The position numbers and the translations under genes were made by a program. The notes beneath the pieces are model-generated. The model made no database searches. It was not told the DNA's origin and saw only the letters and a list, made by a program, of their open reading frames with translations. Shown here piece after piece: positions 1 through 64,000 of a stretch of 64,000 nucleotides of DNA. Every line of letters starts with the position of its first letter. The stretch's first letter is position 1. The DNA is from Halanaerobium sp. MA284_MarDTE_T2 (GTDB lineage: Bacteria; Bacillota; Halanaerobiia; Halanaerobiales; Halanaerobiaceae). Location of the stretch: assembly GCF_003337245.1 (NCBI RefSeq), contig NZ_QPJE01000003.1, forward strand, positions 62,001 through 126,000. Reading direction: 5' to 3'.

Positions 1-756
1 AATAAGCTTTACCGGAGCAGAGCCAGGAGAAAAGAAGGATGCTTTGTTCTGGAAGGTAAAAGACTTATTGAGGCTGCAGCAGGAGGAGCAGATTTTGAAG
101 AAATATTTGTTACTCCTGCTTTTTTTCGGCAGAAAGAAAATAAAAATCTGCTGGATATACTTCAAAAAAAAGCAGTTCTGAATGTAGTTGATGAAGATAT
201 ATTTAATCAAAGTGCTGATACTGTTAACCCACAGGGAATAATGGCAGTAGTTAAAGAAACAGAATTTGACAAAAGTACTTTTTTAAAAAAGGTGAAAAGA
301 ATACTTCTGCTTGATAGAATACAGGATCCCGGTAATATGGGAACAATTATTAGGACAGCAGCAGCTTCAGGTTTTGACGGCATAATTGCAGCTAAAGGTT
401 CAGTAGATATATATAATCAGAAAGTTTTGCGTGCTACAATGGGGGCTATTTTTTCTCTCCCTATCTGGCAGAAGGTTGACAGAAAAAGGATAATTGATAT
501 TTTAAAATCTAAGTCAGATGAATTTGAAATTATTGCTGCAGATGTGAATGCAGAAGAATATTACTTTCAGCACAGCTATAAAGATAAGGTAATTGTGTTA
601 ATAGGTAATGAAGCAAACGGACTTGATAAAAATTATCTAGAACTTGCTTCTGCAGAGGTGAAAATTCCACTTGCTGCCGATATTGAATCATTAAATGCAG
701 CAGTTGCAGCAGCAATATTGTGCTATGAAATTGCAAAAAAAGATTATATAATCTGA
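1..756 (+). CDS. TrmH/SpoU-family RNA 2'-O-methyltransferase (5' end outside window)
   Basis: The reading frame is open from the first base, so the gene starts upstream and only its last 251 residues are visible. The first ~75 visible residues resemble the SpoU substrate-binding domain (YRSRARRKEGCFVLEGKRL). The rest is a SPOUT methyltransferase domain with its three motifs: DPGNMGTIIRTA, IGNEANGLD and the C-terminal SLNAAVAAAI segment that forms the knotted SAM site. The family methylates ribose 2'-OH of rRNA or tRNA. Its position ahead of pheST matches ysgA of Bacillus subtilis; the exact RNA target cannot be told from sequence. Confidence 0.9.
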   Translation, partial: NKLYRSRARRKEGCFVLEGKRLIEAAAGGADFEEIFVTPAFFRQKENKNLLDILQKKAVLNVVDEDIFNQSADTVNPQGIMAVVKETEFDKSTFLKKVKRILLLDRIQDPGNMGTIIRTAAASGFDGIIAAKGSVDIYNQKVLRATMGAIFSLPIWQKVDRKRIIDILKSKSDEFEIIAADVNAEEYYFQHSYKDKVIVLIGNEANGLDKNYLELASAEVKIPLAADIESLNAAVAAAILCYEIAKKDYII

Positions 757-775
757 AAATTGACAGATCAGCTAC

Positions 776-805
776 TTGTCAATAATGCACCGGTTATGAT
801 ATAAT
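776..805 (+). promoter_or_regulatory. Probable sigma-A promoter for yqzL/pheST
   Basis: TTGTCA (776-781) and TATAAT (800-805) are separated by 18 bp, a good vegetative promoter. The -35 overlaps the 3' arm of a small inverted repeat (TTGACA 760-765 / TGTCAA 777-782) just after the methyltransferase stop codon. Transcription would begin near 812, ahead of the yqzL-like gene. Confidence 0.6.
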
Positions 806-845
806 TATATAAAGCTTTAGCAATTCCTGAAAGGGAGTGATTTTT

Positions 846-947
846 GTGGGTTTAAACGCAAAATTATTCTGGAAAATTTTTGAGAATACCGGTTCTGTTG
901 ATGCTTATCTGGCCTATAAACAGTTTTTTGTTTTTAGTAGAGCTTAA
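846..947 (+). CDS. YqzL-like small protein (33 aa)
   Basis: A 33-residue frame starts at GTG 846, preceded by a good Shine-Dalgarno (AAGGGAGTG, about 831-839). The peptide contains LFWKIFENTGSVDAYLAYKQ, which fits the YqzL family pattern (a short protein with W-K-x-F-x-x-T-G-x-x-D-x-Y-L). The family is common in Firmicutes and its function is unknown. The gene lies between the methyltransferase and the Phe T-box and is followed by its own terminator-like hairpin. The ribosome-binding site and family pattern together make a real gene likely despite its size. Confidence 0.75.
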   Translation: MGLNAKLFWKIFENTGSVDAYLAYKQFFVFSRA

Positions 948-971
948 AATTAGATTTCCAAGGCAAATTTT

Positions 972-1006
972 ATCTGAATTCAGAAATGAATTCAGCAGAT
1001 TTTTTT
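972..1006 (+). terminator. Intrinsic terminator after yqzL-like gene
   Basis: ATCTG and AATTCA (972-982) pair across a GAAA tetraloop with TGAATT and CAGAT (987-1000), leaving a 3-nt bulge. Six T follow (1001-1006). It separates the yqzL-like gene from the T-box leader, unless it is leaky, since no clear promoter is visible between it and the T-box. Confidence 0.65.
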
Positions 1007-1020
1007 ACATCAAAATATAT

Positions 1021-1276
1021 TAACAGCGCTGAAGGAGAGAGTAATTATTTTGTTTCTTTAATAGGGAACAGCTGTCAGTGACTGAAAACAGCTGTACTGA
1101 AACTAATACTGAAATTCACTCTAGAGCTGAAGGCTGAACAATTGAGTAGGCTGGTCCGGAAACTGACGCCATGAAGACATAGTTTTCGTTAACAAAGTAA
1201 AGTGATCCCATCATATTGGTGGGATAATCAGGGTGGTAACACGGTAATCTCGTCCCTTTTTGGGCGGGATTTTTTT
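1021..1276 (+). promoter_or_regulatory. T-box riboswitch (tRNA-Phe sensing) upstream of pheST
   Basis: The leader holds a canonical T-box sequence, AGGGTGGTAACACGG (1230-1244). Its UGGU bulge would pair with the ACCA end of uncharged tRNA. A terminator follows (ATCTCGTCCC / GGGCGGGAT, then T6; 1247-1276). On the 3' side of stem I, before the closing ACTCTAG, lies TTC at 1115-1117, the expected Phe specifier codon followed by a purine. By established T-box mechanism, uncharged tRNA-Phe would stabilise the antiterminator and allow pheST transcription. Specifier assignment rests on my manual folding. Confidence 0.92.
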
Positions 1277-1433
1277 AATGTTTAGGAAATTATACTAGAT
1301 GGTTTATTATGGATAAAATTTATGGATTCATAATTTCCGACATCAACAAAATTTTATCTTACTGTAATAAAGAAGTCCGAAGGACATTTGGTTCTTACTG
1401 ACAAAATTTTAATATTTTATGGAGGTGTTTGGT

Positions 1434-2459
1434 TTGGATCTATTAAAAGATCTTAAAGAAATCGAAAAAAAAGCAGAAGAAGAATTAAAAGAAATTAAAA
1501 ACCTGGATATGCTGGAAGAAATGCGTATTAAATATCTGGGCAAAAAAGGAGCTGTACAGTCAATTTTTAATCAGATGGGTAAAATTGATGCTGAGCAGCG
1601 TCCTGCTGTAGGTAAAAATGCCAACAAACTTAAACAGAAGATAGAAAAATGGCTGAGTGAACATAAGGAAAAACTGGAAAAAAAAGCTGCAGCAGAGAGA
1701 TTTAAAAAAGAAAAAATAGATGTCACACTGCCGGGAAAAGAGATAAAAGCAGGAACAACACATCCTCTTTCTTTAATAACAGAAGAACTGGAGGAAATTT
1801 TTATTGGTCTTGGATTTAGTATTGCAGAAGGACCGGAAATAGAGAGTGAGTATTATAATTTTGAAGCACTCAATATTCCGGAACACCATCCGGCAAGAGA
1901 TCTTCAGGATACACTCTATATAAATGATAATTATCTGCTTAGAACACATACTTCACCTGTTCAGGTGCGGACGATGGAGGCACAGGAACCACCTGTAAGG
2001 ATAATCGCACCTGGTCGAGTCTATCGTTCAGATGAACTTGATGCTTCTCATTCTCCTATATTTCATCAGGCTGAAGGACTGGTCATTGATAGAGATATTT
2101 CTTTTAGTGATCTGAAGGGAACCATAGAACTTATAGTAGAAGCTTTATTTGGAGCTGACCGCGACGTGCGTTTCCGCCCCAGCTATTTTCCCTTTACAGA
2201 ACCGAGTGCAGAGGTAGATGTTTCCTGTATTGTTTGTGAAGGAGAAGGTTGTCCACTCTGCTCTCACACCGGCTGGCTGGAGATAATGGGTTCAGGAATG
2301 GTCCATCCAAATGTGCTGGAGATGTCAGGTTATGATGCAGATTACTACAGTGGTTTTGCTTTTGGGGTTGGTCTAGACAGGCTGGCACTGTTGAAATATG
2401 GTATAGATGATATACGTGTATTATACGAAAATGATAAAAGGTTTCTGCATCAATTTTAA
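1434..2459 (+). CDS. pheS: Phenylalanyl-tRNA synthetase alpha subunit
   Basis: 341 residues, usual length for bacterial PheS, the catalytic subunit of the alpha2-beta2 enzyme that charges tRNA-Phe. The N-terminal ~85 residues form a charged coiled coil that binds tRNA. The class II aminoacyl-tRNA synthetase core follows, with HPARDLQDTLY, LLRTHTSPVQVRTM, the motif-2 region around RVYRSDELDASH, a cysteine-rich CIVCEGEGCPLC segment and motif 3 GVGLDRLALLKY. I start at TTG 1434 because GGAGGTG (1421-1427) sits 6 nt before it; an in-frame ATG at 1419 overlaps that ribosome site and is unlikely. It is controlled by the upstream T-box and followed 34 nt later by pheT. Confidence 0.97.
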   Translation: MDLLKDLKEIEKKAEEELKEIKNLDMLEEMRIKYLGKKGAVQSIFNQMGKIDAEQRPAVGKNANKLKQKIEKWLSEHKEKLEKKAAAERFKKEKIDVTLPGKEIKAGTTHPLSLITEELEEIFIGLGFSIAEGPEIESEYYNFEALNIPEHHPARDLQDTLYINDNYLLRTHTSPVQVRTMEAQEPPVRIIAPGRVYRSDELDASHSPIFHQAEGLVIDRDISFSDLKGTIELIVEALFGADRDVRFRPSYFPFTEPSAEVDVSCIVCEGEGCPLCSHTGWLEIMGSGMVHPNVLEMSGYDADYYSGFAFGVGLDRLALLKYGIDDIRVLYENDKRFLHQF

Positions 2460-2493
2460 AAAATTAATATATAATAAGAAAGGATGATCTGAT

Positions 2494-4911
2494 TTGCAGA
2501 TTTCATATAAATGGTTAAAAGAATATGTGGATTTTAATTATACACCGGACGAATTAACTGAAAAGTTAACCATGGCCGGACTGGAAGTTGAAGGTATGGA
2601 ATATCTGGGGGAAGGTCTGGAAGATATAATTATCGGAAAAATAGAAAAAATTGAAGAGCACCCTAATGCAGATAAACTGGTTATCTGCCGGGTAATGTTA
2701 AACAAACAGGGTAAGGTGATGACAGTTGTTACAGGTGCTCCAAATGTGGAAGAAGGTAAGATGGTACCTGTAGCTGAGGCCGGGACGGTGCTTCCTAATG
2801 GAATGAGGATAGAAAAATCAGATCTGCGTGGAGTTATATCAGAAGGTATGATCTGTTCAATTGATGAACTGGGCCTGGCAGAAGAGCGCGCAGATGGTAT
2901 AATGATTTTATCAGATAATGCTCCTCTTGGAGGCAGTATAATTGATCATCTGAAGCTCGATGACTATATTTTAAAACTGGACTTGACTCCAAATTATGCT
3001 CGCTGTCTGGGCATGATTGGTATAGCAAGAGAAATAAAATCTCTTTTTACAGGTGGTGAACTAAATCTTCCGGAGATAAAATTTACAGAATCAAAAGAAG
3101 AAAAAAATATCAATCAGCAGGCAGAAATTATAATAGAAGATCCTGATCTCTGTCCGAGATATACAGGGCGGCTGGTAAAGGATGTAAAAATTAAAGCATC
3201 ACCACTCTGGATGAAGCGTAAACTTAAAGCTGCCGGAATAAGATCAATTAACAATGTGGTTGATATTACCAATTATGTACTGATGGAATATAATCAGCCA
3301 CTGCATGCATTTGACTTTGATAAAATTAAAAACAGCAAAATAATTGTACGCAGAGCCGAATCAGAAGAAGAAATACTAACACTTGATGAAAAAACAAGAG
3401 TTCTGGATGATGAGATGCTGGTAATTACAGATGAAGATGGTCCTCTTGCTGTAGCAGGAGTAATGGGCGGCTATGAGAGTGAAGTAACAGAAAAAACTAA
3501 CAATGTACTTATTGAGTCTGCTTATTTTAATCCAATCAGCATCAGAAAAACTGCAAAAAAATTGGGCCTACACAGTGAATCATCACACCGCTTTGAAAGA
3601 GGGGTGGATATTGAGAAAGCAGTTGAAGCAAATAATAGAGCCTGTCAGCTGCTGGAAAAATATGCAGACGGTACAATTGTACCGGGTGTAATAGATCAGT
3701 ATCCACTTAAATATGAGTCTGCAGAACTGGAACTGGAAACAAAAAGAGTTAATCAGCTGTTGGGACTAGAACTTGAGACTGCTAAAATTGCAGGAATGCT
3801 GGAAAAATTAGATTTTCCTGTTAAAGTTAAAGAAGGTATAATTAATGTAAAAGTACCGTCTTTTAGAACAGATGTAAGTCAGCCGGCAGATCTTGTGGAA
3901 GAGATTGCAAGAGTGTACGGGTACAATAATATCCCCTCTACAACGCCTATCAGTAAACAGCTCGGCCGGAGAACAGTAAAACAAAAGTTCAAAAAAAGAG
4001 TAGAAAGGATTCTTAAAGCCGGAGGACTGGATGAAATAATCACCTACAGCCTTCAGGACAAAAAAAATTATTCAGATTTAAAGCTGAACAGTGATTCACA
4101 ATTTGGTAAATTTGTCAGCATTAAAAATCCTTTAAGTGAGGCTTTTGCTATTATGAGGACAACTATACTGGTTGGTATAATTAATACACTTGCTGCAAAT
4201 GCAAGAAGGCAGACATCTCAGATGGGAGTTTTTGAAATTGGTACTGCCTTCTATTATAATGGAAACAGCAGCCGACCTAAAGAAAAGCAGCTTTTGGGTG
4301 GAGGTATTTTTGGTATAGAGGAAAATATCTGGCAGGAAAATGCTCCGGAATTCTACCATTTAAAAGGAATACTTGAGATTCTCTTTGATAAAATACAGCT
4401 CAAAAATTATAGATTTGTTTCTGATGACAGCAGAGAATATCTGCATCCGGGCCGAACCGCTGAAATATACAGCGGCAGAGAACTTTTGGGCTTTATTGGA
4501 GAAATACATCCAGAAATTGCCGAAAAAAGTGATCTTCCAGCCGGAACAACAGTTTTTGAAATTGATTTTGACAGCTTATATAAAGCTACACCGAAAGTAA
4601 ATTATCATTATAAAAAACTGCCCAAATATCCTTCTGTTTTTCGTGATCTGGCCGTTGTTGTTAAAGATGATATAGAAGTTGCTGAAATATTAAATGCTAT
4701 TAAAGAAAAGGGTGGAGAAATTCTTAAAGACCTGGATATATTTGATCTATACCATGGTAATCAGATTAAAGAAGGTCATAAAAGCATTGCTTTTAAATTA
4801 AAATTCCAATCTGAAGAGAAAACTTTAAGAGATGATGAGGTAAATAAACAGTTCAAAAAGATTATCAATTATATATCAGATAAATTTTCTGCAGAAATAC
4901 GGGGAAATTAA
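2494..4911 (+). CDS. pheT: Phenylalanyl-tRNA synthetase beta subunit
   Basis: 805 residues, full length for PheT. Domain order is standard: EMAP/tRNA-binding domain (~residues 40-150), B3/B4 editing domain (~215-390, including the ESSHRFERGVD segment), B5 domain (~400-470), a catalytic-like core, and a C-terminal anticodon-binding fold (~710-803, starting near KYPSVFRDLAVVV). It structures the heterotetramer and hydrolyses Tyr-tRNA-Phe. Start TTG 2494 follows AAGGATG at a proper distance. Co-transcribed with pheS. Confidence 0.97.
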   Translation: MQISYKWLKEYVDFNYTPDELTEKLTMAGLEVEGMEYLGEGLEDIIIGKIEKIEEHPNADKLVICRVMLNKQGKVMTVVTGAPNVEEGKMVPVAEAGTVLPNGMRIEKSDLRGVISEGMICSIDELGLAEERADGIMILSDNAPLGGSIIDHLKLDDYILKLDLTPNYARCLGMIGIAREIKSLFTGGELNLPEIKFTESKEEKNINQQAEIIIEDPDLCPRYTGRLVKDVKIKASPLWMKRKLKAAGIRSINNVVDITNYVLMEYNQPLHAFDFDKIKNSKIIVRRAESEEEILTLDEKTRVLDDEMLVITDEDGPLAVAGVMGGYESEVTEKTNNVLIESAYFNPISIRKTAKKLGLHSESSHRFERGVDIEKAVEANNRACQLLEKYADGTIVPGVIDQYPLKYESAELELETKRVNQLLGLELETAKIAGMLEKLDFPVKVKEGIINVKVPSFRTDVSQPADLVEEIARVYGYNNIPSTTPISKQLGRRTVKQKFKKRVERILKAGGLDEIITYSLQDKKNYSDLKLNSDSQFGKFVSIKNPLSEAFAIMRTTILVGIINTLAANARRQTSQMGVFEIGTAFYYNGNSSRPKEKQLLGGGIFGIEENIWQENAPEFYHLKGILEILFDKIQLKNYRFVSDDSREYLHPGRTAEIYSGRELLGFIGEIHPEIAEKSDLPAGTTVFEIDFDSLYKATPKVNYHYKKLPKYPSVFRDLAVVVKDDIEVAEILNAIKEKGGEILKDLDIFDLYHGNQIKEGHKSIAFKLKFQSEEKTLRDDEVNKQFKKIINYISDKFSAEIRGN

Positions 4912-4988
4912 ATTATAAATGCAGGATTTTAGCCATTTGTAATGAAATAGTATTATAAAGTAGAATATAATACTTGGAGATGTTGCTT

Positions 4989-5345
4989 ATGACAGCAGAA
5001 AAAAATTTTCAACAGAATAAAAATAAAATAAAAGTTAAAATACTTGGCGATACTTTTACAGTAATAGGAGAATTTGACGAAAATTATATAAAAAAGCTGG
5101 CCGAATATGTAGAAAAAGTAAGCAGAGATATTAGGAATACCTATCCTGAACTTCCATACAGAAGGCTGGCAAATCTCACTATGATCAACCTGGCTGATGA
5201 GTATTTTAAGCTGCGCAGTGACTGTATTGACCTTTCTCGGGAAAAAGAAAGGCTGCGTGAAGCTAATCAGAGCCTTCATGATGAGTTAAAAAAACTGAGG
5301 CAGGAAAACAAAGAATTGATGACTCTACTAGAGGAGGTAGAGTAA
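4989..5345 (+). CDS. zapA: Cell division protein ZapA
   Basis: 118 residues. The N-terminal globular part (KVKILGDTFTVIGEFDENYIKKLAEYVEKV) is typical of ZapA and is followed by a long C-terminal coiled coil (roughly 75-118). ZapA binds and bundles FtsZ at the division ring. Start ATG 4989 is chosen because GGAG (4976-4979) is correctly spaced; an in-frame TTG at 4974 overlaps the ribosome site. It is coupled to cvpA, whose TTG start directly follows this stop codon. In B. subtilis rnhC lies between pheT and zapA; it is absent here. Confidence 0.9.
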   Translation: MTAEKNFQQNKNKIKVKILGDTFTVIGEFDENYIKKLAEYVEKVSRDIRNTYPELPYRRLANLTMINLADEYFKLRSDCIDLSREKERLREANQSLHDELKKLRQENKELMTLLEEVE

Positions 5346-5837
5346 TTGGATACTATTAATTTCTTAGATATCATTATACTGGTAGTATTTCTGTTTTTTG
5401 GTTATAATGGTCTGCGTCGGGGATTTATAGATCAGACAAGCACCATACTGGGTTTGATTATTGCTTTAATAGCAGCAGTCAGACAGTACGAATACTTTCA
5501 GTCCTATCTGGAGCCATATCTAGATTTATCTACCTCACTGATTCAGTTTATTAGTTTTGCTGTCATTTTTGTTGTGGTAAATATTGTAATTCATGTACTT
5601 GGTATAGTCTTAAAGAGAATGGTTGATGCTGTATTTCTGCAGCCGGTTGATAGGGCGGCCGGACTTTTTTTTGGTGTTTTTAAAGGTGGTATAATCGTCT
5701 ACCTGCTGGTGCTTATTATGGCTCAGATCCCCTATCAGAGAGTTTTAAATGCAGTCGATTCTTCGTTTTTAGCAGGAAGAATCCTGGAAATGACACCAAT
5801 TATACAGGAAAAAATAGGAGATATTTTTCGGCCATGA
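5346..5837 (+). CDS. cvpA: CvpA family membrane protein
   Basis: 163 residues with four hydrophobic segments and the family start NFLDIIILVVFLFFGYNGLRRGFIDQ. CvpA-family proteins are inner-membrane proteins, named after colicin V production in E. coli; their molecular role is not settled. The TTG start abuts the zapA stop, with GAGGAGGTAG inside the end of zapA as ribosome site. The stop codon lies in the 5' arm of the following terminator. Gene order zapA-cvpA-polX-mutS2 is conserved in Firmicutes. Confidence 0.9.
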   Translation: MDTINFLDIIILVVFLFFGYNGLRRGFIDQTSTILGLIIALIAAVRQYEYFQSYLEPYLDLSTSLIQFISFAVIFVVVNIVIHVLGIVLKRMVDAVFLQPVDRAAGLFFGVFKGGIIVYLLVLIMAQIPYQRVLNAVDSSFLAGRILEMTPIIQEKIGDIFRP

Positions 5838-5858
5838 TAATCACTTCATGGCCTTTTT
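5830..5858 (+). terminator. Intrinsic terminator after cvpA
   Basis: GGCCATGA (5830-5837) pairs perfectly with TCATGGCC (5846-5853) across an 8-nt loop, followed by five T. The 5' arm includes the cvpA stop codon. Confidence 0.85.
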
Positions 5859-5957
5859 AGTATTGTGCTGATTGTTTTATCGCTAAACAGATGTGAATTT
5901 TCACCCCAGAAATAGGTTGAATCTAATTTTGGGGGAGTTAAGTTTGGAGGTAGTGAT

Positions 5958-7697
5958 ATGGAAAAATTAACAAATAAAGAGGTTTCTAAACTGCTTGCGG
6001 AGTTTGGAGATCTCCTGGCAATTAATGGAGAAAATGAATTTAAAATTAGAGCATATAATAATGCTGCCCGCAAAATTCAGTCTCTGGAAGCAAATTTAAG
6101 TGAGCTGATAAAAGAAGACAGCCTTGAGGATATAAAAGGAATAGGAAAAGGGATTGCCGGAACAATTAAAGAAATTTTTGAAAATGGATTTTCTCAGGAG
6201 ATGGAGGAGCTAAAAAGAGAACTGCCGTCAGGAGTGCTGGAAATGACTAAGATTCCCAATCTCGGACCAAAACGGGCTCATCAGCTGTATTATGAGCTGG
6301 GTTTAAAAAGTGTAGCTGAATTAAGAGAGGCACTGGAAAATAATAAAGTTAGGGAACTGAAAGGTTTTGGCCCTAAGTCTGAACAAAAACTGCTCAAAGG
6401 ACTGCAAAATTATAAAAAGTATGTAGACAGGATAATAATCAGTCAGGCAGTGGAAGAAGCAGATAAACTGATAAATGCTTTAAAAAACAGTGTTGAAGAA
6501 GGTATTATTAAAAATATAGAAGTATGCGGCAGCACCAGAAGAAGAAAAGAAATGATTGGAGATATAGATATTCTAGTTGCCTGTGCTGCAGAAGATAAAG
6601 AAAGCTTGAGTAAAAAAATAACAGAACTTGAGCTGACAGATGAAATTATTGGAGCAGGTGATAAAAAAGTAAGTATCATAACCTGTGATGGACTGCAGGT
6701 AGATTTTAGACTTGTCAGCAGTGAAGAATTTCCGTCTGCACTTCACTACTTTACCGGTTCTCAAGCTCATAATGTAAGGATGAGGCAGCTTGCTAAAGAT
6801 CACAACCTTAAGCTGAACGAATACGGACTTATAAAAAATGATGATTCTAGGATTGATATAAAAAGTGAAGAGGATATTTTTGTACATCTCGGATTAAAAT
6901 ATATTATTCCTGAGTTAAGAGAAGACAGTGGAGAGATAGAAGCTGCTGCAGAAGACAGGCTGCCTGTCAGTATTGAAGTAAGTGACATAAAAGGAGATCT
7001 GCACATGCACTCACGCTATAGTGATGGTGCATTTACCATTGAAGAGATGGGAGAAGCTGCCCGAAAAAGAGGATACAGCTATATTGCCATTACGGATCAT
7101 TCTAAATCTCTCAAAGTTGCCAATGGTATGTCTGTAGAAAGACTAAAAAAACAGCTGCAGGAAATAGATGAAGTCAATAAAAAAATGGATGGTTTCCGAA
7201 TCTTAAAGGGTATTGAAGTTGATATTATGCCTGATGGAAGTCTTGATTTTGAAGATGAAATTTTATCAGAGCTGGATCTTGTAATTGCATCTGTTCACAG
7301 CAGTTTTGCTATGACTGAAGAGGAAATGACTGCCAGAATAATTAAAGCTGTCAAAAATACAGAAGTAAATATTCTTGCCCATCCACGAGGGAGAATTTTA
7401 GGCGGCAGAGCGGCCTACAAAGTTGACATGAATCAGGTCATTGAGGCTGCATTAGAGTCCAACACTGCTCTGGAGATCAATTCTTCTCCTCACAGGCTGG
7501 ATCTGGATGATAAGTGGTCCAGACGGGCAAAAGAAGCAGGTGCTTTACTAACAATTAACACAGATGCACACCATTATCGGGAATTTAATGATATTAAATA
7601 TGGTGTTTCAGTAGCCAGGAGAGGCTGGCTGGAAAAAGATGATGTCATAAATACATTTGACCTGGATAAATTAATGAAATTTCTCAGGGAGGACTAA
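5958..7697 (+). CDS. polX: DNA polymerase X family with PHP phosphoesterase domain
   Basis: 579 residues, the usual length of bacterial PolX. The N-terminal third carries helix-hairpin-helix DNA-binding repeats (DIKGIGKGIAGTI near 52, IPNLGPKRAHQLY near 98, LKGFGPKSEQKLL near 134). The polymerase domain shows GSTRRRKEMIGDIDIL (~192-207) with the metal-binding Asp pair and VDFRLV (~251). A C-terminal PHP domain (~348-575) has the metal ligands DLHMHSRYSDG, ITDHSKS, GIEVDIMPDG, AHPRG and NTDAHH, giving 3'-5' exonuclease/AP-endonuclease activity in characterised relatives. The enzyme acts in base excision repair. Start ATG follows GGAGGTAGTG. mutS2 begins 3 nt after it. Confidence 0.95.
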   Translation: MEKLTNKEVSKLLAEFGDLLAINGENEFKIRAYNNAARKIQSLEANLSELIKEDSLEDIKGIGKGIAGTIKEIFENGFSQEMEELKRELPSGVLEMTKIPNLGPKRAHQLYYELGLKSVAELREALENNKVRELKGFGPKSEQKLLKGLQNYKKYVDRIIISQAVEEADKLINALKNSVEEGIIKNIEVCGSTRRRKEMIGDIDILVACAAEDKESLSKKITELELTDEIIGAGDKKVSIITCDGLQVDFRLVSSEEFPSALHYFTGSQAHNVRMRQLAKDHNLKLNEYGLIKNDDSRIDIKSEEDIFVHLGLKYIIPELREDSGEIEAAAEDRLPVSIEVSDIKGDLHMHSRYSDGAFTIEEMGEAARKRGYSYIAITDHSKSLKVANGMSVERLKKQLQEIDEVNKKMDGFRILKGIEVDIMPDGSLDFEDEILSELDLVIASVHSSFAMTEEEMTARIIKAVKNTEVNILAHPRGRILGGRAAYKVDMNQVIEAALESNTALEINSSPHRLDLDDKWSRRAKEAGALLTINTDAHHYREFNDIKYGVSVARRGWLEKDDVINTFDLDKLMKFLRED

Positions 7698-7699
7698 AG

Positions 7700-10081
7700 T
7701 TGAAAAAACACACACTTAAGGTACTTGAATATAGAAAAATAATTGATATGATTGCAGACAGGTCTGCTACAAATATAGGAAAAGAAATAATTAAAAAGCT
7801 GGAGCCTGTTTCCAACCGTTCATATATAGAAAAAAAACAGCGGGAAATTACCGCTGTTAAGGGATTGATTTCTGAATATGGGAATCTTCCGTTTAGTGGA
7901 ACCAGAGATATCAGAGATGAAATTAAAAAATCAGTTAAAGGTGTTACCCTTTCGACCTCTCAAATTGTTGATGTTAGATCAACTTTGCGGGGATTTTCGG
8001 AAATGAAAAAACATTTTTCAAATATTGAATCAGAACTGGATCCCCGGCTGATAGAAAAAGAATATGGGATAATCTATGATTTTATAGAACCACTCAGAAC
8101 TATTCCACAGCTGGAGAGGGAGATAGATAGATGTATAAATGATTATGGAGAAGTTGATGATAATGCCAGCAGTGCTCTGAAATCATTCAGAGACAAAATT
8201 GATTCTATAGAAAATGGAATTAGAGATAAACTGGAATCAATTATAAAAAGCAGCAGATATGAGGATATGCTGCAGGAGAGCCTTGTAACAAGACGCGAAA
8301 ACCGCTATGTTGTCCCTGTAAAACAGGAACAGCGCAGTAATTTTGATGGTATAGTACACGGACAGTCTGCCAGTGGTATGACAGTATTTATGGAACCTAT
8401 AGCAGTTGTTAAAATGAACAATGAGTTGAGAGAGGTAAAAGCAAAAGAAGAAGCAGAAGTGCACAGAATTTTGCAGAAACTAACAGCTCTAATAGCTGCA
8501 CAGTCGGAAGTTATAAAGAACAATCTTATTATAATTTCTCACCTGGATGTTATTTCAGCTTCTGCTCGATTCAGCCTTGATTTTGAATGCAGTCAGCCGG
8601 TGATGAACGAAAAAGCTCTGATTGATTTAAAACAGGCCAAACATCCACTGCTTAAAAATGACCCTGTCCCAATAGATGTACAGGTGGGTGATAAGATATC
8701 CACCCTTGTTATTACAGGACCTAATACAGGTGGTAAAACTGTTGCATTAAAAACTATTGGTCTGCTGACTCTTATGGCACAGACAGGTTTACACATACCT
8801 GCTGAAGCAAATTCCACCCTACCTGTATTTGTAGAAATTTTTGCGGATATAGGTGATGAACAGAGCATTGAACAGAATCTGAGTACATTTTCTTCTCATA
8901 TGAATAAAATAAAGGAATTTCTGCACTCTGCCGGAAACAGAACTCTTGTTTTGATGGATGAACTTGGTGTCGGCACTGATCCAGAAGAAGGAGCAGCACT
9001 GGGTATTGCTATACTAGAAAAACTGCAGGAGAAAAATGCGGTTACTGTGGCCACAACTCATTACAGCCAGCTAAAAAGCTATGCATATTCTGCTGAAAAT
9101 GTGGAAAATGCTTCTGTTGAATTTGATATAGAGACATTAAAACCTACCTACAGGCTGATAATGGGAGTGCCTGGCGGCAGTAATGCTTTTGAGATAGCTT
9201 TAAAACTGGGCATACCACTGGAAATTATAGATAGGGCTCGTTCACTGCTGAGTGAAGATGAAATTAAAGTTGAAGAAATAATAAAGGAACTCAATTCTGA
9301 AAGAAATAGATATCAGAAGCTGAGGCAGGAAATGGAAGAATACAGGAACAGAGAAAAAGAACTTAAGGAAAAATACGAAAAATTGATATCAGATCAGAAA
9401 GATAGGCATAATAAAGAAATAGAAGCTGCTAAAAATAAAGCAGAAGAAATTTTAAGGGAAACTAAAAAAGAAGCACATAGAATTATATCTGAGTTAAAAG
9501 ATAAGGATTATGTACAGCGTTCTGAAGTTGATAGAGCACAGACTGAAGCAAATAAAGAATTAAAGAATCTGAAAAGTGTTTTAGAAGAAACTAAAAGTAA
9601 TGATCAGGCTGATAAAAAAATTTCTGAAGAAGAATTTGAAATTGGTGATCAGGTAAGAATCCGCAGTCTGGGCAGAAAAGGAGAAATTATTTCTTTGGAT
9701 AAAAAGAAAAATGAAGCTGTTGTCCAGGCTGGAATAATTAAAATAACTGCTGATATTTTAGATCTTGTTAAGGCTGAAATACCTGAAGACCACAAAGAAG
9801 AGATGATTAAAAACTATCGGGTGCAGAAATCACAGCATGTTTCTCCAAAAATTGATCTAAGGGGAGACAGATATGAGGAAGCTCAACGAAAGCTGGATAA
9901 ATACCTGGATGATGTTTTTTTGGCAGGAATTAAAGAGGTAGAGATAGTCCACGGTAAAGGTACAGGGGCACTCAGAGATGCTGTAGGAGCTGTATTAGAA
10001 AAAAACCCCCATATCTCAGACTTCCGACTTGGACGTCAGGAAGAAGGAGGCACAGGGGTTACAATTGCCAGAATTAATTAA
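7700..10081 (+). CDS. mutS2: Endonuclease MutS2 / ribosome quality-control ATPase
   Basis: 793 residues, standard for MutS2. MutS-type clamp and lever regions are followed by the ATPase: Walker A GPNTGGKTVAL (~340) and the DELGVGTDPEEGAA Walker B/signature (~420). A long charged coiled coil (~520-650), a KOW-like stretch (GDQVRIRSLGRKGEI) and a C-terminal Smr nuclease domain (IDLRGDRYEEA, VEIVHGKGTGALR, ~716-793) complete it. MutS2 has been linked to suppression of recombination and to rescue of collided ribosomes. TTG start with GGGAGGA 7 nt upstream, 2 nt after the polX stop. Confidence 0.95.
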   Translation: MKKHTLKVLEYRKIIDMIADRSATNIGKEIIKKLEPVSNRSYIEKKQREITAVKGLISEYGNLPFSGTRDIRDEIKKSVKGVTLSTSQIVDVRSTLRGFSEMKKHFSNIESELDPRLIEKEYGIIYDFIEPLRTIPQLEREIDRCINDYGEVDDNASSALKSFRDKIDSIENGIRDKLESIIKSSRYEDMLQESLVTRRENRYVVPVKQEQRSNFDGIVHGQSASGMTVFMEPIAVVKMNNELREVKAKEEAEVHRILQKLTALIAAQSEVIKNNLIIISHLDVISASARFSLDFECSQPVMNEKALIDLKQAKHPLLKNDPVPIDVQVGDKISTLVITGPNTGGKTVALKTIGLLTLMAQTGLHIPAEANSTLPVFVEIFADIGDEQSIEQNLSTFSSHMNKIKEFLHSAGNRTLVLMDELGVGTDPEEGAALGIAILEKLQEKNAVTVATTHYSQLKSYAYSAENVENASVEFDIETLKPTYRLIMGVPGGSNAFEIALKLGIPLEIIDRARSLLSEDEIKVEEIIKELNSERNRYQKLRQEMEEYRNREKELKEKYEKLISDQKDRHNKEIEAAKNKAEEILRETKKEAHRIISELKDKDYVQRSEVDRAQTEANKELKNLKSVLEETKSNDQADKKISEEEFEIGDQVRIRSLGRKGEIISLDKKKNEAVVQAGIIKITADILDLVKAEIPEDHKEEMIKNYRVQKSQHVSPKIDLRGDRYEEAQRKLDKYLDDVFLAGIKEVEIVHGKGTGALRDAVGAVLEKNPHISDFRLGRQEEGGTGVTIARIN

Positions 10082-10231
10082 AATCTAATTTATTCAATCA
10101 TTCATTACTTTAATTTAATAAAAAAATATTTAAGTCTGATCACAGTAATTCAACTAAACAGTAGTTAAATTTATCGATAATATTTAATTGTAATTTAAAC
10201 GTTTAATTTTAAATAGCTGCTGGAATTTTAT

Positions 10232-12640
10232 TTAATCATCACTTTTGAAAATATCGAATATATCTTTTAAAATCACGCTGCTTGAGCTTGATTTTTCGGG
10301 ATGAAGATTACACTTACGGGTGGGTTTGGTTTGATAACGAACCTCCCCGTTTCTGTCTTTTTTTGGTATTCCGTATTCATGATCAAAAAGCTGTACTGGT
10401 TCTCCGGTTTCAACTATATAACTTCCCTTCACTCTATCTTTTGGATCTTTGTTTGGTGCATTTTCTCTGAAGTAAAATGTTCCCGGACCAATCTTTATTC
10501 CAGATTTGCTGAGATAATACTTTTTTACAACCTGATCTTTAGGACAATTGCTGGTGGCAAGTAGGCCACTTTCTTTATCTATTTTTACTGATTCTACTGG
10601 TGTATGTAGTGTTTCTTCTTTTTGTGGAATATTTTCCTGTCTAAACGGCATTTCCTCAATCCGTGGAGAATAATCATTTGGTTTAAGTCCTGTCATTGGA
10701 TCTATAGGAACATCAGTTATAGTACTTGGTTTTGTAAAATCAAGTACAGGCATATTTTTTACAGCTTTCCGCATGTATTCCCCCCATATTTGTGCAGCTT
10801 CTGCACTGGAAATCGTGAGAAAACTGTTGTTTTCTGGATATATATAATTGCCATCTGCATCTTTGTCATCATATTCCATAGATCTTACATTGTCTTCACC
10901 TATCCAGACAGCAGTTACAATTTGAGGTGTATAGCCTACAAACCAGGCATCGGTATAATCATTTGTTGTTCCTGTTTTCCCTGCAACAGGGCGGTCCATT
11001 CCTGCTCTCCAGCCTGTTCCATTCTGAATTACACTTTTCAGCATTGAAGTCATAAGATAACTTTCTTCTTCTGTCATAACTATTCTTTTTTCCGGTTTAG
11101 CTTCAAAAATTACATTATCTCTTTTGTCAAGTACTCTGCTTATTGCATATGGTTTAATATATACTCCTCTGTTAGCAAAGACACCATAAGCACTTGCCAT
11201 TTCTATAGGTTTTACACCTCTGTGCAGACCACCGAGTGCAAGAGAGTAGTGTTCATCATAATAATCTTCTTTTTCAAAGGTTGTTATTCCCATTTTTTCG
11301 GTCAGATCGATCGTTTCTTTGACACCTATATTTTTTATCAATTTGACTGTCGCTGAATTCAAAGAGTTGGTCAGGGCAGTATTTAAGTTAACCAGCCCAT
11401 AATATTTATCTCCATAATTGCGCGGCCAGATATTTAAATTATAGCCGGTTTTGCCGCTGTCTGATGCCAGCATGGGCATATCATTGACCACAGTAGCCAG
11501 TGAATAACCATTTTTAATTGCTGCAGCATAGACAAATGGTTTAAAGGTAGATCCCGGCTGTCTTAAAGCCTGATGAGCTCTGTTGAACTGATCTGTTCCC
11601 CGCCCACCTATCATGGCCCTTATTGCTCCTGATTTTACATCAAGTGTTATCAGAGACATCTGTGGCTGTACATTTTTCGAATTGGATCTTTTGATTGAAG
11701 GAAGATAGCCATTTTTTATCTTGGCATTTATTACATCTTCTGCTTTTTTCTGCAGATCTATATCTATGGTAGTATAAACTTTAAGTCCGCCGCTGTAGAC
11801 CATAGAAGCACCAAATTTATCTATTAGCTGATCTCTGACATAGAGGATAAAATAATGTGCTCTTTCCAGCTCTTTTTTGGTTTTTTGTTTAACATTGATC
11901 GGCTGATTTTTAGCATTTTGAGCTTCCTGTGCTGTTATATAGCCGAGTTCTTCCATCCGGGTTAGAACTGTATTTCTCCTTCTTTTAGCTGCTTCAAGAT
12001 TATTAAAAGGAGAGTAATAATTTGGAGCCTTGGGCAGTCCGGCAATTAAAGCTGATTCGGCAAGATTTAGCTCCCAGACATGTTTGCCAAAATACTGCTG
12101 GGCAGCAGTTTCAATTCCATATGCACTGTGTCCCAAAAATATTTCATTTAAATACATCTCTAGAATTTCTGGTTTTGTGTAGATTCTTTCAAATTGTAAA
12201 GCTAAATATGCTTCCTGAATTTTTCTGTAAATTGTCTTTTTGTGGCTGAGAAGTGCATTTCTGGCCAGCTGCTGAGTTATTGTACTCGCTCCCTGGGCCA
12301 GCCTTCCCTCCTTAATATTTGTAATCATTGCTCTACCTATACCCCAGAAATCAATTCCATGGTGAACATAAAAATTAGTATCTTCAATTGCTATAATTGC
12401 ATCTTTTAAGTGCTGGGGAATTCTTTCTAGAGGAACATAGACTCTGTTTTCTTTAAACAATTTTGTCAGAAGCTCACCATCTGCAGTGTAGATTAGGGTG
12501 GCTTCACTGGACCCCTTATAATTTGAAATATCAGGAGTATCCTTAATAATCCAGGTTACAGCACCCAAAAAAGCACCTGCTCCCAGGGCAAAAATCATTA
12601 TAATAGTAATAAGTAAGATTCCTTTGGTTCGTTTCTTCAT
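10232..12640 (-). CDS. Class A penicillin-binding protein (PBP1A type)
   Basis: 802 residues on the minus strand. One N-terminal membrane anchor (~8-30) is followed by a GT51 glycosyltransferase domain with EDTNFYVHHGID (~85) and GASTITQQLARN (~118). The transpeptidase domain shows the SxxK active site PGSTFKPF (~361), an SLNSATVKL SxN-type motif and AGKTGTTNDYTDAWF (KTG, ~550). The C-terminal tail is charged and Ser-rich. It polymerises and cross-links peptidoglycan outside the inner membrane. Start ATG has AGGAGG upstream. Monocistronic and convergent with mutS2; no clear terminator is visible in the AT-rich gap 10082-10231. Confidence 0.95.
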   Translation of the reverse strand: MKKRTKGILLITIIMIFALGAGAFLGAVTWIIKDTPDISNYKGSSEATLIYTADGELLTKLFKENRVYVPLERIPQHLKDAIIAIEDTNFYVHHGIDFWGIGRAMITNIKEGRLAQGASTITQQLARNALLSHKKTIYRKIQEAYLALQFERIYTKPEILEMYLNEIFLGHSAYGIETAAQQYFGKHVWELNLAESALIAGLPKAPNYYSPFNNLEAAKRRRNTVLTRMEELGYITAQEAQNAKNQPINVKQKTKKELERAHYFILYVRDQLIDKFGASMVYSGGLKVYTTIDIDLQKKAEDVINAKIKNGYLPSIKRSNSKNVQPQMSLITLDVKSGAIRAMIGGRGTDQFNRAHQALRQPGSTFKPFVYAAAIKNGYSLATVVNDMPMLASDSGKTGYNLNIWPRNYGDKYYGLVNLNTALTNSLNSATVKLIKNIGVKETIDLTEKMGITTFEKEDYYDEHYSLALGGLHRGVKPIEMASAYGVFANRGVYIKPYAISRVLDKRDNVIFEAKPEKRIVMTEEESYLMTSMLKSVIQNGTGWRAGMDRPVAGKTGTTNDYTDAWFVGYTPQIVTAVWIGEDNVRSMEYDDKDADGNYIYPENNSFLTISSAEAAQIWGEYMRKAVKNMPVLDFTKPSTITDVPIDPMTGLKPNDYSPRIEEMPFRQENIPQKEETLHTPVESVKIDKESGLLATSNCPKDQVVKKYYLSKSGIKIGPGTFYFRENAPNKDPKDRVKGSYIVETGEPVQLFDHEYGIPKKDRNGEVRYQTKPTRKCNLHPEKSSSSSVILKDIFDIFKSDD

Positions 12641-12698
12641 TAATCAAGCCTCCTGTCAAATAAATATTATAACATAAAACAGCTGTTTATGGTAGCCC

Positions 12699-12727
12699 TT
12701 GTTAGCAGTTAAACTATCTGTTATAAT
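12699..12727 (+). promoter_or_regulatory. Promoter of tyrS
   Basis: TTGTTA (12699-12704) and TATAAT (12722-12727) with a 17-bp spacer, diverging from the penicillin-binding protein gene. Predicted start near 12734, leaving a leader of only about 55 nt before ATG 12790. Confidence 0.75.
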
Positions 12728-12756
12728 TATATGACAAGGATACAGGAGGTGAAGTG

Positions 12757-12781
12757 CCTGTCAGCCTTGAGGCTGGACAGG
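12757..12781 (+). promoter_or_regulatory. Hairpin between Shine-Dalgarno and start of tyrS
   Basis: CCTGTC plus AGCC pair with GGCT plus GACAGG across a TTGA loop, with one bulged G. A strong AGGAGGTG lies just before it (12744-12751), an in-frame GTG at 12754, and ATG 12790 lies 8 nt after it. It may modulate tyrS translation, or simply be the start of a longer N-terminus. Confidence 0.45.
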
Positions 12782-12789
12782 TGTTATTT

Positions 12790-14010
12790 ATGGATATTAA
12801 TAAGCAGGTGGAAATATTAAAAAGAGGTGTAAGTGACCTTATTTCAGAAGAAGAACTGAAAGAAAAACTTATCGAAGCAGAAAAAGAGGAAAGACCGCTG
12901 AAAGTTAAATTGGGGCTGGACCCGACCGCCCCGGATATTCATCTCGGCCATACAGTTGTGCTGAGAAAGTTAAAGCAGTTCCAGGATTTGGGACATGAAG
13001 TATATTTAATTATCGGTGATTTTACCGGAATGATTGGAGATCCAAGTGGTAAATCGGAAACAAGAAAACAGCTTACACGAGAAGAAGTGGTAGAAAATGC
13101 CCGTACATACAAGGAACAGTTTTCGAAAGTTTTAGATAGAGATAAGACAAAGCTTGTGTTTAATGGAGACTGGCTGGGTGAACTTAATTTTGCAGATGTG
13201 CTTGAACTTTCTTCTAAGTATACGGTGGCCCGGATGTTAGAAAGAGATGATTTTTCTAAACGCTATCAGCAGGAAAAGCCGATTGGAATTCATGAATTTT
13301 TCTATCCGCTGATGCAGGGTTATGATTCTGTTGCAATTAATGCAGATGTTGAACTTGGGGGTACAGATCAGCGGTTTAATCTTCTGGTGGGCAGAAATCT
13401 GCAAAAAGAATACGGTCAGAAACCGCAGGTTGTTATTATGATGCCTTTACTTGAAGGACTAGATGGAGTAAATAAGATGAGCAAAAGTCTGGGCAACTAT
13501 ATCGGTATTTATGATAAACCATCTGATATGTATGGAAAGATCATGTCTATTCCGGATGATCTAATTTTACGTTATTTTGAACTGCTAACAGATGTATCTT
13601 CAGAAAAGCTGGCAGAGATAAAAGAAAAATTAAATCAGGATAATTTTAATCCAATGAGTTTCAAAAAAGAACTGGCTTACATGATAGTAAAAGAATATCA
13701 TGATAAAGATGCAGCAGAAAATGCAGCAGCTGAATTTGAAAATGTTTTTTCTAAAGGGAATTTGCCTGAAGATATTCCGGTGATAGAAATAGACAGCTCT
13801 GATCTGGAAGATGGAGAACTCTGGATAGTAAAACTGGTGGCTGCTACCGGCTTGGTGGACAGCAACAGTCAGGCAAGAAGGATGATCAAACAGGGTGCTG
13901 TTACCATTGATGACAAAAAATATGAAAAGATAAATCTTAATATTAAAGTAAAAGATGGTATGATTATACAGATTGGGAAAAGGCGCTTTGCTAAAATTAG
14001 ATTAGTTTAA
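12790..14010 (+). CDS. tyrS: Tyrosyl-tRNA synthetase
   Basis: 406 residues from ATG 12790. Class I synthetase with the HIGH-type motif [10 protein letters not shown] (~36-45), Tyr-site residues around [12 protein letters not shown] and the KMSKS motif [10 protein letters not shown] (~225-235). A C-terminal S4 RNA-binding domain (~340-400: [23 protein letters not shown]) recognises tRNA-Tyr. The sequence looks like the TyrZ subgroup. ATG 12790 fits the family N-terminus ([13 protein letters not shown]); GTG 12754 would add 12 residues and has the stronger ribosome site, so the start is uncertain. No T-box is visible upstream. Confidence 0.95.
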
Positions 14011-14032
14011 TTTTGCAGCAGCTGAGAATTTT

Positions 14033-14156
14033 AGGATTTGCCTAAATTTTATTTTCAAGCTGCAGAAAAGAGGGTTTTGTTAAGTTGTATTGGCTGTAAA
14101 TTTAAATATTTCTGTAACTTCTTTTTTTCAGTTTAATATAAAAAAGGAGAAACTTC
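14033..14156. repeat. Intergenic inverted-repeat element, copy A
   Basis: The left arm (14033-14084: TTTATTTTCAAGCTGCAGAA then GAGGG) and the right arm (14097-14156: CTGTAACTTCTTTTTTTCAG then AAGGAGAAAC) are diverged inverted copies of one end sequence. The same ends recur at about 17.4, 23.8, 41.3, 47.5 and 57.8-58.0 kb. This copy lacks the central part seen at 57784-58044. It fills most of the 14011-14326 gap; the remainder shows nothing recognisable. Confidence 0.6.
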
Positions 14157-14326
14157 TTTTTAAGTTAAAGTTGAAATTGTTTTTAAATAAGAATATAATA
14201 ATAAAAAGTTGGTTGATTAATAAAATCATAGAAAAATGATTAATAATTTCACAAACTGATAGGACGTATATGATAATTAAGTTTATCGATAAAACCGCAG
14301 ATATATGCAGAAGGGAAGGTAAATAG

Positions 14327-16960
14327 ATGATAAAAAGTGGAGATGAAATACGGAAAGCATATCTGGATTTTTTTGAAAGCAAAGACCACCTTATACTGGA
14401 CAGTGCTCCTTTAGTTCCCAAAAATGATCCGAGTCTGCTCTGGATCAATGCCGGGATGGCTCCATTTAAACCATATTTTGACGGCAGTCTTGAACCACCA
14501 CATACCCGTATTGCTACAAGTCAGAAGTGTATCCGTACAAATGATATAGAACATGTAGGTAAGACGGCCAGACACCATACATTTTTTGAGATGCTTGGAA
14601 ACTTTTCTTTTGGCGATTATTTTAAAGAAGAGGCTGTAGAGTGGGCCTGGGAATTTGTGACAGAAGTCTTAAATCTGGAAGAAGAGAAACTCTGGATTAC
14701 CATTTATAAAGATGATGACGAAGCATTTAATATCTGGCATGATAAAATAGGTATTCCAAAAGAAAAGATAGTCAGAATGGGTAAAAAAGATAATTTCTGG
14801 CAGATTGGCACCGGTCCATGTGGTCCCTGCTCTGAGATACATTATGATAGAGGAGAAGAATACGGTAATTCCGAAGAAGATGTAATTGGTGGTGAAGGTG
14901 ATAGATTTCTAGAAATCTGGAATCTTGTATTTACACAGTATAATTTTACAGAAGATGGAGAATATTTAAACCTGCCCAGCAAAAACATTGATACAGGAAT
15001 GGGGCTGGAAAGAGTAGCTTCTATTCTACAGGATACTGATTCTAATTTTGAAACAGATCTCATAAAACCGATTATCGATGCTGCTGTTGAAAAAACAGGC
15101 ATACCATATAAAGAAAATGAAGAAGTTATGACCGCCTACAGAGTTATTGCCGACCACAGCCGCTCGGTGTCTGTTGCAGTGGCAGATGGAGCACTACCTT
15201 CTAATGAAGGCCGCGGGTATGTTATTAGAAGACTTATTAGGAGAGCATCCCGCTATGGAAGAAAGCTCGGCTTTGAAGAGCCGTTTTTATATAAACTTGC
15301 TGATACAGCTGCAGAAGTTGTAAAGGGGATTTCTCCTAATGTAGCTGATAGAATAGAGCATATAAAAAATGTTATTAAATCAGAAGAAAATAGTTTCCTG
15401 CAGACACTGGAACAGGGACTTGAAATTCTGGAAACTATGGTGGCAGAACTTAAAGAGGAAGGTGAAGATATACTTTCCGGTGAAGATGCATTCCGTCTTT
15501 ATGATACTTATGGATTTCCGCTTGATATAACCAGGGATCTGCTTAATGAACAGGGGCTGGCCCTGGATGAAGAGAAATTCAACGAAAAAATGGAAGAACA
15601 GCGAAGAAGAGCCAGAGAAGCCCGGGAAGAAACTTCTTTCAGCAGTGGAGAAATGGAAAAAATTTATGCTGAATTTAAGGATAAAATAACAGAGGTTGAA
15701 TTTACCGGCTATAAATCTCTTTCCGAAAAAACAGAAATACTTGGACTTGTTAAAGATAATGATATAAAAGAAAAGTTAAGTGAGGGTCAGGAAGGTGAAC
15801 TGATACTTAATAAAACACCATTTTATGCTGAAAGTGGTGGACAGATCGGTGATAAAGGTGCGGTTAAAAATGATAATTTTGAAGCTGAAGTTCTTGATAC
15901 CTATCAGCGGGCAGGGCTTACTGTACACAGAATCTTTGTAAATGCAGGTGAGGTAAGTACTGGAGATAAAGTTGAAGCAGTTGTTTATAAAGATAAAAGA
16001 ATGGCAGCAGCACGTAACCACTCAGCAACCCATCTGCTTCATAAAGCTTTAAAAGATGTACTTGGAGACCATGTAAATCAATCAGGTTCTCTTGTAGCAC
16101 CAGAAAGACTGCGTTTTGATTTTACCCATTTTTCTGCAGTTTCAGCTGAAGAGCTGAGAAAAATAGAAGCAGAGGTAAATCAGGCTGTTATGGAAAATTA
16201 TGCAGTGGAAACCGATATTAAAGAGCTTGATGAAGCAAAAGAAATGGGAGCTACAGCTTTATTTGGAGAAAAATATGGAGAAGAAGTGAGAGTTGTTTCT
16301 ATGGGTGATTTTAGTATGGAATTATGTGGAGGAACCCATGTTGATAGAACCGGTGATATCGGTCCATTTAAGATCACCAGTGAAAGTGGTATTGCTGCAG
16401 GGGTAAGGAGAATTGAAGCTGTCACAGGAGATTATGCCCTTGATTACTTCAATTATCAGCTTAATCTGCTCGACAGTGCTGCTGCTGAGCTAAAAACAGA
16501 CAGATCTAATCTTTTAAACAGGATTAAACAGCTTCAGATTAAGGAAAAAGAGATGGAAAAAGAAATAGATTCTCTCAAAAAAAGGCTTGCCAGTTTTAAA
16601 AAAGATGACCTTATTTCCAGAGTTAAAGATGCTGATGGTGTAAAACTGCTGGCAGAGGAAATAGAAGCCATGGATAACCAGGGATTGAGAAATATTTCTG
16701 ATCAGCTGAAAGAAAAAATGGATTCGGGAATAATTGTGCTGGGAAGCAGAGATAAAAACAAAGTTATTTTTGTTGCTTCTGTGACAGATGATCTGGTTAA
16801 AGAAGGTTATCATGCCGGCAAACTAATTGGGGAAATTGCCAAAATAGTAGGTGGTGGAGGAGGTGGCCGTCCAGATATGGCCCAGGCAGGTGGGAAAAAC
16901 CCGGAAAAACTGACTGAAGCACTTGCTGCTGCCGAGGAATTAGTGAAAAATATGAAATAA
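14327..16960 (+). CDS. alaS: Alanyl-tRNA synthetase
   Basis: 877 residues, full length. The class II catalytic domain (ARHHTFFEMLGNFSFGDYF, ~80-98) is followed by a tRNA-recognition helical region, the editing domain with HSATHLLHKAL and CGGTHVDRTG (zinc ligands of the HxxxH/CxxxH site), a coiled coil (~730-760) and the C-Ala domain ending GGGGGGRPDMAQAGG. It charges tRNA-Ala and hydrolyses mischarged Ser/Gly. ATG start follows GAAGGGAAGG. No T-box is apparent upstream. Gene order alaS-ireB-ruvX matches Bacillus. Confidence 0.97.
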   Translation: MIKSGDEIRKAYLDFFESKDHLILDSAPLVPKNDPSLLWINAGMAPFKPYFDGSLEPPHTRIATSQKCIRTNDIEHVGKTARHHTFFEMLGNFSFGDYFKEEAVEWAWEFVTEVLNLEEEKLWITIYKDDDEAFNIWHDKIGIPKEKIVRMGKKDNFWQIGTGPCGPCSEIHYDRGEEYGNSEEDVIGGEGDRFLEIWNLVFTQYNFTEDGEYLNLPSKNIDTGMGLERVASILQDTDSNFETDLIKPIIDAAVEKTGIPYKENEEVMTAYRVIADHSRSVSVAVADGALPSNEGRGYVIRRLIRRASRYGRKLGFEEPFLYKLADTAAEVVKGISPNVADRIEHIKNVIKSEENSFLQTLEQGLEILETMVAELKEEGEDILSGEDAFRLYDTYGFPLDITRDLLNEQGLALDEEKFNEKMEEQRRRAREAREETSFSSGEMEKIYAEFKDKITEVEFTGYKSLSEKTEILGLVKDNDIKEKLSEGQEGELILNKTPFYAESGGQIGDKGAVKNDNFEAEVLDTYQRAGLTVHRIFVNAGEVSTGDKVEAVVYKDKRMAAARNHSATHLLHKALKDVLGDHVNQSGSLVAPERLRFDFTHFSAVSAEELRKIEAEVNQAVMENYAVETDIKELDEAKEMGATALFGEKYGEEVRVVSMGDFSMELCGGTHVDRTGDIGPFKITSESGIAAGVRRIEAVTGDYALDYFNYQLNLLDSAAAELKTDRSNLLNRIKQLQIKEKEMEKEIDSLKKRLASFKKDDLISRVKDADGVKLLAEEIEAMDNQGLRNISDQLKEKMDSGIIVLGSRDKNKVIFVASVTDDLVKEGYHAGKLIGEIAKIVGGGGGGRPDMAQAGGKNPEKLTEALAAAEELVKNMK

Positions 16961-17029
16961 AAACAGGATTTAACCTCTTCCTGGAGAATTATATATTTAA
17001 GACTAAAAAATAGACAGGATGTGATCAAG

Positions 17030-17293
17030 GTGGCCCGAGAAGACATTAATGATAAAACGATGCGTTTTAAAATTGAAAAAGAAGAACTTAGTGAAGCTGG
17101 ATTTGTACTAAAAAAAGTCTGTAAGGCACTTGAGGAAAAGGGTTATAATTCTATTAATCAGGTTGTAGGTTATCTTCTTTCCGGTGATCCTGCTTATATA
17201 ACCAGTTATAAAGATGCAAGGATGATGATAAGAACTATAGACAGAGATAAGATAATTGAGGAACTTTTGAGAAAATATCTCGATAGAGATTAA
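17030..17293 (+). CDS. ireB: IreB family regulatory phosphoprotein
   Basis: 87 residues. The family signatures [10 protein letters not shown] and [23 protein letters not shown] are clear (UPF0297/YrzL). In Enterococcus IreB is a substrate of the IreK Ser/Thr kinase and modulates cephalosporin resistance; the conserved N-terminal Thr that is phosphorylated lies in the DKTMRF segment here. I choose GTG 17030, preceded by AGGATG (17016-17021) at about 8 nt; GTG 17021 is in frame but overlaps that site. It sits between alaS and ruvX as in Bacilli. Confidence 0.9.
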
Positions 17294-17306
17294 AAAATAT
17301 ATTTTG

Positions 17307-17343
17307 ATGCGCCTATTTCTACAGCTGAAGTAGGCGTATTTTT
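17307..17343 (+). terminator. Intrinsic terminator after ireB
   Basis: CGCCTA pairs with TAGGCG with an inner TTC/GAA extension, flanked by AT pairs and followed by five T (17339-17343). It ends the alaS-ireB unit. Confidence 0.85.
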
Positions 17344-17387
17344 GTGTAAAATGGGAAATATTAAAAGGGTCAGCTTAAGGTATACAA

Positions 17388-17520
17388 GGAGTTTTGTTAA
17401 AATTATTTTAGAGTTATAAAAAAGGGGATTTCGTTATAACTGAAATTTTAAATTTATCTGAAACTCAATTATATTCCCGTTTCTCCCTTTTTTGCAGCTG
17501 AATTTAACAATAGGGAAACT
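17388..17520. repeat. Intergenic inverted-repeat element, copy B
   Basis: The left arm (17388-17436, GGAGTTTTGTTAAAATTATT then AAAAAAGGGGATTTCGTTA) and right arm (17486-17520, CCCTTTTTTGCAGCTG then TAGGGAAACT) are imperfect inverted repeats of the family described at 14033 and 57784. The centre carries the short palindrome-like AAATTTATCTGAAA seen in other copies. It lies between the ireB terminator and the ruvX promoter and accounts for most of that 329-nt gap. Confidence 0.6.
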
Positions 17521-17540
17521 TTTTTTAAAAAGCAGACTAC

Positions 17541-17569
17541 TTGCTTATAAAATGATATAATTATATAAT
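17541..17569 (+). promoter_or_regulatory. Promoter for the ruvX-mltG cluster
   Basis: TTGCTT (17541-17546) and TATAAT (17564-17569) with a 17-bp spacer, about 55 nt upstream of ruvX. Confidence 0.6.
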
Positions 17570-17622
17570 AAGTAATTGAAGATAATATTGAGTCAATTAA
17601 TTATTTTAATGGAGGAGAAATA

Positions 17623-18060
17623 TTGAGAATATTAGGGCTGGATTACGGCAACAGGAGAATAGGTGCTGCTTTGAGTGATGAGCTGGGCTGGACTGCTCAG
17701 CCGCTGACTGTGATAGATATGCACGGTCATCAGGAGGTGCTTAAAGAAATAAATAAATATATAAATGAATACGGAATAGAAAAAATAGTGGTTGGAATGC
17801 CATATAATATGGATGGATCAAGTGGGAAAAGAGCTGAGATTACTGAGGCTTTTATCCGATTTTTAGAAAACAATCTGGATCTGCCCATTATACGCTGGGA
17901 TGAAAGACTTACCACAAGTCAGGCAGAAAATGTACTTCTTAAAGCTGATATGAGCCGTCAGAAGAGAAAAAAAGTGATCGATAAATTGGCTGCAGCACTG
18001 ATACTTCAGTCCTATCTTGACTCACTTTCTAATAAATTATTGAACTTTAATAAGGATTAA
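17623..18060 (+). CDS. ruvX: RuvX/YqgF: 16S rRNA-processing nuclease / Holliday-junction resolvase-like
   Basis: 145 residues with an RNase H-like fold. Motifs: ILGLDYGNRRIGAALSD at the N-terminus (first acidic residue D6), VVGMPYNMDGSSGKRA (~58-73) and WDERLTTSQAE (~92-102). YqgF is essential in many bacteria and takes part in processing the 5' end of 16S rRNA; a resolvase role has also been proposed. TTG start follows GGAGGAG. It heads the ruvX-yrzB-mltG-trmR-trhP gene string. Confidence 0.93.
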   Translation: MRILGLDYGNRRIGAALSDELGWTAQPLTVIDMHGHQEVLKEINKYINEYGIEKIVVGMPYNMDGSSGKRAEITEAFIRFLENNLDLPIIRWDERLTTSQAENVLLKADMSRQKRKKVIDKLAAALILQSYLDSLSNKLLNFNKD

Positions 18061-18114
18061 AATTTAATTGAGATTTAAAATATCTCTAAATATTTATATG
18101 AGGAGCTGTTAATT

Positions 18115-18381
18115 ATGAGTGATGCAACGTTCTGGGTTGATAAGGATAGTAAGGAGCTGGTTCTTAAGGATGATAAGGGGGAATCCAGATTTTATATTGA
18201 AAGTGATTTTGTTATAGATGGTGTTAAATATTTAATAGTTATAGAATCTGATGCAGATGAAAATACCGAAGCTCTGCCGATCAAAATAGTCAATGAAAAT
18301 GGAAAAGAATATATAGAACCGGTTACTGATGAAGATGAATTTGCTAAGGTAAGAAAAAAATTCGAAGAAGAAAATGATTAA
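18115..18381 (+). CDS. DUF1292 family protein (YrzB-like)
   Basis: 88 residues, acidic, predicted beta-rich and soluble. The pattern FWVDKDSKELVLKDDKGE and the C-terminal FAKVRKKFEEEND fit DUF1292 (YrzB), found between ruvX and mltG in many Firmicutes. Function unknown. ATG start with GAGGAG upstream. Conserved position rather than any motif is the main clue. Confidence 0.8.
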   Translation: MSDATFWVDKDSKELVLKDDKGESRFYIESDFVIDGVKYLIVIESDADENTEALPIKIVNENGKEYIEPVTDEDEFAKVRKKFEEEND

Positions 18382-18488
18382 TCTAATTTTAGAGGATTTT
18401 ATATTCAAAAAGATCTTACCTGCAAACACCTCCTCTGCGGGGTGACAAACCTATAAATAAATTTAATTAATTTTAAAAGGAGTTTATT

Positions 18489-19511
18489 TTGAAAAAAACA
18501 GCCGTCATTTTTCTTATATTTATCTTAATAACAGCAGCTGCAGTTAAATCTTATTCTCTTATTCAGCCGGTTGATAGTGCTAATCCAGAAAAGCATATGG
18601 TTAAGATCAAACCAGGAATGAGTGGAATGGCTATTGGAGAAAAGCTGAAAGAAAAGGGAATTATTAAATCTTCTCTTGCTTTTTATGTGCTGCTCAGGCT
18701 AATGCAGGAAGATCAAAACTTAAAGGCAGGCTATTATTCCTTTTCCACAGCTGATACAATGCAGGATATACTTTCTAAGATAATTTCCGGCAGTGAGGAA
18801 AGGTTTAAAGTTACTATTCCTGAAGGGTTGACTTCTGTAGAAATTTTGGACAGAATAAATTCTGCTTCCGGCGGTCTTTATGAATATGGTAAATTTGTTA
18901 GTGTGATACTTAATCTTGATTTAAGTGATAAGATAGAATATTTATCAGAGCTGGAAATTACTGTTAACCCTATTGAAGGTCTGATAGTACCTGAAACTTA
19001 TTATTTCCCTAAAAGCTATACAGAAAAACAGATCATAGATGAACTGCTGGATGTATTCTTTAAATATAGACTGCCGAAGCTGAAAAAATATGCTGAAAAA
19101 AGTCCGTATAATTATTATGAGCTGCTTATTATTGCTTCTTTAATCGAAGAAGAGGCAAAACTGGATGAAGAAAAACCAATTATAGCATCTGTAATATATA
19201 ACCGTATGGAAAGAGATATGCTGCTGCAGATAGATGCTTCTGTACAGTATGTCTTTACAGAGAGGAAAGCAAGAATACTGTACAGTGATTTAGAGATTGA
19301 CTCACCCTATAATACCTATAAATACAGTGGACTACCACCAGGACCGATCAGCAGTCCTGGTGCTGCAGCCATAGAAGCTGCAGCATATCCTGCTGAAAGC
19401 GATTTTTTGTTTTATTTTGCCAGAGAAGATGGAAGCCATGTATTTACAAATAGTTATGAAGAACACCTGCAGAAGCAAAAAAAGGGTACCGGGTACAAAA
19501 AGCTGCTTTAG
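18489..19511 (+). CDS. mltG: Endolytic peptidoglycan transglycosylase MltG
   Basis: 340 residues. One N-terminal membrane anchor (~4-20) is followed by a YceG domain. The catalytic Glu lies in LLIIASLIEEEAKLDEEKP and is followed by IASVIYNRMERDM and PYNTYKYSGLPPGPI, all typical. MltG cuts nascent glycan strands at the membrane and sets glycan length. TTG start after AAAAGGAG. The last codons (KKGTGYKKLL) fall in the first GTACC-type palindromic repeat, which also supplies the stop codon. Upstream 18382-18488 contains AGAGGA/TCCTCT and CACC/GGTG pairings of unknown meaning. Confidence 0.93.
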   Translation: MKKTAVIFLIFILITAAAVKSYSLIQPVDSANPEKHMVKIKPGMSGMAIGEKLKEKGIIKSSLAFYVLLRLMQEDQNLKAGYYSFSTADTMQDILSKIISGSEERFKVTIPEGLTSVEILDRINSASGGLYEYGKFVSVILNLDLSDKIEYLSELEITVNPIEGLIVPETYYFPKSYTEKQIIDELLDVFFKYRLPKLKKYAEKSPYNYYELLIIASLIEEEAKLDEEKPIIASVIYNRMERDMLLQIDASVQYVFTERKARILYSDLEIDSPYNTYKYSGLPPGPISSPGAAAIEAAAYPAESDFLFYFAREDGSHVFTNSYEEHLQKQKKGTGYKKLL

Positions 19512-19583
19512 TACCTGGTACAAATGAACAAATGAATAAAATCACATGTACCCGGTACAAAAAGCGGTATAAGTACCTGGTAC
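19486..19583. repeat. Four GTACCNGGTAC palindromes in two paired units
   Basis: Copies of the 11-bp palindrome GTACCNGGTAC lie at 19486-19496, 19511-19521, 19548-19558 and 19573-19583, start-to-start distances 25, 37 and 25. Each pair encloses an AAAAAGC spacer, and the first pair could fold into one long hairpin (AAGC/GCTT inside). The array begins inside the 3' end of mltG and ends 18 nt before trmR. It may be a duplicated intergenic repeat or an operator array. Confidence 0.8.
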
Positions 19584-19601
19584 CAAAGTTGAGGAGTTAA
19601 A

Positions 19602-20252
19602 ATGATAAAAACTGAGCTCAACAGCTTATTTTCCAAAAAACAGACAATAGAGCCGGAGTTTGCGGAGCTGGAACAGCTCTGCAGAAAAGATTATATTCCT
19701 ATCATTAATCGAGATGCAGCCGATTTTTTAAAAATTCAGCTGCAGATTTTAAACCCCAAACATATACTTGAAATTGGTACAGCATATGGATTTTCTGCTC
19801 TTCTTATGGCAAAATATACTCCTGCATCTAGCAGGATAACCACAATAGAGATTGATGAGCAGAGGGCAGTAACCGCCAGGAAATTTTTGAAGAAATATGG
19901 TTTTACAGATAAAGTTGATGTCAAAATTGGTGATGCACTGGATATTCTTCAGTATCTGCGGCGAAAGTTTAATTTTATTTTTCTGGATGCTGCTAAAGGG
20001 CAGTATCTTTATCTTTTTGATTATATATTTGAGCTGCTAAAACCTGGTGGTCTGCTTGTATCAGATAATGTGCTCTATAAAGCAGAAGTCCTGACAGATG
20101 ATGAAGTAAGACATAAGATTAGAACAATTGTCAATAATTTAAGAAAATATTTAAAAATAATTATGAATCATCCGGAGCTGGATTCCACTATAATTGAAGC
20201 AGGTGATGGAATAGCTCTAAGTAGGAGGAAATTAGAAAATGAAAAAAGTTGA
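19602..20252 (+). CDS. trmR: SAM-dependent O-methyltransferase, probable tRNA ho5U methyltransferase TrmR
   Basis: 216 residues in the class I O-methyltransferase_3 family. SAM motif LEIGTAYGFSALLMAKY (~60) is followed by TIEIDEQRA, FIFLDAAKGQY and GGLLVSDNVL. Its position between mltG and a U32 peptidase-like gene matches B. subtilis yrrM (trmR), which methylates 5-hydroxyuridine to 5-methoxyuridine at tRNA wobble position 34. The U32 gene downstream (trhP-like) would make the ho5U substrate. ATG start after GAGGAG; overlaps the next gene by 14 nt, so the two are likely coupled. Specific function inferred from synteny. Confidence 0.8.
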   Translation: MIKTELNSLFSKKQTIEPEFAELEQLCRKDYIPIINRDAADFLKIQLQILNPKHILEIGTAYGFSALLMAKYTPASSRITTIEIDEQRAVTARKFLKKYGFTDKVDVKIGDALDILQYLRRKFNFIFLDAAKGQYLYLFDYIFELLKPGGLLVSDNVLYKAEVLTDDEVRHKIRTIVNNLRKYLKIIMNHPELDSTIIEAGDGIALSRRKLENEKS

Positions 20253-21471
20253 ACTGCTGGCCCCTGCAGGTAACCTGGAAAAACTTAAAACTGCTTTATT
20301 TTTTGGTGCAGATGCTGTCTACTGTGGTGGTGCTAACTTTGGTCTCAGAGCTGGAGCAGATAATTTTACGATAGAAGAACTGAAAGAAGGGAGTGAATTT
20401 GCTCATTCCAGAGGCAAAAAGGTATATTTAACACTTAATATGATTCCTCACAATGATGATATGGAAAAGCTGCCTAAATATATTGAAGACCTTAAAAAGC
20501 TGAATCTGGATGCCCTTATTATTTCTGATCCAGGTGTGTTTAAACTTGTACGGGAAAAAATGCCAGAGATGTCGATTCATATCAGCACACAGGCAAATAA
20601 TGTTAACTGGCGCTCTGCACTGTTCTGGAAAGAGCTTGGAGCTGACAGGATAATTCTGGCCCGGGAACTTTCTGGAAAAGAAATGAGAGAAATTGCAGCC
20701 AAAGTAGGGGGGGAGCTGGATCTGGAAGTTTTTATACATGGAGCGATGTGTATATCTTATTCCGGACGCTGTCTTTTGAGTAATTATTTTGTGGGTAGAG
20801 ATGCCAACCGCGGTGATTGTGCCCATTCCTGCCGATGGAAATATCATCTAGTGGAAGAAAAGCGGCCTGGAGAATATTATCCTGTAGTAGAAAAAGAAAA
20901 AGGTACCTTTATAATGAATTCGCGGGATTTGTGTTTGATAAAAGAAATTCCCGAAATTATAGAGTCAGGTATTATGAGTTTAAAAATCGAAGGCAGAATG
21001 AAGAGTATACATTATCTTGCTGGAGTGGTCAATACTTACAGAAAAGCAATAGATAGCTATTGTGAAGATCCGGATGGTTATGAATATGAGCCTGAACTTT
21101 TTTCAGAGCTGAGGAAGATAAGCCACAGAGATTATACAACTGGATTTTATTATGGAAAGCCAGGAGAAGAAGGCCAGAGATATGAAAGCTCTTCCTACAT
21201 GAGAACATATGATTTTATGGGAGTTGTAAAAGATTATTTTCCGAAAGATGGTGAAGTACTGGTTGAGGTTAGAAATAAGATATTCACTGGTGATAAGCTG
21301 GAAATTATTGCTCCAGGAGAATATGGACTGGAGCTTGAAGTTGACTATATAATCAATTCAGATGGTAAAGAGGTAGAAACAGCTCCCCATCCGAAAGAAT
21401 TGATAAAAATTCCATATGAAAAGGAAATTAAAGCAGGTTCTCTGCTGAGAAGAGAAAGGAGCAGGACTTAG
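20239..21471 (+). CDS. trhP: U32 family protein, probable tRNA hydroxylation protein TrhP
   Basis: 410 residues. TIM-barrel-like start VELLAPAGNLEKLKTALFFGADAVYCGG and the U32 signature FIHGAMCISYSGRCLLSNYF (~171), followed by GDCAHSCRW; conserved Cys residues could hold an Fe-S cluster. Members annotated as collagenase-like peptidases are in fact tRNA modification proteins: TrhP uses prephenate-dependent chemistry to form 5-hydroxyuridine at position 34. Overlap with the trmR-like gene supports this role. Bacillus has two adjacent paralogues (trhP1/P2); here one gene is present. Ribosome site AGGAGG lies within the upstream gene. Confidence 0.85.
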   Translation: MKKVELLAPAGNLEKLKTALFFGADAVYCGGANFGLRAGADNFTIEELKEGSEFAHSRGKKVYLTLNMIPHNDDMEKLPKYIEDLKKLNLDALIISDPGVFKLVREKMPEMSIHISTQANNVNWRSALFWKELGADRIILARELSGKEMREIAAKVGGELDLEVFIHGAMCISYSGRCLLSNYFVGRDANRGDCAHSCRWKYHLVEEKRPGEYYPVVEKEKGTFIMNSRDLCLIKEIPEIIESGIMSLKIEGRMKSIHYLAGVVNTYRKAIDSYCEDPDGYEYEPELFSELRKISHRDYTTGFYYGKPGEEGQRYESSSYMRTYDFMGVVKDYFPKDGEVLVEVRNKIFTGDKLEIIAPGEYGLELEVDYIINSDGKEVETAPHPKELIKIPYEKEIKAGSLLRRERSRT

Positions 21472-21690
21472 ATGGAAATTGATACAAAAAAGATAAAATA
21501 CCGGGTTCCAAAAGAGGAAATAGTATTTATAGATATGGTAATAAAATCATATGAAGGTCTGGGAACTGTAAAGGTTGATCAAGATAACCCGGGGGAAATA
21601 TGGATAATGGTAACAGAAAGTACAGAAAAAGAAGTAAGAGATATAATGGAAGATTTGGGAAAAAAGTTTAAAATAGAGAAAATTTACTGA
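21472..21690 (+). CDS. DUF4911-like small protein
   Basis: 72 residues, starting directly after the trhP stop codon, with AGGAGCAGG inside trhP as ribosome site. The sequence (YRVPKEEIVFIDMVIKSYEGL, then WIMVTESTEKEVRDIMEDL) suggests a small alpha/beta ferredoxin-like fold and resembles DUF4911. Function unknown. Tight coupling to trhP suggests a role with the tRNA modification enzyme, but that is inference. Confidence 0.7.
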   Translation: MEIDTKKIKYRVPKEEIVFIDMVIKSYEGLGTVKVDQDNPGEIWIMVTESTEKEVRDIMEDLGKKFKIEKIY

Positions 21691-21861
21691 TCTGTATCTT
21701 ATATTTAACAGCGTAATTTTAAAATGGAGAAATTCCTTTAAGTAAAATTGTATAATTAAATAAAATTTGACTTTTGAGCTTTTTTTGTTTATTATTAATA
21801 TAGTTAGATTTTTGATAATAATTATTGATAAGTTTTTAGGTTTTAGCTAAGGAGGGATATT

Positions 21862-22554
21862 ATGGTGCTGAGTAAATGGAAAGTTTATATCTCGGTTATC
21901 ATGCTCCTTTTTATGATTACACTGATAAATCCGGATAAGGTAGAAGCTGCCTATATTGATGAGTTTGGCAGCAGGATTCTTCGTCCAGGTGATGAAGGAA
22001 CAGATGTAGCTATTTTACAGAAAAAATTAAAAAAGCTTAATTTTTATCAGGGTCATATTGATGGAGTTTATGGAGGAAAGACTGTGGCTGCAGTACGGAA
22101 ATTTCAGGAGGCCAATAATATAAAAGCAGATGGAATATTTAGGGAAAGCTGTTTTAACAGTCTCCCAAGGCAGGAACTATTTGACCGCAATTCTATTTCT
22201 AGAGATGATGTTATACTGCTGGCCCGTGTTATTCATGGAGAGGCCAGAGGGGAAGATTTTTTGGGTAAGGTTGCAGTTGGTGCAGTTATAATGAACAGGG
22301 TAAAAAGCAGCCTGTTTCCAGATACAATAAGAGAAGTTATACTGCAGAAAGGTCAATTTAGCAGTTTAATGGATGGTCAGGCAAACTATTATCCAGGGAA
22401 AGAAGAGGTTGCTGCAGCAAGAGCAGCTCTAATAGGTTATGATCCATCCTTGGGGTCACTGTATTTTTATAATCCGAAAGTTGCAACAAATATAGGCTGG
22501 ATTTCCAGAAGAAATTATGTAAAAAGAATAGGAGAACATGTTTTTCTCCGCTAA
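21862..22554 (+). CDS. sleB: SleB-like cell wall hydrolase with peptidoglycan-binding domain
   Basis: 230 residues. N-terminal signal peptide (~8-30), then a PG_binding_1 repeat (LRPGDEGTDVAILQKKLKKL to CFNSLPR, ~42-105), then a Hydrolase_2/SleB catalytic domain starting ILLARVIHGEARGEDFLGKVAVGAVIMNR, with the catalytic Glu in HGEARGE. SleB is the spore cortex lytic transglycosylase in Bacillus; in other Clostridia members act on vegetative wall. ATG start follows AAGGAGGG. Terminated by the hairpin at 22566. Confidence 0.9.
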   Translation: MVLSKWKVYISVIMLLFMITLINPDKVEAAYIDEFGSRILRPGDEGTDVAILQKKLKKLNFYQGHIDGVYGGKTVAAVRKFQEANNIKADGIFRESCFNSLPRQELFDRNSISRDDVILLARVIHGEARGEDFLGKVAVGAVIMNRVKSSLFPDTIREVILQKGQFSSLMDGQANYYPGKEEVAAARAALIGYDPSLGSLYFYNPKVATNIGWISRRNYVKRIGEHVFLR

Positions 22555-22565
22555 TTAAATAAAGA

Positions 22566-22595
22566 AAATAGCACCATTGCAGGTGCTATTTTTTT
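22566..22595. terminator. Bidirectional intrinsic terminator between sleB and abrB-type gene
   Basis: AAATAGCACC (22566-22575) pairs with GGTGCTATTT (22582-22591), then more T. With A-rich sequence on the other side it can act for both convergent genes. Confidence 0.9.
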
Positions 22596-22625
22596 GCGAA
22601 CATTATTTACATTTTTTGTTAAGCA

Positions 22626-22889
22626 TTATTCTTTTTCCGATTTTTTCTTAAGATCCTGCATTTTTTCCATGCATTCACCGCAGATTGTTCTTCCTTTAAA
22701 TTCTATTGTGTCATCTGCACTTCCACAAAAAATACAGGCCGGTTCATACTTCTTAAGAATAATCTTCTCTTCATCAACAAATATCTCCATAGGATCTTTT
22801 TTATTGATATTCATAGTTTTCCTGAGTTCAATTGGAATTACCATTCTACCCAGATCGTCAATTTTGCGGACAATACCAGTGGATTTCAT
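22626..22889 (-). CDS. AbrB/SpoVT-family transcriptional regulator with C-terminal zinc ribbon
   Basis: 87 residues. Residues 1-50 form the swapped-hairpin AbrB DNA-binding domain (STGIVRKIDDLGRMVIPIELRKTM). Unlike AbrB itself, the C-terminal part carries CIFCGSADD...ICGECM, two CxxC pairs likely binding zinc, a layout seen in clostridial AbrB-like regulators. Ribosome site AAGGAG is well placed. It probably acts as a global transition-state regulator. It diverges from fur across a 201-nt AT-rich gap. Confidence 0.9.
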   Translation of the reverse strand: MKSTGIVRKIDDLGRMVIPIELRKTMNINKKDPMEIFVDEEKIILKKYEPACIFCGSADDTIEFKGRTICGECMEKMQDLKKKSEKE

Positions 22890-23090
22890 GTTAATTCTCC
22901 TTTCTTAACAATTTTCGACAAATTATTCTTATTTATTACATTATACTATTTATTAGAAAAGTAGTCAATAGTAAAAAGTTATTTTTTCAAGTAATTTTTG
23001 GATAATTATAATGGTTAAACTATAAAAAAAAATTAAAAATTGTAAAAAGATATGATAAAATAGTTGTATGACAGCAAAAAGGGGTATAAT

Positions 23091-23531
23091 ATGGAAAAAT
23101 TAAAATCAAAGTTTAAAAATATTTTGATGGAAAACAATTATAAATTGACCAAGCAGAGAGAAATTATACTGGGAACTATAATTTCAAGAAAAAACTGGCA
23201 TTTTACTGCAGAAGAACTCTTTTCAGCTGTAAAAGAAAATTATCCGGATATTGGTATGGCTACTATCTATAGAACTTTAGAGCTTTTCCAAAATCTGGGG
23301 ATTGTACATATGCTCGATTTTGGTGAAGGTTCCAGACAATATGAGCTGAGTTTTTTAGAAACCCAACATCACCATCATTTAATATGCAAAAAATGCGGTA
23401 AACTGATAGAATTCAATGATCAGGATCTTGAATATTTTGAAAAAAAACTGGAAATAAAATATAATTTTAGGATAACAGAACATAAATTGAGATTTTATGG
23501 TTTATGTAAAGAGTGCATATCTAAAAAATAG
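23091..23531 (+). CDS. fur: Fur family metal-responsive repressor
   Basis: 146 residues. Winged-helix domain (KLTKQREIILGTI ... GMATIYRTLELFQNLGIVH) followed by a dimerisation/metal domain: HHHHLICKKCGKLIEF and a C-terminal CKECI, giving the two CxxC structural zinc pairs. The His run and following residues look more like Fur than PerR, but metal specificity cannot be proved. ATG 23091 after AAAGGGG is preferred; an in-frame TTG at 23064 would add nine residues without a ribosome site. Confidence 0.9.
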   Translation: MEKLKSKFKNILMENNYKLTKQREIILGTIISRKNWHFTAEELFSAVKENYPDIGMATIYRTLELFQNLGIVHMLDFGEGSRQYELSFLETQHHHHLICKKCGKLIEFNDQDLEYFEKKLEIKYNFRITEHKLRFYGLCKECISKK

Positions 23532-23629
23532 CTGTTAAACATATAAGAACTGGTACTTTTATACTGATGATACAAATAAACTACTTATTTTCTGAAATTC
23601 TGTCAAGTTATCTTTAGAATTGCAAAAAG

Positions 23630-23753
23630 AATATATGGCTACACTGCGAAAAGTCTTAATCAGCAATTTTTGAATTTCACAATCCCTATTATGACAAGAG
23701 TGTCAAATTGTTAAAATGACCAAAATTGACTTTTCGCAGTTCAATCATATATT
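23630..23753. repeat. 124-bp element with 26-bp imperfect terminal inverted repeats
   Basis: The 26-nt left end (23630-23655; AATATATGGC... with CTGCGAAAAGTC) is an imperfect inverted copy of the right end (23728-23753; GACTTTTCGCAG...CATATATT). The interior has further partly complementary A/T stretches. It resembles a small nonautonomous element or a very long hairpin, and lies directly before repeat copy C. Together they fill most of 23532-23986. Confidence 0.7.
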
Positions 23754-23764
23754 GCCATGAACTA

Positions 23765-23843
23765 AATTTTAGATATATCTAAAAAATTTAATATTCCTGA
23801 ATCTTCCTTTTCTGCAGAGTAATATAAAAATGAGGAAAGCCTG
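23765..23843. repeat. Intergenic inverted-repeat element, copy C (one arm)
   Basis: This is a right arm only: TTTTAGATATATCTAAAA (perfect 18-bp palindrome, 23767-23784), then AATATTCCTGAATCTTCC, TTTTCTGCAG and ATGAGGAAAGCCTG. It matches the right end of the element at 57784-58044. Confidence 0.55.
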
Positions 23844-23986
23844 ATATTTATTTAGTCTTGATATTTAAAAAGTTTAACTTTAAAAATTTTAAAAGGTTTT
23901 TATTGGTATTTGGAGAATATAATAATAAATAGTAAAGAAAATATTTTATATTATAGTTTTAAGAAGTTCAGAGAGGTAGGTTGAAT

Positions 23987-24682
23987 ATGGAAGAAAACAC
24001 AGAAAAATGTTTAAAAGAACTTACTGTTTTTGCAAGACTTGATCCTGAAGAGCTGCGATTGATATGCGAAAAATCTTATGCCAAAATATATAAAAAAGGT
24101 GAAGTTATTTTTTTTGAAAATGACAGTGTCAAGAAACTCTATATGCTGATAAATGGTAAAGTTAAGCTTACTATGCTTTCTGAAGAAGGGAAAGAAAAAG
24201 TTCTTACCATTTTGCAGGAAGGAGATATTTTTGGTGAAATATCATTGTTTGATGAAGATCCTCATCCTCTGACAGCAGAGACGTTAGATGATGCCAGACT
24301 GCTGATTATTCCATGGAAAGATATGGAAAATATTATTCTGGAAAGGCCGAGTTTAGCAATTAAAATTATTGAGGCTCTTTCTAAAAAAACAAGACTTCTT
24401 ACAAGTCAGGTGAGAGAGCTTGTATTTCAGGATGCAGCCGGGCGATTAGCTAGTCTGCTGGCAAGGCTTTCCGATGATTTTGGCCGGGAAGTAGATCAGG
24501 GAACAGTAATTGATCTGGTGCTTACTCACCAGGAACTGGCCAATTTGATAGGTTCTTCCAGAGTAACTGTTACAAAACTGATAAATAGATTTATAGATGA
24601 TGGAATAATTAAGATAGTAAAGAGAAAAATAATTATAACAGATCACGAAAAATTGGGGGATAAGCTACAGACATTGTTTTAG
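23987..24682 (+). CDS. Crp/Fnr family transcriptional regulator
   Basis: 231 residues. N-terminal cyclic-nucleotide-binding-like beta roll (KGEVIFFENDSVKKLYMLINGKVKL ... EGDIFGEISLFDE) and C-terminal HTH_Crp domain (LTHQELANLIGSSRVTVTKLINRF, ~178-201). No N-terminal Cys cluster for an Fnr-type Fe-S centre is visible, so it probably senses a small molecule. ATG 23987 is preferred, with AGAGGTAGG upstream; TTG 23981 is too close to it. Single gene with its own terminator. Confidence 0.9.
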   Translation: MEENTEKCLKELTVFARLDPEELRLICEKSYAKIYKKGEVIFFENDSVKKLYMLINGKVKLTMLSEEGKEKVLTILQEGDIFGEISLFDEDPHPLTAETLDDARLLIIPWKDMENIILERPSLAIKIIEALSKKTRLLTSQVRELVFQDAAGRLASLLARLSDDFGREVDQGTVIDLVLTHQELANLIGSSRVTVTKLINRFIDDGIIKIVKRKIIITDHEKLGDKLQTLF

Positions 24683-24712
24683 TTTGATGATAGTACATAG
24701 AAATTACAGAAG

Positions 24713-24740
24713 ACACGTTGGAAGATCACCAACGTGTTTT
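24713..24740 (+). terminator. Intrinsic terminator after crp-type gene
   Basis: ACACGTTGG (24713-24721) pairs with CCAACGTGT (24729-24737); a short T run of four follows. Confidence 0.75.
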
Positions 24741-24761
24741 ACTGTTTAAAGGAGGCAAAAA

Positions 24762-25655
24762 ATGAATACTTTTATACCTGACACGGAAACCGAATTATAT
24801 GGACTGATTGGCGAAAAACTGAGTCATTCAATTTCAGCAGTTTTCCATAATAATGGTTTTAGAAAGCTTGATTATAATGCTGTTTATCTTATGCTTGAGG
24901 TGGAAAAAGGTAGCCTGGGAAAATATGTGTCTGCACTGAGGACCTTAAATTTCAGCGGCTGGAATGTTACCATTCCTTATAAAGAGGAAATTATGGTTCA
25001 TTTAGATGGATTTTCTTCTCTCGCCCGTGATGCGGGAGCAGTTAATACTGTCTTAAATAGAAGAGGGAGGCTGACAGGTTATAATACAGATGTCATTGGA
25101 ATACAGAGACAGATAGAAGAAGGTGGATTTCCTGTTAAAGGAAGAAAAGCAGCTGTTATAGGAGCTGGTGGAGCGGCAAGGGCAGTACTAGTTGCCTTAG
25201 AACAGTTAAATTTAGCTGAAGTAGCAGTGATAAATAGAAATGTTAGCAGAGCAGAAGAACTGGTTAGTATTTTTGAAAATAGGGAAACTGATATAATATA
25301 CAAGTCAGCAAGCCTCAACGAGGAAGATTATGCTGAAATGGTCGAAAAAGCTGATTTAATTATTGATACAACACCAGTGGGAATGTATGATAATATTACT
25401 AAAAAAGAAATAGTAATTAATACTGATTACTTAAATGAAAATCAATTTGTTTTTGATATGGTCTATAACCCTCTTAAAACACCACTGCTCAAAAAAGCAG
25501 AAGAAATTGGTGCACAAACCGCAAATGGTTTGCCAACTCTTATATATCAGGCAGAAGCAGCTTTTAAACTCTGGATACAGAAAATGCCGGACAAAAAAGA
25601 CTGGCATAAAATTGCAGAAGAGGAAATAAAAAAAATGACGAAAGATGATGGTTGA
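24762..25655 (+). CDS. aroE: Shikimate dehydrogenase
   Basis: 297 residues. Substrate domain: GEKLSHSISAVFHN, WNVTIPYKEEI (catalytic Lys), AGAVNTV and GYNTDVIGI (catalytic Asp). NADP domain: VIGAGGAARAV (~130) and VINRNVSRAEEL. It reduces 3-dehydroshikimate to shikimate in aromatic amino acid synthesis. Other shikimate genes (aroKB, aroQ) lie 22 kb away. ATG start after AAGGAGG. Confidence 0.95.
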   Translation: MNTFIPDTETELYGLIGEKLSHSISAVFHNNGFRKLDYNAVYLMLEVEKGSLGKYVSALRTLNFSGWNVTIPYKEEIMVHLDGFSSLARDAGAVNTVLNRRGRLTGYNTDVIGIQRQIEEGGFPVKGRKAAVIGAGGAARAVLVALEQLNLAEVAVINRNVSRAEELVSIFENRETDIIYKSASLNEEDYAEMVEKADLIIDTTPVGMYDNITKKEIVINTDYLNENQFVFDMVYNPLKTPLLKKAEEIGAQTANGLPTLIYQAEAAFKLWIQKMPDKKDWHKIAEEEIKKMTKDDG

Positions 25656-25763
25656 TATTGATTTTTATCCATTTTTATGATATTATCTTACCATAAAAAA
25701 TTTTAAAAATATAGCAATAAAACTATACTATGTAAATTATTTACGTTTTTTATTTAGTGTGAC

Positions 25764-25853
25764 AGTCTCCATTTATTTTAAATGGAGACTCATCCACCAG
25801 GAATTTAGTTTTAATTCCAGTAATTTTTGAAAGATGATTTCCGGATGAGTAGG
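25764..25853 (+). promoter_or_regulatory. Structured leader of the prepilin peptidase gene
   Basis: A perfect 12-bp stem AGTCTCCATTTA / TAAATGGAGACT with a TTT loop (25764-25790) is followed by CATCC (25791-25795), an inner hairpin GGAATT / AATTCC and then GGATG (25844-25848), which can pair with CATCC. There is no T run, so it is not a simple terminator. The distal pairing ends about 13 nt before the start codon. I do not recognise a known riboswitch class; no GEMM consensus is seen. Confidence 0.5.
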
Positions 25854-25860
25854 TGAGTTT

Positions 25861-26610
25861 ATGTTTACAGTAATATACATTTTTATATTTGGACTAATAG
25901 TTGGCAGCTTTTTAAATGTTGTTATTTTTAGATTGCCTGAAGGAAAATCAATTGTAAAACCTCCATCTCACTGCCCTCACTGTAAAACTAAATTAAAAAC
26001 ATTTGATCTAATACCGGTTCTAAGTTATTTGGCAGTAGGTGGGAAGTGTCGTTATTGTGATACTAAAATATCTTTTCAATATCCTTTTGTTGAATTACTG
26101 ACTGGTTTTTTCTTTTTATTTACTTATCTAAAATTAGGTATTTCTGTTGAATTATTTATTATGTTTTTATTGATTTCTGCTCTTATTGTTATTTCTTTTA
26201 TAGACTATAAATATATGATTATTCCAAACTATATTACTTATCCAGGTATTGTGATCGGGTTTTTATCTTCAATTGTATTAGATTATATTAGTATATATGA
26301 TTCACTGCTTGGAATCTTTATTCCTTCATTATTACTTTTACTAGTTGCATTTATTTTCAAAGGTGGTATGGGAATGGGAGATGTTAAGTTAGCGGCAATG
26401 CTTGGTGCATTTTTAGGATTTGAATTTGCTTTAGCTGGTATTTTTGTAGGTTCTTTTTTAGGGTCTATTATTGGATTAACCATGATGGCTTTAGGTATGC
26501 TTGACAGAAAGAGCAGAATTCCTTTTGGTCCATTTATCTGTATTGGAACTGTAATTATTATATTTTTTGGTGATGTATTATTCGACTGGTATTTGTCCTT
26601 GTTTTTCTAG
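25861..26610 (+). CDS. pilD: Prepilin peptidase (A24 family leader peptidase/N-methyltransferase)
   Basis: 249 residues with about eight membrane segments. Residues ~36-75 hold the cytoplasmic zinc motif of two CxxC pairs (CPHCKTKLK, GKCRYCDT). Catalytic Asp residues are in FIDYKYMIIP and the GxGD motif GGMGMGDVKLAAML. It cleaves type IV prepilins at Gly-Phe and methylates the new N-terminus. Its likely substrates are the pilin genes at 41405-43247. Start ATG after AGGTGAG; stands alone, not in the pilus operon. Confidence 0.95.
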   Translation: MFTVIYIFIFGLIVGSFLNVVIFRLPEGKSIVKPPSHCPHCKTKLKTFDLIPVLSYLAVGGKCRYCDTKISFQYPFVELLTGFFFLFTYLKLGISVELFIMFLLISALIVISFIDYKYMIIPNYITYPGIVIGFLSSIVLDYISIYDSLLGIFIPSLLLLLVAFIFKGGMGMGDVKLAAMLGAFLGFEFALAGIFVGSFLGSIIGLTMMALGMLDRKSRIPFGPFICIGTVIIIFFGDVLFDWYLSLFF

Positions 26611-26623
26611 CTGATTACTGGAT

Positions 26624-26752
26624 AACGTCAAAAAAATATGATTGTTATCATAAAACACAAGTAAATAGTAGTGGATTACCTATAAACATGACAATTATGA
26701 TAACTATTAGCATTTTAAAAATTAAAAACATATTAATATCACTTGATGCTTA
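26624..26752. mobile_element. Short nonautonomous copy of the transposon at 31698-34672
   Basis: The left end (ATAACGTCAAA then AATATGAT and GTTATCATAAAA) matches the left end of the transposon at 31698. From 26689 an exact 21-nt stretch beginning TGACAATTATGATAACT matches 34621-34641 in its right end. No transposase lies between, so it looks like an internally deleted (MITE-like) derivative. The right boundary (~26752) is approximate. Confidence 0.65.
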
Positions 26753-26884
26753 AATATATGCTTTTCTTAAGAAACGGCTAAAACTGGGAATTTATTTTTT
26801 AAAAAAAATATTGAAAATTCGAGAATAAAAACACTTAAAGTCTATATTTTTAAAAAACTTAAATCAAATTAATACTCGAAGATT

Positions 26885-26932
26885 AAAAAAGCACTTAGAA
26901 CTTGAAATTAATCAGTTTTTAAGTGCTTTTTT
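26885..26932 (+). terminator. Terminator/attenuator-like hairpin upstream of PTS operon
   Basis: AAAAAAGCACTTA (26885-26897) pairs with TAAGTGCTTTTTT (26920-26932), ending in six T. A second CACTTA (about 26832) could compete for TAAGTG. No gene lies between it and pilD (stop 26610), so it ends either pilD read-through, a small RNA, or a leader. The strong promoter at 26987 lies downstream of it. Confidence 0.7.
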
Positions 26933-26986
26933 GAATAAATAAAGTCTTTTGCCACAATAGGCAGAAAAAAAGTAGTTTATTAACAA

Positions 26987-27016
26987 TTGCTATTTAAGGA
27001 ATCATGTGCGTATAAT
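26987..27016 (+). promoter_or_regulatory. Promoter of the PTS operon
   Basis: TTGCTA (26987-26992) and TATAAT (27011-27016) with an 18-bp spacer, about 47 nt before the EIIA start. Sequence just upstream shows no obvious cre site. Confidence 0.7.
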
Positions 27017-27062
27017 AGAGATAGAAGTTAAGAAAAGCAATCAATTTCGGAGGTGAAAAGAT

Positions 27063-27518
27063 TTGATTTTAGACCTTTTGAAAAAGAAAAATATTGCAGT
27101 AAATATAAAAGCAGATGATTGGGAAGAAGTGGTTGATGAAACTGGGAAACTTTTGTTAGAAGCTGATCAAATTGAAGAGAGATATATAAAAGCAATGAAG
27201 CAGTCAATAATTGATAATGGACCCTATGTAGTTATTGGAAAGGGAATTGCTCTTTTACATGCCAGACCGGAAGATGGAGTTAAAGAAAACTGTCTCAGCT
27301 TAATTACTCTGGCTGAGCCGGTAGAATTTGGAAATAAAAATAATGATCCTGTAAAAATTGCCTTTGCTTTTGGCACAGTGGATAATGAAAAACATGTCAA
27401 AACAATTTCGGAATTATCAGTGGTTTTAATGGAAGAATCTGCAGTGGACAATATTGCAGAAAAGGAAAGTGCAGAAGAAATCTTAAACTATATTGAGGAT
27501 ATTCTGGCACAGCAGTGA
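27063..27518 (+). CDS. PTS EIIA component (fructose/mannitol type, ascorbate-system partner)
   Basis: 151 residues forming one PTS_EIIA type-2 domain. The phosphorylatable His is H66 in ALLHARPEDGV. It accepts phosphate from HPr and passes it to the EIIB encoded next. TTG start with GGAGGTG upstream. The same fold recurs at the C-terminus of the PRD regulator three genes downstream, so the regulator can read the same phosphoryl flow. Confidence 0.92.
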   Translation: MILDLLKKKNIAVNIKADDWEEVVDETGKLLLEADQIEERYIKAMKQSIIDNGPYVVIGKGIALLHARPEDGVKENCLSLITLAEPVEFGNKNNDPVKIAFAFGTVDNEKHVKTISELSVVLMEESAVDNIAEKESAEEILNYIEDILAQQ

Positions 27519-27587
27519 TTTTAATTAAAATAATTTTAAGATTCTTAAATTTATTGATCAATCAACAAAAAATAGGAGGAGAAAAGC

Positions 27588-27857
27588 ATGAGAGTACTAG
27601 CAGTATGTGGAATGGGCCTGGGAAGCAGCCTGGTTTTAAAAATGAATATAGAAAAAATTATGGAGCAGGAAGGTATCGAAGGCTCAGTTGAGGTTAAGGA
27701 TCTTTCATCTATTATGGGGGAACAGGCAGATTACATTTTTGCCAGTGAAGAAATCGGGGAAAAAATTGAGCATCCGGCAGAAGTAATAAGTGTCAAAAAT
27801 ATGACAGATAAAAAAGAGATTAAGGAAAAAGTTCTGGCAGCATACAAAAAACTTTAA
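27588..27857 (+). CDS. PTS EIIB component (lactose/ascorbate type)
   Basis: 89 residues. The phosphocysteine C7 lies in LAVCGMGLGSSLVLKM, typical for ascorbate (UlaB/SgaB)-like EIIB. Carries phosphate from EIIA to the sugar bound in EIIC. ATG start after GGAGGAG. Confidence 0.92.
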   Translation: MRVLAVCGMGLGSSLVLKMNIEKIMEQEGIEGSVEVKDLSSIMGEQADYIFASEEIGEKIEHPAEVISVKNMTDKKEIKEKVLAAYKKL

Positions 27858-27871
27858 GGAGGGAGTAGTTT

Positions 27872-29149
27872 ATGGGTTTTTTAATGTCTTTTATTAATTT
27901 TTTAGTTTATGAAGTTTTAAATCAACCGGCAACTTTAGTTGGTTTAATGGCATTTTTAGGACTGACCTTATTGAAAAAACCATTTTCTAAGATCATGTCA
28001 GGAACTTTAAAGAGTATCTTAGGTTTTGTAATCTTAGGAGCCGGTGCCAATGTATTGATAGGCAGTCTTAATAATTTAGGACCAATGATTCAAGATGCTT
28101 TCAATATTCAAGGGGTTATCCCTACAAATGAGGCAATAGTGGCTCTGGCACAGCAGACACTTGGTACTGAAACTGCTTTGATTATGGCTTTTGGTTTTAT
28201 AGCTAATTTGCTTTTTGCAAGGTTTACTCCATTAAAATATGTATTTCTTACCGGCCACCATATTTTCTTTATGGCAGCCTTATTATCAGCAGTTTTAAGT
28301 ACAGCAGGATTAACTGGAGTACCTTTAATAGCCTCTGGAGCTGTAATTTTAGGTTTTGTAATGGTGCTTTTCCCGGCTCTAGCAGAACCATTTATGAAAA
28401 AAATTACCGGTGGTACTGATGTTGCACTTGGACATTTTGGAACAACTGGCTATGTTGCAGCAGGTCTTGTTGGTAGGCTAGTTGGAGATCCAGAAGACAG
28501 CACTGAAGATATTAAAGTTCCTAAATATTTGAACTTCTTAAAAGAATCAGTTCTTTCTACTATGCTGACTATGATCATTATTTTCTTTATAGTTTCTTTA
28601 ATTGCTGGTCGTGACATTTATTCTCAGTATTCGGGTGGACAGAGTATCTTTATGTTTGCACTGATGCAGGGTATTACTTTTGCAGCAGGTGTTCATATTA
28701 TCTTAACTGGTGTAAGAATGATCATTGGTGAGATTGTTCCTGCCTTCCAGGGTATTGGTGAAAAGTTAGTTCCCGATGCAAAGCCTGCACTGGACTGCCC
28801 GATAACCTTTACCTATGCACCAAATGCGGTAATCATTGGTTTCTTATTCAGCTTTTTAGGTGGGCTTGTCAGCATGTTCTTCCTTGGACCTCTAGGTCTG
28901 GCCTTAATTATTCCCGGCATGGTTCCCCACTTCTTTACCGGAGCAACTGCGGGAGTATTTGGTAATTCCACAGGTGGTAAAAAGGGAGCAATGCTCGGTG
29001 CCTTTGTTAATGGTGTCTTAATCTCATTTTTACCAGCGCTCTTATTACCGGTCTTAGGATCACTTGGTTTTGCAAATACAACCTTTGGTGATGCCGACTT
29101 CGGAGTTGTTGGTATAATAATTGGTTATCTAGCGAAGCTGTTCGCTTAA
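27872..29149 (+). CDS. PTS EIIC permease, UlaA/SgaT family
   Basis: 425 residues with about ten to eleven hydrophobic segments. The family is the ascorbate-type EIIC (UlaA), recognisable from GHHIFFMAALLSAVL, GHFGTTGYVAAGLVGRLVG and GMVPHFFTGATAGVFGN. It transports and phosphorylates L-ascorbate or a related sugar acid or pentose-like substrate; the true substrate is unknown since no ulaD/E/F-type genes are in the window. Start ATG after AAGGAGGGAG. The regulator begins 2 nt after its stop. Confidence 0.9.
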   Translation: MGFLMSFINFLVYEVLNQPATLVGLMAFLGLTLLKKPFSKIMSGTLKSILGFVILGAGANVLIGSLNNLGPMIQDAFNIQGVIPTNEAIVALAQQTLGTETALIMAFGFIANLLFARFTPLKYVFLTGHHIFFMAALLSAVLSTAGLTGVPLIASGAVILGFVMVLFPALAEPFMKKITGGTDVALGHFGTTGYVAAGLVGRLVGDPEDSTEDIKVPKYLNFLKESVLSTMLTMIIIFFIVSLIAGRDIYSQYSGGQSIFMFALMQGITFAAGVHIILTGVRMIIGEIVPAFQGIGEKLVPDAKPALDCPITFTYAPNAVIIGFLFSFLGGLVSMFFLGPLGLALIIPGMVPHFFTGATAGVFGNSTGGKKGAMLGAFVNGVLISFLPALLLPVLGSLGFANTTFGDADFGVVGIIIGYLAKLFA

Positions 29150-29151
29150 AC

Positions 29152-31374
29152 ATGAAAAAAAGTACCAGATTATTTGAGTTATACAAATACCTAGTTGATC
29201 AGAAAGAGCCTGTATCGATACAGGCTCTTTCTGAAATTTTAAAAGTAAGCAGCAGAACAATTCGCTATGACCTGAATGAGATTGAAGATTTGATTCAAAA
29301 ATATGAATTAAAGCTGACTAAAAAACCAAATTTCGGTGTGCTTTTAGAAGGAGAAGCAGAAGAGCAGTTTAAAGTTTTTGCAGAGTTTAATGATTTTTAC
29401 AACAGCCGTCATTTTCGTTCTGCCAAAATGCGTAAATATTTAATTTTGTATAGATTATTTCAAAAGAAAGAACCAATTTTGATTTTTGAACTGGCAGATC
29501 TTTTAGATGTCAGTTCAGCAACGGTCAGCAAGGATTTAGATCAAGTAGAAAAGTGGCTTAATAGAAGAGATCTTGCCTTAATTAGGCGAAGAAATTATGG
29601 AGTACAAATTGAAGGTGCAGAAATTGATATCAGACATGCAATGAAAAGTCTTTTAAATGAATCTTACGAGGCAGGTAATATGATTGAGCTTTTAAATAAG
29701 AGTAATAAAAAAGTGAATTTTAAAAGTCGTCTGGAACATGGTTATAATAAAGAAATTAAAAACCTTTTGGGAGAACTCAACTTAAAAGAAATTGAGTCAG
29801 TTGTAAAAGTGGCAGAAAAAGAGCTTGGTATTCGCTTTACTGATAGTGCTTTTACCGGTCTGATTATTCATATTGCTTTTGCTATTTCAAGACTGCTGGC
29901 AGACCAAGATATAAAAATTGAAACTGAAAGATTAAAGATTATTAAAAAGAAAAAAGAATTTAAGACTGCTGAAAAAATATCTCTTTTACTGGAGGAAAAA
30001 TTTTCTGTTGCAATTCCAGAAGATGAAATTGGATTTATTACTATCCATTTGCTGGGTGCAAAAATGAGAGAAGGAAAGGCTGACAGTGAGTTAAGCGAAA
30101 ATAATCTTGAATACTTAGTAAAAGAAATGATTAAAGTTGTAGAAAAATATTTTTCTACCAGTTTTGCTGGAGATCAGAAACTATATTCAGGTCTTCTTGT
30201 CCACCTGCAGGCAATTGTCAACCGGATCATTTTTAATCTACCAATTCAAAATCCGCTGCTGGAAGATATTAAAGAAAAATACAGCGAGGTTTTTAAGGCT
30301 TCAAAACTGGCAGCGAGGCTGATTCAGAGTGAATTTTATGTTGAAATTAGTGAGGACGAGGTTGGTTATCTAACCATACATTTTGGGGCTGCTCTGGAGA
30401 GAATTAATTTTCAGAAAAAGACAAAGGCAAAGGTGGCAATTGTCTGCTCCAGTGGTGTTGGAACAACCAATCTATTAGAAGTTCGCCTTAAAAATGAGTT
30501 TAAAGCAATTGAAATAATTGACAGCCTATCCAGTCTGGATTTGGAGGACAATGATATTTTAAAAGAAATAGATTTTGTGATTTCTACTATTCCTCTGAGC
30601 CTGGAAGAGATTGATGTGATTAAGGTTAATCCATTTTTAGAGGAAAATGATATTGAAAAAATTAAAGCCTATCTTAAGCAGAGAAAAATGGAATATGGAA
30701 TTTTTTCAGAAGCAAAAAATAAAACCAGGGCAGATAAAATGCCTTTAAATTCTGAGAATATGCTTGCAAAAAATCATAAGATAAAGTCGGAAGAAATTAT
30801 AGATTTACTAAGTCCATTTTTAGACCAGGAGCAGATATCTGCGGCCTTGGAGAAATTAAAGGCATATTTTGCTTCAGAAAAAAGGAGTAAGCAGGCTGAA
30901 AGTCAAGTTGAAAACCAGAAAAAGAATCTTTTAACTCTGCTTAAAAGAGATCAGATTAAAATAATTAAAACTACAGCAGATTGGAAAAAGGCAATTGAGG
31001 AAGCCGGTCGGCTGCTTTTAGACAAAGAGTTCATTAAAGCTCGTTATATTAAAAAAATGATTAGAATTGTAGAAGATAAGGGGCCCTATATTGCAATTGC
31101 TCCCGAAATCTGTCTGGCCCACGCTGGAATAGAAGATGGTGTCAAAGAGTCAGCGATTAGTCTGCTGGTAATTAAAAAAGGAATTAAACTCGGCCATCAA
31201 TTTGACCCAATAAAATTTATTTTTGTGCTGGCACCAATAGATAAAAAATCTCATATGCCGGCACTGACAGATATTATGGAATTTGCAAACAACAGAAAAT
31301 TAATGGATGATCTTTTAGCGGCAGAATCTGAGGGTGCTGCATATAAACTGCTGCAGAATAATTTTAATAAATAA
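29152..31374 (+). CDS. PRD-containing transcriptional activator with EIIB-like and EIIA domains
   Basis: 740 residues. Order: HTH_11 (SIQALSEILKVSSRTIRYDLNEI, ~24-46), a second HTH/Mga-like domain (LDVSSATVSKDLDQVEKW, ~118-136), PRD1 (around GLIIHIAFAISRLL, ~240), PRD2 (LLVHLQAIVNRI, ~345), an EIIB-like domain (VAIVCSSGVGTTN, ~428) and a C-terminal EIIA domain (CLAHAGIEDGV, ~650). This is the MtlR/LicR-type layout in which HPr and EII phosphorylation of the PRDs sets activity. No good Shine-Dalgarno precedes ATG 29152, so translation is probably coupled to EIIC. A 36-bp palindrome lies in its 5' coding region. Confidence 0.92.
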   Translation: MKKSTRLFELYKYLVDQKEPVSIQALSEILKVSSRTIRYDLNEIEDLIQKYELKLTKKPNFGVLLEGEAEEQFKVFAEFNDFYNSRHFRSAKMRKYLILYRLFQKKEPILIFELADLLDVSSATVSKDLDQVEKWLNRRDLALIRRRNYGVQIEGAEIDIRHAMKSLLNESYEAGNMIELLNKSNKKVNFKSRLEHGYNKEIKNLLGELNLKEIESVVKVAEKELGIRFTDSAFTGLIIHIAFAISRLLADQDIKIETERLKIIKKKKEFKTAEKISLLLEEKFSVAIPEDEIGFITIHLLGAKMREGKADSELSENNLEYLVKEMIKVVEKYFSTSFAGDQKLYSGLLVHLQAIVNRIIFNLPIQNPLLEDIKEKYSEVFKASKLAARLIQSEFYVEISEDEVGYLTIHFGAALERINFQKKTKAKVAIVCSSGVGTTNLLEVRLKNEFKAIEIIDSLSSLDLEDNDILKEIDFVISTIPLSLEEIDVIKVNPFLEENDIEKIKAYLKQRKMEYGIFSEAKNKTRADKMPLNSENMLAKNHKIKSEEIIDLLSPFLDQEQISAALEKLKAYFASEKRSKQAESQVENQKKNLLTLLKRDQIKIIKTTADWKKAIEEAGRLLLDKEFIKARYIKKMIRIVEDKGPYIAIAPEICLAHAGIEDGVKESAISLLVIKKGIKLGHQFDPIKFIFVLAPIDKKSHMPALTDIMEFANNRKLMDDLLAAESEGAAYKLLQNNFNK
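29199..29234. repeat. Perfect 36-bp palindrome inside the PRD regulator gene
   Basis: The sequence from TCAGAAAGAGCCTGTATC (29199-29216) is exactly repeated as its reverse complement (29217-29234), with no loop bases. It covers codons for about residues 16-28. It may be an RNA processing or attenuation hairpin, or a DNA operator. Confidence 0.9.
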
Positions 31375-31426
31375 GATAATGTTAAAAATATGGAGATCTT
31401 CAATTAAATCTAGAAAGGATGTTAAA

Positions 31427-31708
31427 ATGACAGTAGAAAAAAATGTTGAAATAACTAATGAAACCGGACTTCATGCCAGACCTGCTTCAAAATTTGTTCA
31501 AAAAGCAGGGACTTTTAAATCTGATGTAACGATTATTTATGGAGAAAAAGAAGTTAATGCCAAAAGTATAATGGGGGTTTTGAGTCTGGGAGTAAGTCAG
31601 GGTAATGAAATAATAATTAAATGTAAAGGTGAAGATGCAGAAACTGCACTGGAAGAACTAGTTAACTTTCTTCATAAACAGATGGCAGAAGAAGATAACG
31701 TCAAATAA
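31427..31708 (+). CDS. ptsH: Phosphocarrier protein HPr
   Basis: 93 residues. The active His is H16 in ETGLHARPASKFV and the regulatory Ser, phosphorylated by HPr kinase in Firmicutes, is S47 in NAKSIMGVLSLGV. ATG 31427 follows AAAGGATG; longer in-frame upstream sequence overlaps the PRD gene and is not HPr-like. It feeds phosphate to the EIIA upstream. The last codons (DNVK, stop) are made from the left end of the transposon that begins at 31698. Whether this is the general HPr or one dedicated to this operon is unknown. Confidence 0.92.
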   Translation: MTVEKNVEITNETGLHARPASKFVQKAGTFKSDVTIIYGEKEVNAKSIMGVLSLGVSQGNEIIIKCKGEDAETALEELVNFLHKQMAEEDNVK

Positions 31709-31896
31709 AATATGATAGTTACCATAAAATGTAAGTAAACAGTAATAGAGCACCACTAATTTTAATTATAATAAAAATTTTCAGAATGTCAAAAGTTTGA
31801 AGATGTAAATAATGCTAAAAAATGGAATCAAATAAATATAGAAATCTAAAAGACTTAAACAGGATTTTCTAAAAGTTATTCAGAAAAAATATCTAG

Positions 31897-32763
31897 TTAC
31901 TTATCAGTTTTGTTGATCCACCTGATAAGTTGAGCCCAGGATTCAATGGGCTGACCTCTTGAATCTTCAACTACTAGAGGAGCTTTGTTATCAAAAGAGC
32001 TATGAGGTTTTATATAGTTAAAATAAAGCTGATATAAAGTTATATGAGCAAGAGCACCATCAAAGGAACTAAAGCTTTTATGACGCTTGTAATGAGCTTT
32101 ATAGGTGCCAAAGAAACGCTCAATGATGTTTTTATAGGGTCTGTAAACTTCATCTGAATTATCATCATCAGTAAAAAGTCCTTTAACCTGTCTGTGATCT
32201 ACATCGGTCTTTAAAAAGGCCTTTGCAGCATGGACAGCAGCTCTATAGATTGGTGCCATATCAGAAACAAGAACAAAATTCTGACCCTGATATTGGTCAA
32301 TAATCCTTTTGAGGATGGTGATTGCACCTTTAGCATCTCGATGTTTTGAGAGATGCTGAGCAATGATACAGCCATTTTTACCATCAATGGCAGTAAAGAG
32401 ATAATGCCAGCTGCCTTTGATTTTGATATATGTTTCGTCAACAGCAACAATACCAGATAAAGGCAGATCAAGGTCATTAATTTTAGGACCCAGTCTGTAG
32501 GCTAAAGAGACAGTCCAGTTCTGGATAGTCTGAGCTGATGGTGAAACATTATAGGCCAGTTTAAGCGCCCTTTTAGTCTGCCTTAAAGAAAGACCAAGAC
32601 CGACATAAAAGTCCATAGCTTTGGAGATTATGAATTGCCCATACTGGGAATAGTCAAGATTAACTGGTTCTTTATCAGGTCTTGAAACTTCAAGGTTTTC
32701 AACATCAAAATCATAAGCTCTATAGCGATATCTTTTGTGTTCGTTTTTCCATTTAGAACAGTC
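31897..32763 (-). pseudogene. Transposase, C-terminal part (IS6-like DDE domain), cut by IS3 insertion
   Basis: This is the 3' portion of a gene whose 5' portion lies at 34018-34515. Joining GAC (34018-34020) to TGT (32760-32758) gives one open frame of 453 residues, of which this part supplies 287. DDE catalytic residues appear in IVAVDETYIKIKGSW, VLVSDMAPIYRA and NIIERFFGTYKAHYK, typical of the IS6/IS240-like domain. As it stands, an internal ATG (32616) could give a 239-residue fragment lacking the zinc ribbons, probably inactive. Confidence 0.85.
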
Positions 32764-32781
32764 TGAGCTTCCCCCATTAAA

Positions 32782-33615
32782 TTAGACACATAGTTTAGAT
32801 AGTTTTCTCTCGTTTTCGTAGTCTTCTGGACTTTTATAATTTAACGTCGAATGCATTCTGATTCTGTTGTAATAAACAGCGATATATTCAAAAATATCCT
32901 GTCTTGCCTGTTTTCTTGTTTTGTAATCTTTTTGATAAATTAATTCTGTTTTTATGGTGGAAAAGAAACTTTCAGCTACTGCATTATCCCAGCAGTCTCC
33001 TTTGCGGCTCATTGAGGACCTCATACCACTTTTCCATAGTTCTTTTTGAAAATCATGACTTGCATATTGGCTGCCTCTATCAGAATGAAAGATCAAACCT
33101 TTTTTAGGATTTCTATTTTTAATTCCCATGTTAAGAGCATCTATAACAAGCTTCCTGGTCATTCTTTTATTAATCGACCAGCCAACTACTTTTCGGGAAT
33201 AAAGATCTATTACAACAGCCAGGTAAAGCCAGCCTTCGGCTGTGGGTATATATGTAATATCTGAAACCCAAACTTTGTTAGGCTTAGATATATCAAAATT
33301 TCTGTTAAGCAAATTTTCTTTTAGGGGCAGGTTGTGATTTGAATCAGTTGTTTTTTTGAATTTCTTTTTCTGAACTGCTTTAAGACCCATTACTTGCATA
33401 AGTCTCACAACTCTTTTTATATTACAAGTGTGGCCTTCTTTCAACAGTTGACGGTGTATTCTAGGGCTTCCATAGCGGCCTTTATGCTGCCAGTATATTT
33501 TAGCTATTTCTAGTTTTAGTTTCTCATTTTCAAGTTCTCTCTGACTGGGTTCTCTATCCAGCCAATCATAGAAAGTAGACCGGGAAACTTCTAATACCTG
33601 GCACATTTTCGTCAC
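32782..33615 (-). CDS. IS3-family transposase OrfB (DDE integrase)
   Basis: 277 residues from the internal ATG. HTH_21 segment ([19 protein letters not shown]) followed by an rve integrase core with [11 protein letters not shown] (first D), [13 protein letters not shown] (second D) and [16 protein letters not shown] (E). The same frame continues upstream ([16 protein letters not shown]) to a run of six A at 33668-33663 within the end of orfA, so the active product is probably an OrfAB fusion made by -1 frameshifting there, as in other IS3 elements. Confidence 0.95.
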
Positions 33616-33653
33616 AGGAAATTGATTTCTGTGATCCCGGATAAAACCATAGA

Positions 33654-33962
33654 TTACGTCGGTTTTTTCGAAAAGATGCCCACTGCTTTTTTTAATATAT
33701 CACGTTCTAATTTAGTTTCTCTAAGTTCATCTTCAAGGTCTTTTATTTTTTGTTGTTCAGGTGTTAATTTTTGTTTTCCATTACCAGGAAAAGCATGTTT
33801 TCCTTTGTTTCTATATTCTCTGCGCCAGCGGGTTAAATTACTGTAATTTATCCCAAGATCATCAGCAATTTCTTTTACTGTCTTATTTGAATTTATACTG
33901 AGTTCAACAGCATCTTTTTTGAATTCTTCAGTGTAACTTCTTCTTTTTCCCATTTTGGGCAC
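33654..33962 (-). CDS. IS3-family transposase OrfA (HTH protein)
   Basis: 102 residues: HTH_Tnp_1 domain ([14 protein letters not shown] ... [19 protein letters not shown]) followed by a leucine-zipper-like coiled coil ([19 protein letters not shown]). It binds the IS ends and, fused to OrfB by frameshift at the six-A run, forms the transposase. AGGAGGTG precedes the ATG. Confidence 0.93.
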
Positions 33963-34017
33963 CTCCTGAGTTTATTATATATCTTAACTCAGTGTCTTAC
34001 AAATTGGGGGAGGGTCA

Positions 34018-34515
34018 GTCATCATTGCGGCACTTATACTTGGTAAAATTCTTGCGTTCTTTCTCTTTAGAGAGAGCATAGCCGCAAAAAGGGCAGCGAT
34101 AGGTAGGATGATTTTTAGGTTGCTCAGGCTTTTCAGGAGCCCATTGATGATCACAGACTTTGCACTGGAACTTCTGGTAACCATCTTTATCATGGCCAAA
34201 GCTGTAGAGATATTCTTTGGGAGCTCCACATTTAGAGCACTTTTCAACATCTACAGTTAGAGGTTTGCGGCGATTAACAGCTTTAATAGGTTCACCATTT
34301 TCTTTAGCTTCAGCTAGAATTTCCTGATAATCAGGATTATTATACTCGATATCAGGCAGTGGATCATCAAAACTGTTAAATTTAGTATAATTGTCATCAA
34401 GTTTTTCTTTAGGTTCAAAATCCACGTGAAAGAGTCTGGAGAAAAAGAGATAGACCAAAAGAACAAAATTCATAAGAGGTTTAAGCAGGAAATTAGGTAA
34501 ATTTCGAGAAAACAT
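34018..34515 (-). pseudogene. Transposase, N-terminal part with two zinc ribbons, cut by IS3 insertion
   Basis: 166 residues before the insertion supplies a TGA stop. A hydrophobic N-terminus (~8-28) is followed by a zinc ribbon (CSKCGAPKEY ... CKVCDHQW) and the beginning of a second (RCPFCGYAL ... YKCRNDD). The missing partner Cys of that second ribbon is the first codon of the fragment at 31897-32763, which proves the split. AAGGAAGGG precedes ATG 34515. Confidence 0.85.
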
Positions 34516-34700
34516 AACTTAGGATCCCTTCCTTTCTGGGTGTAGTAAGTTGTGGTTCTCTTAATTACTATTTACGAGCTCAGGGGGAGGGATTCCTGCA
34601 TTTTATACAGATTCCTAACCTGACAATTATGATAACTATTAATATTTTTAAAAAAGCTATTAGATTTGACGTAATGCAGAAGAATAGAGGAGGGAAATAA

Positions 34701-36665
34701 ATGCTGCAAAAAATTGCTGATACAGTTAGAGCTCTTTCTGCAGATGCAGTTGAATATGCCGGTTCTGGACATGCTGGAATGCCTCTGGGATGTGCAGAAA
34801 TTGGTGCCTATCTTTTTGCAGAGGAAATGAAATATAATCCTGAAGCCCCTGATTGGTTTAATAGAGATCGTCTGATTTTATCTGCCGGACACGGTTCAAT
34901 TTGGCTTTATTCACTGCTTCATCTCAGCGGTTATGACTTGAGTCTTGAAGACCTAAAAAAGTATAGGAAATTTCATTCTAAAACTCCAGGACATCCGGAA
35001 TATGGACTAACTCCTGGAGTTGAAATGACTACTGGACCTTTAGGTCAGGGGCTTGCTCATGCTGTTGGAATTGCATTTGCTGAAGAAATTTTAGCTGAAA
35101 AATACAATAAAGAGAATTATAAGTTAATTGATCATTATACCTATGTGGTAGCTGGTGATGGAGATTTAATGGAAGGAATAAGCTATGAGGCAGCCTCGCT
35201 GGCAGGTAGTCTGGAGCTTGATAAATTAATTGTTATTTATGATAATAATGGGGTTTCAATTGATGGACCAACTGAAATAACTTTTATAGATGATATTAAA
35301 AAAAGGTTTGAGTCTGCTAACTGGCAGGTTATTTCTGATGTTGATGGGAGCAGCTTTTCTGATTTAGAAGCTGCATTTAAAAAAGCAAAAGTAGAACAGA
35401 AGAGACCGACTTTAATAGTTGCAGATACTGTTATAGCAAAAGGAATTGCTGGCAAAGAAGGTGACAGTTCCGCCCATGCCTCACCACTCGGGAAAGAAGA
35501 GATAATTGAAATGAAGAAGAAAGCCGGACTGCCGACAGGAGATTTTGAGGTTCCAGAAAAGGTCTATGAATATTTTAGTGATTACCTGGCTGAACTGAAA
35601 AAAGAATTTGCTGAGTGGAAGGAACTTGAAAGTAACTATGAGGCAGAATTTGAGAAAGAATATCAGGAATTAATGTCGGGAATTGAGCTTGAGGCAGATT
35701 TCGATTTAGATGTTTTAGATATTCAGGAAAAAGAGGGGAAGCCGATTAGAAATTATGCAGGTGAATATTATCAACTGCTGGCCGAAAAGCTTCCTTATTT
35801 AGTTGGAGGAACAGCTGATCTCTCTGCTTCGACAAGAATCAATCTGGATCAGTATCCGGATATTAAAAGAGGTTATTTTGCCGGCAGGAACATTAAATTT
35901 GGAATTAGAGAACATGCAATGGCAGCGGCAGCAGGTGGAATAATGCTGCATGGCGGTTTAAGACCTGTGACTGCAACTTATTTAACCTTTTCTGATTATA
36001 TGCGGCCTTCAATCAGGATGGCAGCTCTGATGGGGTTACCGGTAATTTACGTGTTTACACATGATTCTATCTATGTTGGTGAAGATGGTTCTACTCATCA
36101 GCCGGTAGAGCAGCTTGAATCTTTAAGAATGATTCCTGGAATAAGAGTTATTAGACCGGCCACAGCAGCTGAAGTAAAGTTTGCCTGGAAGGCTGCAGTT
36201 GAGGAAAAGAATAGGCCAGTAATTTTAGTAATGGCTAGACAGAGTGTAAAGGGTTATAAAAAAGAATTAACTGCAGCAGAATTTGATCAAGGTGCTTTTG
36301 TGGTTTCGGATGAAGATGAACCTGATATTGCTGTTATGGCTTCCGGTAGTGAAATTGAAACCGCTCTGGAGGTTAAAGAACTGCTAAAAAGAGATTACAG
36401 AGTCCGAATAATTTCTGTACCTGAAAAAGAAAAATTATATCAAAATCAAAATTATTTGGAGCTGCTGCTCCAAAATGTTAAATTAAGTGTGGCGGTAGAA
36501 GCTGGTAATCCAACTGGCTGGTACAGAATTCTGAGAGGAAGTGCTTTAGTTTTTGGTATTGAAGAATTTGGTTTTAGTGCTGCTGGCAAAGAAATAGCAG
36601 CAGAATTTGGAATAACGGCGGAAAAGTTAGCAGTAAAAATCAAAAAATATATTTTTCACATTTAA
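34701..36665 (+). CDS. tkt: Transketolase
   Basis: 654 residues, a full-length single-chain transketolase. ThDP/metal site in AGDGDLMEGISYEAASLAG (~152) and YDNNGVSIDG; substrate-side motifs SAGHGSIWLYSLLHLSGYDL (quoted in part) and TGPLGQGLAHAVG; pyrimidine domain FGIREHAMAAAAGG (~400) and HDSIYVGEDGSTHQP. It transfers two-carbon units in the pentose phosphate pathway. Being on the far side of the transposon from the ascorbate-type PTS and HPr, it was probably once part of that locus. ATG after GGAGGG; the 3' end overlaps the convergent regulator by 26 nt. Confidence 0.95.
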   Translation: MLQKIADTVRALSADAVEYAGSGHAGMPLGCAEIGAYLFAEEMKYNPEAPDWFNRDRLILSAGHGSIWLYSLLHLSGYDLSLEDLKKYRKFHSKTPGHPEYGLTPGVEMTTGPLGQGLAHAVGIAFAEEILAEKYNKENYKLIDHYTYVVAGDGDLMEGISYEAASLAGSLELDKLIVIYDNNGVSIDGPTEITFIDDIKKRFESANWQVISDVDGSSFSDLEAAFKKAKVEQKRPTLIVADTVIAKGIAGKEGDSSAHASPLGKEEIIEMKKKAGLPTGDFEVPEKVYEYFSDYLAELKKEFAEWKELESNYEAEFEKEYQELMSGIELEADFDLDVLDIQEKEGKPIRNYAGEYYQLLAEKLPYLVGGTADLSASTRINLDQYPDIKRGYFAGRNIKFGIREHAMAAAAGGIMLHGGLRPVTATYLTFSDYMRPSIRMAALMGLPVIYVFTHDSIYVGEDGSTHQPVEQLESLRMIPGIRVIRPATAAEVKFAWKAAVEEKNRPVILVMARQSVKGYKKELTAAEFDQGAFVVSDEDEPDIAVMASGSEIETALEVKELLKRDYRVRIISVPEKEKLYQNQNYLELLLQNVKLSVAVEAGNPTGWYRILRGSALVFGIEEFGFSAAGKEIAAEFGITAEKLAVKIKKYIFHI

Positions 36666-37422
36666 AAACAGCAGAAGTAAGTTCAGTCCTGTTGTCAACA
36701 TTAGTTTTCATATAAATATGACTTAAATGTTTTTTAACAGTATTAATGGAAATATAAAGTTCAGCGGCGATTTCGCGGTTGTTTTTTCCTGAGATAAGTA
36801 GATTAAGAACCTCTGATTCCCGGGCAGTTAAATTATATCTTTTTTCACTGAGAGCAATTAACTGCTCTTTTTTTCTTTGTGCAGTTTTATTAAGCTTATT
36901 TATTGCAGACAGTTTAAAAAGCTGATTGGCAGCCTGATTACTTATAAATTCCAGGACAAGAAGATCTTTTAAAGAAAAGTTTTTATCTGTTTTTTCTCTA
37001 AAAAGGCTTACTGCACCTAAAAGCTGATTTCTGTAAATAATATCAATACCACAGGAAAAATAAAAATTATTTGGTGAGATAAAATCAGTAAAATATTCAG
37101 TATTTACCCATTGATTGTAGTTGAGCAGATCAGTACTGCGAATTGGGTCTGGCTGATTAAATGCTTTTGCTCTTATTGTATCAAGTTTGTAATAATATTT
37201 TTCATACATATTTACAGTATCTTTTTTTATATTAATACAGATTGGATCACAGACAGGATTTTCTTTTTCATCAAAAAGAAAGAAATTGGCCGCATAATAT
37301 GGAATGATCTTTTCTATTTCTTTTAAAAACAAATAGGGATATTTTTCATAATTTATAATCTGACCGGTTTTTAAAATAAACATATAGATTTTTTCCCAGT
37401 CTTTTTTATTTAAGGAATACAA
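36640..37422 (-). CDS. LuxR-type HTH transcriptional regulator with GAF-like sensor
   Basis: 260 residues from TTG 37422, which has AGAGGGGG 5 nt upstream; the in-frame TTG at 37443 would add seven residues. Residues ~1-175 look like a GAF-type sensor (IDIIYRNQLLGAVSLFREK). The C-terminal ~65 residues are a LuxR/GerE HTH: NLTARESEVLNLLISGKNNREIAAELYISINTVKKHL (quoted in overlapping parts only as NLTARESEVLNLL and INTVKKHLSHIY). No receiver domain is seen. It overlaps the transketolase 3' end antisense and diverges from the outer-membrane protein gene, so either neighbour may be its target. Confidence 0.85.
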   Translation of the reverse strand: MYSLNKKDWEKIYMFILKTGQIINYEKYPYLFLKEIEKIIPYYAANFFLFDEKENPVCDPICINIKKDTVNMYEKYYYKLDTIRAKAFNQPDPIRSTDLLNYNQWVNTEYFTDFISPNNFYFSCGIDIIYRNQLLGAVSLFREKTDKNFSLKDLLVLEFISNQAANQLFKLSAINKLNKTAQRKKEQLIALSEKRYNLTARESEVLNLLISGKNNREIAAELYISINTVKKHLSHIYMKTNVDNRTELTSAVFKCEKYIF

Positions 37423-37547
37423 AGAAATCCCCCTCTCTGCCAAATATTATACTTCTGGGTAATATTAATATTATTCGAAAAATGCTATACTAATATATAT
37501 TTCTGGGGAATTAAAAATTATCCTGCAAGAGGAAAGGAGAAGTTAGC

Positions 37548-38273
37548 ATGAAAAAAGTGTATATTATAGGTGTTTTAATTTTTGTAATGTTTTTAGTTAA
37601 TGGCCTGTCAGCAGCAGAGGGATATCCGGTTTTTAAACTGCAGTTTGATTTTCCCGGTGAAGCAGAATTGGATGGTGATTTTAGCGATCCAGATAGTGGG
37701 TCAATTACTGGTGAGACAGATGTAGAAGATCAGATAAGTTTAGGATTTGAGTATTTCAGACCATATAATGAAAGATGGGAATTTGGTTTTGGAGTTTCTT
37801 ATCATCTGGACAGAAATATAACTGAAGTTACTGAATTAAAAGAGCATGAAAATTTCGATGAAGATGTATTAGAAGGCTTACGTGATGATATAATTATTAT
37901 GATGGGAATGTCTGACTGGAATTTTATACCTGTCTATGGAACAGCTAAATATAATTTTGCAGCTGAAAATAAATATAAACCTTATTTATTTGGTCATTTA
38001 GGCTATAATTTTTTTAATATAGACCTCTTAAATGCTTTAGAAGATACTGGATATGCTAATAATGGAATTGATGAAGAAGGAGGCTTATATTATGGTTTGG
38101 GGGCAGGAGTAAATATAAGTGCAAATACAGCTCTGGAATTAATGTATTCAGTTAATAATGGTAATGTTGAAGGTGAATATACAGTATATAATAATGGAAA
38201 TCCAACAACAGAAGATTTTGATATTGATATTGAATACAGTAAATTCACTTTAGCTCTGGCATATAAGTTCTAA
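37548..38273 (+). CDS. Probable outer-membrane beta-barrel protein
   Basis: 241 residues with a signal peptide (~3-23, ending LSAAEG). The mature part alternates aromatic and polar residues in strands (FGFGVSYHL, PYLFGHLGYNFF, YYGLGAGVNIS) and ends in LALAYKF, a C-terminal Phe typical of barrel proteins assembled by the BAM machinery. Size and glycine pattern recall the OmpW/OprF-like small barrels. It supports a diderm envelope. Preceded by an extended -10 (TGCTATACT, 37483-37491) and AAAGGAG, and followed by its own terminator. Function unknown. Confidence 0.8.
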   Translation: MKKVYIIGVLIFVMFLVNGLSAAEGYPVFKLQFDFPGEAELDGDFSDPDSGSITGETDVEDQISLGFEYFRPYNERWEFGFGVSYHLDRNITEVTELKEHENFDEDVLEGLRDDIIIMMGMSDWNFIPVYGTAKYNFAAENKYKPYLFGHLGYNFFNIDLLNALEDTGYANNGIDEEGGLYYGLGAGVNISANTALELMYSVNNGNVEGEYTVYNNGNPTTEDFDIDIEYSKFTLALAYKF

Positions 38274-38311
38274 GTAGTGGAATAAAACTTAAAAAATTAA
38301 TAATTTAACCG

Positions 38312-38340
38312 ACTCCTCAAATTTTTTGAGGAGTTTTTTT
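38312..38340 (+). terminator. Intrinsic terminator after outer-membrane protein gene
   Basis: ACTCCTCAA (38312-38320) and TTGAGGAGT (38326-38334) form a perfect stem, followed by T6. Confidence 0.92.
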
Positions 38341-38487
38341 ATGCCTGTTTTTACTGTTATATCAATAAAATTGAAGATATTACCAATTATATTGTAAAAA
38401 AATATTGATTTATTTGCAGGATTTTCCATATACAGGAAGAATAATATAAATAATAGTTCCATAAATTTACTTGGGAGGTAATATTAT

Positions 38488-40161
38488 ATGAAGAATTTTT
38501 TGGAATTTTTATATCAGAGCACAGATATGAAAAAGAAAAATTATCTAAAAATAAAAGATAATCATTATAATGATCCTGCAGATATTATTAATTTTATTAA
38601 AAAGAATAAATTTTTAGAAGAAAAAGAGCTGCTGATTCTGACAGCAAATTATTTTGATATATATCTTTACAATAGTGAAAAATTCAACCTTGAAGAAAGC
38701 TGTTCAGAACATATATCTTTAGAAATGTCAGAAAAATATGGAGTACTACCATTAAATAAAAAAGACGACACCCTTTATTTAGCTGTGACAATCCCACTGG
38801 ATTTAAAGATCAGAGAAAATCTGAAGTATTTGACCGACTTTTGGATCGAAGAGGTTTTAGTTTCAGAAGAAAATTATAAAAAAATGAAAGAAAAAATATA
38901 TGGAAATTATTTCAGTATAGATCAATCTGAACTTATAAATCAATTTGGCAGCATGAAAAATATCCGTGATCCAGATATAGAACAGTTAAAAGAAATGATA
39001 AAAGATACACCTGTTGTAAAACTTGTGGATCGAATTTTAAAAGAAGCTGCTGCATTAAAGGCAAGTGACATTCACCTTGAACCACAGGAAAATATATTTC
39101 AAATACGATATAGAATAGATGGAATGTTAAAAAAATACTATGAGCTGCCATTAGAAATTGCTGCTGCAGTGATTTCGCGCATAAAAGTGATCTCTGGAAT
39201 GGATATAACTGTAAGACATCTCCCTCAGGACGGTCGATTAGAGATTCCTATTGACAATATGAATTATGATTTAAGAATTTCAGTAATCCCCACTATATAT
39301 GGAGAAAAAGCTGTTTTGCGTCTTTTATCCAAAGACCTTTCACTTCTGTCTTTTTCAAAACTTGGATTTAATAATAAAAAGATTAAGCAGCTGAAAAAAA
39401 TATTACAGATAGGATCAGGTATTGTTCTTTTTGCAGGTCCAACCGGTAGTGGAAAAACCACCACATTATTTACCATGCTTAGAGCACTGACAGCTGAAGG
39501 GATTAATATAATGACAGTTGAAGATCCTGTTGAATACAGGTTGAAGAATTTAAATCAAATAGAGGTAAATAAAAAAAGAGGTATGACATTCCACATAGCT
39601 TTAAGATCTCTTTTGAGGCAGGATCCGGATATAATTATGATTGGGGAGATAAGAGATCAGGAAAGTGCAGAAATAGCTGTTCGGGCTGCTGTAACAGGGC
39701 ATCTTGTTTTCAGTACTATACATACAATTAATTCTGCTGCTGCAGTAAAAAGGCTGCTTGATATTGGCATTCCTGCTTATTTAATTTCTACAGCTCTTTC
39801 AGCAGTTATTTCTCAGAGGCTGTTAAGAACTTTGTGTTCTGCCTGTAAAATAAAAGATAAAGTTGATGATAAGTTGAGTGAAAAATTTCCACATTTAAAA
39901 AAAAAGATTATATACAGAAAAAAAGGATGTTCAGAATGTGGAGGCAGTGGTTATACAGGTAGAACTGCAGCAGCAGAAATATTAATAGTTGATAAAAAGA
40001 TAAGAAAACTGATAAATAATAATGCTTCAGAAGCAGCTATTCAGCAAGCTGCAGAACTTAATGGTATGGAGACATTATTAGAAAGCAGTGTGGATATTTT
40101 AGCAGATGGAAAAACTTCTCGACAGGAATTAATGCGTGTAATTGCAGCCAAAGGATGTTAA
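38488..40161 (+). CDS. pilB: Type IV pilus / type II secretion assembly ATPase
   Basis: 557 residues. N-terminal MshEN/T2SSE_N-like domain (~50-145; YGVLPLNKKDDTLYLAV), then the ATPase: Walker A FAGPTGSGKTTTLF (~315), Walker B DPDIIMIGEIRDQESAE (~388), HLVFSTIHT. A four-Cys zinc site follows (CSACKIKD ... CSECGGSGYTG). It powers pilus extension from the cytoplasmic side. ATG after GGGAGG. First gene of an operon running to the secretin at 47422. Confidence 0.95.
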   Translation: MKNFLEFLYQSTDMKKKNYLKIKDNHYNDPADIINFIKKNKFLEEKELLILTANYFDIYLYNSEKFNLEESCSEHISLEMSEKYGVLPLNKKDDTLYLAVTIPLDLKIRENLKYLTDFWIEEVLVSEENYKKMKEKIYGNYFSIDQSELINQFGSMKNIRDPDIEQLKEMIKDTPVVKLVDRILKEAAALKASDIHLEPQENIFQIRYRIDGMLKKYYELPLEIAAAVISRIKVISGMDITVRHLPQDGRLEIPIDNMNYDLRISVIPTIYGEKAVLRLLSKDLSLLSFSKLGFNNKKIKQLKKILQIGSGIVLFAGPTGSGKTTTLFTMLRALTAEGINIMTVEDPVEYRLKNLNQIEVNKKRGMTFHIALRSLLRQDPDIIMIGEIRDQESAEIAVRAAVTGHLVFSTIHTINSAAAVKRLLDIGIPAYLISTALSAVISQRLLRTLCSACKIKDKVDDKLSEKFPHLKKKIIYRKKGCSECGGSGYTGRTAAAEILIVDKKIRKLINNNASEAAIQQAAELNGMETLLESSVDILADGKTSRQELMRVIAAKGC

Positions 40162-40163
40162 TA

Positions 40164-41213
40164 ATGAATCTGAAAAATTTGTTCAAACAAAAATTTAATT
40201 TAAAGCTTTTTTCTGGACAGATGTATATTCTGCTTGATTCAGGTCTTGACCTCAGGAGAGCTTTACTTGCTTTAAAAAAGCAGTTTAAAAACAATAAAGA
40301 AAAAAAGATAATCAATGAAATACTCAAAAATGTTGAGGCAGGGTCGTCACTGAATATCTCTCTGCAGAGTTCCAGCTTTAATTTTCCAAATTTTTACCTA
40401 AAAATAGTTAAAATTGGTGAAAAAACAGCCAGTTTGGCAGAAGTATTTCATAATTTAGAAAATTACTATATAAGACAGGAAAAACTAAAATCAGAAATTA
40501 AAAAGAGCAGTTTTTATCCTGTAACTGTATTAATAACTGTTTTTACAGCAGCGGTTTTTTTGATGACATATATTTTACCGGTTTTTTCTGATATATTTTC
40601 CGAGTTTGAAGGAGAACTTCCCCTGCTGACAGAGATAATGCTTAAAACTGCAGACTTACTGGAAGGCAATATTTTAATTATTCTGCTGCTTATATTCCTG
40701 ATTATTATTCTGCTAATTTTGCTAACTGCAGACAAAAAAACAGAAGATATACTTAAAATTTATCTGTTAAAAATACCGATTATCGGAGAAATTTATAAAA
40801 TTTCTATAATAGCTCGTTTATCATCCTATATGGCAGTTATTTTAGGCAGTGGTATTGGCCTGGTTGAGACATTAAAAATGGCTGCAGATATGACAGACAA
40901 CAAGGCTTATAGAGAGTTTCTGCATAAAAGCAGTGCAGAAATTTCACAGGGAGTTTCTCCTGTTAAAATATTTGCAAAAAGCAGTTTAATACCCGATATA
41001 TTTTATTATTTCAGTGCAGTGGGGGCAGAAACCGGAAATTTAGAATATATGATGGAAAAGGCAGGTGATTATTATTATGAACTCTTAAGCAAAAAAACTG
41101 AAGGTTTATTACAATATCTAGAACCATCACTTATATTTATTACTGCAGTCTGTGTTGGGCTTATATCAGCTGCAGTAATTATGCCAATGTTTCAGCTTTA
41201 TTTGATTATTTAA
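40164..41213 (+). CDS. pilC: Pilus assembly platform protein (PilC/GspF family)
   Basis: 349 residues from ATG 40164. Two T2SSF domains (~12-135 and ~215-335) with three membrane segments near ~115-137, ~170-190 and ~325-345. It is shorter than most PilC (about 400) mainly at the N-terminus. Forms the inner-membrane platform that the ATPase turns. ATG 40155 is in frame but overlaps the pilB end; 40164 has AAAGGA about 9 nt upstream. Confidence 0.92.
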   Translation: MNLKNLFKQKFNLKLFSGQMYILLDSGLDLRRALLALKKQFKNNKEKKIINEILKNVEAGSSLNISLQSSSFNFPNFYLKIVKIGEKTASLAEVFHNLENYYIRQEKLKSEIKKSSFYPVTVLITVFTAAVFLMTYILPVFSDIFSEFEGELPLLTEIMLKTADLLEGNILIILLLIFLIIILLILLTADKKTEDILKIYLLKIPIIGEIYKISIIARLSSYMAVILGSGIGLVETLKMAADMTDNKAYREFLHKSSAEISQGVSPVKIFAKSSLIPDIFYYFSAVGAETGNLEYMMEKAGDYYYELLSKKTEGLLQYLEPSLIFITAVCVGLISAAVIMPMFQLYLII

Positions 41214-41244
41214 TTCCTATGTTTTTTAATCATTTTATTTAGCA

Positions 41245-41382
41245 GTCAATAGTAAAAAATTTAAAGTTTACTGCTTTTCAAACTACGCTGTAAAAAAGTT
41301 GAAGTAATATTGAATTTTTCAGTATATGAATCTTAACGAAATTTCTTTTATAGTTCTAAAATTAATTTTGGAGAAACTCATG
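41245..41382. repeat. Intergenic inverted-repeat element, copy F (reverse orientation)
   Basis: Read on the minus strand it starts GAGTTTCTCC, AAAATTAATTTTAG, then GAAATTTCGTTAAGATTCAT and a TTTCAATATT-like segment, matching parts of the element at 57784-58044 and copy B. It lies between pilC and the major pilin gene, and includes AGTAAA/TTTACT pairing that may attenuate read-through. Confidence 0.5.
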
Positions 41383-41404
41383 TAAAAGAAAGGATGGAAT
41401 AAAA

Positions 41405-41824
41405 TTGATAAAAAAAGAAAATGGTTTTACTCTGATTGAACTATTAATTGTAATTGTTGTGCTGGGTATTCTTGTCAGTATTGCTGTGCCTGGATTAACA
41501 GGTGTTAAAAAAAGGGCAGATCTAGCTGTGGTAAAAAGCGATCTGCACAATATTATGCATAGTCTGGAATTATATTATCTTGATAATGAATCTTACCCTG
41601 TCCAATCTACTGCATCTTCCCTCTCGGCTGTTGCTGAAGATCTGGATGATTTGAAATTAAAGAAAAGTGCAGAAAATTATCAGTATCAGACAGACAGTGC
41701 TTCAGAATCATCTGGAGCCGATAAATATCTGGTTTATTATGAAACAGAAGACAGCAAATTTTACTATACTTCTACAGAAGAAGCTAGTGTAGCAGGGCCA
41801 GCAGAAACTGCACCAGCAATTTAA
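41405..41824 (+). CDS. Type IV major pilin / pseudopilin
   Basis: 139 residues. Short basic leader then the class III cleavage motif KENG^FTLIELLIVIVVLGI with Glu5, continuing as the hydrophobic alpha1 helix. The mature domain is small and Ser/Glu-rich, ending in an Ala/Pro tail (AGPAETAPAI). No C-terminal disulfide Cys. It is the best candidate for the main pilus subunit. TTG start with AAGGATGG upstream. A 191-nt gap separates it from pilC, so it may have its own promoter. Confidence 0.92.
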   Translation: MIKKENGFTLIELLIVIVVLGILVSIAVPGLTGVKKRADLAVVKSDLHNIMHSLELYYLDNESYPVQSTASSLSAVAEDLDDLKLKKSAENYQYQTDSASESSGADKYLVYYETEDSKFYYTSTEEASVAGPAETAPAI

Positions 41825-41836
41825 GTAAATAAAATA

Positions 41837-42322
41837 ATGATAAAAAATAAACTAAATAAAAACAGCGGTTTTACACTTTTAGAAGTTATGCTGGTAATTA
41901 TAATTATCGGAACTGTCAGCATTTTTATTCCGAATCTAAAAGAAAGCAGAGAAAATTATGAGCTAAAAAGAACAATATCTGTGCTAAAAGCAGATTTAAG
42001 ATGGGCCAGAGCTGAAGCTATTTTAAAAAATAAAAAATATGTTTTTAGAATATACACCATTTCTAATGGAGATAAAATACCATATTATTTTTATACTGAA
42101 GAAAATGATCAGAAAATCATAAAGAGAAGAGGATATTATTCAGCTGAGCTCCTCTTATATAAAACTATAAATTTGCAGCTGATAGAAGATGAATATTATG
42201 AATGGATAAGATTTATGGGTTCAGGTATGGCCAGAGGAGGTACTATAGGGCTTTCTTATCCCGGAGGAGAAATATATTCGCTGACAGTAAATCAGCTGGG
42301 GAGGGTTAGAAGTGAAAAATAG
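41837..42322 (+). CDS. Minor pseudopilin (GspH-like)
   Basis: 161 residues. Leader MIKNKLNKNSG^FTLLEVMLVIIIIG, then a beta-rich domain with SVLKADLRWARAEAILKNKK, the hallmark of GspH/FimT-type minor pilins. No clear Shine-Dalgarno. It overlaps the next gene by 11 nt, so the pseudopilin cluster is translated together. Confidence 0.85.
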   Translation: MIKNKLNKNSGFTLLEVMLVIIIIGTVSIFIPNLKESRENYELKRTISVLKADLRWARAEAILKNKKYVFRIYTISNGDKIPYYFYTEENDQKIIKRRGYYSAELLLYKTINLQLIEDEYYEWIRFMGSGMARGGTIGLSYPGGEIYSLTVNQLGRVRSEK

Positions 42323-42734
42323 TAGAGGATTTAGTCTGCTGGAGGTAATAATTTCAATTTCACTTGCTGGAATTGTAATGACTGTTTTCAGTAGAACTAT
42401 AAAAACAGGACTTAATGTACAGACATTTTTAGAAAACAAAAACAGTGCGGTTAATTTTGCTGAGTCAGTGATTGAAACTTTAAGAAAAGAAAAAATTGAT
42501 TTACAAAAATACACCGGTGATAACAAATTATCTGCTGTAAGAAATATAAAAATTTTGGAAGAAGCAGGACTGGAAAAAGATATTGATGCCGCTTCATTAA
42601 AAGTGACTCCTTATAGAGCAGATGGCAGAATTTACAGCGGACTTTATAAACTTAAGATTACTGTAAATTACAGGTGTAAAAACAAAGAAAAAAAGTATCA
42701 CCTTATAACTCTGCTCAGAAACGAAGGGGGCTGA
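42312..42734 (+). CDS. Minor pseudopilin (GspI-like)
   Basis: 140 residues beginning KNSRG^FSLLEVIISISLAGIV, a class III leader with Glu5. Size and place after the GspH-like gene suggest a GspI/PilV-type subunit of the tip complex. GTG start with GGGGAGGG inside the previous gene. Confidence 0.85.
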   Translation: MKNSRGFSLLEVIISISLAGIVMTVFSRTIKTGLNVQTFLENKNSAVNFAESVIETLRKEKIDLQKYTGDNKLSAVRNIKILEEAGLEKDIDAASLKVTPYRADGRIYSGLYKLKITVNYRCKNKEKKYHLITLLRNEGG

Positions 42735-42737
42735 TAT

Positions 42738-43247
42738 ATGGAAAATAATAATGGATTAAAATTTGGTAATAATAAAGGTTTTACTCTTCTAGAAATACTG
42801 TTGGCATTAACTATTACTGCTGTTTTAACGATTTCATTTCTGCAGATTATTTCACTGATCTACAGAGATCATAATCTCCTAAATAAAAGGCTGGGCCATC
42901 AGATGGACGGTCATTTAGCAGTAGACTACATATTTACAAAAATAAAAATGGCAGAAATAGTAGATATACCGGATAAAAACACACTGGAAGTATATACATA
43001 TATTGATGGAGAAAAAAGGTGGCTTAAATTTTATATATATCAGAGCGAAGGTATAAAAAAATTGGGCCAGAGCCAGGGTTCAGCCAGTATAGAAAACAGG
43101 GATTATTCTCGTGTAACATCAATAATTGATAATATTGAAGAAGTAAAATTTAAAAAATTAAGTAATAAAGAGCTGGTATTAATAGAAATTGAATACAGAG
43201 ATAAAAATAGAAAATATACATATAAAAAAATAGCTTCTGTTTTTTAA
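42738..43247 (+). CDS. Minor pseudopilin (GspJ/PilW-like)
   Basis: 169 residues. Long leader (MENNNGLKFGNNKG) and cleavage before FTLLEILLALTITAVL; mature part includes LDYIFTKI-like segment DYIFTKIKMAEIVD, as in GspJ/PilW proteins. Follows the previous gene by 3 nt. Confidence 0.85.
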   Translation: MENNNGLKFGNNKGFTLLEILLALTITAVLTISFLQIISLIYRDHNLLNKRLGHQMDGHLAVDYIFTKIKMAEIVDIPDKNTLEVYTYIDGEKRWLKFYIYQSEGIKKLGQSQGSASIENRDYSRVTSIIDNIEEVKFKKLSNKELVLIEIEYRDKNRKYTYKKIASVF

Positions 43248-43278
43248 TAATACTTTAAATAAGAGCAGGGTGATTAAT

Positions 43279-43680
43279 TTGCACAGGCAGTATGGATATA
43301 TATTGATTTTTAATATGCTAATCATTTCTCTTCTGGGAATATTTATTCCAGTTCTGGCACAGAATAATTATATAAATTATCAGCTGAGTAAAAATAAAGA
43401 TATATCTGCCCGCGAAATACAGGCAGCTGAAGGAGGAGGTGAATACATATTATATCTACTTGAAAATGATTTAGAAATTCAAAAAAATTTCAGTTTAACA
43501 GTTGATAAAAATATTAGTCTGGACTGCAGTTTTGATAGTGATAATTTAAATGGAGAAGAAGTATATATATTTAAATGCAGAAACAATACTAAAAACTGCT
43601 GTCAGCTTACTATGGTAATTAATAAAAAGAACCTTAAAATAATCGATAAAAAAATAACTAGAGGTGATAGAAATGTTTAA
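43279..43680 (+). CDS. Pilus-associated protein, GspK/PilX-like position
   Basis: 133 residues from TTG 43279 (AGGGTG upstream); GTG 43270 is in frame but overlaps the ribosome site. N-terminus HRQYGYILIFNMLIISLLG lacks the usual FTLxE but has the hydrophobic helix of PilX/GspK proteins. Residue Glu5 is missing, a feature known for GspK. Two to three Cys occur in the small C-terminal domain. Identity is inferred from order and the helix only. Confidence 0.6.
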   Translation: MHRQYGYILIFNMLIISLLGIFIPVLAQNNYINYQLSKNKDISAREIQAAEGGGEYILYLLENDLEIQKNFSLTVDKNISLDCSFDSDNLNGEEVYIFKCRNNTKNCCQLTMVINKKNLKIIDKKITRGDRNV

Positions 43681-44422
43681 AAAAAATATATCGATTATAA
43701 TTCCTATGAATGATGATATTAAGTATTTGACTGCAAAGTATGATGATAAAAAAATAACTTCAATAGAAGGAATAAAAAATATTAATTCTTTAGAAAAGTT
43801 AAAGATATTGAACTTAAACTGCCGGCATGTAATTTTAATACCTGCGGAAAAGATTTATCTTTCATCTCATATTATTAAAAAGAAAGAAAATGAAGACATA
43901 AAAGTAGCTGAAAAATCATTTTATGAAAAGTATAATAAGAACAATATCGATTTAATAAATGATTATTATTATGATTCAATTCATTTTGCTGATCCAGAAA
44001 ATAAAAACAATTTAAATTTGAAACTGCTGGCAGTGGAAAAAGAATATATAGATAGTCTGACAAAAAATCTAGATAAATATCCAAATAATTATTTGGTAAC
44101 AGCACTTCCGACAGCTCTATATTCACTAAACAAAAAATTTATAAAGCAGAATAATTACATATTTTATTATAAAATCGGATGCAGTTATACAATTACTGCA
44201 GATTATAAAAATACCCTTGATTTGCTTCATTCACAGATTAAAGAAGAAAATATAGAACGCGAAATCAAAAAAATTAGAAAATATTATTTGAACAAAAAAA
44301 ATACTGATATGGCAGTAATTGAAGGAGGCCCTGAGCTTTTTAATTTAGGGAAATTCAAAAATATTGATAAAGATGAGTTTATATTTTTGGCATCACTGCT
44401 CTGGGGGGTAAATGAATGGTAG
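43673..44422 (+). CDS. PilM/GspL-like pilus assembly protein (divergent)
   Basis: 249 residues from ATG 43673 (GAGGTG upstream). Predicted cytoplasmic; no membrane segment. Weak similarity to the actin-like PilM/GspL cytoplasmic domain lies in the opening strands and in LVTALPTALYSLNKKFI and VIEGGPELF. The nucleotide-binding motifs of PilM are not recognisable and the protein is about 100 residues shorter. Position directly before PilN/PilO-like genes is the main evidence. Lys- and Asn-rich. Confidence 0.55.
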   Translation: MFKKNISIIIPMNDDIKYLTAKYDDKKITSIEGIKNINSLEKLKILNLNCRHVILIPAEKIYLSSHIIKKKENEDIKVAEKSFYEKYNKNNIDLINDYYYDSIHFADPENKNNLNLKLLAVEKEYIDSLTKNLDKYPNNYLVTALPTALYSLNKKFIKQNNYIFYYKIGCSYTITADYKNTLDLLHSQIKEENIEREIKKIRKYYLNKKNTDMAVIEGGPELFNLGKFKNIDKDEFIFLASLLWGVNEW

Positions 44423-44886
44423 TTCTTTTAAAGAGCAGAGAAATATCTTATCATGATATAATAACAAAAGTAGTTGTGCTATTGCTCGTTATTTTAACAG
44501 CCGCAGTATTTATCTTTAATTACATAATAGCAAATAGAGTTGATAATTTAAAAAATCAAATTTCTCATGTTTCCACATTAAAAAATAAATACAGCTATAT
44601 GTTAAAAAATAACAAGAAAACATCTATAAAAAAAGGAGAAGCCTTAGATAAAAGTGATATTATCGAAAGTATAATAAATATACCGGAAAAGATGAGTTTT
44701 GATTATCTGCTGGTTGACTCAAAATTAATTGAAATACAGGGAAAAACAGTTAATAGAATGGAAATATTAAACTACACAAAACAGTTAAAATCAAACACTA
44801 TGATAAAAAGTGTAAAACTCAAGAAAATTAACAAATATACCAGCTATCAGTTTACACTGGAGGCTGCATTGAATGAAAGGAAATAA
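44416..44886 (+). CDS. PilN-like inner-membrane pilus alignment protein
   Basis: 156 residues: short cytoplasmic N-terminus, one membrane segment (~18-40), coiled coil (~42-62), then a small ferredoxin-like periplasmic domain. The layout is that of PilN/GspL-C. Overlaps the PilM-like gene by 7 nt. Confidence 0.65.
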   Translation: MVVLLKSREISYHDIITKVVVLLLVILTAAVFIFNYIIANRVDNLKNQISHVSTLKNKYSYMLKNNKKTSIKKGEALDKSDIIESIINIPEKMSFDYLLVDSKLIEIQGKTVNRMEILNYTKQLKSNTMIKSVKLKKINKYTSYQFTLEAALNERK

Positions 44887-45361
44887 TACGAAAACAAAAA
44901 CATATCTGATTTATATTCTGATAGCAGCTCTTTTTGCATTTCTTATTATAATGATATTTAATTTTAAAGAAAGCTATGCTAAAAAAATACATTTTGAGAA
45001 AAAATTAACAAAAGAAAAAATAATTTTAACAAAATATAAAGAAAAAATTAAAAACAGCAAATCACATAATAGCAAAAACAATCAAAATAACACTCCAGCT
45101 CAGAGCAGGGCAGATTACTTAAATGAAATACTAAAACTGCTGGAAGACAACAACCTGGAGTTAATATCCTATGATTCTGATAAGAAATTGCTGATTTTAA
45201 ATTTGCGCGGTAATTTTAATAGTATACTTAGATTTCTTCATAAAATAGAAAAACAAAAAGATAATCTACAGTGTAAGAAAGTTAAATTAAAAAAAGGTAA
45301 AAATTCGCTTTACATATATCTGCAGCTGGAATATTTAGAGCTGATGTCTGATGAAAAATAA
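44873..45361 (+). CDS. PilO-like inner-membrane pilus alignment protein
   Basis: 162 residues: one membrane segment (~10-30), a Lys-rich coiled coil (~32-60), and a C-terminal domain with ILKLLEDNNLELISYDSD and FNSILRFLHKIEKQ, typical of PilO/GspM. Overlaps both neighbours by 11-14 nt, showing strict translational coupling. Confidence 0.65.
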   Translation: MKGNNTKTKTYLIYILIAALFAFLIIMIFNFKESYAKKIHFEKKLTKEKIILTKYKEKIKNSKSHNSKNNQNNTPAQSRADYLNEILKLLEDNNLELISYDSDKKLLILNLRGNFNSILRFLHKIEKQKDNLQCKKVKLKKGKNSLYIYLQLEYLELMSDEK

Positions 45362-46055
45362 AAAACTTATAATTTCAATTACAATTTTGATTTTCATTTT
45401 AGTAACATATCTGTTTTACAGTAATTTTTCGAATAGCGAAAAATATTTAATACAGGAAAAACCACCAGAAAATAATTTGAAAATTAGCAGAAAGTCCAGA
45501 GATAAAACTGAAAATATGAATACCAGTACTGCTTCAGAACTAGATACAGATAAAAACTTTTTAGATTCAGAAGATTTAAAAGAAAAAGATAAAAGCAGCA
45601 GAGCTAATATTAAAAATACTAATAATAAAACAGAAGAAAAAGCAGTTTTAAGAAAAGCTATCTATACATTCCACAATGAAAAAGATCCATTTTTTAAAGA
45701 TTCAGATACAGAAAAAAGTAAAAAAGAAAATTATAATAAAAATTATGCAGAAGAAAAAATTAAAGAAGATAAAAACAATACAGAACAGAACAGATCCACA
45801 GAAGAAACAAATAAAATTGAAAATGAAAATAAAAATACCAGAAAAAAGATTATAGAAATTCCTTTTGTTTTAAAAGGAATAATTGGAGATAAGGATAAAA
45901 GATATGCTGTTATATCTTATAAAGACAGAACTGAAGTTAAAAAAGCCAATGAAAAGATAGACTATTTTTTGATAACAAAAATAAAAGACAGCAGTATTGA
46001 AATTGAATATCAAGATTACAAACATGAAATATTTATCTGGAGGCATCAAAAATGA
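45351..46055 (+). CDS. PilP/GspC-like protein with long charged linker
   Basis: 234 residues: membrane segment (~5-24), a ~130-residue disordered Lys/Glu/Asn linker, then a C-terminal beta domain (IPFVLKGIIGDKDKRYAVIS ~165-185, to the end) that fits the HR domain of GspC or the PilP fold, which contacts the secretin N0 domain. Immediately upstream of and overlapping the secretin gene. Confidence 0.65.
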   Translation: MKNKKLIISITILIFILVTYLFYSNFSNSEKYLIQEKPPENNLKISRKSRDKTENMNTSTASELDTDKNFLDSEDLKEKDKSSRANIKNTNNKTEEKAVLRKAIYTFHNEKDPFFKDSDTEKSKKENYNKNYAEEKIKEDKNNTEQNRSTEETNKIENENKNTRKKIIEIPFVLKGIIGDKDKRYAVISYKDRTEVKKANEKIDYFLITKIKDSSIEIEYQDYKHEIFIWRHQK

Positions 46056-47422
46056 CGGCTGATTTAATATGGAAATATATTATAATAATATTGATTACAG
46101 TATTCCTGCAGGTTCTGATTATTATACCAGCAGAATCTGCTCCTGATAATTTTAACAAAAAAATAGATTTAAATTTGAGAGATGTAGAATTAGAAACAGC
46201 TTTTATGATGCTGGCAGATCTGGCTGATATAAATCTTATATGTGATAAGTCAGTGAAAGGAACTATTACTCTGCAGCTTAAAGATGTTAGTTTTAAAGAT
46301 GCGCTGACAATGATTGTAGGCAGCTTTGATCTGGATTATTCTACAGCATACAATACGATATTTATTAGTACAGAAGATAAAATAAGAGAAAAAGAAAATA
46401 CTGCTGTCGAAAAAATATTTACTTTAAAATATATAACTGCAGAAAATGCAGCAGAACTGCTTAAAAAGCAGTTTGAACAGATAGAATTTTATGAACTGAG
46501 AAACGGAAGAATATTGATGAGAGGCAGCGATTTTGCAGTAAAAAGATGCGGGAAGATTATTAAAGAGATAGATATTCCTCTAAAACAGGTTCTTATAACA
46601 GCTCGTGTAGAAGAAATAAGCAGAAATAAAATAAAGGAGCTGGGAGTACAGCCCGATCAGCTGACAAAACTAAATATTATTAAAGATAAAAATGAAAAGA
46701 TTGAAAAATTAGAATTAAGCTGGCCGGAAACTTTAAAGATGCTGGAAGAAAAAGGGGCAGCCACTCTTTTAGCAAACCCGTCTCTGATGACAGTAGATAG
46801 AAAAAAAGCCAAACTTTTGATTGGAGATCAAATACCTGTTAAATTGGAGAGGGTAGAATCAGATAAAACTGTCTCCACAATAGAATACATAGATGCAGGT
46901 ATAATACTTGAATTTTTGCCCAGAATAATTAACAAAAAACAGATAATGCTCAATATACAGCCGGCTGTCAACAGCATTGGACAGACGCTTAGTGAGGGAC
47001 TGCCTGCTGTTAATTCTCGCAAAGCAGAAACAACAGTAATACTTGAAGATGGGCAGACATTTGCTATTGGTGGGCTTATTAAAGAAAACATTGTTAAAAA
47101 CAAAATAGATATACCGGTAATTTCTGATATTCCTGTATTGGGAAAATTATTTAGTTCTGAAGAAAAATCAGAAATGCACACAGAGCTTATGATATTTATT
47201 ACTCCGAAAATTATAGAAACAAAAAAAATAGTAGATGTCAATAAAACCAATAAAAAAGAGGAAATTAATAAAGATAAACAAGGCGGTTTTTCTGCATCAA
47301 AAGCAGAAACAATAATAAAGAAATATAAAAATAAAAAAGAGAGTGAAAAAACAAAAAATAACAAGAAAGAATTTATTGATTTAACAGAAAAAGAAATAAA
47401 AGAACTGCTGCAAAAACAGTAA
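46052..47422 (+). CDS. pilQ: Secretin (PilQ/GspD family)
   Basis: 456 residues. Signal peptide (~8-28), STN/N0-like domain (IDLNLRDVELETAFMMLADL), secretin N1 repeat (FTLKYITAENAAELLKKQF), and the secretin barrel (~200-395) with GAATLLANPSLMTVDRKKA, VILEDGQTFAIGGLI and DIPVLGKLFSSEE. A Lys-rich C-terminal tail (~400-456) is extra. It forms the outer-membrane pore for the pilus or secreted substrate and is strong evidence for a diderm cell. Short for a PilQ (no AMIN domains), closer to minimal secretins. Confidence 0.92.
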   Translation: MTADLIWKYIIIILITVFLQVLIIIPAESAPDNFNKKIDLNLRDVELETAFMMLADLADINLICDKSVKGTITLQLKDVSFKDALTMIVGSFDLDYSTAYNTIFISTEDKIREKENTAVEKIFTLKYITAENAAELLKKQFEQIEFYELRNGRILMRGSDFAVKRCGKIIKEIDIPLKQVLITARVEEISRNKIKELGVQPDQLTKLNIIKDKNEKIEKLELSWPETLKMLEEKGAATLLANPSLMTVDRKKAKLLIGDQIPVKLERVESDKTVSTIEYIDAGIILEFLPRIINKKQIMLNIQPAVNSIGQTLSEGLPAVNSRKAETTVILEDGQTFAIGGLIKENIVKNKIDIPVISDIPVLGKLFSSEEKSEMHTELMIFITPKIIETKKIVDVNKTNKKEEINKDKQGGFSASKAETIIKKYKNKKESEKTKNNKKEFIDLTEKEIKELLQKQ

Positions 47423-47453
47423 TAGAGGATATTTATCAGTTTTATAGAAGCAT

Positions 47454-47483
47454 AATTCAGGGGAAACCCTGAATTTTCTTTTT
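47454..47483 (+). terminator. Intrinsic terminator after secretin gene
   Basis: AATTCAGGG (47454-47462), GAAA tetraloop, CCCTGAATT (47467-47475) and TTCTTTTT. It marks the end of the pilus operon. Confidence 0.92.
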
Positions 47484-47537
47484 AATAAATCTAAAAATTT
47501 CAATATTTCTGTATACCCCTTTTGCAGCTCTAAAATG
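47484..47537. repeat. Intergenic inverted-repeat element, copy D (one arm)
   Basis: AATCTAAAAATTTCAATATT, TCTGTATACCCC and TTTTTGCAGCTCTAAAATGA match the right arm of the element at 57784-58044. Only one arm is present. Confidence 0.5.
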
Positions 47538-47616
47538 ACTAAAATATATTTTAATGTAATCTGGTAGTTCGATGCGGCAGTTTGCATATATTAAAGATAT
47601 AGAGGGAGGTATCATT

Positions 47617-49221
47617 TTGATAATAGTATTAGCCGGATTTATGGCAGCCGGAAAGACAACTACAGGAAGGATACTTGCTGCTAAAACAGGATTTAAATTT
47701 TATGATAGTGATAAGGAAATTGAGAAACAGAGCGGCATGTCAGTAGAAAATATTTTTGCCCAGAAAGGTGAAGATTATTTTCGCAAATTGGAAAAAGAAA
47801 TAATTTTGAACCTGCTTGATAAAGAGGAAGATTTTGTGATGTCAGTAGGCGGTGGTGCAGTACTGGATAAAACCTTAAGAGATAAATTGATTAACAGCAC
47901 AGAGATTTTCTGTCTTGATCTGACAGCAGAAGAGGTTTTGAAAAGAACTGCAGATAGATCAGAAAAGCGCCCACTTTTAAAGAATATAGATTTACCAGGA
48001 GATATAAATGATTTAATGAAAAAAAGAGAAAGATCATATCAGGAATTACCGGTACATATAAATACAAAAAAATATTCAGCAGAAGAGGTGGCAGAAATTA
48101 TAATTAAAAAACTTAAAATAGAAAAAGTTGAGATCCATCTCAGTGAAAAGAAAAACAGCTATCCTGTGCTGATAAGCAGTGATTTCAGCTTTAATTCATT
48201 TAATACTATTTTAAAGAAAATTAAAGATAGGAAAGTATTTCTGGCAGCAGATATAAAGGTTATTAATCTCCACGGTGAAAAAATACTGGAACAGTTCAAT
48301 AGATCAGCCAGCAGTGTTTCTGAATTCTTTTTAAAAGGTGGAGAACATGTAAAAGATCTAAAAAATTTAGAAAAAGCATATAACATTCTTTATGATAATA
48401 ATTTCAGTAGAAGTGATTATGTAATAGTATTTGGTGGTGGAACAATTGGTGATCTGGGGGCTTTAATTGCTTCCACATATCTGAGAGGTCTTAAATTAAT
48501 ACAGCTGCCGACAACTATTATCTCTCAGCTTGATAGCAGTGTTGGAGGAAAAACAGCTGTTAATTTTAGAAATACCAAAAATTTAATCGGTACATTCTAT
48601 CAGCCAGAAATGGTCTATTATTCGTTAAAATGGCTGTCAACACTTGAGGATAGAGACCGCAGGTCAGGTACAGGAGAGATAATAAAATATGCTCTGCTGG
48701 CAGGAGGAGAATTTTATCAGCTTGTCAAAGCAAATAGAGAAGAACTGCTGGATCTTGATGATGACTTTATGCTGAAAATATCAAAAAAGGCATTAAAGCT
48801 TAAAAATCACTTTGTCTCTGAAGATATTAAAGATCAGGGTTTGAGGAGAATGTTAAATCTAGGTCATACCTTCGGTCATGCTGTAGAAGCAGCAGAAAAT
48901 TTTGAGATGAGTCATGGAGAAGCAGTTGCAGTTGGGCTGGCTTTTACCGCCTATATTTCTACTAGAGAAGCTGAACTCAGCCAAAAAGAGTTTGAAGATA
49001 TTATAGAACTCATAAGTTATTTTAATTTCAAACTATTTCCCTCTAAAGATATAGAAGTAGAAGAACTTGCAGATTATCTTACACATGACAAAAAAATTGT
49101 GGACAGCAGACAACCCTGGATACTTTTAAATGGAATTGGGAATCCGTTTGTTACCTTTGATATTGGTCAGGAAAAAATAAAAAAATATATGGAGGAATAT
49201 CTATGCAGAAAGTGGCAGTAG
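47617..49221 (+). CDS. aroKB: Bifunctional shikimate kinase / 3-dehydroquinate synthase
   Basis: 534 residues from TTG 47617 (GGGAGGT upstream); an in-frame ATG at 47572 has no ribosome site. Residues ~1-165 are shikimate kinase: GFMAAGKTTTGRILA (Walker A), FYDSDKEIE, SVGGGAVLD and KRPLL. Residues ~172-534 are dehydroquinate synthase: VFGGGTIGDLGALIASTYLR, QLDSSVGGKTAVN, GEIIKYALLAG, metal ligands including GHTFGHAVE and SHGEAVAVGL. The fusion couples steps 2 and 5 of the shikimate pathway; a similar AroKB order is known from Thermotoga. aroQ (step 3) follows with a 19-nt overlap. Confidence 0.93.
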   Translation: MIIVLAGFMAAGKTTTGRILAAKTGFKFYDSDKEIEKQSGMSVENIFAQKGEDYFRKLEKEIILNLLDKEEDFVMSVGGGAVLDKTLRDKLINSTEIFCLDLTAEEVLKRTADRSEKRPLLKNIDLPGDINDLMKKRERSYQELPVHINTKKYSAEEVAEIIIKKLKIEKVEIHLSEKKNSYPVLISSDFSFNSFNTILKKIKDRKVFLAADIKVINLHGEKILEQFNRSASSVSEFFLKGGEHVKDLKNLEKAYNILYDNNFSRSDYVIVFGGGTIGDLGALIASTYLRGLKLIQLPTTIISQLDSSVGGKTAVNFRNTKNLIGTFYQPEMVYYSLKWLSTLEDRDRRSGTGEIIKYALLAGGEFYQLVKANREELLDLDDDFMLKISKKALKLKNHFVSEDIKDQGLRRMLNLGHTFGHAVEAAENFEMSHGEAVAVGLAFTAYISTREAELSQKEFEDIIELISYFNFKLFPSKDIEVEELADYLTHDKKIVDSRQPWILLNGIGNPFVTFDIGQEKIKKYMEEYLCRKWQ

Positions 49222-49649
49222 TTCACGGACCAAATATTAATCTTCTGGGAGTTAGAGAACCGGAAGTTTATGGGACAACAAATTATAATGAAATGAATAA
49301 ACAAATAAAACAGAAAGCAGAAGAGCTGGAGCTTGAAGTAGATATATTTCAGAGCAATCATGAAGGAGAAATAGTTGATTATCTGCAGGGTTTGATTGAT
49401 GATTCAGCAGGTGTTATTATAAATCCAGCCGGACTAACACATACCAGTGTAGTGCTGAAAGATACACTTATTGCCCTGAGGCTTCCTGTAATAGAAGTAC
49501 ATATCAGCAATATTTATCGCAGGGAGGACTACAGGCATAAATCTATAACTGCCTCAGCTGCAGTTGGTCAGATTGCTGGCCTCGGTGTCAGAGGTTATTT
49601 TTTAGCTTTACAAGCAATGAATGAACTGCTCAGAGAGGAGAAATATTAA
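49203..49649 (+). CDS. aroQ: 3-Dehydroquinate dehydratase, type II
   Basis: 148 residues, standard length. PNINLLGVREPEVYG (catalytic Arg/Tyr loop), FQSNHEGEIVDYLQ, INPAGLTHTSVVLKDTL, and EVHISNIYRREDYRHKS with the catalytic His. Converts dehydroquinate made by the upstream AroB domain. GGAGG lies within aroKB; pepP-like gene begins at the next base after the stop. Confidence 0.95.
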   Translation: MQKVAVVHGPNINLLGVREPEVYGTTNYNEMNKQIKQKAEELELEVDIFQSNHEGEIVDYLQGLIDDSAGVIINPAGLTHTSVVLKDTLIALRLPVIEVHISNIYRREDYRHKSITASAAVGQIAGLGVRGYFLALQAMNELLREEKY

Positions 49650-50717
49650 ATGGAAAAGAGAATAAATAAACTGCGTTCTAAAATGAAAGAAAAAGAAATA
49701 GAAGCTTTTTTTATAACATCCAGAAAAAATGTGAGATATTTAACAGGTTTTACGGGTACAGCTGGACGACTTTTGATTACTAAAAATGATAATATATTTA
49801 TTACAGATTCTCGCTATACAGAGCAGGCGGAAGCGCAGACAGAAGCCTGCAGAATAGAAGTGATTAACAGCAGAGTTGTGGAAGGGATTGGTAAACTGCT
49901 GAAAAAATCTGATGTGGATGAACTTGCTTTTGAGTCAGAGCACACTACTTACAGCGAATTTCAGGAATACAGAGAAAAATTTCCTATTGGAAAGCTGATT
50001 CCCCAGAAAAATATTGTTGAAAAACTTAGAACTATAAAGGAAGCATCAGAAGTTGAGCTTATTAAAAAGGCAGTTGAAATTTCTGATAGAGCTTTTTTTC
50101 ATATTTTAAATTTCATTAGACCGGGAATTACTGAAAAAGAAGTATCACTTGAGCTGGAATTCAGCATGAAAAAAGGTGGAGGAGAAGCAAATGCCTTTGA
50201 TTTTATAGTAGCATCAGGTAAAAGAGGTGCAATGCCACATGGAGTTGCAGCAGATAAAAAGCTGGAAGTGGGTGATTTGATAACAATGGATTTTGGTACA
50301 GTCTACAGAGGTTATCATTCTGATATAACACGCACAGTAGCTCTTGGTGAACCTGATGAAAAATTAAAAGAAATTTATGATCTGGTTTTTACAGCTCAAA
50401 AAAAAGTGATTGAAGAAATTAAAGCAGGCATGACAGCTGTTGAAGCTGATAGTATTGCCAGAGATTTTATTAAAAATTCAGGTTATGGAGATAATTTTGG
50501 GCATGGACTTGGACATGGTGTAGGTCTTCAGATTCATGAAGCTCCCAGGCTTTCTTACAGCTCTAATGATGTACTCAAAGAAGGTATGATTGTAACTGAT
50601 GAGCCAGGGATATATGTCAGCGGACTGGGTGGAGTACGAATAGAGGATGATCTGCTGATAAAAGAAGATGGTTGTCAGGTTTTAAACTCTGCTCCCAAAG
50701 AACTGATTATATTATAA
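49650..50717 (+). CDS. pepP: Xaa-Pro aminopeptidase (M24B family)
   Basis: 355 residues: creatinase-like N-domain (~5-125) then a pita-bread catalytic domain. Metal ligands: MDFGTVYRGYHSDITRTV (two Asp), GHGLGHGVGLQIHEAP (His), DEPGIYV (Glu), GVRIEDDLLI (Glu). Cytosolic removal of N-terminal residues before Pro. Location between aroQ and efp is the common Firmicute order. Confidence 0.93.
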   Translation: MEKRINKLRSKMKEKEIEAFFITSRKNVRYLTGFTGTAGRLLITKNDNIFITDSRYTEQAEAQTEACRIEVINSRVVEGIGKLLKKSDVDELAFESEHTTYSEFQEYREKFPIGKLIPQKNIVEKLRTIKEASEVELIKKAVEISDRAFFHILNFIRPGITEKEVSLELEFSMKKGGGEANAFDFIVASGKRGAMPHGVAADKKLEVGDLITMDFGTVYRGYHSDITRTVALGEPDEKLKEIYDLVFTAQKKVIEEIKAGMTAVEADSIARDFIKNSGYGDNFGHGLGHGVGLQIHEAPRLSYSSNDVLKEGMIVTDEPGIYVSGLGGVRIEDDLLIKEDGCQVLNSAPKELIIL

Positions 50718-50740
50718 GAAAATAAGAAAAATATTGTGAT

Positions 50741-50769
50741 TTGTCTATAAAAGATATTTCTGCTATAAT
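50741..50769 (+). promoter_or_regulatory. Promoter of efp
   Basis: TTGTCT (50741-50746), 17-bp spacer, TATAAT (50764-50769), 52 nt before the efp start. Confidence 0.8.
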
Positions 50770-50820
50770 TGAAATGCAGTGTAGAATTAAATACAGTATA
50801 TTTTTATGGAGGTGTATATA

Positions 50821-51384
50821 GTGATCTCAACAAATGATTTTAATACAGGATTAACTATAGAATTGGATGGTGAAGTATATCAGGTTGTTGAATTTCAGCA
50901 CTCAAAATCAGGCAGAGGTAGTGCTTTTGTCAGAACTAAACTGCGCAATGTGGAAGAAGGATATATAATAAATAAAACTTTTAAAGCAGGAGAAAAAGTA
51001 GAGACCGCCCATGTAGAAAAAAAGAAAATGCAGTTTTTGTACTGGGATGGCAGTGATTATATATTTATGGATAATGATACCTATGAGCAATTCCACCTCA
51101 ATCAGGAACAGCTGGGAGATAAAATTAAATATCTAAAAGAAAATATGGAGCTTGATATATCTATATATCAGGGGCGTCCCATAGATATTGATCTTCCTAC
51201 CTTTGTAGAGTTGAAAGTAGAAAAAACTCAGCCTGGTATAAAGGGAAATACCGTATCAGGTGGAAGTAAACCAGCAACAATGGAAACAGGTCTTGTAGTA
51301 CAGGTACCTTTATTTATTAATGAAGGTGATACAATTAAGATAGACAGCAGAACTGATGAATATATAGAGCGGGTTAATAGCTGA
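50821..51384 (+). CDS. efp: Translation elongation factor P
   Basis: 187 residues from GTG 50821, with GGAGGTG at 50809-50815; ATG 50806 overlaps the ribosome site. Three beta-barrel domains as in EF-P, ending in [17 protein letters not shown]. It rescues ribosomes stalled at polyproline. The tip residue that reaches the peptidyl-transferase centre is Arg32 ([12 protein letters not shown]), not the Lys usual in Firmicutes. Confidence 0.96.
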
Positions 51385-51407
51385 ACAAATTGAGAAATCT
51401 AAAAATA

Positions 51408-51444
51408 TTTATCTATTGATTTTTGTTTTAAAAATTAATAGATA
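51408..51444. terminator. AT-rich hairpin after efp, possible terminator
   Basis: TTTATCTATTGATTTTT pairs with AAAAATTAATAGATAA across GTTTT, one G-T wobble. No T run follows, so termination is uncertain. Confidence 0.4.
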
Positions 51445-51565
51445 AGTAGTTCATTACAAAGATGAGAAAAGTAGTGAAAGAAATTCAAAATAATAGTTGG
51501 TCTGTTTTACTAATGTGAGGAGCGAGTATTAAAGAGATAACTTTAATTTAAAGAGGAGGCATATA

Positions 51566-52702
51566 ATGAGATATTTAGTAGTTGGTGCTGGTGTAGCGGG
51601 AACATCAGCTATCAAAGAGATGATAAAGGTAAGAGACGGAAAAGATGAAATTGTAGTTTTTACAGAAGAACCTTTTCCATTTTATTACCGTCCCAGACTG
51701 ATAGAGTGTTTGTCTGGAGAAGTCGATGTGGACGATATAATTATAAATGATAAGTCGTGGTTTGAAAATAATGATATTGAACTGCATCTGGAAGAAAAAA
51801 TACTCAGTATAGATACATCGGTAAAATTTGTAGAAAGCGATAAAGCAAAAACATATTATTATGATAAACTGCTGCTGGCAAATGGTGCACATTCTTTTGT
51901 ACCACCTATAAAAGGATGTAAACTCAAAAATGTATTTACACTGCGGAATGGTAAAGATGCAGAGGAAATTTACTCTAAAGTAAAAAATTGTTCAACAGCT
52001 GTTGTAGTTGGTGGAGGACTGCTGGGACTGGAATCAGCCTACAATTTTGCTAAAGCAGGACTAAAACCGTATGTCCTGGAGAAATCCCCCTATCTCTTAT
52101 CACAACAGCTTGACGAAAAGGGTGGAAAACTGCTGCAGAAAAAACTGGAGGACAAAAATATAGAAATTATGATAGAAGCATCAACAGAAGAATTTATCGG
52201 CAGTGATAAAGTAGAAACAGTCAAATTAGAAGATGGCAGTACTATTGATACTGACCTTGTACTTCTTTCCACAGGTGTACGGTCTAATATAGATCTGGTA
52301 GCAGATACTCCGATTGAAACAAACAGAGGTATTGTGGTGGACAGCAAAATGAAAACAAATGTGGACTCTGTATTTGCAGCTGGAGATGCAGCAGAATATC
52401 AAGGTAGAGTTTATGGAATTTGGACACCTTCAATGGAAGAAGGAAAGGTGGCGGGAAAGATTATGACAGGGCAGAAAGCAGAATTTAATGGTTTTATTCC
52501 TTCTCACTCTCTAAAAATAGCCGGCATTGATGTGGTTTCAATTGGAGAATTGAATAAAGGAGGAGATTACAGGGAAGAAATTATTTTGGATAATGACATA
52601 TATGTTAAGGTTATAGAAGATGAAAATGGAGAAAAGGTGGGAGCCATAATTGTTGGTGAATATAAGGACAAAAAATCACTTATTGATGCTATTAAGGGAT
52701 AG
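51566..52702 (+). CDS. FAD-dependent NAD(P)H oxidoreductase (NROR/NirB-like)
   Basis: 378 residues, class I pyridine nucleotide-disulfide oxidoreductase fold: FAD motif LVVGAGVAGTSAIKEM, LLLANGAHSFVPP, NAD(P) motif AVVVGGGLLGLESAY (~145) and FAD motif VDSVFAAGDAAEYQG (~265). No redox-active CxxC disulfide. Similar to NADH:rubredoxin oxidoreductases, which serve oxygen/superoxide removal in anaerobes, and to the N-domain of nitrite reductase. No rubredoxin gene is adjacent. ATG after GAGGAGG. Confidence 0.85.
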   Translation: MRYLVVGAGVAGTSAIKEMIKVRDGKDEIVVFTEEPFPFYYRPRLIECLSGEVDVDDIIINDKSWFENNDIELHLEEKILSIDTSVKFVESDKAKTYYYDKLLLANGAHSFVPPIKGCKLKNVFTLRNGKDAEEIYSKVKNCSTAVVVGGGLLGLESAYNFAKAGLKPYVLEKSPYLLSQQLDEKGGKLLQKKLEDKNIEIMIEASTEEFIGSDKVETVKLEDGSTIDTDLVLLSTGVRSNIDLVADTPIETNRGIVVDSKMKTNVDSVFAAGDAAEYQGRVYGIWTPSMEEGKVAGKIMTGQKAEFNGFIPSHSLKIAGIDVVSIGELNKGGDYREEIILDNDIYVKVIEDENGEKVGAIIVGEYKDKKSLIDAIKG

Positions 52703-52744
52703 TTTAAAGGGTTAAGTTTTATCAAAATAAAAGGAGGTAATAAA

Positions 52745-53167
52745 ATGACAGAGAATAAGAAAAATTATGAAGAAAAAGGGAAAATAAAAATTGCCGATGA
52801 AGTTGTAAGCATTATTACAGGTCTTGCTGCTACAGAAGTAGAAGGTGTAGTTGGGATGAGTGGTGGTATTGCAGGCGGTATAGCAGATCTTCTGGGACGG
52901 AAAAATTTAAGCAAAGGTGTAAAAGTAGAAGTAACTGAAGAAACTGTGGAAGTGGATATTTTTGTTATTATCGAATATGGTAATTCTATTCCAGAAGTAG
53001 CCTGGGAAATTCAGAATAATGTAAAACAGGCGATTGAAGGAATGACAGGACTGGATGTTAAATCAGTTAATGTACATGTACAGGGTGTTAACTTTCCGGA
53101 TGAGGAAGAAGATCAGGTAGAAGAGGTTGAAGTAGAAGAGGTTGAAGAAGAAGTTGAAAAGGAATAG
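52745..53167 (+). CDS. Asp23/Gls24 family envelope stress protein
   Basis: 140 residues. The Asp23 core (IADEVVSIITGLAATEVEGVVGM ... NVHVQGVNF) is followed by a very acidic tail made of short Val/Glu repeats (EEVEVEEVEEEVEKE) encoded by near-repeats of GTAGAAGAGGTTGAA. Asp23 proteins are anchored beneath the membrane by AmaP, encoded next, and respond to cell wall stress. ATG after AAAGGAGG. Confidence 0.93.
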   Translation: MTENKKNYEEKGKIKIADEVVSIITGLAATEVEGVVGMSGGIAGGIADLLGRKNLSKGVKVEVTEETVEVDIFVIIEYGNSIPEVAWEIQNNVKQAIEGMTGLDVKSVNVHVQGVNFPDEEEDQVEEVEVEEVEEEVEKE

Positions 53168-53201
53168 TATTCCAGATTTGAAATAGACTGGAGGTTATCA
53201 G

Positions 53202-53741
53202 ATGAAGATAATTAATAATTTGATTTCATTTTTACTGGCATTAATAGTTATGGCAGTTTCTATAACTGTCTCACTTTACTTTTTTGGACTCCTATCTCAA
53301 TCAGCTGTACCTGATTTTTTTGCTGCTCTTTATGGAAGCTGGGAAGCAGGTATTGTAACTTTGATACTATTTCTGGCAGCTTCACTACTGCTTTACCCAT
53401 TTTTTATAAGCAAAAAAATTAAGTCAACCAGAATTATTAGCTCTGAAAGTGGAGATATAAGTATCACTATTTCTGCTCTGAAGAATCTTATTAGAGATAG
53501 AGTTATGATAAATAGAAAAATTGAAGATATTAGTATTGAAATAGAAGATATGCCAGAAGGAATTAATATTATCTTAAATGGAAATTTAACTGTGCCGGGA
53601 GATCTGCCGCATATTAGTCAGGAAATACAAAATGATTTAAAAGAACATGTTAAAGAAACTGTCGGTATAGATGTTAATAAAGTAGAAATTTTGATTCAGG
53701 ATGTAAAAAAGAAAAAAAAATTTCCCAGCACATCTGAATGA
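53202..53741 (+). CDS. amaP: AmaP family Asp23-anchoring membrane protein
   Basis: 179 residues with two N-terminal membrane helices (~8-30 and ~50-70) and a C-terminal Asp23-like cytoplasmic domain (ISITISALKNLIRDRV ... VNKVEILIQDV). In Staphylococcus AmaP holds Asp23 at the membrane. Between Asp23 and DUF2273 genes, as in many Firmicutes. Confidence 0.88.
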   Translation: MKIINNLISFLLALIVMAVSITVSLYFFGLLSQSAVPDFFAALYGSWEAGIVTLILFLAASLLLYPFFISKKIKSTRIISSESGDISITISALKNLIRDRVMINRKIEDISIEIEDMPEGINIILNGNLTVPGDLPHISQEIQNDLKEHVKETVGIDVNKVEILIQDVKKKKKFPSTSE

Positions 53742-53753
53742 GGTGGTTGATAA

Positions 53754-53990
53754 ATGGATAAAAAGGATTTTTATGATAACCTGTACCAGTTTTATTTTAA
53801 AAATCAGAGCAGAGTAATAGGTGCAGTGATAGGTTTTATAATAGGAATTTTAATTTTAAGTATTGGTTTTTTTAAAACATTACTTTTAGTGATAACTACC
53901 GGGTTGGGATATGTAATTGGCTCCAGGTGGAATATAGAAGAAGATATGAAAACACTAATCGATAAAATAATACCAGAAAGATTTAAATAG
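53754..53990 (+). CDS. DUF2273 small membrane protein
   Basis: 78 residues with two adjacent membrane helices (~20-36 and ~38-58; SRVIGAVIGFIIGILILSIG). DUF2273 proteins occur next to asp23/amaP and probably belong to the same membrane complex; no activity is known. AATGAGGTGG ribosome site in the end of amaP. Confidence 0.85.
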   Translation: MDKKDFYDNLYQFYFKNQSRVIGAVIGFIIGILILSIGFFKTLLLVITTGLGYVIGSRWNIEEDMKTLIDKIIPERFK

Positions 53991-54020
53991 AGTTTAGACT
54001 GGGAATGAGGTAATCAGGAA

Positions 54021-54419
54021 ATGAAAAAAAGCTCGCGCCACAGCCAGAGAATCTGGGCTCTCCAGATTCTCTATGGTCTTGATATTAAAAATAAATTCGA
54101 CAGAGAAAGTGTAGAAAATTACTGCAGGAACTTTCTGCGAAAAAAAGGTGTAGAGGAAGAAAATTATACTTTTAAACTGGTAAAAGGTATTAGTTCACAG
54201 ATAGAAATACTGGATGCAAATATTAATAAATATGCTATTGACTGGAAGGTGGACAGAATGCCAGTGGTGGATAGAAATATTATGCGAATTGCCATCTATG
54301 AAATAAAGAATGATATACCGATTGGAGTTGCCATAAATGAAGCAGTGAGGATAGCAAAAAAATTTGGAGATGATGATTCACCTTCTTTTATTAATGGAAT
54401 ACTAGCAAAAATTAAATAA
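54021..54419 (+). CDS. nusB: Transcription antitermination factor NusB
   Basis: 132 residues. Arg-rich start SRHSQRIWALQILYGLD and the conserved core WKVDRMPVVDRNIMRIAIYEI, DIPIGVAINEAVRIAKKFGDD. Binds boxA RNA with S10 in rRNA antitermination. ATG with GAATGAGG upstream, 30 nt after DUF2273. Confidence 0.95.
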   Translation: MKKSSRHSQRIWALQILYGLDIKNKFDRESVENYCRNFLRKKGVEEENYTFKLVKGISSQIEILDANINKYAIDWKVDRMPVVDRNIMRIAIYEIKNDIPIGVAINEAVRIAKKFGDDDSPSFINGILAKIK

Positions 54420-54433
54420 ATTGGTTAAATTGC

Positions 54434-54462
54434 TTGACTTTTATAAAAACTTATAGTAGTAT
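54434..54462 (+). promoter_or_regulatory. Promoter of the zinc-ribbon small gene
   Basis: TTGACT (54434-54439), 17-bp spacer, TAGTAT (54457-54462); about 60 nt before the GTG start. Confidence 0.6.
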
Positions 54463-54522
54463 AAATATAGATAATAAAGTGAAGCAATTCACAAATTTAA
54501 TTTATATAAGGAGGTGTCTGAA

Positions 54523-54675
54523 GTGAAGTGTAGAGTTTGTGGTGCAGAAACTAATAGCAGCCGTACATTGTGTTCTAAATGTCATGAAGAGATAGAGCTG
54601 CTTTCCAGTAGATATACAGAAGAAAGAGGAAAGATTAATCTTGATTTTAGTGATCATCATTTTTTCAGTAGATAA
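54523..54675 (+). CDS. Small zinc-ribbon protein (50 aa), unknown function
   Basis: GTG start after AAGGAGGTG. The peptide has two CxxC pairs (MKCRVCGAE and TLCSKCHEE) with a 10-residue spacer, a standard mini zinc ribbon, followed by a charged helix and an HH-containing tail. It has its own promoter and a strong terminator, so it is a discrete, probably well-expressed unit. I do not recognise a named family. Confidence 0.75.
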   Translation: MKCRVCGAETNSSRTLCSKCHEEIELLSSRYTEERGKINLDFSDHHFFSR

Positions 54676-54722
54676 AATATAATAAAAAAAATTTTACAAA
54701 AGTTTGTGATTATATTCACGAT

Positions 54723-54752
54723 AAAAAGAGAGGATTTCCTCTCTTTTTTTTC
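54723..54752 (+). terminator. Intrinsic terminator after zinc-ribbon gene
   Basis: AAAAAGAGAGGA (54723-54734), TT loop, TCCTCTCTTTTT and further T. The loop is very tight, so the inner pairs are likely open. Confidence 0.88.
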
Positions 54753-54847
54753 TTTATTTATAACTAATTTTATGGTATATTTTAATATAGTGAATTAAAA
54801 ATTAAATAGTTTTATAATTGATAATACATAAAAATGAGGTGTGTATA

Positions 54848-56056
54848 TTGAAATTATCTTCTCGAAACTCACTCATAAATAAATCACAGACAATTGCTGT
54901 CAGCAATCTTGCTTCAGATTTAAAAGCTGAAGGTGAAAATGTAATTAGTTTTGGAGCCGGAGAACCAGATTTCCCAACACCTGCTTATATCTGTAGTGCT
55001 GCTGATGAAGCAATGGAAAAAGGTTATACCCGCTATACTCCTGCAGAAGGGCTTAAAAAACTGCGTCAGGCCGCTGCTGATCGATTTGCAGATGATTATG
55101 GTTTTCGCTTTTCTGTAGATGAAATTATAGCATCAAATGGTGCCAAACAGGTACTTTATAATATATTTCAGACCCTTTTAGACTCAAAAGAAGAAGTGAT
55201 AATACCAAAACCTTACTGGGTTTCTTATCCTGAAATGGTAAAACTCGCCGATGGAGTACCGATTTTTGTTGAAGGTGAAAGAGAAAATCACTTTAAACTT
55301 ACTCCAAACTTGTTAAATAGTGCCATAACTGACAGGACAAAAGCTGTTATAGTAAATAATCCTTCCAATCCAGATGGTCGTGTTTATACAGAAAAAGAAC
55401 TGCTGGCCCTGTGTGAAGTAGTGGAAAAACATGATATATTACTAATTAGTGATGAAATTTACGAAAAATTTTTATTTGATGATTTAAATTTTAAATCTAT
55501 AATATCTCTGCGCCCCGATTTAAAGGATAACCTGTTTATAGTAAATGGAATGTCAAAAACATATTCAATGACAGGCTGGAGGCTTGGATTTGGGTTTGGC
55601 AATAAGGAACTTATTGCTAATATGTCTAAAATTCAAAGCCATTCAACATCCAATTCAAATTCAATTACACAGTATGCTTCCTTTAAAGCACTGCAGAATA
55701 GAAATCTCAACAGTTTAATAAAAGATAGGTGCAGAATATATGAAGAGAGAAGAGATAAAATGCTGGCTCATATGGATAAAGTAGAAGAGCTAAGCTATAT
55801 TAGACCCAATGGAGCTTTTTATCTTTTTGTTGACATATCTTCTGTGCTTGGTGGAAATTATAAGGGAGAAAAAATTACAGATTCTGTTCGTTTTGCAGAG
55901 GTGCTGCTGAGGGAAGAAAAAGTTGCAGTTGTGCCAGGAGCCGGTTTTGGTATGGATGATTATATAAGGATGTCTTTTGTACTGCCGGTAGAAGAAATAC
56001 TGGAAGGTATAGATAGAATAGATAGATTTGTAAAAAACTTTTCTAAAAAGAGGTGA
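54848..56056 (+). CDS. Class I/II aminotransferase (aspartate aminotransferase type)
   Basis: 402 residues from TTG 54848, with GAGGTG upstream; in-frame ATT/ATG 54818 has none. PLP fold type I: FGAGEPDFPTPAYI, YTPAEGLKKLRQA, NNPSNPDGRVY, SDEIYEKFLFDD and SKTYSMTGWRLGFGFG with the PLP-binding Lys (~236). Subgroup I-gamma/AspB. Transfers amino groups between aspartate and 2-oxoglutarate, or onto prephenate. The VIT1 gene starts 4 nt downstream. Confidence 0.92.
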   Translation: MKLSSRNSLINKSQTIAVSNLASDLKAEGENVISFGAGEPDFPTPAYICSAADEAMEKGYTRYTPAEGLKKLRQAAADRFADDYGFRFSVDEIIASNGAKQVLYNIFQTLLDSKEEVIIPKPYWVSYPEMVKLADGVPIFVEGERENHFKLTPNLLNSAITDRTKAVIVNNPSNPDGRVYTEKELLALCEVVEKHDILLISDEIYEKFLFDDLNFKSIISLRPDLKDNLFIVNGMSKTYSMTGWRLGFGFGNKELIANMSKIQSHSTSNSNSITQYASFKALQNRNLNSLIKDRCRIYEERRDKMLAHMDKVEELSYIRPNGAFYLFVDISSVLGGNYKGEKITDSVRFAEVLLREEKVAVVPGAGFGMDDYIRMSFVLPVEEILEGIDRIDRFVKNFSKKR

Positions 56057-56060
56057 CTTT

Positions 56061-56939
56061 ATGGGAGCTGAAAGTCTGGACAGGCAGGTAAAAGAAAAGC
56101 TTATAAAGATGCAGAAAGATGAAATCACTGAATACCATATCTACAAAAAACTTGCTTCCAAACTGGCAGGTGATGACAATGCAGAAGTGCTGAACGAAAT
56201 AGCAGAAGATGAGAAACGGCACTACAAAATCTGGGAGGAATATACCGGGATAAAAGTTAAGCCTTCCAGAATAAAAATATTTTTCTATTATTTTTTGGCC
56301 AGAATTTTTGGTATTACATTTGGTATTAAACTAATGGAGTTAGGGGAAGAATCTGCCCAGGAATCTTATTACAGAATTACAGATAGATTTGTAGAAGCAA
56401 AAACAGTCTTTGCAGAAGAAGATGAACATGAACATAAGCTGATCGCTATGCTGGAAGAAGAAAAATTGGAATATGCTGGATCCATTGTGCTGGGATTAAA
56501 TGATGCTCTGGTTGAGCTGACAGGTACTCTAGCAGGCCTGTCTTTTGCCATGCGTGAAACAGAGATTATCGCACTTGCTGGAAGCATTACAGGTATTGCC
56601 GCAGCCTTTTCTATGGCAGCTTCAGAATATCTTTCCACAAAAACAGAAGAGGGCGAAAACGCACTTAAAGCTTCTATATATACAGGAACAGCATATATTC
56701 TAACAGTAATAGTACTGGTTGTTCCATACCTAATTTTCAGCAGTTATATTACTGCTCTGGCAGTTACAATTCTTTCAGCGGTATTAATAATATTCATTTT
56801 CAACTTTTATATTTCTGTTGCAAAAGATTTAAATTTCAAAAGACGATTTATAGAGATGACTGTCATTAGTTTAGGTGTTGCTGCTTTTTCATTTATCATT
56901 GGATATTTTATAAGAATAGCATTTGGAATAGATATTTAA
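56061..56939 (+). CDS. Rubrerythrin-like ferritin domain fused to VIT1/CCC1 transporter
   Basis: 292 residues. Residues ~1-135: ferritin-like diiron domain with DEITEYHIYKKLA, AEDEKRHYKIW, EEDEHEHKLIAML (Glu/His ligands). Residues ~140-292: VIT1/CCC1 iron or manganese transporter with about five membrane helices, starting GSIVLGLNDALVELTGTLAG and containing AAFSMAASEYLSTK. It probably takes up Fe/Mn ions, possibly oxidising Fe(II), and exports or stores them. Resembles the MbfA type of membrane-bound ferritin. Good ribosome site AGAGGTG. Confidence 0.88.
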   Translation: MGAESLDRQVKEKLIKMQKDEITEYHIYKKLASKLAGDDNAEVLNEIAEDEKRHYKIWEEYTGIKVKPSRIKIFFYYFLARIFGITFGIKLMELGEESAQESYYRITDRFVEAKTVFAEEDEHEHKLIAMLEEEKLEYAGSIVLGLNDALVELTGTLAGLSFAMRETEIIALAGSITGIAAAFSMAASEYLSTKTEEGENALKASIYTGTAYILTVIVLVVPYLIFSSYITALAVTILSAVLIIFIFNFYISVAKDLNFKRRFIEMTVISLGVAAFSFIIGYFIRIAFGIDI

Positions 56940-57029
56940 AAAATTTTACTTTAATTTTTTTTAAAATTAATTTATTTAGATTTTTGAGAATTTGAGAATA
57001 TTTTAATATAAAAAGGGAGGAGATAGTAA

Positions 57030-57635
57030 TTGCAGAGCATTAATTATTTAAACAATGAATATCAGCCATCTAAAATTATATGTGTAGGCAGAAATTATGC
57101 TGAACATATAAAAGAACTCAATAATCAGAATCCAGAAGAACTTGTGCTTTTTTTGAAGCCCAATAGTTCTGTCAGCCGGGAGGTGAAATTACCTGAAGGC
57201 AGATGCAGATATGAGGGTGAAATATCTTTTTTAATGAAAAATGGAAAAATATCCGGAGTAGGATTTGGAATAGACTTGACTCTGGTTGATGTCCAGAACA
57301 GACTAAAAGAAAAGGGGCTGCCGTGGGAAAAGGCAAAGGCATTTAATGGTTCTGCAGTATTTTCAGATTTTGTAGAAGTTGAAGAAGTTAATAATTTAAG
57401 CTTAAAACTGTATCTTAATGATAAATTGTGTCAGGATGGTGGTATAGAGCTTATGATATATAAGCCGGCTGATATTATTGATGAGGTTAAAAAACATTTT
57501 AGTATTGAAGATTATGATATAATAATGAGTGGAACACCGAGTGGAGTAGGATTTTTAGAAAATAGAGATATTATAAGAGGAGAAATTTTTGCTGGGAAAG
57601 ATCTGCTTATTGCAGAAAAATGGCAGATTAAATAA
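57030..57635 (+). CDS. Fumarylacetoacetate hydrolase family protein
   Basis: 201 residues, shorter than full FAH but typical for the YcgM/acylpyruvase group. IICVGRNYAEHIKEL, FLKPNSSVS, RYEGEISFLM (metal Glu pair), WEKAKAFNGSAVFS, and MSGTPSGVGFLENRDII. Enzymes of the group hydrolyse acylpyruvates or decarboxylate oxaloacetate; substrate here unknown. TTG start after GGGAGGAG. Confidence 0.85.
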   Translation: MQSINYLNNEYQPSKIICVGRNYAEHIKELNNQNPEELVLFLKPNSSVSREVKLPEGRCRYEGEISFLMKNGKISGVGFGIDLTLVDVQNRLKEKGLPWEKAKAFNGSAVFSDFVEVEEVNNLSLKLYLNDKLCQDGGIELMIYKPADIIDEVKKHFSIEDYDIIMSGTPSGVGFLENRDIIRGEIFAGKDLLIAEKWQIK

Positions 57636-57640
57636 AAAAA

Positions 57641-57727
57641 TGGTGCGAAAGGAGGGATTCGAACCCTCACGGTCTTGCGACCACTAGACCCTGAACCTAG
57701 CGCGTCTGCCAATTCCGCCACTTTCGC
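57641..57727 (-). tRNA. tRNA-Leu (anticodon CAG)
   Basis: The minus strand folds into an 87-nt class II tRNA with acceptor GCGAAAG/CTTTCGC, discriminator A and encoded CCA (57643-57641). The anticodon arm is CTAGG-TTCAGGG-TCTAG, giving CAG (Leu, CUG). The variable arm is TGGTCGCAAGACCG-like (GGTC/GACC), and the T arm is GAGGGTTCGAATCCCTC. Confidence 0.95.
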
Positions 57728-57783
57728 ACTGACAAATAACATTTTAAATGAAAAATTTTTGTTTGTCAAGTATAAAATCAGTT

Positions 57784-58044
57784 AGGAGTTTCCCCAAAAT
57801 TTATTTTCAAGCTGCAAAAAGGGGGCTTTAGTCATCAACGAAATTTTTAGATTTATCTAAAACTCAATTCGGGTGTGAAATAGGGCACACTAATCAATGA
57901 GTCCTCCTGACTCATGATTAGCTCACTCCATCCTGTAGTTCAACCCTATTTCTTCCTTCATTTCGTTAAGATTCATTGACTAAAAATTTCAATATTCCTG
58001 CATCTCCCCTTTTTGCAGCAGTATATAAAAAATGGGGAAAGTCC
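57784..58044. repeat. Intergenic inverted-repeat element, most complete copy (E)
   Basis: The left 42 nt (57784-57825; GGAGTTTCCCC ... AAGCTGCAAAAAGGGGG) are an imperfect inverted copy of the right end (CCCCTTTTTGCAGC ... GGGGAAAGTCC, to 58044). Nested inside are TAGTCATCAACGAAAT / ATTTCGTTAAGATTCATTGA, TTTTAGATTTATCTAAAA, GAAATAGGG / CCCTATTTC and CTAATCAATGAGTC / GACTCATGATTAG. The whole element folds on itself. No ORF is inside. Between 58045 and nfnA lies a remnant frame, described in findings. Confidence 0.75.
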
Positions 58045-58174
58045 AGTAAAATCAGAGATATAGAAAAATGGTTGAATTAAGAAAAAATAAGAAATACAAA
58101 GTTCAGGGAGGATAAATACTTTAGACAGAGAACTGTTTATAAGAAATGCGCTAAAAGTGTATGGGGGGTAAATT

Positions 58175-59005
58175 ATGTACGAAATATTAGAAAAAGAAGT
58201 TTTAGCACCAACAATTAAGAAAGTCAAAGTAAAAGCACCACTTATTGCCAGAAAGACTGAGCCGGGAAATTTTATCATTCTTAGAGTTGATGAGAAGGGA
58301 GAAAGAATTCCGCTTACTGTAGCTGACCATGATGATAAAACTGGTGAAATAACTATTATCTTTCAGGAAGTAGGTTATTCTACCAAACTGCTGGGCAGTC
58401 TGGAAAAAGGAGATTATATCCAGGATATAGTTGGCCCACTGGGCCATCATATTAAAATGGAGGGTTACAAAAAAGTAGTACTTCTTGGTGGAGGTTCTGG
58501 AACAGCACTGCTGTACCCCAAGGTAAAAGGTTTTTACGAAATGGGAGCAGAAGTTATTACAATAACAGGAGCCAGAACTAAAAATCTTGTCATACTGGAA
58601 GAAGAACTGGACAATTATAGTGACAGGCTTTTTATTACAACAGATGATGGAAGCTATGGGCATCACGGATTTGTCACAGATGTACTGAAAGATCTCCTTG
58701 ATCAAGAAGATAATATAGATCTGGTCATTGCAATTGGACCTGTTCCGATGATGAGAGCTGTTGCTGATATGACCGAAGATTATGGTATAAAAACAATAGT
58801 CAGCTTAAATTCAATAATGGTTGATGGCACAGGCATGTGTGGAGCCTGCCGTGTTACAGTTGGTGGAGAAACCAAATTCACCTGTGTTGATGGACCAGCT
58901 TTTGATGGACACAAAGTTGATTTTGAAGAACTTATGAACAGATTAAGCTTTTATCAGGATGAAGAAGCACTTGCAGGAGAAATGGAAGAAGAGGTGAACG
59001 GATAA
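58175..59005 (+). CDS. nfnA: NfnA: ferredoxin-NADP+/NADH transhydrogenase small subunit
   Basis: 276 residues of the sulfide dehydrogenase beta/NfnA family: ferredoxin-reductase-like FAD domain (~1-95), NAD domain starting VVLLGGGSGTALLY (~108), IGPVPMMRAVADM, and C-terminal [2Fe-2S] Cys set in GTGMCGACRVTVGG and FTCVDGP. With NfnB it bifurcates electrons from NADPH to ferredoxin and NAD+, or the reverse. ATG after GGGGGG. Overlaps nfnB by one base. Confidence 0.93.
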   Translation: MYEILEKEVLAPTIKKVKVKAPLIARKTEPGNFIILRVDEKGERIPLTVADHDDKTGEITIIFQEVGYSTKLLGSLEKGDYIQDIVGPLGHHIKMEGYKKVVLLGGGSGTALLYPKVKGFYEMGAEVITITGARTKNLVILEEELDNYSDRLFITTDDGSYGHHGFVTDVLKDLLDQEDNIDLVIAIGPVPMMRAVADMTEDYGIKTIVSLNSIMVDGTGMCGACRVTVGGETKFTCVDGPAFDGHKVDFEELMNRLSFYQDEEALAGEMEEEVNG

Positions 59006-60417
59006 TGGCGTTGAAACCAAAGAAAACTCCGATGAAAGAACAGCCACCAGAAGAAAGAATAAATAATTTTGATGAAGTTCCCAGAGGATATTCTGATGAA
59101 GATGCAGCTTTAGAAGCAGAAAGGTGTTTACAGTGTAAACATCAGCCATGTGTTGACGGCTGCCCTGTAAGTGTACCGATTCCTCAGTTTATTCAGGCAG
59201 TTAAAGATGGGGATGTAATAAAAGCAAATCAGATTATTAAATCTAAAAATAATCTTCCTGCTGTATGTGGACGGGTATGTCCACAGGAAGAACAGTGTGA
59301 AGAAGTATGTGTAATGGGGATTAAAAATGAACCTGTAGCTATTGGAAGACTTGAAAGATATGTTGCAGATTATAATATGGATCGGGGAACTGATAAGGCT
59401 TCTAAAGAAGAAATAGAAAAGTATAGAATTCCTGAACTGGAAGGAAAAAAAGCAGCAGTAATAGGTGCAGGTCCTGCCGGCCTAACCGCTGCAGCTGATC
59501 TGGCTAAATACGGGTTTAAAGTGACTATATTTGAAGCCCTGCATGCTACAGGTGGAGTGCTCAGATATGGTATTCCAGAGTTCAGACTGCCTAAAGCTAT
59601 TGTTGATGAAGAAGTTGAAGGCATAAAAAATCTTGGTGTTGATATTCAGCTTAATGTTGTAGTTGGAAAAACTATTACCATCGATGAACTTTTTGCAGAT
59701 GGATATGAAGCAGTATTTATTGGTACAGGTGCAGGCCTGCCCAAGTTTATGAATATTCCTGGAGAGAATTTGAATGGAGTTTATTCTGCCAATGAGTTTT
59801 TAACAAGAGTAAACCTTATGAAGGCATATAAGTATCCAGAATATAAAACACCCATTAAAGTACAGGATAAAGTTGCTGTAGTTGGTGGGGGAAATGTTGC
59901 CATGGATGCAGCAAGAACAGCTAGAAGACTGGGAGCAGAAAAGGTATATATAGTTTACCGTCGGGCAGAAGAACAGATGCCGGGAAGAGATGAAGAAATT
60001 GAACATGCAAAAGAAGAAGGAATTATCTTTAAACTGCTGAATAATCCAGTTGCCATACATGGGAAAAATGGTAGAGTTGATAAAATGGAATGTATTCAGA
60101 TGGAGCTTGGAGAAAAGGATTCATCAGGCAGGAGACGCCCAATCCCTATTGAGGGTTCAAACTGGATGCTTGATTTAGACACAGTAATTATAGCTATTGG
60201 TCAGAGCCCCAATCCAATGCTTACTAAAAACACTAAAGATTTAGAAACAGAATCATGGGGTGGAATTATTACCGATGAAAACTTGAAAACCAGCCGTGCA
60301 GGTGTATATGCCGGCGGAGATGTTGTAACCGGAGCTGCAACTGTAATTAAAGCAATGGGTGCAGGCAAAAAAGCGGCAGAAAATATTAAGGAATATGTTC
60401 TAAATAAAAATAAATAG
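59005..60417 (+). CDS. nfnB: NfnB: NADPH-dependent transhydrogenase large subunit (GltD-like)
   Basis: 470 residues. N-terminal two-[4Fe-4S] domain (ERCLQCKHQPCVDGCPVSVP, VCGRVCPQEEQCEEVCV), then two dinucleotide folds: AVIGAGPAGLTAAADLAKYG (~157) and VAVVGGGNVAMDAARTARRL (~295), and a C-terminal FAD motif GVYAGGDVVTGAATVIKAMG. It is the L-FAD bifurcating subunit of Nfn, long annotated as glutamate synthase small chain; no gltB is present. ATGA-type overlap with nfnA. Confidence 0.93.
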   Translation: MALKPKKTPMKEQPPEERINNFDEVPRGYSDEDAALEAERCLQCKHQPCVDGCPVSVPIPQFIQAVKDGDVIKANQIIKSKNNLPAVCGRVCPQEEQCEEVCVMGIKNEPVAIGRLERYVADYNMDRGTDKASKEEIEKYRIPELEGKKAAVIGAGPAGLTAAADLAKYGFKVTIFEALHATGGVLRYGIPEFRLPKAIVDEEVEGIKNLGVDIQLNVVVGKTITIDELFADGYEAVFIGTGAGLPKFMNIPGENLNGVYSANEFLTRVNLMKAYKYPEYKTPIKVQDKVAVVGGGNVAMDAARTARRLGAEKVYIVYRRAEEQMPGRDEEIEHAKEEGIIFKLLNNPVAIHGKNGRVDKMECIQMELGEKDSSGRRRPIPIEGSNWMLDLDTVIIAIGQSPNPMLTKNTKDLETESWGGIITDENLKTSRAGVYAGGDVVTGAATVIKAMGAGKKAAENIKEYVLNKNK

Positions 60418-60432
60418 AAAGTTTTGATAAAA

Positions 60433-61665
60433 ATGGAATTAAATAGAGAAATAAAACTGTTTACAGTTGAAGAAATAACAAATTATTTAAAAGGTATGAT
60501 AAATAATGACCACCTGCTGCAGGATTTCTGGATAACAGGTGAAATTTCCAATTTTTATCACCACAGTTCCGGGCATATGTATTTTACATTAAAAGATAAT
60601 TTATCCCAGTTAAAATGTGTTATGTTTAAGGGATATAATAATTCACTGGATTTTGAGCCTGAAGATGGACAGAAAGTCACCGCAAGAGGTAATCTTGATA
60701 TATATAAACGCAGAGGCGAATATCAGTTTTATGCCAGAGAAATGCAGGTTGAAGGCAGAGGAGCACTATTTATAGCTTTCGAAAAATTGAAGAAAAAGTT
60801 AAAGGAAGAAGGTCTATTTGCTCCTGAAGAAAAAAAAGCAATCCCAATTCTTGCTAAAAGAATTGGGATTATTACTTCTCCAACAGGGGCAGCAGTAAGA
60901 GATGTTCTTTCCGTTATGAAGAGGAGAAGAGGTAATTTTTCTGCTTTAATAGTACCCACACATGTTCAGGGAAAAAAGGCAGCAGCTGAGATTATAGAGG
61001 CACTGGAATATTTAAACAGCCGTGATGATATAGATCTTATTATTGTTACCCGTGGTGGTGGTTCTATAGAAGATCTCTGGCCTTTCAATGAAGAGTTGGT
61101 TGCCAGAGCAATCTACAATTCCAGGCTGCCGGTTATTAGTGGTGTTGGTCATGAAACAGATTTTACTATATCCGATTTTGTGGCAGATCTCAGAGCTCCC
61201 ACACCTTCAGCAGCTGCAGAAATTGCAACTGCAAATAGGGAGGAAATACTAAATAGACTTGATAGTCTTAAAGAAAGGTTAAAAACATCTATAAAAAATA
61301 ATTTAAAAAACAGAAGAGAAAAAATTGACAGTCTTTCTAAACGGAGAATATTTGCAAAACCGGAAGAACTTTTTTTTCAGTATGAACAGCTTTTAGATCA
61401 ATTTGAAAGCAGATTAAAGCATGAGATAGAAAATACATATAATCACTACAATAATAAATATCAGCTTCTATATGAAAAACTTAATAATTTAAGCCCATTA
61501 AATACTCTTTCCAGAGGTTATGCTGTGCTGAACGATAAAAACAATAAGCTGATTAAAACTGTTGATGATGTAGAAAAAGGCGATTATCTTTCTGCAAAAC
61601 TTGTGGATGGGAAATTAGGACTCAGGCTGGAAAGTAAAGAAAAAGCAGGTGAATATGATGACTGA
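60433..61665 (+). CDS. xseA: Exodeoxyribonuclease VII large subunit
   Basis: 410 residues. N-terminal OB fold (LFTVEEITNYLKGMI ... FWITGEISNFYHHSSGHMYFTL), catalytic domain with RIGIITSPTGAAVRDVL, GGGSIEDLWPFNEE and PVISGVGHETDFTISDFVAD, then a long coiled coil. Degrades single-stranded DNA with XseB. ATG 60433 is used; TTG 60424 is an alternative, and neither has a strong ribosome site. First gene of xseA-xseB-ispA. Confidence 0.95.
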   Translation: MELNREIKLFTVEEITNYLKGMINNDHLLQDFWITGEISNFYHHSSGHMYFTLKDNLSQLKCVMFKGYNNSLDFEPEDGQKVTARGNLDIYKRRGEYQFYAREMQVEGRGALFIAFEKLKKKLKEEGLFAPEEKKAIPILAKRIGIITSPTGAAVRDVLSVMKRRRGNFSALIVPTHVQGKKAAAEIIEALEYLNSRDDIDLIIVTRGGGSIEDLWPFNEELVARAIYNSRLPVISGVGHETDFTISDFVADLRAPTPSAAAEIATANREEILNRLDSLKERLKTSIKNNLKNRREKIDSLSKRRIFAKPEELFFQYEQLLDQFESRLKHEIENTYNHYNNKYQLLYEKLNNLSPLNTLSRGYAVLNDKNNKLIKTVDDVEKGDYLSAKLVDGKLGLRLESKEKAGEYDD

Positions 61666-61912
61666 AGAAACAAATGATATAAAGTTTGAAAAAGCGCTGG
61701 AAGAATTAGAGAAAATAGTTAATGAACTGGAAAAAGGAGGCCTATCACTGGAAGATTCACTGGATAAATTCAGCAGAGGTATGAAGCTCATAAAAATGTG
61801 CCACACCAGGCTGGATAAAGCAGAGAAAGAAATTGAATTGGTGCTGAAAGAAAATGGAGAATTCAGTAAAACTGTTAATTTTGAAGACGATAATGAGGAT
61901 GAAGATAAATGA
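61658..61912 (+). CDS. xseB: Exodeoxyribonuclease VII small subunit
   Basis: 84 residues from ATG 61658, with AGGTG 6 nt upstream (ATG 61655 and GTG 61649 are in frame). Two-helix family pattern FEKALEELEKIVNELEKG, LSLEDSLDKFSRGMKLI, then an acidic tail. Overlaps xseA by 8 nt and ispA by 4 nt. Confidence 0.93.
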   Translation: MTEETNDIKFEKALEELEKIVNELEKGGLSLEDSLDKFSRGMKLIKMCHTRLDKAEKEIELVLKENGEFSKTVNFEDDNEDEDK

Positions 61913-62793
61913 AAAACATAAAAAAAATTCTGACTGTAAAGGCAGAAAAAATTGATAGAGAATTAAATAAATTATTTGATCTGAAGGAAACAGAATTATC
62001 ACCTACATTAAGTAGAGCAATGGAATATACTGTTTTCTCTGGTGGTAAAAGGATAAGACCTGTTTTAACACTTCTTACTGCAGAGATGTTAAATGGTAAT
62101 ACTGATGCTGCCTTAAAAGCTGGATCTGCTCTGGAGCTTATACACAGCTATTCTTTAATTCACGATGATCTGCCTAGTATGGATGATGATGATTTTAGAC
62201 GCGGAAAAGCAGCAAATCACAGAGTTTTTGGAGAAGGAATAGCTGTTCTGGCAGGTGATGCACTTTTAACATATGCTTTTGAAATATTATCTGCCTTAAA
62301 AATAAGTGCAGAAAAAAGGATTAAAATTATCAGTTTAATTTCTACTGCATCAGGCTATCAGGGTATGGTTGGTGGTCAGGTTCTGGATTTAGAAGGAGAA
62401 AATAAAAATCTTGATTTAGAAGAGATGCAGAAAGTTCACCGAGGTAAAACAGGTGCACTTATAAAAGCATCTGTCCTTACAGGTGCATACTGCAGTGATA
62501 CAGATAAAGATGAGATTGATGCTCTGACCGATTATTCAGAAAATCTTGGAGTTACTTTTCAGATTGTAGATGATTTACTTGATGTAGTTGGTGATGAAGA
62601 AAAATTAGGTAAGGCTGTCGGCAGTGATGATAAATTAAATAAATCGACCTATCCAAAACTACTTGGTATTGATGGAGCCAAAAAAGCAGCCGAAAAATAT
62701 GCTTTAGCTGCAGCAGATGCACTGGATGTTTTTGGAGATGAAGCCCGTCATCTTAAAGAACTGGTACAATTTGTACTCTACAGGCAGAGCTAA
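61909..62793 (+). CDS. ispA: Farnesyl/geranylgeranyl diphosphate synthase
   Basis: 294 residues. Prenyltransferase motifs: GGKRIRPVLTLL (~43), first Asp-rich DDLPSMDDDDFRRG (~83), GQVLDLEGE, and second Asp-rich VDDLLDVVGD (~225). Condenses IPP with DMAPP/GPP. In Halalkalibacterium and relatives OLE RNA and oapA follow ispA inside the isoprenoid gene string, as here. ATGA overlap with xseB. Confidence 0.95.
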   Translation: MKNIKKILTVKAEKIDRELNKLFDLKETELSPTLSRAMEYTVFSGGKRIRPVLTLLTAEMLNGNTDAALKAGSALELIHSYSLIHDDLPSMDDDDFRRGKAANHRVFGEGIAVLAGDALLTYAFEILSALKISAEKRIKIISLISTASGYQGMVGGQVLDLEGENKNLDLEEMQKVHRGKTGALIKASVLTGAYCSDTDKDEIDALTDYSENLGVTFQIVDDLLDVVGDEEKLGKAVGSDDKLNKSTYPKLLGIDGAKKAAEKYALAAADALDVFGDEARHLKELVQFVLYRQS

Positions 62794-62822
62794 TTGAACA
62801 GTATAAGTTATTATGTTATAAT
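62794..62822 (+). promoter_or_regulatory. Promoter for OLE RNA
   Basis: TTGAAC (62794-62799), 17-bp spacer, TATAAT (62817-62822). It starts at the base right after the ispA stop codon, and its predicted start (~62829-62832) coincides with the first base of the OLE terminal stem. Confidence 0.8.
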
Positions 62823-62831
62823 TAAACAAAA

Positions 62832-63408
62832 TGTGAGTGGTGCAGTATCCTAGTCAGTGTATTATTCTTGAAGACGGGCCTAAAAATCCGTCAGCGGGCA
62901 TATCGATGAAGTTCTTTACATCGGCTGCTGACGCCCAGTCGGGAGCTGATGTAGGGAGTTAAGGGTTTGGGGCGATCCACAATGGCATGTGGGCGTTGAC
63001 CCCTTTCCCGTGGAGGCCTGGTATTTATTCCAGCTTGGAATAAATCTAGGTTAACCTGCCCAGCCGTAAGGTTTGGGTAGTGTAGCCTGCTTTGAGTGGT
63101 ACTGGAGACAGTAGCAAAACATATAATTTTGGATCCAAATTATATGTTGAACCTGCTGGAAACCTTTACTGCAAAAGAAGCTAGGGAGTAGTTTAAACAC
63201 TGTTAAGGAAAACTTCTAGGCTGTCTGCTAGTACAGGATACAGTGGAGATTAAAGTGTGGTCTGAGTGGTAATCCAGTTCTATATAAGGGTAACCATATA
63301 GTCGAAATTTAATGAGAAATCGCCTGTTCTGGTGACAGAAGGGGGTATTTCGGGGGAAAACCTACTGGACCTAAGCCACAGCATTTATTTGCTGTATCAC
63401 CACTCACA
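62832..63408 (+). ncRNA. ole: OLE RNA (ornate, large, extremophilic)
   Basis: A 577-nt stretch with no credible ORF and high internal pairing. Its ends form an 11-bp stem, TGTGAGTGGTG (62832-62842) with CACCACTCACA (63398-63408). Other stems seen by eye: CGTCAGC (62889-62895) / GCTGACG (62927-62933), the CGATG / CATCG hairpin inside it, and ACAGCA / TGCTGT (63378-63395). Size, GC content above its surroundings, and position between ispA and oapA match the known OLE class (about 600 nt, membrane RNP with OapA; needed for tolerance of cold, alcohols and Mg2+ stress in H. halodurans). T6 after the terminal stem may terminate part of the transcripts. I could not compare it to the Rfam model. Confidence 0.9.
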
Positions 63409-63491
63409 AATTTTTTGAAAAATACATTACAATTTAAAATATAAATTTAATTAAAGAAATGATATAATAAACTTAATGAGGTGTATAAAGT

Positions 63492-64000
63492 TTGGATAAT
63501 TTGCGCAGCAGTATTATTATTGCTATCATTACTTTTTTTATTGCAGTATTTGTTACCTTCAGTTCCCAAACTCAGATACAGTTTGTTTCTTTACCAGCGG
63601 CAGTAATTATACTTCTGCTTATTATAATAACGGGTATAATTGCAGATATGGTGGGGGTGGCAGCTACAGTTGCTAGACCTGAACCATTTAATGCAAAAGC
63701 TGCCAAAAAAATATTTGGAGCAAAATCCGGACTTTTTCTGGTTAAACATGGTGATAAAGTTGCCAGCCTGATGTGTGATATAGTTGGAGATATATGTGGT
63801 ACAATCAGTGGAGCAATAGGAGCAGTAATAGTTATTAGAATTGTAAATACTTATAATTTTTCCAATGTTATTACCAGTCTAATTATTATAGGCCTTACAT
63901 CTTCTCTTACAGTTGGTGGGAAGGCCTTCTTTAAAAGCTATGGTATAAAAAAATCCAGTGAAATTATATTTTTTACAGGTAAAGTAGTCGCCTTTTTTGG
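63492..64000 (+). CDS. oapA: OapA, OLE RNA-associated membrane protein (3' end outside window)
   Basis: The frame from TTG 63492 (GAGGTG, 63479-63484) is open to the window end: 169 residues visible. Hydrophobic helices at about 8-26 and 34-52, then the conserved cytoplasmic loop with DMVGVAATVARPEPF, AKKIFGAKSGLFLVKHGDK and SLMCDIVGDICGTISGA, then further helices near 112-150. OapA binds OLE RNA as a dimer and holds it at the inner membrane. It is about 84 nt downstream of the RNA and should be followed by more isoprenoid genes outside the window. Confidence 0.88.
   Translation, partial: MDNLRSSIIIAIITFFIAVFVTFSSQTQIQFVSLPAAVIILLLIIITGIIADMVGVAATVARPEPFNAKAAKKIFGAKSGLFLVKHGDKVASLMCDIVGDICGTISGAIGAVIVIRIVNTYNFSNVITSLIIIGLTSSLTVGGKAFFKSYGIKKSSEIIFFTGKVVAFF

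Follow-up and report, generated by a model that had tools for sequence, protein, structure and literature searches.

A conserved coding-region hairpin, perfectly palindromic in one Halanaerobium genome, at the junction of a PTS permease gene and its PRD regulator gene

The operon and the palindrome

The locus lies in a window of 64 kb (the whole stretch of Halanaerobium DNA analysed here, in which all positions are counted) and comprises EIIA, EIIB and EIIC-GAT genes, a set which we take to be an ascorbate-type phosphotransferase system (PTS), followed by a regulator with the domain order HTH-PRD-PRD-EIIB-EIIA (Table 1) and, downstream of it, by an HPr-like ORF named from its sequence. In H. 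congolense a transketolase gene also lies downstream of the regulator, and there (genome L052) it directly follows HPr; in the present genome transposase-like ORFs on the minus strand (31897-33962) stand between the HPr-like gene and transketolase, so that the operon looks interrupted. The hexamers in front of EIIA are to be read as a consensus match only, since 19 sites of the type TTGCTA-18-TATAAT were found against 19.9 expected in shuffles. EIIA, EIIB and EIIC have GGAGG-type sites, whereas no Shine-Dalgarno sequence is visible at the start of the regulator, whose ATG follows the EIIC stop codon (TAA, 29147-29149) after 2 nt, and after 1 nt in relatives. Just before this stop and the regulator ATG there is a small inverted repeat, GCGAA-GCTG-TTCGC (29133-29146), which is largely forced by the residues A-K-x-F-A and whose third-position pair is G-C, G-U or A-U among relatives.

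Table 1. Features of the locus (positions in the 64-kb window)
Feature	Position	Strand	Remarks
Conserved promoter-upstream block TTTGCCACAAT	26948..26958	+	Candidate regulator operator, unlike the palindrome
Promoter-like hexamers TTGCTA-18-TATAAT before EIIA	26987..27016	+	Consensus match only
EIIA gene	27063..27518	+	TTG start after GGAGGTG
EIIB gene	27588..27857	+	
EIIC-GAT permease of PTS	27872..29149	+	Stop 2 nt before regulator ATG
Regulator gene, 740 aa	29152..31374	+	HTH_11, Mga-type HTH, two PRD domains, PTS_IIB, PTS_EIIA_2
Perfect palindrome, 36 bp	29199..29234	+	mRNA form: 16-bp stem, 4-nt loop, -26.6 kcal/mol
Left outer arm, 13 nt	29199..29211	+	Conserved as TCAGAARGRGCCT
Right outer arm, 13 nt	29222..29234	+	Conserved as AGGYTCTTTCTGA

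An earlier note on this DNA had pointed to a perfect 36-bp palindrome without loop in the early codons of the regulator, about 50 nt past a coupled start codon without Shine-Dalgarno sequence, and had judged it unlikely to be due to chance; all of this was borne out. The palindrome is an exact inverted repeat of 18 + 18 bp, without any loop at the DNA level, and corresponds to nucleotides 48-83 of the regulator ORF (counted from the ATG at 29152). The next longest perfect palindrome of the window has 10-bp arms, and the 2.47-Mb genome as a whole would, on base composition, be expected to have about 0.00015 palindromes like the present one: the palindrome is real and far above chance. Folded as RNA, the 54 nt that surround it rank third in stability among all segments of this length on both strands, neighbours being merged. 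A second copy of its 24-bp core was not found in the genome with up to 3 mismatches allowed, and a plasmid search gave no match. Insertion of a palindromic repeat element was ruled out, the gene alignment being ungapped at the palindrome and the sequence being single copy in the genome; an element known to Rfam was likewise ruled out, the only matches being to Thr_leader and below threshold (28.6 and 27.8 bits against a cut-off of 55). Sites of the LexA-like CTG-N10-CAG type and CcpA cre sites were considered and dropped, their spacing or sequence apparently being a misfit. Among the matches listed in a literature search for the system in Halanaerobium, none names this genus.

Conservation of the stem beyond protein and codon constraints

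Conservation was followed in a set of 61 genomes, 14 of them from the family, in which eight family orthologues with at least 52% protein identity were present, the own gene included. The stem folds in seven of the eight, with energies of -19.8 to -26.6 kcal/mol and dinucleotide-shuffle z values of -4.1 to -8.8; its conserved length as RNA is 13-16 bp, and one of its bearers (L009) has 56% protein identity. L005 and L006 are nearly identical, which leaves six distinct stem-bearing sequences, and all seven are related. A degenerate hairpin pattern, composed after the seven had been seen, matches exactly these seven genomes of the 61, once each (reverse-strand readings of the same place aside). 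The eighth orthologue, L010, shares the EIIC-regulator junction at 53% identity and lacks the hairpin on folding; nine of the 13 outer pairs still form there in the same register, as many as are reached by 1891 of 100000 synonymous draws. Nor was the hairpin found in the own paralogue or in nine regulators at greater distance (z of -1.8 to +1.4). The earlier note had made its reading depend in part on preservation of the palindrome in close relatives: perfect symmetry is confined to the own genome, but the relatives retain the hairpin, without the exact dyad.

As the stem lies within codons, the contribution of coding was assessed by synonymous redraw, in which codons were drawn from the own usage of each gene and then folded. 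In the seven stem-bearing orthologues only 0, 2, 0, 0, 3, 0 and 0 draws per 1000 fold as well as the natural sequence, against 248 per 1000 in L010. When pairing is read in the register of the own genome and G-U is counted, the outer 13 pairs all form in 7/7; in L009, where synonymous sites match the own gene in only 55% of the residues shared, 17 of 100000 synonymous draws reach 13/13 in that register. All nine third codon positions in the outer arms are paired in each of the seven. Among the codon-corrected folds of the regulator gene the hairpin takes first place in five of the seven (G000, L006, L007, L008 and L009); it comes second in L005 and third in L004, being outscored there by windows near nucleotide 2062-2071 of the gene. 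A scan of synonymous conservation, from which the near-copy L006 and L010 were omitted, ranks the region 2 of 697 with a window of 14 codons and 54 of 696 with one of 10 codons. Codon choice and protein constraint alone do not explain the stem, which is preserved beyond both at the EIIC-regulator junction in one clade of the family.

A second codon-corrected RNA structure was observed near the 3' end of the regulator gene, around nucleotide 2062-2071, in the own gene of the window and in L004, L005 and L006 (z about -3.5 to -4).

RNA hairpin, operator site and the origin of the symmetry

Across the outer 13 pairs of the seven orthologues every non-Watson-Crick pair is G-U, while the inner five pairs drift. 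The register is such that each third codon position stands opposite a second position of the other arm; compensatory synonymous pairs are therefore impossible and only wobble changes are available. No true covariation was found among the seven; L010 is the sole source of the two both-sided changes given by RNAalifold, which do not count as evidence. Pairing of the third positions, changes confined to G-U and a drifting loop together indicate a selected coding-region RNA hairpin rather than a DNA operator. The earlier note had also considered the palindrome as a DNA site for a dimeric regulator in autoregulation. For an operator of this sort, bound by the PRD regulator or another dimeric factor, speak the exact dyad of the own genome and the fully symmetrical outer arms of L009, yet we take it to be highly improbable, as six of the seven orthologues that keep the hairpin have lost perfect symmetry, with changes of the outer 13-bp stem that are all G-U-compatible, and the genome is without a second copy within 3 mismatches. 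Operators of PRD regulators are expected as the same site at the regulated promoter, and the palindrome has no such counterpart: the best 18-mer match of the arms in 26501-27100 has 6 mismatches and is located in the preceding ORF. The promoter has instead another conserved block, TTTGCCACAAT, which precedes the -35 hexamer of the EII operon and is conserved in four aligned rows, two of them (L053 and L054) near-identical. The reverse complement of this block, ATTGTGGCAAA, is similar, on comparison by eye, to ATATTGTGCTCAAATA, a predicted UlaR2 site (PMC4324149), and the block may be the operator of the regulator.

As reconstructed, the common ancestor of the own gene and that of H. congolense had 16 of 18 Watson-Crick pairs. 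Two changes completed the dyad in the own genome, a synonymous T to G at 29217 and, at 29225, a T to C that replaces Val by Ala; the probability that two random substitutions in this ancestor give perfect symmetry is about 0.0007. Position 29225 is also C in L009, so that this base may be retained or parallel. The final two changes look like one template-switch event, in which a single switch between the arms (quasi-palindrome correction) would have altered 29217 and 29225 together; the last step may alternatively reflect selection that favoured a more stable stem, or 29225 may already have been C in the ancestor. Template switching is reported to generate hairpins and preserve them (PMC8794818) and, within coding DNA, to homogenise the arms of repeats (PMC8604942). 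The present case resembles those mutations in that two apparently linked changes perfect an imperfect inverted repeat, and differs in scope, the studies covering RNA genes and yeast coding DNA and ours one candidate event in one bacterial genome. In a 355-nt stretch, eight of the 14 differences from H. congolense lie within the 46 nt of 29199-29244 (scan p 0.004, for a region picked after being seen). Transfer of one local tract between species as sole cause was rejected: L009 shares the arms, and its flanks diverge at once.

The regulator stretches 29245-29430 and about 31060-31360 are identical or nearly so to those of H. congolense, which carries a different genus handle, while the gene is otherwise diverged. 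These near-identical stretches suggest recombination between lineages.

Possible roles of the hairpin

Several readings of the hairpin other than the one that we prefer have to be weighed. It could be a partial transcription terminator or attenuator of regulator expression, to which its layout, A-rich, GC-rich and T-rich in turn (AAAGAGCC...GGCTCTTT) as in a bidirectional terminator, lends some appeal, as do the weak sub-cut-off matches to Thr_leader, a terminator-bearing leader (28.6 and 27.8 against 55 bits). An intrinsic terminator has a GC-rich stem with a U-tract at once after it, an arrangement that is not seen here: in a tail-scoring scheme which we take to be that of TransTermHP, the tail past the core, CTTTCTGAAATTTTA, reaches -2.98, whereas three hairpins of the window with a clear U-tract score -4.8 to -5.3 and one that is shorter scores -3.6. 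Since, in addition, a terminator scan makes no call at the hairpin and an HPr-like gene (in H. congolense also transketolase) lies further downstream, termination seems rather improbable. The hairpin could also tune translation of the regulator, by slowing early elongation or affecting re-initiation after EIIC, which would suit a start codon placed 2 nt (1 nt in relatives) past the EIIC stop without Shine-Dalgarno sequence, with the hairpin beginning 47 nt past the first base of the ATG; it lies, however, outside the initiation footprint, and elongating ribosomes are generally known to melt such stems, which makes this role quite unlikely. Finally, the inverted repeat may serve no RNA function and be maintained non-adaptively, by protein constraint on second positions together with homogenisation by template switching. 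The completion of symmetry by both own-genome changes, the clustering of differences from H. congolense in 29199-29244 and the reported activity of template switching on hairpins (PMC8794818) and on the arms of coding repeats (PMC8604942) are in line with this proposal. Un-homogenised G-U pairs nevertheless persist in five of the seven orthologues, and in L008 and L009 the inner part decays while the outer stem does not; we regard it as decidedly unlikely.

The role most likely for the hairpin is that of setting the amount of regulator relative to transporter, and the best explanation of how, to which we give an even chance, is that it blocks 3'-5' decay from within the ORF and so stabilises the EII mRNA relative to that of the regulator. 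After a cut in the regulator cistron, or when its translation is poor, the hairpin would halt 3'-5' exonucleases; the upstream EIIABC mRNA would then survive while the regulator (and HPr) part decays, and a high transporter-to-regulator ratio would result despite one coupled transcript. The hairpin is taken as a decay barrier because the points that can be examined in sequence fit the description from E. coli, in which a stable hairpin stands just before the end in 26 of the 34 upstream genes that are stabilised, 17 of these 26 protective 3' hairpins are embedded in the ORF that follows, at a mean distance of 107 +/- 56 nt from its start, and the protective hairpins are without U-tract and have conserved wobble positions over them (PMC5927463). 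Here too a stable hairpin (-26.6 kcal/mol, nucleotides 48-83) lies inside the downstream ORF, its stem starting 47 nt in; the U-tract of an intrinsic terminator is absent; and both structure and wobble positions are conserved (7/8 orthologues, 9/9 third positions). The two cases are thus alike in stability, lack of U-tract, placement in early downstream codons and conservation of synonymous positions, and differ in that ours comes from another phylum, is a palindrome of exact symmetry, has its stem at 47 nt into the ORF against the mean of 107 +/- 56 nt given for E. coli, and has a decay effect which we infer (PMC5927463). The earlier note had proposed that a hairpin here separates expression of regulator and EII genes; the stem is indeed kept through constrained codons in seven of eight orthologues, and the separation itself would be the most plausible consequence.

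Related arrangements are known from other bacteria. In Clostridium cellulolyticum, a Gram-positive-type anaerobe, 3'-terminal stem-loops track transcript abundance, and as here a stem-loop stands between operon parts of unequal need; the stem-loops examined there are tied to mapped intergenic processing sites, whereas the present hairpin is known from sequence (PMC4423207). The hairpin of the Bacillus subtilis cggR-gapA operon likewise shifts the ratio of a regulator and its metabolic partner within an operon, but it stabilises the downstream product after RNase Y cleavage and has the regulator upstream, while in our case the regulator is downstream (PMC11780869).

The hairpin belongs to a known kind, that of ORF-embedded hairpins; its perfect symmetry is striking yet genome-specific, and its function is what we infer from these comparisons. 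In a more far-reaching reading, which we consider unlikely, one sequence would do three jobs: it would encode a portion of the regulator's DNA-binding domain, form a selected barrier to RNA decay by which the ratio of transporter to regulator is fixed, and renew its own symmetry by template switching, the last because each third codon position stands across from a second position of the other arm that is under protein constraint. Were this so, the codon register would make a coding hairpin mutationally self-repairing, and in any event the pairing of third against second positions offers a testable case for the maintenance of coding hairpins. If the decay barrier is real, ORF-embedded protective hairpins would extend from enterobacteria to Halanaerobiales, and the operon would be a strong natural case in which expression of one gene is set by the synonymous codons of the regulator gene that follows it.

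Follow-up and report, generated by a model that had tools for sequence, protein, structure and literature searches.

A full-length OLE RNA locus with a predicted promoter of its own in Halanaerobium, a member of the diderm Halanaerobiales

Known OLE systems and the Halanaerobium locus

OLE is a bacterial RNA notable for its large size, high conservation, and binding to membranes, and one of the first species with OLE was Halothermothrix orenii. The genes of its protein partners OapB and OapC commonly, albeit not universally, accompany OLE. In Halalkalibacterium halodurans, ole lies in a large operon and yet has its own promoter, as reported second-hand in PMC9723947 (citing Ko and Altman 2007), and the OLE dimers of Clostridium acetobutylicum and C. 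botulinum have been described by cryo-EM (PMC12286853, PMC12265935). Moreover, bS21 is a reported OLE partner that binds helix P6 in H. halodurans via conserved G-C pairs, and a link of OLE to translation through bS21 at P6 has been proposed; some functions of OLE do not require bS21, and whether the conserved pairs serve bS21 or the ribonucleoprotein (RNP) in general was left open (PMC12054373). OLE has also been proposed to contact the Gram-positive cell wall (PMC12265935), and the lack of OLE in the diderm Negativicutes has been read as a hint of a role at this wall (PMC11332333). In the literature searched here, which did not include the key early OLE papers, OLE RNA was not mentioned together with Halanaerobiales or Halanaerobium.

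The window analyzed here, a stretch of 64,000 nucleotides from Halanaerobium sp. MA284_MarDTE_T2, ends in a gene cluster with the following features, in which oapA was identified via open reading frames and family alignment.

60424-61665, + strand: xseA, exonuclease VII large subunit (PF02601, E = 5.6e-96)
61649-61912, + strand: xseB, exonuclease VII small subunit (PF02609, E = 2.6e-21)
61909-62793, + strand: ispA, polyprenyl (farnesyl/geranylgeranyl) diphosphate synthase (PF00348, E = 1.3e-61), with its TAA stop codon at 62791-62793
62794-62799, + strand: -35 element TTGAAC, the first base of which directly follows the ispA stop
62814-62822, + strand: extended -10 element TGTTATAAT (TG at 62814-62815, TATAAT at 62817-62822)
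62821-63419, + strand: untruncated match to the Rfam OLE model (RF01071) over its positions 1-616 (457.9 bits, E = 2.1e-132)
62829-63408, + strand: predicted OLE RNA proper, its 5' start (62829-62831) deduced from the -10 element and its 3' end from P1
62832-62842, + strand: 5' strand of the terminal helix P1, TGTGAGTGGTG, which covaries with its 3' partner strand (44 loci compared)
62963-63009, + strand: P6 stem region, with the GGGGCGA...GACCCC core kept and no CCUCC anti-Shine-Dalgarno mimic
63398-63408, + strand: 3' strand of the terminal helix P1, CACCACTCACA, covarying with the 5' strand across 44 loci
63492-64000, + strand: oapA, with a TTG start and the ribosome-binding site GAGGTG; the gene extends 37 nt beyond the window end, and OapA has 181 aa in all

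From the letters alone, the initial annotation had claimed an OLE RNA of about 580 nt with an 11-bp terminal stem, an oapA partner gene, and an ispA neighbor. The RF01071 search that it proposed returned the full-length match listed above, far beyond the gathering cut-off of 50 bits and the only copy in the genome; ispA lies directly upstream of OLE and oapA downstream, and the predicted span of about 580 nt agrees with the claimed size. The claimed stem was likewise recovered, with TGTGAGTGGTG pairing with CACCACTCACA. Across the 44 loci compared, the terminal stem had 9-12 bp in most, with G-C, A-U, U-A, and C-G interchanging at several positions, although these pair counts are biased towards pairing because the best register was picked (a non-homologous one in L007, L019, L048, L051, L054, and L071). 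The Rfam OLE model leaves this stem unpaired; it is very probably the P1 helix of the published OLE model, where P1 is placed in domain 2 (PMC12265935).

Downstream of oapA follow dxs and then rRNA-methylase-like, NAD-kinase-like, recN, and Spo0A-like genes, as named by inspection of their translations. An OapA family member adjoins OLE in all 20 of the non-Halanaerobiales loci scanned, and the closest OapA matches in a named search came from Halanaerobium, Halothermothrix-like, and other Halanaerobiales contigs, with no OapA relatives found in viral contigs. An OLE-oapA pair close in sequence to those of Halanaerobiales also occurs on a contig labelled Candidatus Atribacteria (L046), where OapA is 51% identical and P6 has the same form as in Halanaerobiales, pointing to mis-binning or horizontal transfer. 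Elsewhere in the window, the translation of an open reading frame at 57512-57769 (- strand) resembles a tRNA-Leu gene read as protein, and this is probably a tRNA gene.

Overall, the locus resembles that of H. halodurans in its full-length OLE with oapA directly downstream, its predicted promoter within an operon, its clustering with isoprenoid and DNA-repair genes, and the presence of OapB and OapC genes in the genome, whereas it differs in that an LPS outer membrane surrounds the Halanaerobium host, in that bS21 was not detected there, and in that its P6 is without the CCUCC mimic, which is also missing in 20 other loci. With C. acetobutylicum and C. botulinum it shares the RNA family and the OapA partner; those hosts are monoderm.

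Promoter and transcript ends

The promoter claimed by the initial annotation to begin at the first base past the ispA stop was found at 62794-62822, with a spacer of 17 nt between TTGAAC and TATAAT. In a single-sequence scan, 13 such sites were present in 4 kb compared with 13.8 expected in shuffles, and comparative evidence was therefore used. TGnTATAAT occurred upstream of OLE in 24/24 Halanaerobiales loci against 0.32 expected from the frequency of this 9-mer elsewhere in the same loci, which are related, so that the counts are not independent. A TTG-initial -35 element was located at 16-18 nt in 22 of the 24 loci, the other two (L009 and L013) having TTTTAA. With one representative for each of 12 genera, the mean pairwise identity was 0.96 for the extended -10 element and 0.77 for the -35 element, but only 0.45 in the spacer and 0.39 in the stretch that follows the -10 element. 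Furthermore, the gap between ispA and OLE ranged from 25 to 196 nt across the Halanaerobiales loci, whereas the distance of the promoter from the conserved OLE 5' segment stayed at 11-30 nt, with a single case of 51 nt. A promoter-like match was also present upstream of OLE in 18/19 loci of other Bacillota, with no more than 3% of shuffles reaching it. The conservation of the site, together with its positioning by the RNA and not by ispA, argues for more than chance, and the OLE promoter is probably real and general. As ole is reported to have its own promoter in H. halodurans, this element does not set the Halanaerobium locus apart. Transcription would likely start at 62829-62831, so that the earlier placement at the first base of the stem would be right as to the vicinity but 1-3 nt too late.

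On the 3' side, no intrinsic terminator was found between OLE and oapA in 23 of the 24 Halanaerobiales loci, and thus transcription from the promoter should enter oapA and probably dxs, with the OLE 3' end needing to be made by processing. The probable product of the promoter is therefore ole-oapA-dxs RNA, with the OLE 3' end arising by cleavage, and the suggestion that OLE is made independently of the isoprenoid operon holds for upstream transcription but not downstream. The sole locus with an intrinsic terminator separating OLE from oapA is L002 (genome G031), where the terminator is followed by a promoter-like TTGACT...TAAAAT and the ispA-OLE gap is the longest, at 196 nt. Additionally, a second extended -10-like site, TGATATAAT, lies between OLE and oapA at 63460-63468 with a weak -35 (TATAAA), and this site could be an oapA promoter in Halanaerobium sp. 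MA284_MarDTE_T2.

The reading that we consider highly probable is that of an ordinary full-length OLE RNP locus in Halanaerobiales, with its own conserved promoter, a start at about 62829-62831, and 3' processing. For the start site, 3' processing, membrane location, and function of the Halanaerobium OLE, we infer the following scheme. A sigma-A-type extended -10 promoter inside xseA-xseB-ispA-ole-oapA-dxs would start transcription at the above position, and ole-oapA-(dxs...) would be made from this start besides any upstream read-through. The OLE 5' end would be fixed by the promoter start, while the 3' end would most likely come from processing at the P1 helix, as proposed because no terminator precedes oapA. 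By analogy with known OLE, the RNA may dimerize, bind OapA, a four-helix membrane protein and distant kin of the CNNM metal transporters, and sit in the cytoplasmic membrane. Together with OapB and OapC, it may act in stress adaptation, as demonstrated experimentally only in H. halodurans.

Alternatively, the promoter could mainly serve oapA-dxs, with OLE chiefly a structured 5' leader regulating in cis. The general lack of an OLE-oapA terminator and the short distance in Halanaerobium, where oapA starts 11-16 nt past the end of the OLE match, are in keeping with such a leader, as are two sister genomes (G003 and G004) in which ole and most of oapA have been deleted while the promoter region persists before dxs. 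Their scars (L113 3640-3990 in G004 and L114 2426-2864 in G003) consist of ispA, the kept promoter region, fused N- and C-terminal oapA fragments, and dxs, with no OLE remnant detected by cmscan, whereas the congener G002 (L003) has an intact locus. However, it is established for H. halodurans that OLE accumulates as an RNA of about 630 nt, ranks with the most abundant transcripts, and is bound in trans by OapA, OapB, and OapC (PMC9723947, PMC12265935), and the terminator of G031 parts OLE from oapA, which makes the leader reading unlikely. It is also conceivable that OLE comes only from a long xseA-dxs mRNA, out of which it is cut, and that the promoter-like site is an AT-rich coincidence. 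The H. halodurans cluster is indeed described as one polycistronic RNA (in PMC12265935, by way of Puerta-Fernandez 2006), and the site was unremarkable in the single sequence; but a coincidence would hardly leave the -10 and -35 elements conserved in 12 genera amid a diverged spacer and flanks, or hold the site in place relative to OLE where ispA is up to 196 nt away, and we regard this possibility as very unlikely. Nothing specific speaks for a degenerate or non-functional OLE copy beyond the existence of decayed loci in one Halanaerobiales genus, and with a full-length high-scoring match, intact P1, P6, and oapA, and both OapB and OapC present, such a copy is extremely improbable. The ordinary RNP locus with its own promoter is therefore retained as the best explanation.

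Distribution, protein partners, and host envelope

OLE is not a peculiarity of one genome, as might have been supposed from the initial annotation, but the rule in the order, being present in 24/38 Halanaerobiales genomes. Intact OapA was found in all 24 OLE genomes and in none of the 14 OLE-less ones. Weak matches to the CNNM family (E = 8e-7 to 6e-4) were obtained for OapA of several Halanaerobiales, in agreement with the published OapA-CNNM link. Among the MpfA/CNNM-CBS metal exporters, MpfA-type proteins differ from OapA in carrying CBS and CorC domains but no RNA. A CNNM-domain protein occurred in nearly all Halanaerobiales, OLE-positive and OLE-negative alike, so that the published OLE-MpfA anticorrelation is invisible within the order and a replacement of OLE by MpfA there is unsupported. 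In the PDB, OapA also matched a potassium channel, but weakly and probably spuriously.

With respect to the other partners, an OapB-like 94-aa gene is located between map and infA, assigned by synteny and its best PDB match (7k9b, OLE-associated protein B, E = 2.4e-7) rather than by a curated model; a search for OapB via Pfam KOW gave no match. OapC/YbxF is represented by an L7Ae-like 83-aa gene between rpoC and rpsL. In contrast to the 11/11 OLE-bearing genomes outside Halanaerobiales in which bS21 was found, bS21 (PF01165) was not detected in this genome or in any of the 38 Halanaerobiales genomes, with positive controls working. The yqeY gene, which often adjoins the bS21 gene, is present in this genome without it. 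Considering that bS21 is dispensable for some OLE functions, its absence does not remove the Halanaerobium locus from the OLE RNPs.

The P6 core GGGGCGA...GACCCC was retained in all 24 Halanaerobiales loci, and the retained pairs, judging from the consensus, would be those bound by bS21 in H. halodurans. The keeping of these G-C pairs in 24 genomes without bS21 favors a role in the RNP generally over one in binding bS21. A connection between the loss of the anti-Shine-Dalgarno mimic and that of bS21 was considered and rejected, as CCUCC is missing in 20/20 non-Halanaerobiales loci too, and all tested genomes among these have bS21.

The host had been taken for a probable diderm, and this was borne out by a lipid A/outer-membrane cluster on contig C9 encoding LpxB, LpxI, an LpxA-type acyltransferase, a FabZ-type dehydratase, LpxC, and LpxD, along with OmpH, Omp85 with POTRA (BamA), and TamB. 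Halanaerobiales are established LPS diderms (PMC5007114), and Omp85 and LpxC were detected in 36/38 and 35/38 genomes of the order, respectively, which, with OLE in 24/38, indicates that in most of the order OLE and an LPS outer membrane occur together. As the Halanaerobiales show, having an outer membrane is thus no bar to OLE.

Implications for OLE in diderm bacteria

In its OLE identity and promoter, the Halanaerobium locus matches known OLE, and what it adds is a diderm order without bS21 that keeps the remaining OLE apparatus. Tentatively, and with somewhat less than even confidence, we suggest that the OLE RNP of Halanaerobiales is of a form that does not depend on bS21 and works in an LPS double-membrane envelope, with P6 retained to serve RNP folding or OapC switching rather than bS21. 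If this is true, OLE would not require its proposed link to the Gram-positive wall, and if the published transmembrane model also holds, domain 2 of OLE would be exposed to a periplasm that an outer membrane encloses. The genomes of the order constrain proposals tying OLE to the Gram-positive wall. Moreover, the deletion scars of ole and oapA with their leftover promoter offer natural knock-outs for comparison, and the Halanaerobiales, most of which keep OLE, OapA, and P6, constitute a natural test of both the cell-wall and the bS21 ideas.
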